Source: Verrucomicrobiota bacterium (GTDB taxonomy: Bacteria > Verrucomicrobiota > Verrucomicrobiia > Chthoniobacterales > UBA10450). Taken from it: a stretch of 43,052 nt of DNA. This document shows positions 1 through 43,052 of this stretch, one piece after another (position 1 is the stretch's first letter; each line of letters begins with the position of its first letter). The position numbers and the translations under genes were made by a program. The notes under the pieces are model-generated. The model had not been told where the DNA came from. It saw only the letters and a list, made by a program, of their open reading frames with translations, and did no database searches. Location of the stretch: contig QHNV01000133.1 of assembly GCA_003218535.1 (NCBI GenBank), forward strand, positions 1 to 43,052. Direction: 5' to 3'.

Positions 1-81
1 AACGTATTTGCAGATCCGCTCCGCCAGATCGCGGTTGGCTGAGCCCGTGAAAATTTTTAATTCTGGCTGAAGGGCGAACAT
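1..81 (-). CDS. prs: Ribose-phosphate pyrophosphokinase, N-terminal fragment (runs off window)
   Basis: Only the first 27 codons are in the window, starting at an ATG at 81-79 on the minus strand and open to the edge. The peptide contains LKIFTGSANRDLAERI, which matches the conserved N-terminus of PRPP synthetases (lysine, hydrophobic-F, G-S/N-A, then an L-A-x-R-I helix). The enzyme makes PRPP from ribose-5-phosphate and ATP for nucleotide, NAD, histidine and tryptophan synthesis. It is divergent from the desaturase gene, with 100 nt between the two starts that must hold both promoters. The family call rests on a short stretch, so it is likely rather than certain. Confidence 0.7.
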   Translation of the reverse strand, partial: MFALQPELKIFTGSANRDLAERICKYV

Positions 82-181
82 TGAGAGCGCCTAACTTAGG
101 CGTGCGAATTAAGCATTGGCAATCTTCAAAACTTGCCAGGCGTGATTTCCTTGGCAAATAGTTGGTTCGAGGATTTGCCAC

Positions 182-1147
182 ATGAGCGCCGACGCGATTC
201 GAATAGAACGGCCGACTACAGATTCAAAGGTGTTCGCACATACGCGCTGGGACGCTGTCCCAACTGCGACAGGACTTTTTCATCTCGCGTATTTCCTGGG
301 CCTCTTCTTTCTATACCCGCATGCGCCGTTATGGATAATGCTGATCCTCGGTTTCATGTATTCGCTGATGGTCAATGCGAACATCAACGGCGTGGGGCAC
401 AACTTCATTCACAACCCGTTCTTCCGCTCGAAATTGCTGAATCGTCTGTTTGCAATCACGCAGTCGGTCGCATGTTGCTTTTCGCAAACAATGTACGACG
501 CCGTCCACATGCAGCATCACAAGGGGAATTCGGATCGACAGGATGAAAATGGCGACACTGTTGATTGGTTGTCGATCTACCGTCATGGGCACGATGGGGA
601 GCCGGAAAGTCCATGGCGCTATGTTTTCCTCAGCTTTTTCCGTGACGATGTCGGCGCGATTCGCAAGGAACTGCACAAACGCGGCAAGAATGACGATGTC
701 TGGGGAAATCTCGAATTGGCGGCGTTCGCGATCACGCTGCTGACGATGTTTTTCTTCAACTGGCGTTACGTGATTTTCTATTTCCTGCCGTTTTGGTATC
801 TAGGCCATTGCTTCAGCTACCTGAACGGCTATTACCGTCATTACGGCGCCAACCCCGATAAACCGATTGCATGGGGCGTCAGCAGCTATGGAAAAATCTA
901 CAACTGGCTTTTCTTTTATAACGGATATCACGCCGAACACCATTTCCGTCCGAAAGTACACTGGACGAAAATGGAAAAGTTCCACCAAAGTATTGCCAAT
1001 TTGCAGAAACAGGAAGGCGTCCGCACCATCAAACGTGCGCACATGCTCGGTTTCCTCGATCCCGATTTGCCAAAACGCGGCCAAGCTGGATCGACTGCTC
1101 CGCAGGCTATGCCAGAACAACTGGCGGCGTCGCCGCCCAAATTTTAA
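182..1147 (+). CDS. Membrane fatty acid desaturase family protein
   Basis: A 321-residue integral membrane di-iron protein of the fatty acid desaturase family (PF00487). The histidine boxes that bind the two irons are visible: HNFIH at residues 73-77, HMQHH at 109-113 and HAEHH at 250-254, with further histidines between. Hydrophobic segments lie at about 33-65 and 180-215. Members insert double bonds or hydroxyl groups into acyl chains or carotenoids at the membrane; the exact substrate cannot be read from the sequence. The C-terminal 40 residues are polar and probably disordered. The gene stands alone, divergent from prs and convergent with the next small gene. Confidence 0.85.
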   Translation: MSADAIRIERPTTDSKVFAHTRWDAVPTATGLFHLAYFLGLFFLYPHAPLWIMLILGFMYSLMVNANINGVGHNFIHNPFFRSKLLNRLFAITQSVACCFSQTMYDAVHMQHHKGNSDRQDENGDTVDWLSIYRHGHDGEPESPWRYVFLSFFRDDVGAIRKELHKRGKNDDVWGNLELAAFAITLLTMFFFNWRYVIFYFLPFWYLGHCFSYLNGYYRHYGANPDKPIAWGVSSYGKIYNWLFFYNGYHAEHHFRPKVHWTKMEKFHQSIANLQKQEGVRTIKRAHMLGFLDPDLPKRGQAGSTAPQAMPEQLAASPPKF

Positions 1148-1193
1148 CAACGCGCAAGGGACTGCGCGTTCCACCCACCGATCGGTTGTCGAT

Positions 1194-1484
1194 TTAGCGA
1201 TTGCCAGCAAAACTCGCGCGCAGCTTTTCTTTCCTGGCTTTGCAGTCCTCGTGTAATCGCCGAATCTCGGAGGCCAGCTGTTTCTCAAGCGACTCCGCTT
1301 CCTCAAATTTGCCTGCAGCTTGCGCTTTGCGGATCTGATCTTTCAGGAAAAGCTCCTTCTCGGCGATCTTCGCGCGATAAACGGAATCCACTTCCGCGAT
1401 TTCTTTCTTCTGGTCTTCACTGAGAGCCAGCGACGGCGACGCTTTCTCCAGCCGTTCCATCGCAAGCTCGTAAGCCGATTTCAT
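1194..1484 (-). CDS. Small charged coiled-coil protein, unknown function
   Basis: A 96-residue protein rich in Glu, Lys and Ala with a heptad-like pattern over most of its length (for example KIAEKELFLKDQIRKAQ, then EEAESLEKQLASEIRRL), so almost certainly a long alpha-helical coiled coil. It has no signal peptide or membrane segment. It is convergent with the desaturase (47 nt apart) and divergent from the HAD phosphatase. The clean charged composition and low overlap with other genes make it a probable real gene. I do not recognise the family. Confidence 0.65.
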   Translation of the reverse strand: MKSAYELAMERLEKASPSLALSEDQKKEIAEVDSVYRAKIAEKELFLKDQIRKAQAAGKFEEAESLEKQLASEIRRLHEDCKARKEKLRASFAGNR

Positions 1485-1551
1485 TGTCGATCTTAACTCC
1501 TAAACCAATCGACGCATTGCATGTCGGAAATCAATTCTTAAATTGTTTTGA

Positions 1552-2337
1552 ATGCACTCACTAATTCAACTGCTCAGCATCGATTTCGACGGCACGCTCG
1601 TTTCGCGTGTCAGCGAACCGGTTCTCGATGCGCAGTGCATGGAATTGATTCGCGAATTGCGTGACGCGGGCGCGATCTGGGCGATTAATACGGGTCGCTC
1701 GGTCGATCTGCTCGAATCCGGACTGGCAGATTTCGCATTCCCGATCCACCCGGATTTCATTCTTACCACCGAGCGCGATGTTTTCCGTCGCGGGCGAGAT
1801 GGGGACAAATGGGAGCCGTTTGGCGATTGGAACGAACGCTGCGCACGCGATCACGCCGAGTTATTTTCTTCAGCTGAGCCGGTCATGGCTGAGTTCGTGG
1901 ATTTTATCAGCCAAAAGACGAAAGCGCGTCTTATTTACAATTCCGAGGGCCTCGAAGGTCTCGTCGCAGAGAACGACGAAGAAATGAAGCGCATCACCGA
2001 ATTTATCGAGCAGGCGCGAGCCGAGCATCCGAAGTTGGATTACCAACGGAACACGGTTTATCTGCGTTTTTGTCACGCTGATTATCACAAAGGGGCTGCC
2101 CTCGCGGAGCTGTCGCGTCTGCTGGACGTCCCGCGCCAAAACATTTTCGCGGCGGGCGATCATCACAACGATATCTCGATGTTGGACGGGAAAGTTGCCG
2201 GTATGCCGTCATGCCCAGCGAATGCAATTCCCGAAGTGCAGGATGCCGTACGAGCAGCTGGCGGTTACGTCGCGCAGAAAGACTATGGCGCCGGTGTTTA
2301 CGAAGCGCTGCTGCATTTCACGAACGGAAACCATTGA
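1552..2337 (+). CDS. HAD-superfamily hydrolase (Cof / sucrose-phosphatase-like)
   Basis: A 261-residue soluble phosphatase. Motif I is SIDFDGTLVS with nucleophile Asp11 and acid/base Asp13; motif II is the NTGR segment near residue 46; motif III lysine is in YHKGAAL; motif IV is GDHHNDISML with the metal-binding acidic pair. The large cap between motifs II and III puts it with the type II (Cof/SPP-like) HAD proteins, which dephosphorylate sugar phosphates, cofactors or similar metabolites. The specific substrate cannot be assigned. The gene is transcribed alone; a palindromic repeat region follows directly. Confidence 0.85.
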   Translation: MHSLIQLLSIDFDGTLVSRVSEPVLDAQCMELIRELRDAGAIWAINTGRSVDLLESGLADFAFPIHPDFILTTERDVFRRGRDGDKWEPFGDWNERCARDHAELFSSAEPVMAEFVDFISQKTKARLIYNSEGLEGLVAENDEEMKRITEFIEQARAEHPKLDYQRNTVYLRFCHADYHKGAALAELSRLLDVPRQNIFAAGDHHNDISMLDGKVAGMPSCPANAIPEVQDAVRAAGGYVAQKDYGAGVYEALLHFTNGNH

Positions 2338-2425
2338 AGTTGTAGCCACGGTGCTGTGTCGCCGTACGGGGCACGCCCCGGCGGGAACGTCTCGGCAGAG
2401 CGAGGAGGCCACAGCAACTATTTAG
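2338..2425. repeat. Palindrome-rich intergenic repeat-like block
   Basis: The HAD gene is followed by a GC-rich stretch with several short inverted repeats, including CGGGGC-ACG-CCCCGG near 2366-2381 and a CTCGGCAGAGCGAG-type palindrome near 2391-2404. It is bounded by GTAGCCAC near the left end and GGCCACAGCAAC at the right, an imperfect outer inverted pair. It could fold into a branched hairpin that acts as a 3' end for the phosphatase transcript. The style resembles the other small palindromic elements in this window. No coding potential is seen. Confidence 0.4.
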
Positions 2426-2468
2426 CTTCGCCACAGGGAGCGCTCGGAGAGCATCAGCTAGCGCCAGC

Positions 2469-2666
2469 TCACCAGTGTACGCTTCCGCTGGATCCGGGAG
2501 GACCTGGCGTAAAGGCACCCTCGTCGGGAATTTTTTCGCCGGGAACGGTTGCAGCGGATTGCGAACCCGAGCGCTCGCTGATGTCTTCATCGTGCGAAAC
2601 ACAAGCCGAGATGAAGAACGCAATTGTCAGAAACAAAACCGCTGGAAGTGCAAAATGTCTAGTCAC
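2469..2666 (-). CDS. Small putative lipoprotein
   Basis: A 65-residue reading frame starting with GTG at 2666-2664. The N-terminus has the form of a lipoprotein signal: a short basic start (VTRH), a hydrophobic core and the lipobox ISAC with the acylated Cys at residue 22. The mature part is short, acidic then Gly/Pro rich (PGEKIPDEGAFTPGPPG). The frame is open further upstream to 2756, but that start would overlap rlmN and lacks a signal-like N-terminus. It is divergent from rlmN and convergent with the HAD gene. The function is unknown; the lipobox is the main support. Confidence 0.5.
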   Translation of the reverse strand: MTRHFALPAVLFLTIAFFISACVSHDEDISERSGSQSAATVPGEKIPDEGAFTPGPPGSSGSVHW

Positions 2667-2727
2667 AGCCAGCGAACGTAACCTCCAGGCTGTTTGATGC
2701 AAGCTTTGCTGTCCACTAAGCTTTGCC

Positions 2728-3810
2728 GTGGCGTCTGCCGAGAAAATCGATATCAAATCGCTCTTCCTTGATGAGCTTCAAAGTGAGCTTGAGAAATCGG
2801 CCGAGCCCTCTTATCGCGCCGCGCAAATTATGGACTGGCTTTATTACAAGCGCATTCGCGCATTTGAAGAGATGACGGATGTGCCGAAGTCATTACGCGC
2901 TCGCTTGGCTGAGAGATTTCCTATCGGCACAATGGACATTATCCGCGTTCTTGGATCGCGCGACACGACTCGGAAGTTTCTGTTCCGTTTGAGCGATGAA
3001 AACTTGATCGAGTCGGTTCTGATTCCCGCGTCGCCCGCCCTCTACGGGCAAAAATCGGATCGCCGGACGCTTTGTGTTTCGACGCAAGTAGGTTGCGCCT
3101 TTGGTTGTAAATTCTGCGCTAGCGGTTTGGAAGGATTTTCTCGCAATCTGCGCGCGAACGAAATTGTCGATCAAATTATTGCCATTGAGCGTGCCAGCGG
3201 GGAAAGGATCGACAACATAGTTTTCATGGGTATGGGCGAACCGCTCGCGAACTTTGATAACGTGATGCGCGCGATTCGAATTATTAACTCGCCGTGGGGG
3301 CTCGGGATCGGCGCGCGGCACATTACTGTCTCAACCAGCGGACTTGCGCCACAAATTAGGAAGCTCGCCGACGAGCCTTTGCAAATTCGCCTCGCGATTT
3401 CATTGCACGGCGCCACCGACGTAGTGCGCAATCAGATCATGCCAATCAATCGCCGCTACAACATCGGAATGTTGCTGTCAGCTTGCGATTACTACGTAGC
3501 GCGCAAGAAACAGCGGCTCACCTTTGAATATATCTTAATCGCTGGCGTTAATGATTCCAATGATCAGGCGAATCTTCTCGCAGTGCATGCAGAGCGCCTC
3601 TCAGCAAAAGTGAATTTGATTCCATACAACACGGTTGAAGATTTGTCGTGGTCGCGGCCTTCGCAGGATCGACAGGAGGAGTTCTTGTCGATCTTACGCG
3701 CGCAAGGAATTTCGGCTACGCTGCGCCGCGAGAAAGGTAGCGATATTGATGCGGCCTGCGGGCAATTGCGGCTGCAAACCAAGCGCAAATTCTCTAGCGG
3801 CGCCCTATGA
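2728..3810 (+). CDS. rlmN: Dual-specificity RNA methyltransferase RlmN
   Basis: A 360-residue radical SAM enzyme that methylates C2 of A2503 in 23S rRNA and A37 in some tRNAs. The 4Fe-4S motif is CAFGCKFC (Cys123, Cys127, Cys130), preceded by the conserved TLCVSTQVG segment. The SAM-binding GMGEPL and the C-terminal SDIDAACGQL with the methyl-carrying Cys344 are present, so the enzyme looks complete. The start is GTG at 2728, which gives the usual family length. It is not in an obvious operon. Confidence 0.95.
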   Translation: MASAEKIDIKSLFLDELQSELEKSAEPSYRAAQIMDWLYYKRIRAFEEMTDVPKSLRARLAERFPIGTMDIIRVLGSRDTTRKFLFRLSDENLIESVLIPASPALYGQKSDRRTLCVSTQVGCAFGCKFCASGLEGFSRNLRANEIVDQIIAIERASGERIDNIVFMGMGEPLANFDNVMRAIRIINSPWGLGIGARHITVSTSGLAPQIRKLADEPLQIRLAISLHGATDVVRNQIMPINRRYNIGMLLSACDYYVARKKQRLTFEYILIAGVNDSNDQANLLAVHAERLSAKVNLIPYNTVEDLSWSRPSQDRQEEFLSILRAQGISATLRREKGSDIDAACGQLRLQTKRKFSSGAL

Positions 3811-3932
3811 GCGCCGAGATTATTGTGGTGCAGCTTCGTAAGGCGCAGGCGATATCGAAGGCTATAAGCGTGCGCCACATCAGGACACGCAAAACGCTTT
3901 GCGCGAATGAACAAAGTGACGTTTAGTCGAGT

Positions 3933-4598
3933 ATGGCAGGCTACGAGGGTGGGTCTGAACAGATGTGGGATGAGTACGACTGGGAGCGGTTTCTCCAGGA
4001 ACAGGATCAGAAGACCGAGAAGTATATGCAACTTCTCGAGACCTATCTGGATGACCCTCAGCGCGATGAAATCATCGCCCGCGAGATGGGCTGGACGCAA
4101 TTACTGGATTCGAAAGATTGGAGTGCAGAGGTGGATGCGCTCCTCGATGAAGGCACTGAAGAGGAGGATGGCTTTGACCCGAACGAGGCGCGAGCAGCCG
4201 AAACGTTTGAGGAGCACGGCCTGTATCAAGCTGCGTTAGCGCTCACAGTTTGGATCGACCAACTCTTTGATCAAAAGCCGTTACTTCAAAACGAGCCAGC
4301 TGCGATAAAATTGGCAACGCACTCCGCCCTGGCGAGCGCCAAACTGGCTGCCGCTCTGAGCGGCAATGACGTCGATGAAATCGGGATGACAATTGCGTAT
4401 CTAAAAAGGGCGCTTAAGGCGATCACCATTTCGCTGGACGCAGCAGCGCAGCTTTTATCGGAAAAGAGCGTTACCGGGACGCAGCATTCGGTTTTGCAGC
4501 AGCGACTTTTTCAAGTGCGCGACGGCATTATCACCCTGATGGGCGAATATCGCAGTGAATGGCGGCGGCGTTTCGGCTCCGAAGGCTTTCGGAGTTGA
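3933..4598 (+). CDS. Hypothetical acidic helical protein
   Basis: A 221-residue soluble protein that I do not recognise. The N-terminal third is very acidic (MWDEYDWERFLQEQ, then a DEGTEEEDGFD stretch). The rest is predicted helical, with alanine/leucine-rich segments (AIKLATHSALASAKLAAAL, ALKAITISLDAAAQLL) that suggest a helical bundle. No signal peptide or metal motif is seen. It ends 27 nt before the ECF sigma factor start, so co-transcription with it is possible. An internal ATG at 3963 is an alternative start. Confidence 0.7.
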   Translation: MAGYEGGSEQMWDEYDWERFLQEQDQKTEKYMQLLETYLDDPQRDEIIAREMGWTQLLDSKDWSAEVDALLDEGTEEEDGFDPNEARAAETFEEHGLYQAALALTVWIDQLFDQKPLLQNEPAAIKLATHSALASAKLAAALSGNDVDEIGMTIAYLKRALKAITISLDAAAQLLSEKSVTGTQHSVLQQRLFQVRDGIITLMGEYRSEWRRRFGSEGFRS

Positions 4599-4625
4599 AT
4601 GAAATAGGGTCGGCTCCGTCTAACG

Positions 4626-5237
4626 ATGCAAACGGAAGCGACTCTGGCTCAGCCGGATGTCTCGGAATTGGACTTGGTTAGACGATGCCAGGCCGGTGAC
4701 ACCGAAGCATTTGACGAGCTCGTGACTCGCTACCGAACGCGTGTATTCGGCATGATTTACAACATGGTCCATAGCGAGGAGGACGCCTGGGACCTGGCTC
4801 AGGACGCTTTCGTGAAAGCGTGGAAGTCGATCAAGCGCTTTCGCGGGCGTTCTTCGTTTTACACTTGGCTTTATCGAATTGTGATGAATGTCGCCATCGA
4901 TTGGATGCGGAAAAGACAAGTCAAATCCGGCGGCACCGAGTTCGATGAAGCGACCCAATTAAAGGAAATCGATCCAGCATCGAAAACGGCGCCCAAAGCG
5001 GACGCATTGCCTTACGAGACAATGGAACGAGGCGAGATACGGGAGCGTATCGACCAGGCGATTGCTCAACTCACGCCGGAACATCGCGCCGTTATTTTGA
5101 TGAAAGAGATTGAAGAGATGCAATATCACGAAATTGCGGAGGCACTCGAGTGCTCGATCGGCACAGTGATGTCGCGCCTATTTTATGCGCGCAAGAAATT
5201 GCAAAATTTACTGCGGGACGTTTATGAAAACATTTGA
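4626..5237 (+). CDS. ECF-family RNA polymerase sigma factor
   Basis: A 203-residue sigma-70 family protein of the extracytoplasmic-function type. Region 2 spans about residues 18-95, with the core-binding and -10-reading helix FRGRSSFYTWLYRIVMNVA. Region 4 spans about 140-198 and carries the helix-turn-helix YHEIAEALECSIGTVMSRLF. Its last codons overlap the start of a membrane protein with an anti-sigma-type N-terminus, the normal arrangement for a sigma/anti-sigma pair. The probable regulon includes the genes immediately downstream, but no target promoter has been established. Confidence 0.92.
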   Translation: MQTEATLAQPDVSELDLVRRCQAGDTEAFDELVTRYRTRVFGMIYNMVHSEEDAWDLAQDAFVKAWKSIKRFRGRSSFYTWLYRIVMNVAIDWMRKRQVKSGGTEFDEATQLKEIDPASKTAPKADALPYETMERGEIRERIDQAIAQLTPEHRAVILMKEIEEMQYHEIAEALECSIGTVMSRLFYARKKLQNLLRDVYENI

Positions 5238-5742
5238 AGAAAAATGGACTGCGTGGCTGGACGGCCAGCTCACTGGCAGGCAGCTAGCCGAGTTCGAAGC
5301 TTCGCTGCCGGACAGGGCTGCTGCTGAAGCCGAAAAAGCGGATGCCAAGAAGCTCGGCGGACTTTTGAAACGCGAACTCAGAGCGCAGACACTGGCGAAC
5401 GAAGAGTTTTTTAATCATCAACTGCGTGAACGAATCGCGTGCGAGCACGCTATGCCCATTCGGGAGCGCAATGCTTCGATTCATACATGGTGGACGATTC
5501 GCCGCCTGTTGTTGACGGGAACTGCGTCGCTCGCCGTCTTTTTGATTTTTGCGATTTTCGTCACGCGCGATAAAAATCCGGCTGGGCGGTCGCAATACCT
5601 CACGCAGATTCTAAATGCGCGCGTTGATCCAGTAATAAGTCCAAATGCAACGATCTCGATGTTCGAAGCGAAAGAGGATCGGGTGACCGTGCTTTGGACA
5701 GAGGGTTTGCAGTCATTGCCTGCGGATTACGCAGCCAAATAA
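5224..5742 (+). CDS. Putative anti-sigma factor, single-pass membrane protein
   Basis: A 172-residue protein whose ATG lies 14 nt before the end of the ECF sigma gene, so the two are translationally coupled. The first 30 residues (EEKWTAWLDGQLTGRQLAEFE) resemble the N-terminal helix of anti-sigma domains, of the form LxxYLDGEL-x-E-x-AEFE. One transmembrane segment lies at about 94-114, followed by an approximately 58-residue outer part. No zinc-binding HxxxCxxC motif is visible, so it would be a zinc-free type. The role is inferred from position and topology. Confidence 0.65.
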   Translation: MKTFEEKWTAWLDGQLTGRQLAEFEASLPDRAAAEAEKADAKKLGGLLKRELRAQTLANEEFFNHQLRERIACEHAMPIRERNASIHTWWTIRRLLLTGTASLAVFLIFAIFVTRDKNPAGRSQYLTQILNARVDPVISPNATISMFEAKEDRVTVLWTEGLQSLPADYAAK

Positions 5743-5748
5743 ACGCTA

Positions 5749-6192
5749 ATGGCTCGTGGGAAATGGCTCTTGATCGTTTTTATCGCGCTGATCCTGAGCG
5801 CGGTGCCGACTCTGCGCAGCGCGGAAACAGTTTGGAGCGGGCTGGTGATCGCCGAGAATGTGGCGCAGCCGCAACCGATTCCGCCGGAGCTGACTAGAGT
5901 CGAGCGACCCCTCAAACAACTTTTCGGCTATAATCAATTTCAAGTGATCGGCCAGTCGCGCAAAACGCTTCAAACTGGTCAGGAAGATTGGCTGGCCACC
6001 AGCAAATTTTTTGGGCTGCACGTGGATGCGCGAGGCGAGACTGAAGCCGGTTATCTTTTGAATCTGAAACTTTATAAGGAGAAAGAACTGTTGCTCGAAA
6101 CCGATGCCAAGCTAAGCAAACGCAGTCCGCTGATTATTAAAGGCCCACAGGTTGGCGGCGGACAATTGCTGCTGGTGTTGGTTGTGCAATAG
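5749..6192 (+). CDS. Secreted hypothetical protein
   Basis: A 147-residue protein with a clear Sec signal peptide (MARGKWLLIVFIALILSAV, with likely cleavage after LRSA near residue 24). The mature part looks like a small beta-rich domain (VWSGLVIAEN, YLLNLKLYKEKELLLETDAKL, PLIIKGPQVGGGQLLLVLVV). It begins 6 nt after the anti-sigma-like gene and is very likely in the same operon as the sigma factor, which would make it an envelope effector of that regulon. I do not recognise the family. Confidence 0.7.
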   Translation: MARGKWLLIVFIALILSAVPTLRSAETVWSGLVIAENVAQPQPIPPELTRVERPLKQLFGYNQFQVIGQSRKTLQTGQEDWLATSKFFGLHVDARGETEAGYLLNLKLYKEKELLLETDAKLSKRSPLIIKGPQVGGGQLLLVLVVQ

Positions 6193-6286
6193 ATCGTAGC
6201 TACCTTCGAGCGGGGCCGGTTCGTGAGCGGCGAAGCCAGATGTGTTCGCAGATGAAAACTCCGGCGCCCATTGTTTAGTGCCAGAA

Positions 6287-8941
6287 ATGCGCGCTCCGTT
6301 TCTTTCATTCGCGGCTGTGCTGTTCATTATCTTTTCTGTCAACGTGAATGCGGAAAGGCCATTCAGCTTTAAAGAGACACCGGGAAAATTGCCCAAAGAA
6401 GTCATTCCGACCAATTACTCCATCCGCGTCGTTCCGAGCATCGACAAGCTCGCGTTCACTGGAACGGAAACGGTGAAGCTGAACGTGCGCGGCCCGGTTC
6501 ATCAGCTCATCCTAAATGCGCTGGAGCTCGAAATCACCGAGGTGTCTCTGGACGGGAAACAGTTGCCGAAATCTGCAATCAAGGCCGATAAGGAAAAGGA
6601 ACTGCTCACGCTCGCATTGTCGTCAGAGCTTCCGCCGGGAAATCACACTCTCGCGCTCAGTTTTTCCGGAAAAATCAACCAGCAAGGGCAGGGGCTTTTT
6701 TACATGCGCTATCAGGAACACGGAAGCGGAACGAAAAAAATCATGTTCGGAACACAATTTGAAGCGACCGATGCCCGCCGATTCTTCCCGTGTTGGGATG
6801 AACCAGTATTTCGTGCGCGGTTTCAATTGACCGTTGTCGTTCCGGAAAATTGGCTGGCCGTCTCAAACATGCCGGTGGAGAGCGAGAAAAAAATCGCTGG
6901 CGGAAAAGAGGTGCGCTTTGCCCCGACTCCGCCGATGTCGAGTTACCTGAATGTCTTCGTTGCTGGCGAACTCGATCTCATCGAATCGCGGATCGGCCCG
7001 ACGCAGATTCGTGTGCTCGCAACGAAAGGCAAAGCGGAACTCGGTCGCTACGCGCTCGAAGCAACGGCGCAAATTTTGCAATACTACAACGACTACTTCG
7101 GGATTGCTTATCCGTTGCCGAAGCTGGATCAGATCGCTCTCCCCGGTGGTTTCGGCGGCGCGATGGAGAACTGGGGTGGCATCACTTATTACGAGTCTGC
7201 GCTTCTGTTTGATCCGAAAAACTCCTCTGCGGAAACGAAGCAAAACATCTATGAGGTGCTCGCGCACGAGATGGCGCACCAATGGTTCGGCGATCTTGTA
7301 ACCATGGCTTGGTGGGACAATCTGTGGCTCAACGAAGGGTTCGCTTCATGGATGGGCACCAAATGCACTGTGCATTTCAACCCGCAATGGGAGGTCTGGC
7401 TGCGACGAAATTTACCGCGCGATCCTACCCGGCGCGTTGGTTTCGCGAAAGAGCAAGCGATGGAAAGCGACGCAAGATCAACAACACATCCGATTCAGCA
7501 GCCCGTCGCAACGGAGGCAGAAGCCAACAACGCTTTCGATGATATCACTTACAAAAAGGGCCAATCGTTTCTGCGAATGTTGGAAAGTTTCCTCGGCGAA
7601 GAAGTTTTTCGTGATGGAATTCGCAGGTACATCGCCGCGCATAAATATTCAAACTCGACTACTGCGGATTTGTGGAACGCGCTTTCGGAAGCCTCGAAGA
7701 AACCGGTCGGCGAGATCGCAGCTGGTTGGACGGAGCAATCGGGGTTTCCAGTCGTGAAGGTTAATCGAGAAGGAGATGGAAATATCCGGCTCACACAGGA
7801 GCGCTTTACAGTAAATTTCAAAAATGCGCCGCCGCTGGAGTGGAAAATCCCGCTTACATATTCAGTCGTCGGAGAAACGACTGCGACTTTGTTGATGACC
7901 AGCAAGATCGACAATCTGCGAAACATCCCCGTAAATCGCGCGCTTAAACTGAATGTAAATGGCACAGGAAATTATCGGGTCGAATACGACGCGCCGTCCT
8001 GGGATTTATTATTACGATCTCTGCCGAGTTTGAGCGTTGAAGACCGAGTCAACCTTCTGAGCGACACATGGGCGCTTGTGCAAGCTAATCGCGCACCCGT
8101 TTCGATTTATTTTGGATTAGTGGGGAAACTGCCGCCTTCGACAGACAGCGCTGAACGCGAACAAGTCATCAATGTGCTGGATTTCATCAATCGCCTGTTG
8201 GTAGGTAGTCCGGAATACGAAAAATTTCAGCGCTACGCTCGATCACTTCTGCGTCCAACGTTTGAAACGCTGGGCTGGGAGCCTAAAGAAGGTGAACCCT
8301 CTACAGCCGGAAATTTGCGTGCGAGCTTGATCAGCGCTTTGGCAGATTTAAATGACCCTGAAATGATTGCAGGCTGTCGCACACGTTTTGAAAAATACCT
8401 TGCAAATCCAGCATCGGTCGCTCCCGATCTGCGTCCGTCCGTTTTTGCAGTGGTCGGCCATTACGCCGATGAAAAGACTTGGACCAAGCTGCACGAGCTT
8501 GGCTTAAAAACGACGAGTATTGAGGAGAAACAAAATTACTACGCAGCGCTGGCCGAAGCGATTGATCCCAGGCTGGTAAAGAACACTCTTCCTATTGCGC
8601 TTAGCGATGAGTTGCCAACGAGCCGCGCGACATTTCTGGTTCCGATGGTCGCGCGCGACAGTGGTCATCCGGATATTGCTTGGGACTTTGCTAAGGCAAA
8701 TATGAAAGCACTGCTCGCCAAGACCGATGCGGCCGGCGCGAACCGGTATGCGCCCAGTCTCTTCACCTTCTTCTCGGATGATTCGCGTGCCGATGAATTA
8801 AAAAGATACGCCAAAAATAATTTGCCCCCGGCCGGCGCGCCTGAGGTAGCAAAGGCCGTGGACGAAGTCCAGTTCCGCGCTGAATTCAAAAGACGCCTCG
8901 AACAGCAATTGAGCGGTTGGATAGGGGATAAACATCTGTAG
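6287..8941 (+). CDS. M1-family metalloaminopeptidase, exported
   Basis: An 884-residue zinc aminopeptidase of family M1 (PepN/ERAP type). Starting at the ATG at 6287 gives a signal peptide (MRAPFLSFAAVLFIIFSVNVNA); the frame is open upstream, but an earlier start would bury the signal. The exopeptidase motif GAMEN is at residues 291-295, the zinc motif HEMAH at 327-331 and the third ligand in LWLNEGFA at Glu350. The C-terminal ERAP-like helical domain runs to the end. It probably trims peptides in the periplasm. It is downstream of the sigma/anti-sigma/secreted set, with 94 nt between. Confidence 0.93.
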   Translation: MRAPFLSFAAVLFIIFSVNVNAERPFSFKETPGKLPKEVIPTNYSIRVVPSIDKLAFTGTETVKLNVRGPVHQLILNALELEITEVSLDGKQLPKSAIKADKEKELLTLALSSELPPGNHTLALSFSGKINQQGQGLFYMRYQEHGSGTKKIMFGTQFEATDARRFFPCWDEPVFRARFQLTVVVPENWLAVSNMPVESEKKIAGGKEVRFAPTPPMSSYLNVFVAGELDLIESRIGPTQIRVLATKGKAELGRYALEATAQILQYYNDYFGIAYPLPKLDQIALPGGFGGAMENWGGITYYESALLFDPKNSSAETKQNIYEVLAHEMAHQWFGDLVTMAWWDNLWLNEGFASWMGTKCTVHFNPQWEVWLRRNLPRDPTRRVGFAKEQAMESDARSTTHPIQQPVATEAEANNAFDDITYKKGQSFLRMLESFLGEEVFRDGIRRYIAAHKYSNSTTADLWNALSEASKKPVGEIAAGWTEQSGFPVVKVNREGDGNIRLTQERFTVNFKNAPPLEWKIPLTYSVVGETTATLLMTSKIDNLRNIPVNRALKLNVNGTGNYRVEYDAPSWDLLLRSLPSLSVEDRVNLLSDTWALVQANRAPVSIYFGLVGKLPPSTDSAEREQVINVLDFINRLLVGSPEYEKFQRYARSLLRPTFETLGWEPKEGEPSTAGNLRASLISALADLNDPEMIAGCRTRFEKYLANPASVAPDLRPSVFAVVGHYADEKTWTKLHELGLKTTSIEEKQNYYAALAEAIDPRLVKNTLPIALSDELPTSRATFLVPMVARDSGHPDIAWDFAKANMKALLAKTDAAGANRYAPSLFTFFSDDSRADELKRYAKNNLPPAGAPEVAKAVDEVQFRAEFKRRLEQQLSGWIGDKHL

Positions 8942-9045
8942 AGGCAGGCGTGCTTGCCACGTCGAAGCGTCGCGAAAGCGGGTCGCCTGCACAAAGCAGA
9001 ATAGGAGTGGCACGGCTGTCACCACAGTTGCGGTTCGAGCCAGCC
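8942..9045. repeat. Palindromic repeat-like intergenic block
   Basis: Between the M1 peptidase and the convergent GNAT gene lies a stretch with paired arms GCAGGCG and CGCCTGC (near 8944 and 8984), enclosing TCGAAGCGTCGCGAAAGCG. It is followed by a GGCACGGCTGTCACC segment. It can fold into a hairpin and may serve as a two-sided transcription end. Its layout is that of a small dispersed palindromic element. No second copy in the window is close enough to prove the family. Confidence 0.35.
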
Positions 9046-9534
9046 TTACGCGGTTTGATCCGTCTGCTCGCTGTGCGGCGGGATCCACAGGCGCATTGGA
9101 ATCATCGATGACTCGACGAAACCGTGACGCCGGAAAAATTCCTGCGCCACATTTTCCGGCCGATCAGTCAACAACGTGATGCGGAGAAAATTTTTCTGTT
9201 TTGCGAAGTCGATCGCGTAATTGAGCAGTTTCGAGCCGTAGCCTTTGCCTTGATACTGCTTATGGATCACGAGGTCCTCCAGGAGAATGACGAAGCCGCC
9301 TTCGGCCGTGCTGATTGTAAATAGCAAATTGATCATGCCCACAATTGCGCCTTCACGTCGCAGCACGAAAACGCGTCCACGGCTGGGCTGTTCAAAAATG
9401 AGCCGCAGACCACGCAGCTGTTTTTGCTTGTCCGGGCGAAAATCGCTTTCCTGTGCGAACAACCCGCCCAACATCTCGGATAATTCGTCCAAATCAGCCT
9501 CGGTTGCTGGTTCGATTATGACTTTCTCGCTCAT
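9046..9534 (-). CDS. GNAT-family N-acetyltransferase
   Basis: A 162-residue protein with the GNAT fold (PF00583). The acetyl-CoA pyrophosphate-binding motif A is QYQGKGYGSKLLNYA, near residues 93-107, preceded by the strand VILLEDLVIH. Motif B (NVAQEFFRRHGFVE) follows with the typical R-H-G-F. The acceptor cannot be predicted; the closest general type is small-molecule or amino-acid-like acetyltransferases. It stands alone on the minus strand, convergent with the M1 peptidase. Confidence 0.88.
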   Translation of the reverse strand: MSEKVIIEPATEADLDELSEMLGGLFAQESDFRPDKQKQLRGLRLIFEQPSRGRVFVLRREGAIVGMINLLFTISTAEGGFVILLEDLVIHKQYQGKGYGSKLLNYAIDFAKQKNFLRITLLTDRPENVAQEFFRRHGFVESSMIPMRLWIPPHSEQTDQTA

Positions 9535-9593
9535 GGTTTGTATTGTTTATGTCAAAAATCTGAGGCGCTGGCAATCTCCGAATCAATGATCGA

Positions 9594-9617
9594 CAATTGC
9601 CAAGCTAGGGGCAATTG
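9594..9617. repeat. Perfect inverted repeat upstream of the GNAT gene
   Basis: CAATTGCC at 9594-9601 and GGCAATTG at 9610-9617 form a perfect 8-bp inverted repeat around an 8-nt centre. It sits between the divergent GNAT and rpmH genes, about 60 nt from the GNAT start. It may be an operator for a dimeric regulator or a hairpin from a repeat. Position alone cannot decide. Confidence 0.35.
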
Positions 9618-9681
9618 ACAACGCCCTGCTCACTCCTAGGATACCCGTTCTCCAAAGGCTCCGGAGCCATTTCCGGGTTTT

Positions 9682-9855
9682 ATGAAGCGAACATACCAGC
9701 CATCCAAACGAACACGGAAACGTCAGCACGGTTTTCGTGCCCGGATGCGGACCAAAGGCGGTCGGGCTATACTCGCGCGCCGACGGCAACGCCGTCGCAA
9801 ACGCCTGCTCCCCAAAGGTGTCGAGAGGCATTACGTTCGTCACACGCAGGCATGA
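9682..9855 (+). CDS. rpmH: Ribosomal protein L34
   Basis: A 57-residue, very basic protein starting [18 protein letters not shown] and continuing with [15 protein letters not shown], the signature of large-subunit protein L34. It has the C-terminal extension (about 10 residues longer than E. coli L34) common in some phyla. L34 binds 23S rRNA early in assembly. In most bacteria rpmH is followed by rnpA and yidC and lies near dnaA; here no rnpA frame follows and a tRNA gene comes 72 nt later. The spacing to the upstream inverted repeat suggests its own promoter. Confidence 0.93.
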
Positions 9856-9927
9856 TCTTTGGAGTGCGTGGACATGTCTGCGCTTTCCGAAATTCGAGTG
9901 ACAAGCCACAGAATCTAAAATTGAAAA

Positions 9928-10000
9928 GCACCGTTAGCTCAATTGGCAGAGCAAGTGACTCTTAATCACTGGGTTGCAGGTTCGATTCCTGCACGGTGCA
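9928..10000 (+). tRNA. tRNA-Lys (anticodon CTT)
   Basis: The 73-nt cloverleaf is complete: acceptor GCACCGT/ACGGTGC, D arm GCTC...GAGC, anticodon stem AGTGA/TCACT with the loop CTCTTAA (anticodon CTT, reads AAG), a 5-nt variable loop, and T stem GCAGG/CCTGC with TTCGATT. The discriminator is A. No CCA is encoded, so it must be added after transcription. Confidence 0.97.
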
Positions 10001-10072
10001 TTTATCTCAACTTGCGAGTCGTTCTGATCTCGCTCACTCATTGAAGTTCACTATACCAAATACAGATTAGCG

Positions 10073-10929
10073 ATGTTTGACGACGAGGACGGTCGGTCGC
10101 CAATTAAGCGAGCCATGGGAAAGGCGCTGCTCGCCATCGCCCTCATCGCTTTGCTGTGGTGGTTTCTGGAAGATCGGCCGTCGCCGCTAAGCGGTTGGCA
10201 GGCGCCGGCCAAAGCGCTGCGCAATTACATCGAAGCCGCGCGCCGTGGTGATTGCGCGGCTGTCGTGGCCGCGCTTTCCACGCGAAGCCTCGAGCTCGCT
10301 CGCGCCACCGTGGTTGGACGTTCGACTGTCGAAAAATCATTCTGCGAGTACACACCGGCCACTGCAAAATTGCCCGACTTCGAAACGAACCGAATCCGCC
10401 TCGAGCGCATGTCGACCACAACCGCTCTGGTCTCCGCGAGCTACACCTATGACCGCTTTTTTTTGGATTTTTCGGCCGCGGTCGCAGTCGTTACACCTAC
10501 CCGCTTACGTTGGAAGACGGCGCATGGCGTATCGATCTGACCGAGTCGATTGACCCGGAGAGCCGCTCGAACCAGAACAGGCGTGCTAGTCTGGTGCAAC
10601 AGGTTTACACCGCGTTGCGCTCGCACGCCCGCTCAAGCGGCGCTTTGACTGACAGTGCTGACGCGATTCAAGCGCAATTACCGGGGTTCAGGTTTCCGGA
10701 AATCCGAACTGGCGTTGCTGATGCCACAGCGCCACCGGATGTGCCGCATGTTTCGCTCGCGCCTGCGCACGCCTGCATTAGCATCAAATCCGCCAGCGGC
10801 ACGCTTGTCATGGTCAAGCTTCCGCTGGAGAAAGCCCAATCAACATACCAGTACGAGCAGATCCCGGCGAGTTGCGACGATCACCCGCTCGCTCGGCCTT
10901 ACTACGGCTCGACGAGTGGAATACGCTAG
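10073..10929 (+). pseudogene. Hypothetical membrane-anchored protein, frameshifted at a T run
   Basis: Two adjacent frames make one protein of about 285 residues. The first (10073-10540) has a cytoplasmic start, one transmembrane helix (MGKALLAIALIALLWWFL, near residues 15-32) and a helical outer domain. At the T8 run at 10457-10464 the frame is lost. One extra T would give RFFFGFFGRGRSRYTYPL, joining smoothly to the downstream frame (LEDGAWRIDLTES, to 10929). I do not recognise the family; the first domain vaguely resembles NTF2-like or DUF4878-type modules. It could be a sequencing indel, a slippery or phase-variable tract, or a true pseudogene. Confidence 0.6.
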
Positions 10930-10995
10930 GCCAGAATAGGATGGCGACCTCGTGGCCTGATTCCCGCGAGCTTACATCTGCAGCTTTGAATGCAC

Positions 10996-12648
10996 TTAGT
11001 CGACGTACTTTTGTGCGATCGGCATTTTGCGACCAAGGCCGAAGGCGCGACTGGTAACCTTTAACCCAGGCGCGGCCTGCTCACGTTTGTATTCGTTAAG
11101 ATCAACGCGGCGCTGCACCCAGCGCACCGTGTTCTCATCAAATCCGTGCGCGATGATGTCGCGCGCGCTTAGGTTTTCTTCGACGTAGAGGTGCAGGATC
11201 TGATCGAGAATCTCATATGGCGGAAGCGTATCCTGATCCTTCTGATTGAGCTTCAACTCGGCGCTGGGCGGTTTGTCGATTGTGGATCTCGGAATGAGTC
11301 CTCCCTTACGGCCTGATCGCGACGAATAATCGGAATTGATCCAGCGCGCCACCTCGTAAACCATCGTCTTTGGCACGTCGCTGATCACTGCCAACCCGCC
11401 TGCCATGTCACCGTAAATTGTGCAATAGCCGACGGCCAGTTCGCTTTTGTTTCCAGTCGTGAGCAACAAATGGCCGAACTTGTTCGAAAGCGCCATTAAC
11501 GTCATCGCGCGTAGGCGCGGCTGCATATTCTCCTCGGTTTCGTTTTCAGGCAGCCCTTTAAAAATTTCTTTGAACTGTGATTTGAACGCGGCGAACGCAT
11601 CGGCGATCGGGATCTCAAGGAATTTGATTCCGAGGTTGCGTGCGAGCGCGCGCGCGTCGTCGATGCTGCCACGCGACGAGTAAGGGCTGGGCATCGAAAC
11701 GCCAGTCACGTTCCTCGGGCCAAGCGCGTCGACCGCGATTACAGCGGTGACCGCGGAATCAACGCCGCCGCTGAGCCCCACGACGGCCGAGTGAAAGTTG
11801 CATTTGCGGAAATAATCGCGAACCCCAAGGGAAAGCGCGTCGAACAGGACCTCTGGTGTTTTGCCTTGGTGGAACTCGATCGCAGCCGTGGAATCCGTAT
11901 CGACGACTTTCTCGTCTTCGCGAAATGCCGCCAGTTGCGCGATCAAGTTGCCGGCGGAATTCACGGCAATGGAATTGCCATCGAACACAAGCTGATCGTT
12001 GCCGCCGACGACGTTGCAGTAGCAAATGGGCCGTCGATGGGTGCGCGCCGAACCTGCAACCATCTCATAGCGGATCGCGGGCTTGTGCAACGTAAACGGG
12101 GACGAACTCAAATTAACAATGATCTCCGCGCCCTGCTCGATCAGTCCGCGCACCGGTTCGATATCATATAGCGGTCGCGGCAGATAATGTTCCGTCCAGA
12201 TATCCTCGCATATGGTCACGCCGATTTTTTTGCCGTGAACCTCGAAGGGCTCGACGCGACTGGCTGGCTCGAAATAACGATCTTCATCGAAAACATCGTA
12301 GGTAGGCAGAAGCGACTTGTGCGCTTTGCGCAACGGTTTTCCGCGCTCGAGCAAGGCCGCGGCATTATGAAATGGCTTGCCGCGTCCTTCGTTGCGATCC
12401 ACAAAACCGACGAGCAACGCTGCTTCTCCGACGAGAGAGTGAAGTTTTTCCAGGATCGCAAGATTCTCCGGAACAAAACGCGATTTAAAAACCAGGTCCT
12501 GCGGCGGATATCCGGTGACGGCCAGTTCCGGCGACAGAATCAATTCCGCGCCCACAGCTGCAAGACGCTCGTACGCGCCTATGATCAATTCGCAGTTGCC
12601 TCTCAAATCCCCTACCGTCGGGTTAATTTGAGCAAAGCCAATCTTCAT
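10996..12648 (-). CDS. nadE: Glutamine-dependent NAD(+) synthetase
   Basis: A 550-residue two-domain enzyme that makes NAD from deamido-NAD, ATP and glutamine. Residues 1-260 are the nitrilase-type glutaminase with catalytic Glu41, Lys111 (AHKSLLP) and Cys147 (VTICEDIW). Residues 265-550 are the ammonia-dependent synthetase, with the ATP P-loop SGGVDS at 293-298 and the TTGNKSELAVGYCT segment. The length is normal and no deletion is seen. It is convergent with the frameshifted membrane protein gene. A tiny possible ORF sits 6 nt upstream on the same strand. Confidence 0.96.
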   Translation of the reverse strand: MKIGFAQINPTVGDLRGNCELIIGAYERLAAVGAELILSPELAVTGYPPQDLVFKSRFVPENLAILEKLHSLVGEAALLVGFVDRNEGRGKPFHNAAALLERGKPLRKAHKSLLPTYDVFDEDRYFEPASRVEPFEVHGKKIGVTICEDIWTEHYLPRPLYDIEPVRGLIEQGAEIIVNLSSSPFTLHKPAIRYEMVAGSARTHRRPICYCNVVGGNDQLVFDGNSIAVNSAGNLIAQLAAFREDEKVVDTDSTAAIEFHQGKTPEVLFDALSLGVRDYFRKCNFHSAVVGLSGGVDSAVTAVIAVDALGPRNVTGVSMPSPYSSRGSIDDARALARNLGIKFLEIPIADAFAAFKSQFKEIFKGLPENETEENMQPRLRAMTLMALSNKFGHLLLTTGNKSELAVGYCTIYGDMAGGLAVISDVPKTMVYEVARWINSDYSSRSGRKGGLIPRSTIDKPPSAELKLNQKDQDTLPPYEILDQILHLYVEENLSARDIIAHGFDENTVRWVQRRVDLNEYKREQAAPGLKVTSRAFGLGRKMPIAQKYVD

Positions 12649-12654
12649 GCCGCG

Positions 12655-12753
12655 CTACGGCAGATTAAGCGTAACGTAGCCAGCAGCAATCCTCTTTTGC
12701 AAGACTCGATGGGTTCTTTCCTGAAACCATTTGTATGCCGGTTGGGGCGCCAT
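12655..12753 (-). CDS. Possible 32-residue ORF just upstream of nadE
   Basis: The frame MAPQPAYKWFQERTHRVL continues QKRIAAGYVTLNLP and stops 6 nt before the nadE start on the same strand. The composition looks protein-like (aromatic, basic helix, hydrophobic end), and the frame is open further upstream, so it may be the tail of a decayed gene or a leader peptide. I do not recognise it. The rest of 12754-12943 shows no supported feature; it must hold the promoters of nadE and the divergent protease. Confidence 0.25.
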   Translation of the reverse strand: MAPQPAYKWFQERTHRVLQKRIAAGYVTLNLP

Positions 12754-12943
12754 AGACCACACCCGCCTTGTCGTCAATGGACCATAAAGCGGCTTTCGGT
12801 TATCGATCCACCGCGAGAAGCTCGAACATCGCGGCCTCAGCTTCGCACAATGTCTGGGTGGCGCAGGGGTGTCGCAGTCGCAAAAAATCGTTTGCCAGGT
12901 GGGATGACTTTTTGGTAGGAAAAGGCAAAAATCGCCGAAGCAA

Positions 12944-13747
12944 ATGCCGAAACGCAAAACAACAAAAACGGCCACGACAAAAAAGAAGAATCCGCAAAAG
13001 CGAGTCACGCCCGCTTCACATCCAATCTGGAAAAAAGCCAGGCGTTTGGCCGGCAAAGCGCCCGCTCTAGCGGAGGGCCAAGTTTTGGTGGATGGAGCAG
13101 TTGTTGGCACTGGTTTCGTTCAGGAACATGACCCGCTTGACGATAATTTCCCACTTGGTGCCGTTATAGGGGCGGTTGACGATCCACGCTCGAAAGAAAA
13201 GGTCTGGCAATTGCCGGCGCATTTGCTCAACCAAGGCAGCACAAACTCGTGTGTCGGTCATGCGTGCGCGCATTTCATTCTGGCGGCGCCGATCATGAGT
13301 CATTCCATAGATGCGATCGCGCTCTGGCATCGCGCTCAGGAGATTGACGAATTTCCGGGCAACGAAGGGACAAACAGCGGGACGAGTGTTCGTGCTGGAT
13401 TCAAAGGCCTCGCCGAACGAAATCTGATCACAAGCGACTATCGCTGGGCAAGCAATGCTGACGAGACATTGCGTTTCATCCTGACGCGCGGTTCGGTTGT
13501 GGTCGGCTCGAAGTGGTATCCGGGGATGGGACAGCCCGCAAACGGAGTGATGCGCTTGACCGGGAATCCCGGATCGATTGGACATGCTTATCTGCTTTTC
13601 GGTTTTAGCCCTGACCAGGACGCATTTCTGATGGCGAACTCTTGGGGATCGGCTTGGGGGATTAATGGCTGCGCCTTTTTGCCATATGACGCGCTCGATC
13701 AACTGATGCAACAAGGAGGAGTCGTATGCTCCGCGATCGAAGATTAA
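12944..13747 (+). CDS. Papain-fold (C1A-like) cysteine protease
   Basis: A 267-residue protein with the full papain catalytic set: oxyanion Gln97 and nucleophile Cys103 in LNQGSTNSCVGHA, His214 in SIGHAYLLFGF and Asn232 in MANSWGSAWGINGCAF. The first 35 residues are lysine-rich with no signal peptide (KRKTTKTATTKKKNPQKR). There is no long propeptide, so a cytoplasmic or otherwise unusual export route is likely. The stop overlaps the next gene, a small lipoprotein, by 22 nt. The substrate is unknown. Such proteases are scattered in bacteria, in secretion, peptide maturation and defence settings. Confidence 0.82.
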   Translation: MPKRKTTKTATTKKKNPQKRVTPASHPIWKKARRLAGKAPALAEGQVLVDGAVVGTGFVQEHDPLDDNFPLGAVIGAVDDPRSKEKVWQLPAHLLNQGSTNSCVGHACAHFILAAPIMSHSIDAIALWHRAQEIDEFPGNEGTNSGTSVRAGFKGLAERNLITSDYRWASNADETLRFILTRGSVVVGSKWYPGMGQPANGVMRLTGNPGSIGHAYLLFGFSPDQDAFLMANSWGSAWGINGCAFLPYDALDQLMQQGGVVCSAIED

Positions 13748-14010
13748 TCGTTGTCTGGCTTGTTTGCCTCACTGGCCTGGCCGCATGTGTCTCGACAAAT
13801 CCGCCGGGGCCTGCACCGGTCCGTCCGACGCCAGCGCCCCTCCACGGGTACCACATCACTCTATACGACCAGAATGGAAACGTAACTGAGCGATACGATG
13901 TTGGGCCTTCCGACATTGTTCGGGACGATCCATTAAGTCAGGAAATCTGGTTCCGCGTCGGCGGCCAGGAAAAACACTTCCACGGCTCCTATCAAAAAGA
14001 GCGTTACTGA
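13726..14010 (+). CDS. Small proline-rich lipoprotein
   Basis: A 94-residue protein with a lipoprotein signal: basic start MLRDRR, hydrophobic core and lipobox LAAC with Cys21. A proline-rich linker (NPPGPAPVRPTPAP) leads to a small domain with HITLYDQNGNVTERYDVG and WFRVGGQEKHFHGSY. It starts inside the protease gene, so the two are translationally coupled and probably work together at the envelope. I do not recognise the C-terminal domain. Confidence 0.7.
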   Translation: MLRDRRLIVVWLVCLTGLAACVSTNPPGPAPVRPTPAPLHGYHITLYDQNGNVTERYDVGPSDIVRDDPLSQEIWFRVGGQEKHFHGSYQKERY

Positions 14011-14027
14011 TTGTAAACGAACTGCGC

Positions 14028-14048
14028 ACTCATGATCATTCCATGAGT
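14028..14048. terminator. Stem-loop after the lipoprotein gene
   Basis: ACTCATG at 14028-14034 pairs perfectly with CATGAGT at 14042-14048 around a 7-nt loop, 18 nt after the lipoprotein stop. There is no T run after it, so as a terminator it would be weak or factor-dependent. It may instead be an mRNA 3' processing or stability hairpin. Confidence 0.35.
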
Positions 14049-14195
14049 CGTCGTTAAGCGGTCGCGGCGTGCTTATGATTGTGACAAGGGAATCCTTCTC
14101 GTCGGGAGGTCGGAACCAACGCGTGCACTACCCGATTCAAAGTTTGCGTCCATTCTCAGTTGATGTCTCGAGGTTTGGGCGCGCAAAATAATCTT

Positions 14196-14223
14196 TTGCG
14201 CATCACGATTTTCCCTCTATATT
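14196..14223 (+). promoter_or_regulatory. Candidate sigma-70-type promoter of the ribosomal protein operon
   Basis: TTGCGC at 14196-14201 and TATATT at 14218-14223 are separated by 16 nt, close to the -35/-10 consensus. They lie 105 nt upstream of the rpsL start, in the otherwise gene-free stretch 14011-14327. Transcription would begin near 14230, giving a leader of about 98 nt that contains a terminator-like hairpin. This is consensus matching only. Confidence 0.4.
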
Positions 14224-14263
14224 CGCCGCTCACCGCATCAGGCGCGTGAAGAGGTTTATTGCG

Positions 14264-14283
14264 CCGCCTGGGGCGGGTTTTTT
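14264..14283 (+). terminator. Terminator-like hairpin in the rpsL leader (possible attenuator)
   Basis: CCGCC at 14264-14268 pairs with GGCGG at 14272-14276 around TGG, followed by G and six Ts (14278-14283). This is the form of an intrinsic terminator but lies about 45 nt before rpsL and after the candidate promoter. It may therefore attenuate the operon, or end a transcript coming from upstream. The stem is short. Confidence 0.45.
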
Positions 14284-14327
14284 GTCGCCCGGACTACAAG
14301 GTTTTGGCGACGCATTGTTTTTAGAAA

Positions 14328-14765
14328 ATGCCCACGATTAATCAATTGATTCGAAAAGGACGCCGGAGGGTGTCGGTGAAATCGAAGTCGCCGGCACTGG
14401 TTGGCTGTCCGCAGCGCCGCGGTGTGTGCGTGCAAGTGATGACGCGCACACCGAAGAAGCCGAACTCTGCCTTGCGCAAGGTAGCAAAAGTACGGTTGAC
14501 GAACGGTCAGGAAGTGATTGCCTACATTCCAGGCGAAGGGCATAATTTGCAGGAGCACTCCATCGTGCTCGTGCGTGGCGGACGGGTAAAGGATTTACCC
14601 GGCGTGCGCTATCACATTGTGCGCGGGACGTTGGATGCGCTTGGGGTAGATGGACGCCGGCGAGGCCGCTCCAAATACGGAGCGAAACGCCCGAAAGGCG
14701 GCGCGGCCGGCAGCGGTAGAGGTGCTGCGGCAAAGCCAGCGGCGGGCGCGAAGGAAGCAAAATAA
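14328..14765 (+). CDS. rpsL: Ribosomal protein S12
   Basis: A 145-residue S12 with the decoding-centre loops [11 protein letters not shown] and [13 protein letters not shown]. Lys43 and Lys88, the sites of classical streptomycin resistance, are unchanged. The first 124 residues correspond to the whole E. coli protein; the last 20 are a Gly/Ala/Lys tail ([18 protein letters not shown]). It is the first gene of the long operon, 24 nt ahead of rpsG. Confidence 0.98.
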
Positions 14766-14789
14766 AGTTTTTGAAACTGAAGATCGACA

Positions 14790-15263
14790 ATGTCGCGACG
14801 GAAGAGAGTTTACAAAAAAGTGCAGCGCGTCGATTCCCGCTATGGGAGTCCAGCGGTGGCGCGTCTCATCACGACGGTGATGAAACGCGGCAAAAAATCG
14901 CTTGCGGAGCGAATTGTGTACACGGCGATCGACAAGTCGCGCGCAGGCTCTGATTCAGTCGATCCGCTGGAAATTGTAAACAAAGCGGTCGAGAACGTTC
15001 GTCCCCGCCTCGAGGTGCGATCGCGCCGGGTCGGCGGCGCGACGTATCAGGTGCCAATGGAGGTTGGGCCGGCGCGGCAAATTTCACTCGCCACGCGCTG
15101 GATCGTGCGATTTGCCGACGCTCGCAAGGGAGTTCCCACGGCTGACGCGCTGGCGCAGGAAATCAAAGACGCAGCGGCAGGTCAGGGCAACGCGATCAAG
15201 AAACGCGACGACACGCATAAAATGGCGCAAGCGAACCGCGCGTTTGCGCATTTCAGGTGGTAA
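14790..15263 (+). CDS. rpsG: Ribosomal protein S7
   Basis: A 157-residue S7, starting [20 protein letters not shown], with the conserved [14 protein letters not shown] segment and a normal C-terminus ([13 protein letters not shown]). It nucleates assembly of the 30S head and, in many bacteria, represses its own operon by binding the mRNA. The fusA start lies 6 nt after its stop. Confidence 0.98.
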
Positions 15264-15268
15264 CGGTT

Positions 15269-17180
15269 ATGGCGACGGCGATCATGGAACAGAAAAAGGC
15301 CCCCGCGAAGAATCCGAATTCGCCGAATCGCAAATTCCCGCTGGAGCGAACGCGGAACATCGGCATCGCGGCGCATATTGATGCCGGCAAAACGACGCTC
15401 ACGGAACGCGTTTTGTTTTACACCGGCATGATCCACAGGATGGGTGAGGTGCACGAAGGCACCACCGTCACCGACTGGATGGAGCAGGAGCGCGAGAGCG
15501 CTCCTTGCGCGTTCTGGATGGCGCGATCGCAGTTTTCGACGGCGTCGCTGGCGTGCAGCCACAATCAGAAACGGTTTGGCGGCAGGCGACCAAGTACAAC
15601 GTTCCGCGGATTGCGTTCATCAACAAAATGGATCGCGTGGGCGCGAATTTTGAAATGTCACTGGAGAGTATCCACAAGAAACTTGGCGCGAACGCATGGC
15701 CGATTTTGCTGCCCCTCGGCAAAGAAGATCAGCTCAAGGGCCAGTTCGACGTCATTAACAAGAAAGCGATCATTTATTCAGACGACGATCGGCTTGGATC
15801 GACATACGAGGTCACGGATGTGCCCAAGGAATACGTCGAGCTTGTGGACAAGGCGTACAACAATTTGGTCGAGCAAGTTTCCAATATCGATGACGACATC
15901 GCCGAGGCTGTGATTCACGAGAAACCGGTCACGCCGGAGCTGTTGAAGGCCGGAATTCGCCGGCAGACGATCGCGAACAAATTCGTCCCCGTCGTCGGCG
16001 GCTCCGCATTGAAGAACATCGGCGTGCAGTATTTGATCGATGCGGTCGTCGATTACCTACCGAGCCCGCTCGATATTCCGTCGGCCAAAGGCCAGAACCC
16101 CGACACGGGCGAGCCGATGGAAGCGCCGACGGATGACAACGGCAACTTCTGTTCGCTCGCTTTCAAATTGTGGAGCGATCCATTCGTCGGGAAGCTGATT
16201 TTCTTCCGAGTTTATTCCGGCACGTTGAGCAAAGGCGACACGGTTTACAATCCGCGCACTAACAAGCGCGAACGGATTTCGCGCTTGATCCAAATTCAGG
16301 CAGACAAGCGCCAAGACATCGAGACCTGTTACTCGGGCGACATCGCGGCGATTGTCGGCATTAAAAACATCACGACCGGCGATACGTTATGCGACGAGGA
16401 CCATCCGATTCTTCTCGAACCGCCGTCGTTTCCTGATCCAGTGATTTCAATGGCCATCGAGCCGAAGACAAAATTGGATCAGGAAAAAATGGCGACTGCG
16501 CTGCAACGGCTCGCCGAGGAAGATCCGACATTCCGCGTTTACACGCATGAAGATACAGGCCAGACGATCATCGCCGGCATGGGCGAATTGCACTTGGAAA
16601 TTATCCGGGACCGTATGTTCCGCGAGTTTAAGGTGGACGCGAATGCGGGTAAACCGCAGATCGCGTACCGCGAAACGATCACAGCCAATGCGCATGGTGT
16701 CGGCAAGTTGATCAAGCAGTCCGGTGGCCGCGGTCAGTATGGACACGTGGAGATGTGCTGGGTGGATATCCGGTTGTCGATGTTGAAGTGGACATCGTTT
16801 ACGGCTCGTTCCACGAAGTCGATTCCAGCGAGCTTGCGTTCAAGATGGCGGCGATCTTCGCCATGAAGGACGGCTTCAAACAGGGCAAACCGATTTTGCT
16901 CGAGCCGATCATGAAAGTTGAAAACATCACGCCGGAAGAATTTCAGGGCGACATCTGTGGCGACTTAAGTCGCCGCCGCGGCAGCATCAACAGCATCGAA
17001 ACGCGTGGCAATCTGGCGATCATTCACGCCGAAGTGCCATTGGCCGAGTTGTTCGGTTACGCGACTGCGATTCGTTCCCTTTCAAAGGGGCGGTCGAGTT
17101 ATTCGATGGAGCCATCGCACTTCCAACCAGTGCCGCCGAACCTAGTCCCAGCGATTCTCGATCAAAAGGAGGCGAAATGA
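15269..17180 (+). pseudogene. fusA: Elongation factor G, disrupted by two internal deletions
   Basis: Three consecutive frames together encode EF-G. Part 1 (15269 to about 15497) holds the G1 loop AHIDAGKTT. Part 2 (about 15495-16750) starts at [10 protein letters not shown] and holds FINKMDRVG (G4), domain II and domain III to GGRGQYGHVEM. Part 3 (about 16752-17180) holds LGGYPVVDVEVD to the end. At the first junction the switch I RGIT and G3 DTPGH segment (about 41 codons) is missing. At the second, about 46 codons of domain IV are missing. Each loss also shifts the frame. EF-G is essential, so either another copy exists or the assembly is wrong here. The stop overlaps rpsJ in ATGA. Confidence 0.85.
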
Positions 17181-17488
17181 GCGATGGCCAGCGCATTCGG
17201 ATCCGCTTGAAGGCGTTCGATCATCGCATGCTCGATCAATCCACAATCGAAATTGTGGAGACCGCCAAGCGCACCGGCGCACGCGTCGCCGGGCCGATTC
17301 CGCTTCCGACGTTGGTCGAGAAGTTCACGGTCAATCGTTCGCCGCACGTAGACAAAAAATCGATGGAACAATTTGAAATTCGCACTCATAAGCGATTGCT
17401 CGACATTATCGAGCCGACCGCGAAAACGGTCGATGAATTAAAGAAACTGAATTTGCCCGCGGGCGTTGACATTACGATTAAGATTTAA
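17177..17488 (+). CDS. rpsJ: Ribosomal protein S10 (NusE)
   Basis: A 103-residue protein of normal length, with [15 protein letters not shown] at the start and the conserved [19 protein letters not shown] loop. It acts in the 30S head and, with NusB, in antitermination. Its ATG overlaps the fusA stop. The usual tuf gene between fusA and rpsJ is absent, so the str and S10 operons are fused. Confidence 0.97.
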
Positions 17489-17525
17489 GTGGAGGCGCTT
17501 CTGAAAGGCTTGCATACGGATGATC

Positions 17526-18245
17526 ATGAGCATTGGACTTTTGGGACGAAAAATCGGCATGACCAGCGTTTACGACGCCAACGGTCGGCTCTGTCCTGTG
17601 ACCGTGATCTCAGCGGGTGATAACGTCTTGTTGCGACGCCTCACGACCGAAAACGACGGCTATTCTGCCGTGCAAGTCGGTTTCGATTCGCAAAAAGAAT
17701 CGCGAGTGAGCAAACCGTTGCTTGGCGAATTTAAAAAGGCCGGCGTGGAGCCGAAAAGATTTGTGCGCGAGTTTCGCCTCGACGTCGATGCTCTCCGGCA
17801 GCTGCCGGACGAGATCAACTTAAACGTCTCGCAATTTCAGGCCGGTGACTTTGTCGACGTGATCGGCCGCTCAAAAGGCAAGGGGTTTCAAGGTGTGATG
17901 AAGAAACACAACTTCGCTGGACAAGGCGCAGCGCACGGATCGAAGACGCATCGGCGCATTGGTGCTGTGGGTAACCGCTCTACGCCGGGACGCATTTGGA
18001 AAAACATGGGAATGCCCGGTCACCTGGGTGATCGGCGTGTGACAGTCCAAAATCTTCAAGTGATGCAAGTGCGCGAGGCGGAGAAAATGATTTTGGTCAG
18101 CGGCGCAGTGCCGGGAGCGAACGGGAGTTACGTAATCGTGCGGCCGGCGATCAAGAATCCTGCTCAGCGAATTATATTGCACCAAGAGCACGCGAAGGCG
18201 GACAAAGCTGCGGCGGCGAAGAAGCCGGCGATAACGGTTCGATAA
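17526..18245 (+). CDS. rplC: Ribosomal protein L3
   Basis: A 239-residue L3 beginning MSIGLLGRKIGMTSVY; the frame also offers an ATG two codons earlier (17520). The long loop that reaches the peptidyl transferase centre is present (GQGAAHGSKTHRRIGAVGN, then STPGRIWKNMGMPG). The glutamine methylated by PrmB in E. coli is replaced here (GNRSTPG in place of GQNQTPG). A Lys/Ala-rich tail ends the protein. Confidence 0.96.
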   Translation: MSIGLLGRKIGMTSVYDANGRLCPVTVISAGDNVLLRRLTTENDGYSAVQVGFDSQKESRVSKPLLGEFKKAGVEPKRFVREFRLDVDALRQLPDEINLNVSQFQAGDFVDVIGRSKGKGFQGVMKKHNFAGQGAAHGSKTHRRIGAVGNRSTPGRIWKNMGMPGHLGDRRVTVQNLQVMQVREAEKMILVSGAVPGANGSYVIVRPAIKNPAQRIILHQEHAKADKAAAAKKPAITVR

Positions 18246-18248
18246 AGA

Positions 18249-18926
18249 ATGAGCGCAAAGGTTTTAACCAAAGCTGCGGCTAGGGAAGCCAGGATCAACA
18301 TCATTGAAGACGGTCGTGGCACACAAGCGGTGCATGATGTGGTAGTGGCGATGCGCTCGGCGCGGCGTTCTGGCTCGGCGAATACGAAGACAAAGGCAGA
18401 AGTCAATTTGTCCGGCGCAAAGCCGTGGCGGCAAAAGGGAACCGGACGCGCGCGCGCCGGTTACAAATCGTCACCGATCTGGCGCGGCGGTGGCGTGGTT
18501 TTCGGGCCAAAGCCGCGCGATTATTCGAAAAAAGTTCCGAAGTCGGTTCGGCGACTCGCTTTTCGAAAGGCGCTGAGCGAACGGATCAGCGCCGGAGACG
18601 TGCTGACGGTGGATAAGTTCGTCGTGCCGGAATTAAAGACGAAATCGTTTGTCGATCTTCTCCGAAAGCAGACAGACGCCGACAAAGTGCTGATTGTTTC
18701 CGACTCTTTCGATGAGAAAACTTACAAATCGGCGCGCAACGTCAAACCAATAAGGCTCGCCACCGCGTCTGACGTGAATACCGAGCAATTGCTCGGATTC
18801 GCGAAAATTATCGTGACGCACAAGGCGTTGGAACAACTCGCGGAAAGGACCAGTCCGCCGTCGCCGAATTGGCCTTCGTCTCGCAGCCGCGGGATTACGA
18901 CAGATCGAGTGGCTTCGGCACGATAA
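18249..18926 (+). CDS. rplD: Ribosomal protein L4, C-terminus possibly frameshifted
   Basis: A 225-residue L4 with the exit-tunnel loop KPWRQKGTGRARAGYKSSP and RGGGVVFGP. The body follows the family to THKALEQLAER near residue 199. After that the frame turns Ser/Pro/Arg-rich (TSPPSPNWPSSRSRG). The neighbouring frame instead reads KDQSAVAELAFVSQP and ends in an ATGA overlap with rplW, as most genes here do. One missing A near 18844-18846 would explain this. L4 also represses its operon in E. coli. Confidence 0.92.
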   Translation: MSAKVLTKAAAREARINIIEDGRGTQAVHDVVVAMRSARRSGSANTKTKAEVNLSGAKPWRQKGTGRARAGYKSSPIWRGGGVVFGPKPRDYSKKVPKSVRRLAFRKALSERISAGDVLTVDKFVVPELKTKSFVDLLRKQTDADKVLIVSDSFDEKTYKSARNVKPIRLATASDVNTEQLLGFAKIIVTHKALEQLAERTSPPSPNWPSSRSRGITTDRVASAR

Positions 18927-18927
18927 A

Positions 18928-19212
18928 ATGAACGAGCCGCACCAGATTATTCAAACCGCGTCGTTGACCGAGAAATCGACGTTAATGAGCGAAAAGCAGA
19001 ACAAGTACGTCTTCCGCGTCAGTCCGCGTGCGAACAAAATTCAAATTAAGAACGCGATCGAGCGCTTGTTTCAAAAAAAAGTTGTCGATGTGAATACGTG
19101 CAATTATGCCGGCAAAAAAAAACGCGAGCGTCGCGCCGATTATGGGCGCACGGCACATTGGAAAAAAGCCATTGTGACACTCGCTGAAGGAGAGAAAATC
19201 GACCTCGTATGA
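18928..19212 (+). CDS. rplW: Ribosomal protein L23
   Basis: A 94-residue L23 with KYVFRVSPRANKIQIKNAI and the loop ending in GKKKRERRADYGRT. It lies at the tunnel exit and docks signal recognition particle and trigger factor. The first 20 residues before SEKQNKYVF are an extension, so the ATG at 18985 is an alternative start. A dispersed repeat follows before rplB. Confidence 0.95.
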   Translation: MNEPHQIIQTASLTEKSTLMSEKQNKYVFRVSPRANKIQIKNAIERLFQKKVVDVNTCNYAGKKKRERRADYGRTAHWKKAIVTLAEGEKIDLV

Positions 19213-19238
19213 TTACGGTAAATGCAACCAGCCACTCA

Positions 19239-19264
19239 GTCATCCTGAGAGCGAAGGATCTCAC
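19239..19264. repeat. Dispersed repeat copy (TCATCCTGA...GCGAAGGATCTCAC type)
   Basis: In the 139-nt gap between rplW and rplB lies GTCATCCTGAGAGCGAAGG followed by ATCTCAC. This is the half-palindrome family seen again at the end of rplX (GTCATCCCGAACGCAGCGAGG). Such sequences are common intergenic repeats in several soil phyla. The gap also carries the rplB ribosome-binding region and no other gene. Confidence 0.55.
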
Positions 19265-19351
19265 TTATTCTCTTGAATCATGCAATCACCGTTGTGTGTC
19301 ACAACGTACGAATGTGAGTTCCCTCGATTCGCTAGAAGTAACATTTTAGTC

Positions 19352-20200
19352 ATGGCGCTCAAAACTTATCGACCCCTCACGCCGACACTCCGGTTCAAGT
19401 CGCTTCCCGCGTTTGATGAAATCACACGCTGGGAACCGGCCAAGCGTCTTGTTGAATCGAAAAAGAAGACTGGCGGCCGCAATAATTTTGGACGGCTCAC
19501 ATCGCGGCATATCGGTGGCGGCCACAAACAAAAATATCGCAAGGTCGATTTTAAACGGCGCAAGCGTGGGGTCGCAGCCGAAGTGCTAGGGATCGAGTAC
19601 GACCCGAATCGTACTGCGCGTATTGCTCTCATAAGATATTCGGACGGCGAGCTGAGTTACATTCTCGCGCCAGCTGGGCTGCGCGTTGGAGCAACGGTGT
19701 CCGCTGGTGAGGATGTCGCGGCGGAGCCGGGAAACGCGCTGCCACTACGCGCGATCCCGTTGGGCACAAACATTCACAACATCGAACTGACTCCCGGTCG
19801 CGGCGGACAAATCGCGCGCAGTGCGGGACAGCAGGCTACGCTCAACGCTCTCGAAAGCGGTTATGCGCTGGTGAAAATGCCATCCGGGGAAATTCGTCGC
19901 ATCCACGAAAACTGCTTCGCAACAGTTGGCCAAGTGGGAAATGTTGATCACATGAATGTGTCGAGCGGAAAAGCGGGCCGGACGCGCTGGCGTGGCCGGC
20001 GTCCGCACGTGCGCGGCATGGCGATGAATCCGATCGATCATCCAATGGGTGGCGGCCAGGGGAAATCAAAGGGAGGCGGCGGCCGGCATCATCCAGTTAG
20101 TCCATGGGGGCAGCTTGCCAAAGGATTCAGGACGCGCAGCAAGCATAAGCCCAGTGACCATTTTATTTTGGAAAGGAGAAGGCCGAAGAAGAAAATGTGA
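19352..20200 (+). CDS. rplB: Ribosomal protein L2
   Basis: A 282-residue L2 starting [16 protein letters not shown]; the frame is open upstream, but this start matches the family. The C-terminal loop near the peptidyl transferase centre reads [19 protein letters not shown] then RHHPVSPWG. The conserved DHP histidine is kept, while the following residue is Met where E. coli has His. A palindromic element comes directly after the stop. Confidence 0.97.
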
Positions 20201-20201
20201 G

Positions 20202-20261
20202 TTGGAGGGACGACCTCCGTGCCGTCCGAATAGTGCGACGGGACAGAGCCCGTCTCTCCAT
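20202..20261. repeat. Palindromic element between rplB and rpsS
   Basis: TGGAGGGACG at 20203-20212 and CGTCTCTCCA at 20251-20260 are inverted arms that differ at one position. Between them is a second pair of GTCC/GGAC-type blocks (GTGCCGTCCG and ACGGGACAGAG), so the 60-nt unit folds into a branched hairpin. It lies within the S10 operon, where a strong hairpin would be expected to affect read-through or mRNA stability. Its layout is typical of dispersed repeats. Confidence 0.5.
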
Positions 20262-20282
20262 CGCAAAACAAACTTGATTTTT

Positions 20283-20561
20283 ATGGCTAGATCGTTAAAG
20301 AAAGGACCCTTCGTCGAGTCGCATCTTCTCGAAAAGATCGACAAGATGAATAGTGCGGGCGCGAAGAAACCGATCAAAACCTGGTCGCGGCGCTCGATGG
20401 TGACGCCGGATTTTGTCGGCCACACGTTTTTGGTGCATAACGGAAAGACGTTTCATTCCGTTTTCATCACCGAGAACATGGTGGGTCACAAGCTCGGCGA
20501 ATTTTCGCCCACGCGCGTCTTCAAGAAGCACGGTTCGCACACGGCGAAGGTGACCAAGTAG
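20283..20561 (+). CDS. rpsS: Ribosomal protein S19
   Basis: A 92-residue S19 starting [18 protein letters not shown], with the conserved [20 protein letters not shown] and a normal C-terminus ([10 protein letters not shown]). It binds the 30S head with S13. In most bacteria rplV follows directly; here an 891-nt reading frame for a coiled-coil protein comes in between. Confidence 0.97.
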
Positions 20562-20574
20562 AGAGAATTTCCAA

Positions 20575-21465
20575 TTGTCAATTTCCGATTTCCAATTGAG
20601 GCGAGCCGGCGGTTGTCGAACCCGATTGGGAATTGGCATTTGGCAACTGCGAAATGTTTCGCCTGCCCCGATTATTTCGGGGTTGATAATATGGGTTGCG
20701 TTCGCCTGCTACGGCAGCGACGCAGTGAATAGTTCTTTGTCAGAATCCAGGATTGAAACGACGAGTGGCGGATCGCCTGCACAGGTGACGACGGAGGCGT
20801 CGCTCGGACAGAATGAACAATTGCGAAAGCAATTGTCGATCGAACATGAATCGGTCAAGGCGTTGACGAGCAGTCTCGCGGAATCCAATGCAGAGGCGGA
20901 GTTGTTTCGTCGCAAATATTCCGATTTGGAATTGCGCATGGAGGCGCTCGGCCTTGCTTCAGCGAATAAAGACCGTGCGAAACTAGAGCAACGTTTGCTT
21001 TCAGCGGTGAGCGATCTTCAGCTTGCGCAGAAGGAACGCGATGAATATCGCGATCAGATGTTGCAGCTGAACGAAGCGGTGTTGCGTTACCTGAAGACGT
21101 CGCAAGGCGGCGATGCGCAGGCTCGGATGGATCTGGAAACGCAATTGCGCAGTATAAACGAATTGATCACAAGATCGACAAACGGGCCGGCGGTGCCGCA
21201 GCCGAGTTTGACGGATGGCAGCGTGATCAGCTTTAAGGACGAGTGGTCCTTCGTGGTGGGCAATCTTGGCGAAAGACAGGGCGTGAAAATCGGTATGCCG
21301 ATGCGTGTGATCCGCAATGACCGCAGAATTGCGACGTTGCGAGTCGTGGATGTGCGCCAGAAAATCTGCGGCGCCGTAATTCAGGGAATGGATTCTAAGA
21401 ACGAAAAAATAAGAGTAGGGGATCGCCTCCAGGTGGATGCGCAACCCAATGTGAGTTTAAAATGA
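20575..21465 (+). CDS. Exported coiled-coil protein inserted in the S10 operon
   Basis: A frame of up to 296 residues between rpsS and rplV. The first 30 residues come from an AATTTCC/CAATTG-rich repeat and are probably not translated. A TTG near 20689 would start LIIWVAFACYG, a short signal- or lipobox-like segment. Residues 75-205 form a long coiled coil (EQLRKQLSIEHESVKAL, then KDRAKLEQRLLSAVSDLQLA). The last 80 residues form a beta-rich domain (SFKDEWSFVVGNLGERQGVK, MRVIRNDRRIATLRVVDVR) of a type I recall from exported Verrucomicrobia proteins. The stop overlaps rplV (ATGA), so the two are coupled. The function is unknown. Confidence 0.75.
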   Translation: MSISDFQLRRAGGCRTRLGIGIWQLRNVSPAPIISGLIIWVAFACYGSDAVNSSLSESRIETTSGGSPAQVTTEASLGQNEQLRKQLSIEHESVKALTSSLAESNAEAELFRRKYSDLELRMEALGLASANKDRAKLEQRLLSAVSDLQLAQKERDEYRDQMLQLNEAVLRYLKTSQGGDAQARMDLETQLRSINELITRSTNGPAVPQPSLTDGSVISFKDEWSFVVGNLGERQGVKIGMPMRVIRNDRRIATLRVVDVRQKICGAVIQGMDSKNEKIRVGDRLQVDAQPNVSLK

Positions 21466-21950
21466 TGGAAGTCAGATCGATATATAAGTATGCGCGGATT
21501 TCGCCATTCAAGGTGCGCGAAATCACGCGTGAGATCCAGGGTCTGCCCGTCTCGGCGGCGCTCGATCTGCTCGCGTTTACTCCTAAGAAAGCGGCATTTC
21601 TGATCGGCAAGACGCTGAAGAGTGCAATAGCCAATGCGGAAAATAACGCCAACCTGAAACCCGACGGGTTGGTGGTGAAGGAGGCGATTGTTGGTGAAGG
21701 CCCCACGCTGAAACGGATCATGCCGCGCGCCCGTGGCAGCGCCAGCCGGATATTGAAACGCACCAGTCACATTCGCATCGTGCTATCGGACGAGATTCCA
21801 ATCGAAACGAGAGAGACGCGAAAAGCGAAGCTGGTAGCGAAAAGGAAAGGTGCAAAGAAGGAGATGAAGAGCGAACCGAATGAAAGCGCCGCATCGGCGG
21901 CCGAGAAAAAAGCGGCGAAGCCGAGAAAGGCTGCGAAGCTGGAGAAATAA
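21462..21950 (+). CDS. rplV: Ribosomal protein L22
   Basis: A 162-residue L22 (about 110 in E. coli). The core runs to about residue 115, including the tunnel-lining beta-hairpin [19 protein letters not shown]. The last 45 residues are an Ala/Lys/Glu tail ([20 protein letters not shown]). Macrolide-resistance changes are not obvious in the hairpin. Its start depends on the upstream coiled-coil gene. Confidence 0.96.
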
Positions 21951-21954
21951 TCCT

Positions 21955-22641
21955 ATGGGACAAAAAGTTAATCCAATTGGGTTTCGCTTGGCCGTGAACC
22001 GTGACTGGCGCTCGCGCTGGTATGCTTCTCCGCAGGAGTTGCCATCATTTTTGCATAGTGATCTGAAGATTCGCAATTACGTGAAGAAGAAGCTGCAATT
22101 CGCCGCAGTCGCAAAAATTGTGATCGAGCGGGCGTGGAATTCAATTCGGGTGACCATTCATACTGCGCGTCCCGGCATTGTTATCGGCCGAAAGGGCGCA
22201 GAGATCGAAAAGATGACCGAGGAAATTTCCAAGATGGCCGAAGGCAAGCAGGTCAAGATCGACATCCAGGAAATCAAGACGCCGGAACTCGACGCGCAGC
22301 TGGTCGCGGAGAACGTTGCGCTGCAAATCGAGCGCCGCATCGCCTATCGCCGCGCGATGAAAAAGGCGGTGCAGACTGCGAAGGATTTTGGCGCCGAGGG
22401 CATTCGGCTCCGATGCTCGGGGCGTCTCAATGGCGCCGAGATTTCGCGCTCTGAATGGTATCGCGAGGGAAAAATTCCGCTGCACACGTTGCGCACGCCA
22501 ATCGATTACGGTTTTGCAGAGGCAAACACAGTTTACGGCAAGATCGGCGTGAAATGTTGGATTTGTAAGAAAGAAGAGCGGCCGGCCGAAGTACCGTCTG
22601 CTCCGGCTCCGCCACCGCCGCCAATGCCAGTCCCAGAGTAA
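21955..22641 (+). CDS. rpsC: Ribosomal protein S3
   Basis: A 228-residue S3 starting [18 protein letters not shown]; the frame is open further upstream, but that part overlaps rplV. The KH domain GxxG is in [13 protein letters not shown]. The C-terminal domain ([20 protein letters not shown]) is normal, and the protein ends in a proline run ([11 protein letters not shown]). S3 contributes to mRNA entry and helicase activity of the 30S. Confidence 0.97.
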
Positions 22642-22657
22642 GTCTAAGGAGGAATCG

Positions 22658-23083
22658 ATGCCATTAATGCCGAAACGCGTAAAGTATCGTAAGTCCCAGC
22701 GAGGAAGTCGCAAAGGGACAGCTTCGCGCAATCTCAAGATCGACTTTGGTGAATTTGGTTTGCAGACCCTCGAACGCGCCTGGATCACCAATACACAGTT
22801 GGAGGCAGCACGCGTGGCCCTCACGCGCAACATGAAACGCAAAGGCAAGCTGTGGATCCGCATTTTCCCGGATAAATCCGTCACGGCGCGTCCTCCGGAA
22901 ACACGCATGGGTAAAGGTAAAGGACAGCCCGAATACTGGGTTGCTACCGTACGGCCGGGAAACATCTTGTTCGAGCTGGATGGCGTGCCGGAATCAGTGG
23001 CGCGTGAGTCTCTCAGGCTCGCGGCTGATAAGCTGCCAATCCGCACGAAATTTCTGACCCGACACCACGTCGCTATTTCTTAG
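22658..23083 (+). CDS. rplP: Ribosomal protein L16
   Basis: A 141-residue L16 of normal length, starting [16 protein letters not shown]. The segment [11 protein letters not shown] carries the arginine that some bacteria hydroxylate. L16 supports tRNA accommodation next to the peptidyl transferase centre. The ribosome-binding site AAGGAGG lies a few bases ahead of the ATG. Confidence 0.97.
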
Positions 23084-23101
23084 CACGCCGTCTGATAAGC
23101 C

Positions 23102-23305
23102 ATGAAAATGAAAGAAATAATTCAACTGAGCACTGATGAGTTGCTGACCAAAAGACGTGATTTGCGCCAGGAGAGTTTGCATTTGCGTCTGCAGCAGCAG
23201 AGCGGGCAGCTCGAGCAGCCAAGCCGATTGCGTCTGCTGCGGCGCGATGTTGCCCGCATTGAGACGGCGTTCTCCGAGCGTGTGAAACAACGGGAGAAAA
23301 AGTAA
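23102..23305 (+). CDS. rpmC: Ribosomal protein L29
   Basis: A 67-residue two-helix protein: [20 protein letters not shown], then the conserved [21 protein letters not shown] turn. It has the usual place between L16 and S17. It sits at the tunnel exit next to L23. Confidence 0.95.
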
Positions 23306-23309
23306 GTTT

Positions 23310-23648
23310 ATGGCTGACGAAAATCGACCCTTCTCCGTTCCGGTAGGACGCGGTGAGCAATCGCAAACAGCTGCCGTAGCATCGCCATCGCCGGCGTCGG
23401 TCACTCGGGGTTCGCGCAAGACGCGCACGGGCGAGGTGGTTTCGAGTAGCATGAATAAAACGATTGTCGTGCGGACGGTCACGCGTGTGCCACATCCCAA
23501 GTTCGGCAAGATCATCAATCAAATGAAAAAATTTTACGTTCACGACGAAGAGAACAAGGCAAAGACCGGTGACACGGTTCGCATCATGGAGACACGGCCG
23601 TTAAGCAAACTGAAACGGTGGCGTCTGGTGGAGATTATTCAGAAGTAA
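23310..23648 (+). CDS. rpsQ: Ribosomal protein S17 with N-terminal extension
   Basis: A 112-residue S17. The OB-fold core starts near residue 36 ([19 protein letters not shown]) and includes [21 protein letters not shown]. The first 35 residues are a Ser/Ala/Pro-rich extension absent in E. coli (84 residues). An in-frame ATG for a shorter product is not available before the core, so the extension is probably translated. Confidence 0.95.
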
Positions 23649-23676
23649 GAATAGGGATGGGACGAGGAAGATTTCT

Positions 23677-24042
23677 ATGGTGCAAATTCGATCCAGACTG
23701 GATGTGGCTGACAACACTGGCGCGCGCATGGCGACGATGATTGGCGTGATCGGCAAACACACGCGTTATGCCAGGATCGGCGACGTGATCACCGCGAACG
23801 TGAAGGAAGCGAGTCCGACCGGCACGGTGAAAAAAGGCGAAGTCGTGCGCGCGGTACTTGTTCGCACACGACAGCCGGTTCGGCGTGAGGATGGGTCACT
23901 ATTGCGTTTTGATAACAATGCGATCGTGATTATCGACAAGGATTTAAATCCGCGCGGTACCCGCATCTTCGGGCCCGTCGCTCGCGAACTGCGCGAGCGT
24001 AATTTCATGAAAATCGTGTCCCTCGCTCCGGAGGTTTTATGA
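23677..24042 (+). CDS. rplN: Ribosomal protein L14
   Basis: A 121-residue L14, starting [19 protein letters not shown], with the conserved [25 protein letters not shown] end. A GAGGAAG ribosome-binding site lies just upstream. The stop overlaps the rplX start (ATGA). Confidence 0.97.
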
Positions 24043-24374
24043 ACTACATCAAGTGTCATGTTAAGAAGGGTGATCATGTGGAGGTCATCTCTGGAAACTA
24101 TCGAGGATCATCTGGGAAAATTCTCGCGGTGTTTCCGCGGAAGCAACGCGTTTTGGTCGAAGGCGTGCGGATCATTAAGAAGCATCTTCGCAAGTCACAG
24201 GATAATCCGAGCGGCAAAATCGCGGAACGCGAAGGTCCAATTCATATTTCCAACGTGAGACTGATCGAAGGCGACGGTAAGCAGGTGAAAGCCGGGGAAC
24301 CGAAAGCGAAAAAGCAAAAGAAGCGTGGTCATCCCGAACGCAGCGAGGGACTGGCAGGTAAAGCGACGCATTGA
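24039..24374 (+). CDS. rplX: Ribosomal protein L24, C-terminus from a repeat
   Basis: A 111-residue L24 with the KOW motif [20 protein letters not shown] and the [19 protein letters not shown] core. After about residue 80 the protein is a basic linker followed by [16 protein letters not shown]. These last residues are encoded by a copy of the dispersed GTCATCC...GCAGCGAGG repeat, so the repeat provides the C-terminus and stop region. It starts inside the rplN stop. Confidence 0.95.
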
Positions 24375-24401
24375 TTGTGAGATTTTTTGCTTCGCTCGGA
24401 A
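24327..24401. repeat. Dispersed palindromic repeat across the rplX 3' end
   Basis: GTCATCCCGAACGCAGCGAGG near 24328-24348 and GTGAGATTTTTTGCTTCGCT at 24377-24396 are opposite-strand halves of the repeat family also seen at 19239. Together they make an imperfect palindrome of about 75 nt. The left half is translated as the tail of L24; the right half lies in the rplX-rplE gap. Confidence 0.55.
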
Positions 24402-24416
24402 CAATATTTGTTAACA

Positions 24417-24989
24417 ATGGATAACGAACTTTATCGCGATTATCGGGAGCGCGTAATGCCGGCGCTGCAAAAGGCGCACGGCTACAAAAACATTCACGAG
24501 ATTCCAAAGGTCGAGAAAGTAGTTATCAATACTTCCGTCGGCTCGCAATCGGACGTGAAGCAGGCACTGGAGGAGGCAAAGGCCGAGCTCGCCTTAATCA
24601 CGGGCCAGCGACCGGTGGAAACACTGGCGAAAAAAAGCATTTCCAATTTCAAGTTACGCAAGGGTCAGGCCATCGGCTCTAAGGTCACTCTGCGCGGAGA
24701 ACGCATGTATGAATTTCTGGAGCGCTTTATTAAGGCAGCACTACCGCGCATCCGCGATTTCCGCGGTGTGTCGCCTCGCTGCTTCGATAAGCATGGCAAC
24801 TACACGATTGGAATTTCCGATCAATCGATTTTTCCCGAAGTCGAGCTCGATAAAATTAAGCGCAACATCGGATTTGATGTTACTATTGTCACTACGGCAA
24901 GAACGGACGAGGAAGCCAAATCGCTCCTGAGCGAAATGGGGATGCCGTTCAGCGACCGGGCAAGGAGGCCCGCCGCGCAGGCTGCCTGA
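24417..24989 (+). CDS. rplE: Ribosomal protein L5
   Basis: A 190-residue L5 starting MDNELYRDYRERVMPALQ; a start 10 codons earlier is less like the family. Conserved segments include KVEKVVINTSVG, ITGQRPVETLAKKSISNFKLR and RDFRGVSPRCFDKHGNYT. It binds 5S rRNA and contacts P-site tRNA. rpsN, which normally follows, is absent; rpsH starts 7 nt downstream. Confidence 0.97.
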   Translation: MDNELYRDYRERVMPALQKAHGYKNIHEIPKVEKVVINTSVGSQSDVKQALEEAKAELALITGQRPVETLAKKSISNFKLRKGQAIGSKVTLRGERMYEFLERFIKAALPRIRDFRGVSPRCFDKHGNYTIGISDQSIFPEVELDKIKRNIGFDVTIVTTARTDEEAKSLLSEMGMPFSDRARRPAAQAA

Positions 24990-24996
24990 TTCTTGC

Positions 24997-25395
24997 ATGA
25001 GCACTGTTACTGATCCTATTGCCGATTTTTTGGCGCGTGTCCGCAACGGCACGCGCGCGCAACGGCCGGAGCTATTTATTCCTTATTCGAAGATTAAGGC
25101 GGAGATCGCCCGCATCCTGAAGGACGAAGGCTATATTTTTGATTATTCGATCGACACAAGCGCCGCGCATCCGCGGATCAAAATCACGAACAAATTTGTA
25201 AACCGTGCGAGCGCGATCACGGGCTTGCGGCGGGTAAGCCGGCCTGGATTGCGCCGGTACGTTGGCGCGGACGAAATCCCGCGCGTCCTCGGCGGAATGG
25301 GTTTGGCGATTCTTTCGACATCGCGCGGTGTTTTATCGGGACGTGAGGCAAGAAAACAAAAAATCGGCGGCGAGCTGCTCGCCTATGTCTGGTAA
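24997..25395 (+). CDS. rpsH: Ribosomal protein S8
   Basis: A 132-residue S8 starting MSTVTDPIADFLARVRNG and ending with the conserved STSRGVLSGREARKQKIGGE. It binds helix 21 of 16S rRNA and, in E. coli, represses the spc operon at rplE. The length is normal. Confidence 0.97.
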   Translation: MSTVTDPIADFLARVRNGTRAQRPELFIPYSKIKAEIARILKDEGYIFDYSIDTSAAHPRIKITNKFVNRASAITGLRRVSRPGLRRYVGADEIPRVLGGMGLAILSTSRGVLSGREARKQKIGGELLAYVW

Positions 25396-25400
25396 ATTTT

Positions 25401-25940
25401 ATGTCACGAATTGGAAATAAAGCGGTCGAGATTCCGGAGAAAGTCAAAGTGAACGTCAACGACGACGGAGCAGTCTCGGCGGAAGGGCCGAAAGGCAAGC
25501 TCAACTGGAAGCTGCCACGCGGTATCACGGCCAGCGTACAGGACAATCGCGTCTCGCTAATGCGCGAGGCGGAGACGCGTAATGTGAAAGCACTGCACGG
25601 ACTTTCCCGCAGCCTCGTTCATAACATGGTGCAGGGCGTCAGCCAAGGCTTCAGCAAACAGCTCGAGATCGAGGGCGTAGGATTCAAGGCTGCGGTGCAA
25701 GGATCGACACTTAATTTGAATCTCGGCTTCTCGCATCCGATTCCGTTTCAGATCCCGCAGGGCATTAAAATCACAGTCACCGACGCCACCAAGATCAATA
25801 TCGAAGGTGTTGATAAAAAATTAGTCGGTCAGGTGGCGGCTGACATTCGTGGCTTTTACCCACCCGAGCCATACAAGGGCAAAGGTGTTCGTTACGCCGG
25901 CGAGCAGATTCGTCGCAAAGAGGGGAAGACCGTCCAATAA
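25401..25940 (+). CDS. rplF: Ribosomal protein L6
   Basis: A 179-residue L6 starting MSRIGNKAVEIPEKVKV, with the C-terminal signature YKGKGVRYAGEQIRRKEGK. It lies near the GTPase centre and sarcin-ricin loop. Normal length; 5 nt after rpsH. Confidence 0.97.
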   Translation: MSRIGNKAVEIPEKVKVNVNDDGAVSAEGPKGKLNWKLPRGITASVQDNRVSLMREAETRNVKALHGLSRSLVHNMVQGVSQGFSKQLEIEGVGFKAAVQGSTLNLNLGFSHPIPFQIPQGIKITVTDATKINIEGVDKKLVGQVAADIRGFYPPEPYKGKGVRYAGEQIRRKEGKTVQ

Positions 25941-25943
25941 CGT

Positions 25944-26303
25944 ATGAATGTGACTCGAAAAGCCGCACGGCACCGTATTCATCAACGGATCAGGAAAAAA
26001 ATTTCGGGGACGGCCGAACGTCCGCGGCTCGCTGTTCATTTCTCTGGGAAACACGTCTATGTGCAGGCTATCGACGACGGCGCAGGCCGGACGTTGGCCG
26101 CTGCATCTACAACAGAATCATCCTTTCAGAGCAAAAAAACCGCTGCCAATCGCGCTGCGGCGGAAGAAATTGGCAAAACTATCGCGGAACGTCTGCTTGA
26201 GAAGAAACTGGACCGTGTCGTTTTTGATCGCGGCGGGTTTCTTTATCACGGAAAAGCCAAGGCTCTGGCGGACGCGGCGCGGGCAGGCGGTTTGAAATTT
26301 TAA
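25944..26303 (+). CDS. rplR: Ribosomal protein L18
   Basis: A 119-residue L18 with RPRLAVHFSGKHVYVQAIDD and the C-terminal FDRGGFLYHGKAKALADAAR. It binds 5S rRNA. It is spaced 3 nt after rplF and 3 nt before rpsE, so all three are probably coupled. Confidence 0.97.
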   Translation: MNVTRKAARHRIHQRIRKKISGTAERPRLAVHFSGKHVYVQAIDDGAGRTLAAASTTESSFQSKKTAANRAAAEEIGKTIAERLLEKKLDRVVFDRGGFLYHGKAKALADAARAGGLKF

Positions 26304-26306
26304 TTC

Positions 26307-26855
26307 ATGGCAAGAACTCCAGGCAGACGACCAGACTCTCGCATTCCGGATAAAACACCCGCAGCGAAAGGCGATACAACCGAAAAAGTCGTTTTCATCA
26401 ACCGGTGTGCGAAAGTGGTCAAGGGTGGCCGCCGCTTTAGTTTCAGTGCCTTGATCGTAGCCGGCGACCACGATGGAAAAGTGGGCTACGGATTTGGCAA
26501 GGCGAATGAAGTTTCCGAGGCAATTCGAAAGGCCTCAGAGGCGGCGCGCAAATCGATGGAAAAAGTTTCGCTGAATGAAAACACGATCCCGCATGAAGTG
26601 ATTGGCGAGTACGATGGTGCGCGGGTACTGTTGCGACCGGCATCGCCGGGAACAGGAATTATCGCCGGGGGAGGCGTACGCGCAGTCGCTGAAGCGGCCG
26701 GAATTCGCGATGTGCTGGCCAAATCGTTAGGCTCCAGCAATCACGCAAACGTAGTCAAGGCCACGATGGCCGCCTTGAGATCGCTTCGCCGACGAGACGA
26801 GATTTTTAAAGTGCGCGGAATCCAGTCAGGGGATGGAAAGGGCGCGCAATCATGA
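26307..26855 (+). CDS. rpsE: Ribosomal protein S5
   Basis: A 182-residue S5. The dsRNA-binding-like domain starts at [20 protein letters not shown], and the conserved [19 protein letters not shown] and [20 protein letters not shown] follow. The first 25 residues are an extension. rplO overlaps its end (ATGATG), leaving no room for the usual rpmD (L30). Confidence 0.97.
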
Positions 26856-27424
26856 TGCGTCTTCATAATTTGCGACCGCGTCCCGGAGCTCGACATCGGG
26901 TCAAACGCCTTGGTTGCGGCGAGAGTTCCGGTCACGGAAAAACAAGCGGCAAAGGTCATAAAGGACAAAAAGCGCGCTCCGGCGGAAGCATTCGGCTCGG
27001 GTTCGAAGGGGGCCAAATGCCGTTGATTCGCCGCTTACCGAAGCGGGGTTTTAACAACGCGGCTTTTCACAAGCGTTATGCAATTGTGAACTTGGACGAT
27101 TTAAATCAATTCGAACCCGGAACCGTTGTGAACGAGCAACTGCTGCGTGGGGCAAATCTTGTCCACGGTCACTTCGCGGGCATAAAGATCCTTGGTGACG
27201 GCGAATTGAAGCCCAGCCTGAAAGTGGAAGCCGACAAAGTAAGTGTCACCGCTCGGGAAAAAATCGAGAAGGCTGGCGGGACAATCACACTGCGGGAAAC
27301 ACACAGAGTTGAGAAACGCAAGGTCGATTTTGTCTCGGCCGAAGCCAAGCCGGAGGCAGCAGTGGCATCGGCAACGAAACCGGACGCGAAGGCGAACGCG
27401 AAGTCGCCGAAGAAAAAAAGTTAG
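26852..27424 (+). CDS. rplO: Ribosomal protein L15 with long tail
   Basis: A 190-residue L15 (144 in E. coli), with the start [19 protein letters not shown], the glycine-rich [19 protein letters not shown] and [18 protein letters not shown]. The last 35 residues are an Ala/Lys/Pro tail ([20 protein letters not shown]). It is followed 3 nt later by secY. Confidence 0.96.
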
Positions 27425-27427
27425 CGA

Positions 27428-28936
27428 ATGGTTTCGGCGTTTCTAAATACGGTCAAGATACCGGAATTGCGCCGGCGAATTTTGTTTACGCTGGCAGTAA
27501 TCGTGATCGTGCGGCTCGGGGCAGCCATCACCACTCCCGGCGTAAACCAGGCCGTGCTGCAAGAATGGTTCCGCACCTCGACGACCACAGGCGGTGGGGG
27601 GTTGGCCGCGCTGTTCAATTTGTTCAGCGGTGGAGCGCTGGAAAATTGCGCGGTCTTTTCTCTGGGCATTATGCCTTACATCAGCGCATCGATCATGATG
27701 CAGTTGCTCACTGCGGTTATTCCTCAGCTTGGCAGGCTGGCGCGGGAAGAGGGCGGTCGGCAGAAGATCATGCAAATGACGCGATACGCCACGGTGGGGC
27801 TGTGCATTTTTCAGGGATATCTGCTGGCGTTGTCATTCCAGCATCCAGAATCATATCACACCATCTTAGGCGGAATCAGCGAGACAATTCGCAACATTGG
27901 CATCCCGTTGGTCGATGATATGGGCTGGAAATTCCGAATCGTCACCGTGATTTCCTTAACGACTGGCACCCTTCTTTTGATGTGGCTGGGCGATCAGATC
28001 ACTGAACGCGGTATCGGCAACGGAATCTCGTTGATCATTACAATCGGCATTGTGGCGCGGCTTCCCGCCGCGCTCGCCCAAGCGTGGAAGACCTTCGTTC
28101 CGACGGCGCAAACTGGTGCCAGCCAGGTTAATCCGGCCATCCTTGTGTTGATGATCGCTTTCTTATTTATTGTTATTGCGGGAGTGATCGCGATCACTCA
28201 AGGCGTCCGTAAAATCACGGTGCAGTATGCCAAGCGCGTCGTGGGCCGAAAAATGTATGGTGGCCAGACCCAGTATATGCCTTTAAAAGTAAACTATGCC
28301 GGCGTAATGCCGATCATTTTTGCATGGGCATTGCTTTTGTTTCCCACCACCATCGTTAGCTACGGCTTTAGAAACAGTCCCACTGCCGCGCGTATCGCCA
28401 GCGCGCTTTCGACCGGCTGGCCGCATTATGTTGTTCTGGCGGGAATGATTTTTTTCTTTAGTTATTTTTGGGTTGCAACACAGTTTCAGCCAGCGCAGAT
28501 CGCGGATGATCTCAAAAAATACGGCGGTTATATCCCGGGCGTACGACCGGGTAAACCGACGGCTGACTTTCTTGATTTCACGATGACGCGCTTGACCTTC
28601 GCGGGCGCGATTTTTCTGACCCTCATTGCGGTCTTGCCAGCGCTTATGAGCCAGGGATTGAACGTTCCGATGATCACCGCGCAATTTTTTGGCGGCACGA
28701 GCCTGTTGATTATTGTCGGCGTCATCCTCGATACGATGCGCCAGGTCGAGACCCATCTCATTCAGCGACATTACGACGGCTTCTTGCGTAAGGGACGCAT
28801 CCGCGGCCGAGCGTTCGACACTCGCTCCGCTTACGGCCGCGGCGAGACCGCGGCCAGCGGCACACTGATGTGGCTCTATGTCGGGATCGCTGTCCTTGTC
28901 ATTGCAGGCGTCGCCATTTTTCTCTACGGCCGATAG
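27428..28936 (+). CDS. secY: Preprotein translocase subunit SecY
   Basis: A 502-residue channel subunit of the Sec translocon with about 10 transmembrane helices. Visible landmarks are the N-terminal RRRILFTLAVIVIVRLGAAI, the plug region after GVNQAV, LGIMPYISASIMMQL, the ITERGIGNGISLII segment (TM4/5) and the cytosolic loop IADDLKKYGGYIPGVRPG. It is longer than E. coli SecY (443), with extra length in loops. Its TAG abuts the GTG start of adk. Confidence 0.97.
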   Translation: MVSAFLNTVKIPELRRRILFTLAVIVIVRLGAAITTPGVNQAVLQEWFRTSTTTGGGGLAALFNLFSGGALENCAVFSLGIMPYISASIMMQLLTAVIPQLGRLAREEGGRQKIMQMTRYATVGLCIFQGYLLALSFQHPESYHTILGGISETIRNIGIPLVDDMGWKFRIVTVISLTTGTLLLMWLGDQITERGIGNGISLIITIGIVARLPAALAQAWKTFVPTAQTGASQVNPAILVLMIAFLFIVIAGVIAITQGVRKITVQYAKRVVGRKMYGGQTQYMPLKVNYAGVMPIIFAWALLLFPTTIVSYGFRNSPTAARIASALSTGWPHYVVLAGMIFFFSYFWVATQFQPAQIADDLKKYGGYIPGVRPGKPTADFLDFTMTRLTFAGAIFLTLIAVLPALMSQGLNVPMITAQFFGGTSLLIIVGVILDTMRQVETHLIQRHYDGFLRKGRIRGRAFDTRSAYGRGETAASGTLMWLYVGIAVLVIAGVAIFLYGR

Positions 28937-29596
28937 GTGAAAAGACGACTCGTTCTTCTGGGTGCGCCCGGTTCCGGCAAAGGAACGCAAGCGGAGATGA
29001 TTACCCGCCAGTTTGGTATTCCGGTTACCTCGCCAGGTGCGATTCTGCGTCGCGAAAAAGAATTAGGGACGCCTCTGGGCGAGGAGACCGCTGAAGTGCT
29101 TGAGCGCGGTGGTCTCGTCTCCGACAAAATCATCGTAGAGCTCATCGAAGACTGGCTGCGGTTGCACGGCGGCCACGGCTTTGTATTCGACGGATTTCCT
29201 CGCACGTTGCCACAGGCGGAGAGTCTGATGTCGATTCTGGCGCGGTTACGGACAGCGCTGGACTTGTCACTCTGGCTCGAAGTCTCTCAGCAGACGGTCT
29301 TCGACCGCATTGCTGGCCGCCTTCAGTGTGGCGAATGTGGTTTCACCACCAGCGCTTCGAGCGCTCAGTTTGCCCTAAGACCGGTGTGTCCTTATTGCGA
29401 CGGGCGGCTAGTGCGGCGGGGTGATGATGATCTGGCTGTATTGCAAACGCGGCTCTCTGAATTTGAAACGAAGACGCAGCCGCTCGCTTCCTTTTACGGA
29501 AAGATGTCGATCCTGCATCGCATTGACGGCAATCGCGATCGTGAAGCGGTCTTTGCTGACATCTCGCGGCTCATTGAAGACAAAGCGCAGGCATGA
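28937..29596 (+). CDS. adk: Adenylate kinase
   Basis: A 219-residue nucleoside monophosphate kinase (ATP + AMP to 2 ADP). The P-loop is GAPGSGKGTQ, and FVFDGFPRTLPQAE is typical. The LID has a zinc-ribbon-like pair, CGECG and CPYCDG. The AMP-binding segment is TSPGAILRREKELG, less standard than STGDMLRA, but the arginine is kept. The start is GTG directly after the secY stop. The end overlaps map in ATGA. Confidence 0.95.
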   Translation: MKRRLVLLGAPGSGKGTQAEMITRQFGIPVTSPGAILRREKELGTPLGEETAEVLERGGLVSDKIIVELIEDWLRLHGGHGFVFDGFPRTLPQAESLMSILARLRTALDLSLWLEVSQQTVFDRIAGRLQCGECGFTTSASSAQFALRPVCPYCDGRLVRRGDDDLAVLQTRLSEFETKTQPLASFYGKMSILHRIDGNRDREAVFADISRLIEDKAQA

Positions 29597-30234
29597 TTCC
29601 GATCAAGAGCGCAAAAGAGATCGAGAAGATGCGACAAGCATGCCGCACCGCGAGCGACATCCTCGATCGCGTGAGCGAATTGATCCGCCCTGGAATCACC
29701 ACTAAAGAGGTTGATGAAGCGGCTGCTGTTTTCATGCAGGAAGCCGGTGTGAAGAGCGCGTTTCTCGGTTACCGGCTTGGTCATCGAATGTTTCCTGGAA
29801 ACGTTTGCATTTCGCTTAATGACGAGGTGGTTCACGGAATCGCTAGCCAGCGGCGAATTCAATAAGCGATCCAGATAGCGCGCGAAGGCATGCGTTTGGG
29901 TGATATCTGCGCAGAGATCGACGACGAAGCCCGGCGCAACCGCTTCTCAGTAGTGCGCGAGTTTGTGGGACACGGAGTGGGGCGCAAGTTGCACGAAGAA
30001 CCGCAGATTCCCAATTATGGCAAACGGGGGAGCGGGCCGCGGCTCAAAGCTGGAATGACCCTCGCCATCGAGCCAATGATTAACATGGGCACCGCGGCCG
30101 TCCGCTTGCTGGAGGATGGCTGGACTGTGCGCACAGCAGACGGACTGCCTTCGGCGCACTTCGAGCACACCGTCCTGATTACCAGGGATGAGCCAGAAAT
30201 CCTGACATGGCGCGGAAAGACGCAATTGAAGTAG
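29593..30234 (+). pseudogene. map: Type I methionine aminopeptidase, internally deleted
   Basis: The N-terminal part (IKSAKEIEKMRQACRTAS to VVHGIASQRRIQ) ends at a TAA at 29863-29865. The C-terminal part continues in the same frame (AIQIAREGMRLGDICAEID, GHGVGRKLHEEPQ, LAIEPMINMG, FEHTVLI) to 30234. About 43 codons are missing in between, including both metal-binding aspartates (the NID and GDT segments of E. coli Map). The remaining ligands, His in GHGVG and the two Glu, are intact. Either another map gene exists or the assembly lost this piece, as in fusA. The end overlaps infA by 28 nt. Confidence 0.85.
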
Positions 30235-30425
30235 AAGGCACGGTCGTCGAGTTGCTGCCCAATACCATGTTTCAGGTCGCACTGCGCAATGGTCATCGTG
30301 TTCTGGCGCATATTTCGGGCAAAATGCGGTTGCACTTCATTCGCATCTTGCCAGGAGACAAAGTTATGCTAGAGATTTCTCCCTACGATTTGTCGAAGGG
30401 GCGAATTACGTTTCGCCATAAATGA
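30207..30425 (+). CDS. infA: Translation initiation factor IF-1
   Basis: A 72-residue OB-fold protein of normal length: [20 protein letters not shown], the [16 protein letters not shown] loop, and [11 protein letters not shown] at the end. It blocks the 30S A site during initiation. It starts within the 3' end of map. Confidence 0.97.
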
Positions 30426-30450
30426 CAACGTGGAGCAGGCTCCGCGTTGT
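30425..30450 (+). terminator. Strong hairpin between infA and rpmJ
   Basis: Starting at the last base of the infA stop, ACAACGTGGAG pairs with CTCCGCGTTGT around CAGG (11 bp, one G-U pair). It is followed within a few bases by TTTT (30454-30457). It may partly end transcription or be an mRNA-stability hairpin splitting the operon; rpmJ starts 14 nt after the stem. It may also be another copy of a palindromic element. Confidence 0.45.
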
Positions 30451-30464
30451 CCGTTTTGCGGACT

Positions 30465-30578
30465 ATGAAAGTACGACCATCGGTAAAAAGACTTTGTGCC
30501 AGTTGCAAGATCGTAAAGCGCAAGAACGTGGTGCGCGTGGTCTGCAAAAACCCGCGCCATAAACAGCGCCAGGGCTGA
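30465..30578 (+). CDS. rpmJ: Ribosomal protein L36
   Basis: A 37-residue protein beginning [15 protein letters not shown]. It has the zinc ribbon ligands Cys11, Cys14, Cys27 and His32, so this is the zinc-containing form. It lies in the usual place between infA and rpsM. Confidence 0.95.
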
Positions 30579-30622
30579 TTTTCGATTTAATTTGTAAACT
30601 TGTAACTTTTTCAATCAACATC

Positions 30623-31018
30623 ATGCCAAGATTACTCGGAGTTGAAATTCCAGCGGAGAAACGTATCGAAGCGTCCCTTACCTACATTTATGGGATCGGG
30701 TTGAGCACGGCGAAGCGCATTCTCGAGCAAACCAATATCGATCCGAATTTGCGGGCGAAAAACCTGACGCCGCAACAATTGAACGAGATCATTCACGCGA
30801 TCGCGAACAATAAGATCAAAATCGAAGGCGATCTGCGGCGCGACGTGCAGGGCAATCTGAAGCGTTTACAAGCGATCAATAGTTACCGCGGAATACGGCA
30901 TCGAAGAGGCTTACCGGTGCGCGGCCAGCGAACATCGACAAATGCGCGCACCCGTAAAGGACCTCGAAAAACGGTGGGCGTGATCCGCAATCCTGAAGCC
31001 AAAGCGGGTAAAGTTTAA
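30623..31018 (+). CDS. rpsM: Ribosomal protein S13
   Basis: A 131-residue S13 starting [20 protein letters not shown], with the helix-two-turn-helix and the C-terminal [20 protein letters not shown] that touches the decoding site tRNAs. It is preceded by an AT-rich leader after rpmJ. Normal length. Confidence 0.97.
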
Positions 31019-31032
31019 GGATTAATTTAAAG

Positions 31033-31683
31033 ATGGCAGAACCAAAGAACCCGACCAGCGAGGATCAGGAAAAACCGACGACGAGGAAGCCGGAGCCGAC
31101 AACCATTCCGGAGGATTCTGCGGTAAGCGAACCTCCATCCCTTGAAAAGCAGTCGGCGGCCGTTCCTGCGGCTGCGAAGGCTGAAACAGTGGTTAAGCCG
31201 GCCAAAAAGCCGGCCAAAAGAAAAAAAGAAGAAGCCGCTTCGAAAGCTTCCGGGGTTGCTGCCGCACCGGAAAGCCTTTCTCTATCGGCCGACGAGGTCG
31301 AGCGGCCAAAGGTCGTCAAGGCGAAGGGCAGCAAGAATATTCATTCAGGTATCGCGCACGTTCTCGCGACATTTAACAACACGATTGTGACGATTACCGA
31401 CACGAAAGGCAACGTGATTGGGTGGTCGAGCGCCGGGAAAATCGGGTTCAAAGGTTCGCGCAAAAGCACCGCCTACGCCGCGCAAATGGTTGCTCAGGAT
31501 GCTTCGCGCCAGGCCATGGGGCACGGCCTGAAGGAAGTCGAGGTCTTGGTCAGAGGGCCGGGAGCAGGCCGCGAATCTGCGGTGCGCGCTTTGCAGGCAA
31601 TCGGGCTCGATCTCACTGTTATCCGCGACGTGACCCCCGTGCCGCACAATGGCTGTCGCCCGCCAAAGCAACGCCGCGTGTAG
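31033..31683 (+). CDS. rpsK: Ribosomal protein S11 with a long N-terminal extension
   Basis: A 216-residue S11, nearly twice the usual 117-130. The conserved part starts at about residue 99 ([20 protein letters not shown]) and is complete to the [13 protein letters not shown] end. Residues 1-98 are Pro/Ala/Lys/Glu-rich and probably disordered ([20 protein letters not shown]). No good internal start exists at the core, so the extension is probably translated. Confidence 0.95.
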
Positions 31684-31724
31684 ATCGACATTTCCTCTCA
31701 ACTCTCAACTATCAACTTTCTGAA

Positions 31725-32336
31725 ATGGGTAGATACACCGGACCAAAAACGAGAGTGAGCCGGCGCTACGGGGTGCCGATTTTCGGTTCCTCCAAGGCAT
31801 TGGAGCGGAAAAATTATCCTCCAGGCATGCACGGCCCGAGAGGTTCCCGACGCAAACAATCGGAGTACGCGATTGCGCTCGGCGAAAAGCAGAAGCTGCG
31901 TTATCAGTACGGCCTGCTCGAGCGGCAGTTCCGGCGCATTTTTCAAAACGCGCTGCGCAAGCGCGGCGTTACGGGTGAGACGCTTCTCCAGCTTCTGGAG
32001 ACGCGGCTCGATAACGTCGTCTATCGACTTGGTCTAGCGAACACGCGCAGTGCCGCTCGCCAGCTTGTCTCACATGGCCATGTGCTTGTGAACGGACGGA
32101 GCGTTAACATTGCGTCCTACAACGTGAAGGCGGGCGATGAAATTACGATTAAAGATAAGCCGAAATCGCGCCAACTGGTGCTGCGCAATCTTGAGCTCAC
32201 CCAAATCGCACCGGTCCCTGATTGGTTAACAGTCGAGCGCGATGCGCTCCGCGGCAAAGTCGCTCACATTCCTTCGCGCGAAGAGATGCAGCCGATCGTA
32301 AACGAACAGCTCATCGTCGAATTGTATTCGAGATAG
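31725..32336 (+). CDS. rpsD: Ribosomal protein S4
   Basis: A 203-residue S4 starting MGRYTGPKTRVSRRYG. It has no cysteines, so it is the zinc-free form. The S4 RNA-binding domain is at about 92-155 (ETRLDNVVYRLGLANTRSAAR). The frame is open far upstream but overlaps rpsK. It is the last gene of the run: no rpoA or rplQ follows, and the strand changes after it. Confidence 0.97.
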   Translation: MGRYTGPKTRVSRRYGVPIFGSSKALERKNYPPGMHGPRGSRRKQSEYAIALGEKQKLRYQYGLLERQFRRIFQNALRKRGVTGETLLQLLETRLDNVVYRLGLANTRSAARQLVSHGHVLVNGRSVNIASYNVKAGDEITIKDKPKSRQLVLRNLELTQIAPVPDWLTVERDALRGKVAHIPSREEMQPIVNEQLIVELYSR

Positions 32337-32369
32337 GAGATTCACTGAATCGCTCACGGACGATTAAGG

Positions 32370-32606
32370 TCAATCATCTCTACCTTCGAGGTACTCCAGC
32401 GCTTTGTCGTAACTTTTGCGCTCGAGGAAATGCTTTAGCCGGGGATTAATTGGCTGCGGAAGCGTTTCCTGTAGTTTGTCGATTTTCTCGGAGACTTCGC
32501 GCAGCCGGGCGACGTGTTTCGCCTCATCTCGACGGCTGTCCTCATTATGAATGATTGCGAGGCGTTCTCGTAGAGCCTCGGCTAGATCGCTAACGGTGTT
32601 TTGCAT
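32370..32606 (-). CDS. Small hypothetical helical protein
   Basis: A 78-residue charged protein (MQNTVSDLAEALRERLAIIH, HVARLREVSEKIDKLQETLP, KHFLERKSYDKALEYLEG). It is predicted to be two helices plus a short C-terminal helix. No signal or membrane segment. It is convergent with rpsD. I do not recognise the family; the composition and heptad pattern support it being real. Confidence 0.65.
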   Translation of the reverse strand: MQNTVSDLAEALRERLAIIHNEDSRRDEAKHVARLREVSEKIDKLQETLPQPINPRLKHFLERKSYDKALEYLEGRDD

Positions 32607-32613
32607 TGGTTTA

Positions 32614-32700
32614 AGAACCGCGGATTACGCGGATTAAAACGGATAGAGAAATTAAGGTTTCGAAACTGCTGATCTTATCCGTGAAATCTGCGGATCACAA
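32614..32700. repeat. Inverted repeat of the CGCGGATTACGCGGAT type
   Basis: ACCGCGGATTACGCGGATTA near 32618-32637 and TCCGTGAAATCTGCGGATC near 32678-32696 form a long imperfect inverted repeat, with CGGATA and TATCCG extending the inner ends. It fills the gap between two minus-strand genes. The sequence type (nested GCGGATT blocks) is typical of dispersed intergenic repeats. Confidence 0.5.
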
Positions 32701-32739
32701 TGCTTCTTACGACAATCGCTCGTGTGCGCGAGACCGGAT

Positions 32740-33123
32740 TCAGCGGGGGCCTGATTCAGAAAGAAGCTGTCGCTTCGCTTCGAGCCAATCAGACTCTGCA
32801 TCCCCCGGCAATGCAAATCTGCGGCGCCGTTCGGAAATGAAGTAGGCACGAAGACGAATTTGGTCATCCAAAGGCTCGGTAGGTCCTCCGGCCTCTGGAG
32901 GCATTGAAATCTTCTCTTTCTGCGGAGCCGCAATCTTCTTATCGTGACTCCCGGGTCTCTTGCGGTTTGTTGCCGCCCGACGCGCGCGAGGCGCCTTAGT
33001 GGACTCCACTGCGGGACTCGATGCACCGGCTTCTGGTGGCGCTAGATTTTTGCTTTGGACAATTTTGCTCTTTTTCGGCACAGATTGATTGGTGTTAATG
33101 TCTTCAATTCGTTTAACGCGCAT
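32740..33123 (-). CDS. DUF2934-domain protein
   Basis: A 127-residue protein if it starts at the ATG at 33123, giving MRVKRIEDINTNQSV; the frame is open to 33276, but that part would overlap the divergent gene. The first 80 residues are basic and Pro/Ala-rich, likely disordered. The C-terminal 37 residues (DQIRLRAYFISERRRRFALP then ESDWLEAKRQLL) fit the DUF2934 motif. The role of this domain is unknown. It is divergent from the holin-like gene. Confidence 0.65.
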   Translation of the reverse strand: MRVKRIEDINTNQSVPKKSKIVQSKNLAPPEAGASSPAVESTKAPRARRAATNRKRPGSHDKKIAAPQKEKISMPPEAGGPTEPLDDQIRLRAYFISERRRRFALPGDAESDWLEAKRQLLSESGPR

Positions 33124-33189
33124 CGGCAGGTTGGCAAGCGCTTTCTGGCCACAATCGAAGCGAATGGTAAATTGCGAAAGATTTCTCTT

Positions 33190-33603
33190 ATGAAAGACTT
33201 TGTTTTTCGCTGGCTTATTACGACCGTCGCCGTATTTATCGCGGCGCCAATTGTGGGCATCAACTACGGCGGCCACCTCGGTTGCCTGCTGGGCGCGTGC
33301 CTTTTGCTGGGTATTGTAAACGCCTTTGTTCGTCCCGTGCTGTTGTTGTTGAGCTTGCCCTTGATTCTAGTGACGCTCGGTTTCTTTATCTTAATCATCA
33401 ATGCGCTGATGCTGAAATTCGTGGGCCAAATCGTACCCTGTTTTCAAGTTCCCGGCTTCTGGCCGGCCTTTTTTGGCGCGATCATAATTTCAATCGTCAG
33501 TTGGTTGCTCAGCGCATTTTTTCGAGGAAGCGACGGGCGCGTTCATGTGCTCACGCATCACAGCCAGATCCGGCGCGTTCGGGGGCGCGTGATCGAGCGC
33601 TAA
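33190..33603 (+). CDS. Phage-holin-4-2-like membrane protein (PF04020 family)
   Basis: A 137-residue protein with four hydrophobic segments (RWLITTVAVFIAAPIVGI, LGACLLLGIVNAFVRPVLLL, LVTLGFFILIINALMLKFVG, FWPAFFGAIIISIVSWLLS). This arrangement with NAFVRP is that of the PF04020 membrane family, found widely on bacterial chromosomes and not tied to phage. The start at 33190 was chosen because the frame before it is not protein-like. The function is unknown. Confidence 0.8.
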   Translation: MKDFVFRWLITTVAVFIAAPIVGINYGGHLGCLLGACLLLGIVNAFVRPVLLLLSLPLILVTLGFFILIINALMLKFVGQIVPCFQVPGFWPAFFGAIIISIVSWLLSAFFRGSDGRVHVLTHHSQIRRVRGRVIER

Positions 33604-33687
33604 GGAGAGCTCGCTCGTCGTTAATAGTAGGGACGCCGCGGCGGGTGGGTATGGCTAGCGTCAAAGGCGCTATTTCATTTTTAGCAG

Positions 33688-33706
33688 CCTGGGGCATCGC
33701 CCCAGG
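33688..33706. repeat. Perfect hairpin, REP-like
   Basis: CCTGGGGC at 33688-33695 pairs perfectly with GCCCCAGG at 33699-33706 around ATC. It follows the holin-like gene by 84 nt and lies 59 nt from the end of a transposase-like remnant. It could terminate transcription, but the T run is missing. Its form suits a REP-type element. Confidence 0.5.
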
Positions 33707-33764
33707 GAATTAATCGCGCGCCGTACACAAGCGTTGAAAGCGCGAGTCAATCAGTGGCTGATCC

Positions 33765-33899
33765 TCAATGCGAGACGTAACGTTCATCGAAATCCACGCC
33801 GCGCTTGCGCAGCAACTCGCGGTATTCCTCTTGGAATGTGCGTGTGCGATGGGAACACACACGCGCGATGTCCAGATGGCGTAGGCGTGCCAGTTCCTA
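33765..33899 (-). pseudogene. Remnant of an IS200-like / REP-associated tyrosine transposase
   Basis: Read on the minus strand, the frame gives HRTRTFQEEYRELLRKRG followed by VDFDERYVSH and a stop at 33765-33767. This resembles the C-terminal end of Y1-type transposases that I recall, of the form TFQEEYxxLLRxxGVExDERYxW. The frame is closed by a stop at 33897-33899 and no catalytic His or Tyr region is left, so only a fragment remains. The rest of 33604-33940 holds the hairpin at 33688 and nothing else I can support. Confidence 0.45.
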
Positions 33900-33940
33900 C
33901 CTTTTCAAGCACTTCAAAAGCAAGAGTAAAAATAGCGTTG

Positions 33941-34597
33941 CTAGCTCAGATACTTGCTCAGTCGCGAACGCAGTTCGGTTCGCGCACGAAAAAGCACGCT
34001 TTTCACAGCCGGCACAGATAGATCAAGAACTTCAGCGATTTGCTCGTAGCTCAACTGCTCATACCGCCGCAAAACCAGGGCCATTCGTTGAGTCTCAGGA
34101 AGATGCATGATCGCCTCCTCGATTGCTTTTTGAAGTTCGGCCTCCAGAAGCGACGCGTCAGGAGCTGGGTTGCTCTCGTCCTTTAGAGCTGGTTCGTTGG
34201 CGCCCGCCGCCGGATCAAGCGGGACCAGCGCACGCCGCTTCGTCCGACGCAATTCGTTGAACACGAGATTGCGCGTGATTTTCAACAGCCACGTGGTGAA
34301 TTTGGCGCGCGGCTTATATCGGCTAGCGCTTTTCCAGACTCGGATAAAGACCTGTTGAGCGATATCCTCCACGTCCGAGTTGCTGCCCAACATGCGTGCG
34401 ACCGTGCCGGCCACCAAAGCTTGATGCCTTTCAATTAGTTCCTCGAACGCGTTCGTGTCTCCCCGGCCCACCAAGTTCATCAGCCGCACATCTTCAGCGT
34501 CTTCCTCCGATCTCCCTTGATTTCCTCGATCGCTAGCAGCCATCGCTCGATTAGACGGTAGCATCGGGCGGAGCTTGCGAAAAATGTGACGAATCAT
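33941..34597 (-). CDS. ECF-family RNA polymerase sigma factor
   Basis: A 218-residue sigma factor. Region 2 is at about 45-115 (DVEDIAQQVFIRVWKSASRY, FTTWLLKITRNLVFNELRR) and region 4 at about 155-212 (LPETQRMALVLRRYEQLSYE then QIAEVLDLSVPAVKSVLFRAR). The first 30 residues are basic and then acidic, and later starts at 34562 or 34541 are possible. No anti-sigma gene is adjacent. It is divergent from mqnE. It is not closely similar to the other ECF factor in the window. Confidence 0.9.
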   Translation of the reverse strand: MIRHIFRKLRPMLPSNRAMAASDRGNQGRSEEDAEDVRLMNLVGRGDTNAFEELIERHQALVAGTVARMLGSNSDVEDIAQQVFIRVWKSASRYKPRAKFTTWLLKITRNLVFNELRRTKRRALVPLDPAAGANEPALKDESNPAPDASLLEAELQKAIEEAIMHLPETQRMALVLRRYEQLSYEQIAEVLDLSVPAVKSVLFRARTELRSRLSKYLS

Positions 34598-34682
34598 TAC
34601 TACAGCTGTTGCAATGGTTTTTGTTGCAAGCTGGAAGCGCCCTGTGCATTCTTGATAGCCAACGCATTGCCTTGGCTGCCGG

Positions 34683-35837
34683 ATGAATTATTCGCTTATT
34701 TCAAAAGAACTTAGGCCAATCGCCGAAAAAGTTGAGGCGGGTCAGCGAATCTCGGAGACCGATGCGCTCACGCTCTATCGCTCGAGCGACCTGAACGCAT
34801 TGGGAATGATCGCCAACGTTTTGCGTGAGCGAAAAAACGGCAACTACGCGACCTATATCCACAATCGTTACATCAATTACTCCAACGTCTGCATCCTTTC
34901 GTGTCAGTTTTGTGCTTTCGCCGCAAAAAAACGTGACGCGCATGCCTTCGAGTATGCGATCGACGAAATTATCGGCGCGGTCCGGGACGCGTTGTCCCTT
35001 GGAATCACTGAAGTGCACATGGTCGGCGGGCTGCATCCAACTTTAAAGAAAGAGTGGTACCTTGAGCTTTTACGCCGTCTTCGGGCGCTCGATCCCGATC
35101 TCCATATCAAGGCATTCACCGCCATCGAGGTGCGGCATTTTGCGGAGCGGATCTTTCGCATGTCGATCCGCGAAACGCTGGGAACTTTGCGCGAAGCCGG
35201 TCTCGGCTCCATCACCGGCGGCGGCGCGGAGATTTTTGATCCCATTGTGCGCGATAAGATCTGTCGCGGCAAAGAGACCGCCGCCGAGTGGCTCGATGTG
35301 CATCGCACTTGGCATCAAATAGGCGGCCGTAGCACTTGCACCATGCTCTACGGCCATATCGAGACGCTCGCTCAACGCGTCGATCATTTGCGTCAGCTTC
35401 GCGAATTGCAGGATGAGACTGCCGGGTTTACCGGGTTTATTCCATTTGCCTTTGAGCCGTCCCGGTCCCTCGGGATACTCGCCCACATCAAGCGAGCCTC
35501 GGCATTCGAGCAGCTTCGCAATCTCGCCGTGAGTCGCATTTATCTCGATAACATCGACCATCTGACTGCGTACTGGGTCAGTCTCGGCCTGCCTCTCGCG
35601 CAGGTTTCGCTGAGTTACGGTGTGGACGATCTGCACGGTACAATTTTAGAGGAAAAGATCTTTCATATGGCGGGCGCGACTACTCCGCAGCAACAAACAG
35701 TCGCGACGCTCGAACACGCTATCAGGGAAGCCCACCGCGAGCCGGTTCAACGCGACAGTTATTATCGTCACATATCTCAGCGTTCAACGACCGATAAGCG
35801 AACAGCGCCGACGAGAGCTGAACTTGCCTGCGCATAA
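34683..35837 (+). CDS. mqnE: Aminodeoxyfutalosine synthase
   Basis: A 384-residue radical SAM enzyme of the futalosine menaquinone pathway. It joins the chorismate-derived enol ether (3-(1-carboxyvinyloxy)benzoate, from MqnA) to adenosine. The cluster motif is CILSCQFC (Cys70, Cys74, Cys77). Also visible are HMVGGLHP, the SITGGGAEIF segment and SYGVDDLHGTILEE, typical of the MqnE/MqnC group. MqnE rather than MqnC is inferred from details of the sequence and the adjacent mqnA. It abuts mqnA directly. Confidence 0.9.
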   Translation: MNYSLISKELRPIAEKVEAGQRISETDALTLYRSSDLNALGMIANVLRERKNGNYATYIHNRYINYSNVCILSCQFCAFAAKKRDAHAFEYAIDEIIGAVRDALSLGITEVHMVGGLHPTLKKEWYLELLRRLRALDPDLHIKAFTAIEVRHFAERIFRMSIRETLGTLREAGLGSITGGGAEIFDPIVRDKICRGKETAAEWLDVHRTWHQIGGRSTCTMLYGHIETLAQRVDHLRQLRELQDETAGFTGFIPFAFEPSRSLGILAHIKRASAFEQLRNLAVSRIYLDNIDHLTAYWVSLGLPLAQVSLSYGVDDLHGTILEEKIFHMAGATTPQQQTVATLEHAIREAHREPVQRDSYYRHISQRSTTDKRTAPTRAELACA

Positions 35838-35867
35838 ATGGTAGGGCGCGACCGCCGGTTGGGACGA

Positions 35868-36689
35868 ATGCTCCGCGTCGGCTGCGTAAAATATCTCAAC
35901 GCGCGTCCGCTTATTCGAGGCTGGCAGGGTCCAGTGGAATTCGATCACCCATCGGCGCTCTGCAAACGATTGGCGAATGGCGAGCTCGATGTCGCGCTCG
36001 TCTCCAGTTTCGAATTTCTCCGCAACCCGATTTATCGAATCGTCGATGATGTTTCCATTTCGTCGGATGGACCGGTTTTCAGCGTCGTCGTGGCCCATCG
36101 CGGCGAGATTTCCCAAATTGAAGAGATCGAACTCGATCCCGCATCGCAAACCGCGGTCAATCTCCTGCGCTGTTTGCTCGCAGAACTTGGATTAAAGCCA
36201 CGTTTGAAATCTGGCGTTCCGGGGAGCACAGGCTGCCAGCCTGTCGTTGTCGGCAGCTTGCCGACAACCCAGAACGCGCAACTTCTCATCGGCGATCAAG
36301 CCATCTGGTTTCGCCAGAAACACGCGAGCGAATTTCATTTCTGGGATCTCGGCGAACAATGGAAGAAACTTATCGGTCTTCCATTCGTTTACGCGCTCTG
36401 GCTCGTTCGCCCAGAAGTTATCGATCCTAGTCCCATGGCGAACCATCTGCGTGCTTTCCGTGACGAGAATCTTAACAATCTTGACGACTTAACCGCAGAT
36501 GCTGTAGCCGGGGTGGCCGACCCCGGTCTGCGAACGAAATTAGATCGCGAGTTTTTTCTTCGTTATTACCGCAAGCATCTTCGATTCAGCTTTGGAGATA
36601 GGGAACAGAAAGGTCTGCAAACTTTCGCGAACCTCTGCGCAAAGCATGGTCTGCTCCCAAAACGCGATCTCGCGCTCGATCTCGTATAA
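35868..36689 (+). CDS. mqnA: Chorismate dehydratase, carrying two repeat-derived insertions
   Basis: A MqnA of 273 residues if it starts at MLRVGCVKYLNARPL (35868), the family start; the frame also opens at 35838, abutting mqnE. The enzyme dehydrates chorismate, the first menaquinone step in this route. Conserved parts include FDHPSALCKRLANGELDVAL, SSFEFL and IGDQAI. Two stretches do not belong to the family: GSTGCQPVVVGSLPTTQ, encoded by a double-hairpin element at 36221-36268, and AVAGVADPG from a palindrome at 36508-36526. Both keep the frame. Activity is plausible if they lie in surface loops. Confidence 0.88.
   Translation: MLRVGCVKYLNARPLIRGWQGPVEFDHPSALCKRLANGELDVALVSSFEFLRNPIYRIVDDVSISSDGPVFSVVVAHRGEISQIEEIELDPASQTAVNLLRCLLAELGLKPRLKSGVPGSTGCQPVVVGSLPTTQNAQLLIGDQAIWFRQKHASEFHFWDLGEQWKKLIGLPFVYALWLVRPEVIDPSPMANHLRAFRDENLNNLDDLTADAVAGVADPGLRTKLDREFFLRYYRKHLRFSFGDREQKGLQTFANLCAKHGLLPKRDLALDLV
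36221..36268 (+). repeat. 48-nt double-hairpin element inside mqnA
   Basis: The order is GGGGAGC, then the hairpin ACAGGCTG-C-CAGCCTGT (36228-36244), then the hairpin GTTGTCGGCA-GCT-TGCCGACAAC (36246-36268). A second copy lies inverted in recG at 40356-40403, with the same length and 43 of 48 positions alike. The length is a multiple of three and it is read through as protein. Confidence 0.85.
36508..36526. repeat. Palindrome inside mqnA (GTAGCCGGGGT type)
   Basis: CCGGGGT at 36508-36514 pairs with ACCCCGG at 36520-36526 around GGCCG, preceded by GTAG. It is translated as AVAGVADPG within mqnA, in a region where the family is otherwise helical. It is a second kind of palindromic element in the same gene. 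Confidence 0.6.
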
Positions 36690-36722
36690 CGGAATCGATC
36701 TGTCCTGACGGTACAGGGCCAG

Positions 36723-37229
36723 TTAACGTTTTGCCCCGCCCAAACCGAGATCGAGATCGTTGAGTTGCCAACCAGTGTTCGTGAAATGGAATCGGAGCTT
36801 GATTCCTTCGCGATCGACCTCAAAGGAGCGCGGACCTGTGAAGAATGCGTATTTTACTTTTAACCAGTTCACCGTCTTACCTGTAGAGAACTGGAACTGC
36901 TGCGGAGCCTGCAGGTTCTTTAGTGCTCCCGGATTGGAGAGAAGCGCCGCGATACCATCCGGCGTGGCATAAGCATCAACGATCGCGTCGATCAGCGTCG
37001 GGCCGAGGTTGCTCCATCGCTTGTGACTGGTCGTCGCGCGCGCGAACCGAGCCGCGAGTTGCTTCTTCAGTGACGCCCGAACCGCGGGAAAATCGACACG
37101 CGAACCGATCGCCGCGCTATTACCGGACCGTAGCGCAACCGTGAAGCGCCAGAATGAAAAGTACGGCGATGCGCCATAGATGAGCAGAAGAACGACGCAA
37201 ACCAGCACTATCCAGCGGATCAGTCTCAT
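36723..37229 (-). CDS. DUF2939-family membrane-anchored protein
   Basis: A 168-residue protein with an N-terminal hydrophobic anchor (RWIVLVCVVLLLIYGAS). It is followed by SPYFSFWRFTVALRSGNSAA and RVDFPAVRASLKKQLAAR, the hallmark of DUF2939 (S-P-Y, A-x-x-x-x-D, VDFPAVRxSLKxQL). The remainder is a mixed fold ending in HFTNTGWQLNDLDLGL. The function is unknown; members are probably periplasmic. It is convergent with mqnA and divergent from recJ. Confidence 0.8.
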   Translation of the reverse strand: MRLIRWIVLVCVVLLLIYGASPYFSFWRFTVALRSGNSAAIGSRVDFPAVRASLKKQLAARFARATTSHKRWSNLGPTLIDAIVDAYATPDGIAALLSNPGALKNLQAPQQFQFSTGKTVNWLKVKYAFFTGPRSFEVDREGIKLRFHFTNTGWQLNDLDLGLGGAKR

Positions 37230-37368
37230 TTAAAGTTTCGATTCTCGTGAGCGAACATGGAATATCTGTTTATCGGAAATGGTTGCTTGTTCAGTCAAGC
37301 GTAATTGCGAAGCAAATGTGGTGACGCACGGCATCTTGTCAGGAAGTTCTGCGCGAATAAACTGATCG

Positions 37369-39183
37369 GTGCAAAGCCGCGTAGAAGGGAGCCCACTGGG
37401 CTCAGAACCGCCCCGGACATTTACGCGGCAAAGCCGCGTAGAGGGCGAGCTGGTCGATATAAAACCGCGTAGAACATTTACGCGGCAAAGCCGATGGATC
37501 GTTGCGCCGCCTGAAGAGCTCGACGGCGGGCCGATTTCGTGGAATCAAATCTGTGGCTCAGCCTGCATTGCGCGACTGCTGTTGCGCAAAGGCTTTGCGA
37601 ACGCGACGGAGGTGGAAGCGTTTCTGCAACCGCGTCTCAAATCATTAAGGGATCCGTTTTTGCTTCCGAACATGCAGGTGGCCGTCACTCGCGTGCTCGC
37701 GGCGCTTGACCGACATGAGCGTGTTGTTCTGTTCGGAGATTATGATGTAGATGGCGTGACCTCGATTGCACTCCTGGCGGAGACGTTGCGCGCTTACGGT
37801 GGCACTCCTGAATTGTTTTTGCCGTTGCGGATGGAGGAGGGCTACGGATTGAGTCCGGAAAGTGTCGAGCGCTGTCTGGAGGAGCATCACCCTCAACTCT
37901 TGATCGCCTTGGACTGCGGCACGTCGTCTGTGAGTGAGATTGCCGATCTTACGCGACGCGGCGTGGACGCGATTGTTCTTGATCATCATGAGCCGAAATC
38001 CGCGCTGCCCCAATGCGTGGCGATCGTGAATCCGAAAATCGATCCGGAATCGCGGTTTCATTATCTGTGCAGTGTCGGGATTGTTTTCAAACTTTGTCAT
38101 GCCCTTTTGAAAACAAGGCCGCTGCGCGATTTCGATCTCAAATCGAAGCTCGATCTTGTTGCACTGGGCACCGTGGCAGACATCGTGCCGCTGCGTGAAG
38201 AAAATCGCGTTCTGGTGCAGCGCGGCGCGATGGAAATCGGGCGGATGTCGCGTATTGGCCTGGACAAGTTAATGCATGTCGCCGGATTACGGCCGCCCAT
38301 CCTAGCCGCGGACATTGGTTATCGACTCGGGCCGCGATTGAACGCTGCGGGACGTTTGAGCACAGCGGAGAAATCGTTGCGGCTATTGCTCACGCACGAT
38401 GAAGGCGAGGCAGCGGCGCTCGCGACAGAGCTTGACCAGCACAATCGTGAACGTCAGCAGGTGGAACACCAAATCTTCGCTGCAGCCACTGAGATGATCG
38501 ACAAACAGTTTGATGCGACGCAGGACGCGGCCGTTGTGGCAGGCGCGCGCGGCTGGCATCCAGGAGTGCTTGGTATCGTAGCCTCGCGGATCGTTCGAAG
38601 ATATCATCGACCTGCGATTGTGATCGGCTTCGATGACCATGGAGCAGGCAAAGGAAGCGGGCGAAGCATTGAAGGGTTGAACCTGGTTGAGGCGCTATCT
38701 TGTTGTGCAAACACGCTCGACAAATACGGCGGACACGGAATGGCGGCGGGACTAGCGCTGCACGAGGAAAATTTCGATCGTTTTGCGGAAGCATTTTGCA
38801 GCACCGCGCGCGAGCTTCTTTCCGAAGAAGCGTTGGAACCCTGCCTGCGACTGGATTATGAGCTGGCGTTCACGGAGATCGATGTCGAGTTTCTGCGCTG
38901 GCACGAAATGTTGCAGCCGTTTGGAAACGGAAATCCGCAGCCGCTTTTCTTCGCGCGCGCGGTGGAGCCGGTGGCGCCGCCGCGCGTAGCGAATGAAAAA
39001 CATCTGATCTTTCGTCTGCGCCAGGGGGATCGTCATCGCCGCGCCGTTTATTTTGACGGCGTGGCAAATCAATTGCCGGTACCGCCTTGGGACATTGCAT
39101 TCCGCATCGGTGCCGATGAATACGATGGAGAGACATTGGTCGCCATGCACATCGAGGCGGTGCGGAGTGCGGAACGGATCTGA
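37369..39183 (+). CDS. recJ: Single-stranded-DNA-specific exonuclease RecJ, with repeat-derived N-terminus
   Basis: A 604-residue RecJ, the 5'-3' ssDNA exonuclease of RecF-pathway recombination and mismatch repair. DHH-family motifs: GDYDVDG at residues 123-129, LDCGTSS at 181-187 and DHHEP at 205-209; the DHHA1 and OB domains follow. The natural protein should start near RWIVAPPEE (residue 42). No ATG or GTG precedes it in frame except the GTG at 37369, which lies in a 57-nt tandem repeat. The first 41 residues are therefore 19-residue repeat units ending RTFTR. It abuts recG. Confidence 0.93.
   Translation: MQSRVEGSPLGSEPPRTFTRQSRVEGELVDIKPRRTFTRQSRWIVAPPEELDGGPISWNQICGSACIARLLLRKGFANATEVEAFLQPRLKSLRDPFLLPNMQVAVTRVLAALDRHERVVLFGDYDVDGVTSIALLAETLRAYGGTPELFLPLRMEEGYGLSPESVERCLEEHHPQLLIALDCGTSSVSEIADLTRRGVDAIVLDHHEPKSALPQCVAIVNPKIDPESRFHYLCSVGIVFKLCHALLKTRPLRDFDLKSKLDLVALGTVADIVPLREENRVLVQRGAMEIGRMSRIGLDKLMHVAGLRPPILAADIGYRLGPRLNAAGRLSTAEKSLRLLLTHDEGEAAALATELDQHNRERQQVEHQIFAAATEMIDKQFDATQDAAVVAGARGWHPGVLGIVASRIVRRYHRPAIVIGFDDHGAGKGSGRSIEGLNLVEALSCCANTLDKYGGHGMAAGLALHEENFDRFAEAFCSTARELLSEEALEPCLRLDYELAFTEIDVEFLRWHEMLQPFGNGNPQPLFFARAVEPVAPPRVANEKHLIFRLRQGDRHRRAVYFDGVANQLPVPPWDIAFRIGADEYDGETLVAMHIEAVRSAERI
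37372..37493 (+). repeat. 57-nt tandem repeat at the recJ start
   Basis: Units begin at 37372, 37429 and 37486 (the third is cut after three codons). Each starts with CAAAGCCG and ends with ACATTTACGCGG. The join contains the hairpin ACGCGGC-AAA-GCCGCGT at 37423-37439. The period is 19 codons, so every copy reads in frame (QSRVEG...RTFTR). Confidence 0.8.
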
Positions 39184-41421
39184 ATGGGTGAACGACCTAG
39201 ACCAGAAGGGAATGGCGATGGCGAGGACGCCCTCGCTGGGTCGCCGCGGCGACCGCTCGCCAAGAGTATCGAGCTCTCGCACTCACTCGAGGAATTAGAT
39301 CGGATCCCGCGCCCGAAACTCCTCGCACTGCGGCGTCTCGGCATAGAGACCGTGGAAGATTTGCTTACGCATTTCCCCAGGCGTCACGAAGATCGAACGG
39401 AGTTCCCGCATTTTCCGCACGAGGAAAGCGACGTGCCGATTTGTCTTTGCGGTGACGTGATTAAGACTTCGTTGCGGCGTTTTGGCGGGTGGAAGAAAAT
39501 TTTCGAAGCAACACTGCAAGAATCGCAGGCAAATGCTCTGAGCGAACCACTCGTGTGCCGGTGGTTCAATCTGCACTACGTGCAGAAAATGATCGCAACC
39601 GGGCAACGCCTGGTCGTATTCGGCAAACCACGTCTGCGGGGGAAAAGGATTTGCATGGATCATCCGGAGTTCGAGGTCATCGAAAATGATGAGGAGATTT
39701 CGATTCATTTTCGGCGCATCACACCTGTCTATCCTGCAACGGAAGGTCTTTCGCAGCGCGTCTTACGCAGCATCATTTACCGACTGTTGAATGAAATTTC
39801 GGACGCGGAATTGGAAACAAGTGCGCCGAGCAGCTTGGTTCAAGGCACGAGATGGCAGGCGATTCGCGCAATCCATTTTCCGGAAAGCTGGGAAGCGCGT
39901 GATGCTGCTCGGGAGTATCTGGTGCTCTCGGAATTCTTCGCGATGCAGATGCTAATCGCATCCCGACGCTTTGATGCATCGACGCGCGTCGGCCACGTGC
40001 ATTGTGGAAGCGGCGTGTTGCTCAACAAGTTTATCAAGGCGTTACCATTCGAACTAACGGGTGCGCAAGTGAAAGTAATCGCGGAAATTCGTCGGGACCT
40101 TGCGGCGCGTCACCCAATGAACCGTTTGTTGCAGGGCGATGTCGGCTCCGGAAAAACAGTCGTCGCCATAGCAGCGATGCTTCTTGCGATTGAAGCGGGA
40201 TATCAGGCCGCGTTCATGGCACCCACACAAATTCTGGCCGAGCAACATTATGATGTCTTGCGGGGCTGGCTCGAGCCGTTCGGGGCGCATATCGCGCTCC
40301 GAACTGCCGCGCGGCAGGAAGAGACTGGACCCCTGCCGCTCTTCGACGCCCAAGGGTTCGCGGCAAGCTGCCGCGAACAACAGGCTGGCAGCCTGTGCTC
40401 CCCGGAGCGCGCGATCCCGCGCGACGAACCGCAGAGCATCGCGCCAGAAGAACCGCAGATCGTTGTTGGCACGCATGCGGTGCTCTACGAGAATGTGTCG
40501 TTCTCGAATCTCGGGCTCGTTGTGATCGACGAGCAGCATAAATTTGGTGTTGGTCAACGCGCCAAATTGACCTCGCGCGAGCCGGCGCCGGACGTGCTGG
40601 TGATGACCGCCACGCCAATCCCGCGCACACTGACGATGACCATCTACGGCGACCTCGATGTCTCGGTTATTGATGAGATGCCACGCAATCGCGGACGGAT
40701 CATTACCGCCGTGCGCGATGCATCGAACCTGGCCGAAGTCCTCAGCTTTTTGCGGACACAATTGGAAGCTGGCCACCAGCTTTACGTGATTTATCCGCTG
40801 ATCGATGAAAGCGAAAAACTGGATGTCAAAGCAGCTTCGGCCGAGTACGAGTTGTGGAAGGAGCGATTGCACCCGTATCGCTGCGAATTACTTCACGGTC
40901 GCATTCCTGCGCCGGAAAAGCAGGAAATCATGGAACGCTTTCGACGGGGGGAGGCTAATGCTTTGATTAGCACTACGGTGATCGAAGTCGGAGTCGATGT
41001 CCCAAACGCGACCGCGATGTTGGTAGAAAATGCGGAGCGTTTCGGGTTGGCGCAGCTCCATCAACTCCGCGGCCGGATCGGCCGTGGCGGACACAAGTCG
41101 TATTGCATTTTGTTAACGTCGGATCAACAGAGGGAGACATCAGCAAAGCTTGCTGTATTGGAAAAAACGAGCAACGGCTTCGAGGTGGCCGAAGCAGATT
41201 GGGAGTTACGTGGCCCGGGCGATCTGCTCGGCACCGCGCAAAGCGGCTTGCCGGCGCTTAAGATTGGCGATTTGAAGAAGGACGCAGATTTGATGCGACG
41301 CGCGCGTGCGGCGGCACTGGCGATCTTCGAGGCGGACCCGGGCTTGGAGTTGCCTGAGAATCAACGTTTCCAGCGTTTAATTGTCGAACAACAGGGACGG
41401 ACTTTTTCGAACGTTAGCTGA
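39184..41421 (+). CDS. recG: ATP-dependent DNA helicase RecG, with repeat-derived insertions
   Basis: A 745-residue RecG, which regresses stalled forks and moves branches. It has a wedge OB domain at about 60-180, Walker A GDVGSGKT at 318-325, DEQH at 449-452, and motif VI in QLHQLRGRIGRGGH. Between TAARQEE (residue 380) and PQIVVGTHA (424) is about 40 extra residues, 16 of them (391-406) encoded by the inverted 48-nt double hairpin. The first 28 residues (PEGNGDGEDALAGSPRRP) come from palindromic DNA at 39221-39261. It abuts recJ, and the stop overlaps the protease gene by 1 nt. Confidence 0.93.
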   Translation: MGERPRPEGNGDGEDALAGSPRRPLAKSIELSHSLEELDRIPRPKLLALRRLGIETVEDLLTHFPRRHEDRTEFPHFPHEESDVPICLCGDVIKTSLRRFGGWKKIFEATLQESQANALSEPLVCRWFNLHYVQKMIATGQRLVVFGKPRLRGKRICMDHPEFEVIENDEEISIHFRRITPVYPATEGLSQRVLRSIIYRLLNEISDAELETSAPSSLVQGTRWQAIRAIHFPESWEARDAAREYLVLSEFFAMQMLIASRRFDASTRVGHVHCGSGVLLNKFIKALPFELTGAQVKVIAEIRRDLAARHPMNRLLQGDVGSGKTVVAIAAMLLAIEAGYQAAFMAPTQILAEQHYDVLRGWLEPFGAHIALRTAARQEETGPLPLFDAQGFAASCREQQAGSLCSPERAIPRDEPQSIAPEEPQIVVGTHAVLYENVSFSNLGLVVIDEQHKFGVGQRAKLTSREPAPDVLVMTATPIPRTLTMTIYGDLDVSVIDEMPRNRGRIITAVRDASNLAEVLSFLRTQLEAGHQLYVIYPLIDESEKLDVKAASAEYELWKERLHPYRCELLHGRIPAPEKQEIMERFRRGEANALISTTVIEVGVDVPNATAMLVENAERFGLAQLHQLRGRIGRGGHKSYCILLTSDQQRETSAKLAVLEKTSNGFEVAEADWELRGPGDLLGTAQSGLPALKIGDLKKDADLMRRARAAALAIFEADPGLELPENQRFQRLIVEQQGRTFSNVS
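39221..39261. repeat. Palindromes in the 5' end of recG
   Basis: GCGAGG-ACGC-CCTCGC at 39221-39236 and the perfect palindrome GGTCGCCGCGGCGACC at 39239-39254 lie in the first 26 codons, before the family-like part of RecG (SIELSHSLEELDRIP). They are probably another inserted element that became the N-terminus. Confidence 0.5.
40356..40403 (-). repeat. 48-nt double-hairpin element inside recG (inverted copy)
   Basis: Hairpin GTTCGCGGCA-AGC-TGCCGCGAAC at 40356-40378, then ACAGGCTG-G-CAGCCTGT at 40380-40396, then GCTCCCC. It is the reverse complement of the mqnA element, with paired changes in the longer stem. Confidence 0.85.
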
Positions 41422-42938
41422 TGAAGAACCTTGCAAAATTTCTGCTTTTCGTGCTGCTGGTAAGCGCGGGAATTTCGCTGCTGTACAATTATCGCCTCAA
41501 GCACGGGAATTTGGATTTGCTCCCGCGTCGGACGTCGGAGAAATACACGTTCGCTTCGGAACCGGCGATCAATCCAAAACAGATTGCATCGCTCGAAGCA
41601 CTAAATCAGGAACGGCGCGCATTGGTGAAAAGCGTGATTCCGTCGGTCGTGGCGGTGAAGACGTCCAAAAAGATCGGCATTCGCAGACAGTACGGTCTTC
41701 TCGATCCATTTGAATTTTTCTTCGGCACCCCGCGGGGCCAGTTTCGCAGTCCGCGCGAAGAGGCGCTGGTGCAAAATTCGCTCGGTTCCGGCGTGATCGT
41801 TACCAACGAAGGACATATCATCACCAACAATCACGTAGTCGATCAGGTGGATGAGATCGAAGTGCAATTGAGCGATGGCCGCACGAAGAAGGCGCACCTA
41901 GTCGGCGCGGACGAGCAGGTCGACCTCGCCGTCCTCAAGATCGATGATCCGGGCGTCAAGCCGCTAAAATTGGCCGATTCCGATACGGTACAGCCGGGAG
42001 ATTTTGTTCTGGCCATCGGCAATCCGTTCGGACTGCAAGAGACCGTGACAGACGGGATTATTAGTTGGAAGGGACAGCCGAATAGCATGGATTTTCGCGG
42101 TGATGTGCTCCAAACCAATGCGGCAATCAATCCAGGCAACAGCGGCGGGCCGTTGATCAGTTTGCGCGGTGAAGTGGTGGGTATTAACACGGCAATCGCT
42201 TCGACGACCGGCGGCTCGCAGGGCGTCGGCTTTGCCATTCCTTCAAACACAGTCCGCACCGCGCTTGAAAGCTTATTGAAGCAGGGGCGAATTATTCGCC
42301 CTTATCTTGGGATCCAGGCGCGTGCAGTGCGGCCTGGCCAAAGCGGCGCTGAGAACGACGGCGTACTAGTCCAGGAAGTAATCCCAGGATCTCCGGCAGC
42401 CGAGGCGCAACTGCAGCAGGGAGACGTGATTCGCAAGTTCGACGGACGCGAGACCAAGGAGTTCAACACGTTGAAGAGCCTCGTGGCCAAAACCGAGCTA
42501 AATAAAAAAGTTGAGCTGGAAATCGAGCGTGGCGGCAAGTCGATGAAAGTGACGACACAGATTAGAGAACAGCCTGCTGGTTATCAGACGTCTAGCATTT
42601 TGCCTCGGCGATCACAACCGCAGGTTCCAGATCAACAAGATCAAGAATCCACAAGCAGCCCGCTTGCTTCGATCCACGTGGCTGATTTATCTCCGGAAAC
42701 TGCGCGCGAGCTTGATCTGCCGAATAATCTGCGAGGCGTTGTAGTTACGAATGTAGATCCTGACAGCGGCGTAGCTGAATTGCAAAAGGGCGATGTGATT
42801 GAGGAAATCAATCAGCAGCCTATCTCGTCAGTCGAAGACTACGATAAGATCGCTGGGTCGCTTGATCGTAGTCAACCGCAAGTCCTCTCGATTTGCCGGC
42901 ATCGGCTGCGTTCGTTTCTCGTGTTGCGCCCGCGCTAA
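41421..42938 (+). CDS. Do-type (DegP/HtrA) trypsin-like serine protease
   Basis: A 505-residue periplasmic protease-chaperone. The N-terminus (KNLAKFLLFVLLVSAGISLL) is an export signal or anchor. The catalytic triad is His138 (TNNHVVD), Asp168 (VDLAVLKID) and Ser241 (NPGNSGGPL). PDZ1 begins near 295 (RPYLGIQARAV) and PDZ2 near 420 (HVADLSPETARELDLP). The linker with PRRSQPQVPDQQDQE is flexible. It degrades or refolds damaged envelope proteins. It overlaps the recG stop by 1 nt, so it is in the recJ-recG operon, an odd partner for DNA repair genes. After its stop, 42939-43052 shows no supported feature. Confidence 0.94.
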   Translation: MKNLAKFLLFVLLVSAGISLLYNYRLKHGNLDLLPRRTSEKYTFASEPAINPKQIASLEALNQERRALVKSVIPSVVAVKTSKKIGIRRQYGLLDPFEFFFGTPRGQFRSPREEALVQNSLGSGVIVTNEGHIITNNHVVDQVDEIEVQLSDGRTKKAHLVGADEQVDLAVLKIDDPGVKPLKLADSDTVQPGDFVLAIGNPFGLQETVTDGIISWKGQPNSMDFRGDVLQTNAAINPGNSGGPLISLRGEVVGINTAIASTTGGSQGVGFAIPSNTVRTALESLLKQGRIIRPYLGIQARAVRPGQSGAENDGVLVQEVIPGSPAAEAQLQQGDVIRKFDGRETKEFNTLKSLVAKTELNKKVELEIERGGKSMKVTTQIREQPAGYQTSSILPRRSQPQVPDQQDQESTSSPLASIHVADLSPETARELDLPNNLRGVVVTNVDPDSGVAELQKGDVIEEINQQPISSVEDYDKIAGSLDRSQPQVLSICRHRLRSFLVLRPR

Positions 42939-43052
42939 GTTGCTTTGGATTTTTGCGGCAACCGTCCAGCGTTTACGCCTCGCGGGGAGTGAGATGGTGA
43001 CCCAACCCGTTTGATTCTCACCGGCGGAGTGAAAGAATCGGATTTTCTTATT

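Follow-up and report, generated by a model that had tools for sequence, protein, structure and literature searches.

The closest described systems are the REPtrons, in which REPs are associated with a RAYT transposase, as in E. coli (TnpAREP), Pseudomonas and Stenotrophomonas. Their REPs share a 5′ tetranucleotide tag and form head-to-head pairs, and the RAYT gene, with its HUH and Tyr motifs, lies between inverted REPs. The norm for a REP is a single hairpin of about 20-40 nt in mostly extragenic DNA. Inteins and homing elements occupy recurrent, patchy, in-frame sites in conserved housekeeping genes. The Rickettsia palindromic elements are in-frame palindromes without a cognate transposase, and we know of no relation between them and RAYTs. 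Intragenic repeats have also been published: the accessible portions of the papers concerned describe palindromic repeats in frame within unrelated genes of Rickettsia (PMC10969869), intragenic REPs and REP dimers of Opitutus terrae and others, many of them in DNA repair genes and with a proposed role as flexible linkers (Di Nocera 2013; PMC3733652), and REPs inserted in frame within the tnpAREP gene itself in TnpAREP subclass 2.4 (PMC6006769). The available part of the last of these also states that unexpectedly long proteins were discarded as fusions or annotation errors.

The window analysed here is the whole 43,052-nt stretch of contig QHNV01000133.1 from a Verrucomicrobiota bacterium, and it contains two copies of a 48-nt unit (family R1), one in mqnA and one in recG. 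In all probability this unit is a REP, namely the end hairpin pair of a Verrucomicrobiota RAYT (Y1 HUH) transposon, lying in frame in housekeeping genes. It shares with the REPtrons the 5′ tag (here GGAG, which we take to be a REP tag), the head-to-head pairs and, in recG of three related genomes (G013, G032 and G028), a RAYT gene with HUH and Tyr motifs between inverted units. It differs in that two hairpins are packed into each 48-nt unit, and we therefore report R1 as a REP variant and not as an ordinary REP. The transposase frame of this clade differs further from that of the REPtrons: inside the element it has no stop and nearly always lacks an ATG, and it is embedded in frame in housekeeping genes. 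Whereas Rickettsia palindromic elements are about 150 bp long, the R1 unit measures 48 nt and has an autonomous form, the cognate RAYT elements. For Opitutus terrae, the accessible text describes intragenic REPs only and no whole in-frame RAYT (PMC3733652), whereas here the whole RAYT lies in the host gene; similarly, TnpAREP subclass 2.4 carries REPs within its transposase gene, as far as the available text goes, whereas here a REP-flanked transposase gene lies within a host gene. Intragenic REPs, including those of Verrucomicrobia, are known (PMC3733652). A whole in-frame RAYT element in housekeeping genes, without its own start or stop, was not found in print in the literature searched, nor was any RAYT gene in frame inside host genes; that literature included the accessible part of PMC3686654, with subscription papers and preprints mostly outside reach.

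The 48-nt unit, its family and its host genes

The features of the window that bear on the argument are as follows.

35838..36689, + strand: host gene mqnA (chorismate dehydratase), identified by Pfam VitK2_biosynth and chorismate dehydratase structures
36221..36268, + strand: two-hairpin, GGAG-tagged unit of family R1 in mqnA, a probable REP, translated as GSTGCQPVVVGSLPTT in the frame of the left end of RAYT elements
36228..36244, + strand: hairpin 1 of the mqnA unit, ACAGGCTG-C-CAGCCTGT, from a pattern search and pair counts
36246..36268, + strand: hairpin 2 of the mqnA unit, GTTGTCGGCA-GCT-TGCCGACAAC, whose outer pairs covary among copies
36504..36526, + strand: second, different hairpin in frame in mqnA, GTAG-tagged, GTAGCCGGGGT-GGCCG-ACCCCGG (GTAGCCGGGGTGGCCGACCCCGG), from a pattern search
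39184..41421, + strand: host gene recG, identified by RecG wedge, helicase and C-terminal models
40356..40403, - strand: unit of family R1 in recG, likewise a probable REP, translated as CREQQAGSLCSP on the recG strand

Read directly, the mqnA unit consists of GGGGAGC, ACAGGCTG/C/CAGCCTGT, a spacer and GTTGTCGGCA/GCT/TGCCGACAAC. Both host open reading frames run through their units (mqnA 283 aa, recG 745 aa), as the sequence-only reading had proposed in placing the unit in frame in genes, and in the alignment with 1gm5 the helicase sequence before the recG unit ends at residue 454 and that after it resumes at 473. That reading was also right about the comparison of the two copies, which are identical at 43 of 48 positions and differ at one spacer base and at two compensated base pairs of the longer hairpin. 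The wider match between the genes has arms at 36209-36270 and 40354-40415 that are 87% complementary in a repeat search of the window. The possibility that the peptide, and not the structure, is what is kept was rejected on two grounds: the window copies are translated from opposite strands, and the family shows covariation. Rfam models run on positions 35800-41000, the part of the window with solo units only, gave two matches, both outside the units and far below their gathering scores (24.9 bits against 196, E 0.00078; 18.6 against 58.7). Elsewhere in the window, a 31-nt direct repeat (87% identical, 37406-37436 and 37463-37493, 57 nt start to start) lies near the start of recJ.

In what follows, G000 denotes the window's own genome, a 2.69-Mb draft that is 90% complete; other G numbers denote related genomes, L numbers loci and C numbers contigs of the own genome. 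The sequence-only reading had suggested a dispersed, apparently mobile family, and searches of this genome and its relatives bear that out. The hairpin-1 pattern ACAGGCTGN{1,20}CAGCCTGT occurs at five sites in the own genome and the reversed control at none, while blastn with 60 nt found 20 places at E<0.01 and 24 when the limit was relaxed to E≤10. A covariance model built from own copies gave 63 own matches at E≤1 (best E 2.6e-19), some of which are one copy counted on both strands; at E≤0.01 it matched all 35 genus genomes and 48 of 58 relatives overall, some with only two matches. The R1 consensus is (T)CT-GGGGAGC-ACAGGCTG-C-CAGCCTGT-N, followed by six variable bases, GGCA-GCT-TGCC and six complementary bases. 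Across the units and element ends examined, GGGGAG or GGGTAG precedes the hairpins. Inverted pairs, with starts about 80-100 nt apart, hold 18 of the 24 strong own units (at least 50 bits); such pairs lie on C206, C251, C22 (two), C32, C42, C229, C116 and C162.

Conservation of structure, also claimed from the sequence alone, is confirmed by covariation among 21 aligned own copies, with the caution that the tested structure came from the tested sequences themselves. Paired cells make up 93.0% against 81.2 ± 1.1 after shuffling, 40 cells have both sides changed against 10.6 ± 2.8, and the score for covariation reaches 0.360 against 0.143 ± 0.016, with slid controls at no more than 0.116. Two further counts are weaker: eight double-changed pairs against 5.8 (30 of 500 shuffles as high) and 21 further pair types against 17.8 (16 of 500). 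Each helix is about 92-94% paired, and double changes fall in six of the ten pairs of the second helix. Freedom from stops in the six frames is in only moderate excess (15-19 of 21 units against 12.6-13.0 in shuffled sequences). Of the 24 strong own units, 22 could be placed on a locus and two of these, in mqnA and recG, are deep in a clearly conserved gene; the other 20, judged by open reading frame and position alone and not by homology searches, lie outside clear conserved-gene interiors. Because only two of the 22 are so placed, the genic location, although real, does not look like the main habit of R1 in this genome.

The gene mqnA was matched in 32 of 35 genus genomes, and 27 orthologs were aligned. 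The loop between LGLNPRL and ARLLIGDQA is an insertion hot spot: R1 units occur there in G000, G007, G022 and G026, and in disrupted form in G010; other repeats, recognised by eye, fill it in G032, G030, G013, G020, G001, G003 and G011; and it is short in G023, G002, G008 and G012. Between the units of G000 and G007, the second hairpin shows compensated changes. The site is empty or differently filled in most relatives, and neither a segment carried in mqnA by all relatives nor an absence of further copies, either of which would have spoken against a mobile repeat, was found. The GTAG-tagged hairpin further along mqnA, which we read as a second REP in this gene, has four pattern matches in the own genome and none with the reversed control. 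An insert resembling it (AVAGVGDPG...) is present in some mqnA orthologs and missing in others.

RAYT genes between R1 units

In recG of G013 and G032, two inverted R1 units 567 nt apart flank a RAYT gene that forms one frame with RecG (ORFs of 875 and 878 aa) and bears the motifs HVHLLIEP and YITRNPWDAG; G028 has the same arrangement plus a third, weaker unit. Y1_Tnp scores above the Pfam cut-off of 23 within two of these RecG proteins (24.3 and 27.5). The RAYT site is the loop between LPLF and EPQIIVGTHAL, which is the position of the window's solo recG unit. In recG of G032 and G028, the RAYT insertion has a right end that matches that unit at all 48 bases, and with the edges included the identity spans 51 and 53 bases. 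Among all loci compared, the 48 bases occur only in recG of these two genomes and of the own genome, the nearest being recG of G013 (47 of 48), with other own copies at 45 or fewer. Going by this sequence comparison, the window's recG unit may be the right end that remained after the rest of an element was lost.

No recG was found in G008, and the site could be read in the other 34 of the 35 genus genomes. It holds a RAYT in 17 (15 full cores and two cut by a contig end, in G027 and G033), a gene-less pair in one (G026), the solo unit in one (the own genome) and is empty or near-empty in 15. Stop-to-stop frames uncut by a contig end measure 895-983 aa in RAYT-bearing recG, with the exception of G017, and 705-752 aa in most empty recG. 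Host frames are broken in G017, past its insert (832 aa), and in G016, at an empty site; single TGA codons occur in the recG matches of G006, G005 and G025. G021 and G022 each have an additional contig with an empty recG, perhaps through contamination.

The draft own genome, 90% complete, yielded no R1-type RAYT: its sole close RAYT lies in metH and has other ends, and none of six own-genome Y1_Tnp loci has an R1 unit nearby by the strict pattern. With a looser covariance model, R1-like units (50.7 and 38.9 bits) appear around the metH-borne RAYT, which has its own end type. A nameless palindromic element of the Rickettsia type had been the original interpretation. A rival reading of this kind has a free-standing element moved by an unrelated, unknown enzyme, with no RAYT behind it; the solo in-frame copies in mqnA and recG and the lack of a cognate RAYT in the own draft genome speak for it. 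However, R1 units bound RAYT genes on both sides in relatives, one such end matches the recG unit exactly, and the best R1 copies are commonest where a cognate RAYT is present. We consider a free-standing palindrome very unlikely, and this part of the earlier interpretation, which as a whole is partly supported, gives way to a unit that is the end of a RAYT element and is mostly paired as a REPIN. As regards copy number, the five genomes in which the only R1-type RAYT found lies in recG (G013, G032, G028, G030, where it is mixed, and G027, where it is cut) hold 91 of the best 150 listed R1 copies against a mean of 21.4 for a random five of 35, a value reached in 2 of 20,000 random draws, with labels picked after the fact and the five genomes related. 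The excess is weaker when all R1 matches are counted: the five genomes hold 260 of 1021, where random sets average 146, and 361 of 20,000 draws reach that number. The excess fits a working embedded enzyme, as a correlation in few, related genomes.

Other housekeeping genes carry RAYTs too. Within the genus, a RAYT-core profile (A2) found strong members in alaS, recG and two sites of metH; members in tsaC and carB are more distant, and a few are stand-alone. In named genomes the RAYT profile gave 80 loci, 78 from Verrucomicrobiota or its subgroups, one labelled only 'bacterium' and one from Armatimonadetes; by their record titles, all but one are MAGs. A host gene holds the RAYT at 70 of the 80 (recG 38, alaS 13, metH 9, thrS 6, carB 3, priA 1), and the remaining ten are stand-alone, broken (L309) or distant (L310). 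In 69 of the 70 in-gene loci the frame is unbroken through the on-contig part of the RAYT core, the exception being L308 in carB; host frames end early at L239, L300 and L304. Pfam confirmed one example each of thrS, priA, alaS, carB, tsaC and metH, with Y1_Tnp over its cut-off in each, and the other thrS loci were assigned by reading. The recurrent in-frame sites are loops or linkers of recG, alaS, metH, thrS, carB and priA, and of tsaC for a related clade.

Among family models, NCBIfam REP_Tyr_transpos (NF047646, cut-off 80) scores the metH copy at 91.7 bits and the recG R1-clade RAYT at 75.5. IS200/IS605 elements have a TnpA of IS200 type and often a TnpB; with NF033573, as a test for this group, the metH copy reaches 21.3 bits against a cut-off of 55; the Y1_Tnp domain is present. 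The only solved structure matching the RAYT at E≤0.01 is TnpAREP 4er8. The idea that all RAYTs of the phylum are embedded was discarded: 12 of the 150 best listed NCBIfam matches, from 288 genomes and with hand-copied lengths, lie in frames of at least 500 aa, in contrast to 70 of 80 loci of the present clade in frames of at least 400 aa.

Assembly chimeras or dying pseudogenes could in principle produce such fusions, given that nearly all contigs are from MAGs and that some loci are broken (L308, L309, G017). We give this explanation hardly any credence, in that many MAGs from several orders share these junctions and the elements have mostly open frames, signs of purifying selection and inverted ends.

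Several observations concern particular hosts. The own metH (C205, L135:1537-6393:-) is a 1619-aa frame in which the RAYT lies between the homocysteine and pterin domains, surrounded by methionine-synthase domains, with a further repeat insert before the activation domain. A distant RAYT clade is in frame in tsaC (L203, L204) and in carB, between its two halves (L205, L222, L223, L225-L228); this clade has other translatable ends, for example TGILPVGQAGVSPA and DLQSVRPAGLQP...GRTGHSPMF. The stand-alone RAYTs L216-L220, L277, L280 and L299 lie between codirectional genes, at the same places in several genomes, and their neighbours look, by eye, like members of a pilus or type II secretion gene cluster.

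Open frames and a possible mechanism

R1 units occur in three settings: singly, in head-to-head pairs (REPINs), and at the two ends of a RAYT element of about 610 nt. An inverted repeat scored above the top shuffled score at all 70 loci with a core of at least 130 residues and enough flank (62 in genes and eight stand-alone), and most printed arms start with or near GGGGAG or GGGTAG and contain two palindromes. Swapped ends of different loci also exceed the shuffle maximum in 188 of 302 cases (their median is 31 and their 95% point 56, whereas the observed ends have a median of 58); the ends of different loci are interrelated and the test is therefore no proof of cognate pairing.

Both exact tags were found in 55 of 76 cores of at least 130 residues, and none of these 55 elements, six stand-alone ones included, has a stop in the RAYT frame between one end and the other. 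This figure is partly a matter of row selection because it leaves out the 21 cores without an exact tag, shorter cores and the broken L308 (carB) and L309 (stand-alone). The stand-alone L299 seems shifted near its end. The tag phase is the same in 53 of 55 (G-GGx-AGC, read Gly-Ser), which keeps the TAG of GGGTAG from being read as a stop. Between left tag and core, 53 of 55 have no in-frame ATG and 33 no ATG, GTG or TTG; a possible start of one of these kinds precedes the core in 22. For the six stand-alone copies, an ATG lies in the preceding flank in five and the stop lies beyond the element in all six. Thirty RAYT loci of the phylum, taken from the general NCBIfam model, served as a control, of which 29 were used and one was missed by the A2 profile. 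With a wider Met window, and with inverted repeats not confirmed as REPs, 25 of the 29 have a Met near the start and 14 of the 18 with an inverted repeat have the stop inside, and the four that do not include the own metH copy. RAYTs outside this group thus mostly carry a start and stop of their own, and the open design belongs to particular clades, as follows from these controls and from how few matches of the general model sit in long frames.

An insert that is removed from RNA or protein, either an IStron-like intron or an intein, would leave the host protein normal, and recurrent sites in conserved genes do resemble those of introns and inteins. An intron, however, needs no open frame, yet all 55 elements with both tags are open, and no intein domain is among the Pfam matches of the eight fusions scanned; removal by splicing is accordingly most improbable. 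Embedded RAYTs are like inteins in their recurrent, patchy in-frame sites and differ in showing no splicing domain, in using a Y1 HUH enzyme and in occupying sites that look like variable loops or linkers.

We lean towards a transposon without start or stop that is maintained as an internal domain, such that a working HUH transposase fused within a loop of RecG, AlaS, ThrS, MetH or CarB spreads REPs, in the manner of an intein without splicing. The host gene would provide the start and stop for the transposase frame, and the host protein would therefore contain the transposase as an internal domain. E. coli TnpAREP, according to the accessible part of its description, recognises the single-stranded REP through GTAG and the hairpin and cuts at the adjacent CT (PMC8266576). 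By analogy, the chemistry of R1 and its RAYT may be the same, in which case the RAYT would cut single-stranded REP hairpins beside CT and paste the units elsewhere. Of 21 aligned units, 11 have CT immediately 5′ of the tag; both window copies have CC at this place. Within genes, only right-frame insertions in tolerant loops would be expected to survive. Selection on the host gene would remove stops and frameshifts from the element, while the RAYT's own selection would keep its residues. The mqnA unit would then be a solo copy read in the left-end frame.

If this is true, a mobile element can persist in essential genes as a tolerated protein domain, without splicing out, while its host gene protects it against decay through nonsense and frameshift mutations. 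This would account for odd peptide inserts in Verrucomicrobiota proteins (GSTGCQPVV..., GSARVSRAGDG...), suggest that palindromic in-frame inserts originate as deletion remnants of such elements, and add a route of protein evolution. A direct test would be whether a transposase works when fused to RecG or to an aminoacyl-tRNA synthetase.

Selection and turnover of embedded RAYTs

In one clade of recG-borne RAYTs, the closest non-identical pairs have dN/dS of 0.065-0.11, and their synonymous divergence is high. When all pairs are averaged, pN/pS is 0.28 in the RAYT and 0.14 in the downstream part of recG. The catalytic residues are almost completely kept (H59 in 75 of 77, H61 in 77 of 77 and Y129 in 74 of 77). 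The RAYTs group by host gene, with 18 changes against a shuffled mean of 36.7 and none of 200 shuffles as low, and supported branches force at least two changes each for alaS and thrS. For 32 genus rows, the state of the recG site needs at least 11 changes on the host tree against 11.0 when shuffled and is thus not clustered; a single ancient, vertically inherited recG insertion is unsupported in the genus. Distances between hosts show a weak correlation with those between RAYTs across 23 recG loci (r 0.30, a value reached in 18 of 2000 permutations). Some closest recG pairs, in which RAYT and host have similar synonymous divergence, fit vertical descent, whereas L236 and L270 have recG hosts 0.03 apart and RAYTs of different clades 0.43 apart.

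Taken together, these data bear on whether the embedded RAYT is instead a domesticated, immobile domain that serves RecG, AlaS, ThrS or MetH and is inherited with the gene. The dN/dS of about 0.1 in close pairs, the retention of catalytic residues, the grouping by host gene and the like synonymous divergence of RAYT and recG in many closest pairs are all compatible with domestication. It remains an unlikely reading in view of the 15 of 34 genus genomes with an empty or near-empty recG site, the different RAYT clades in near-identical recG hosts, and the forced changes for alaS and for thrS. The mobile, embedded transposon that we prefer agrees with a recG site that, from these sequence patterns, is often filled, emptied and swapped, through transposition or allele exchange; because the site state is unclustered on the tree, allele recombination and repeated transposition are indistinguishable. 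A composite insert in recG of G030 (L130) comprises a repeat pair, a further end unit and a mixed RAYT, whose front looks like the R1 clade and whose back like another clade, which suggests recombination between elements.
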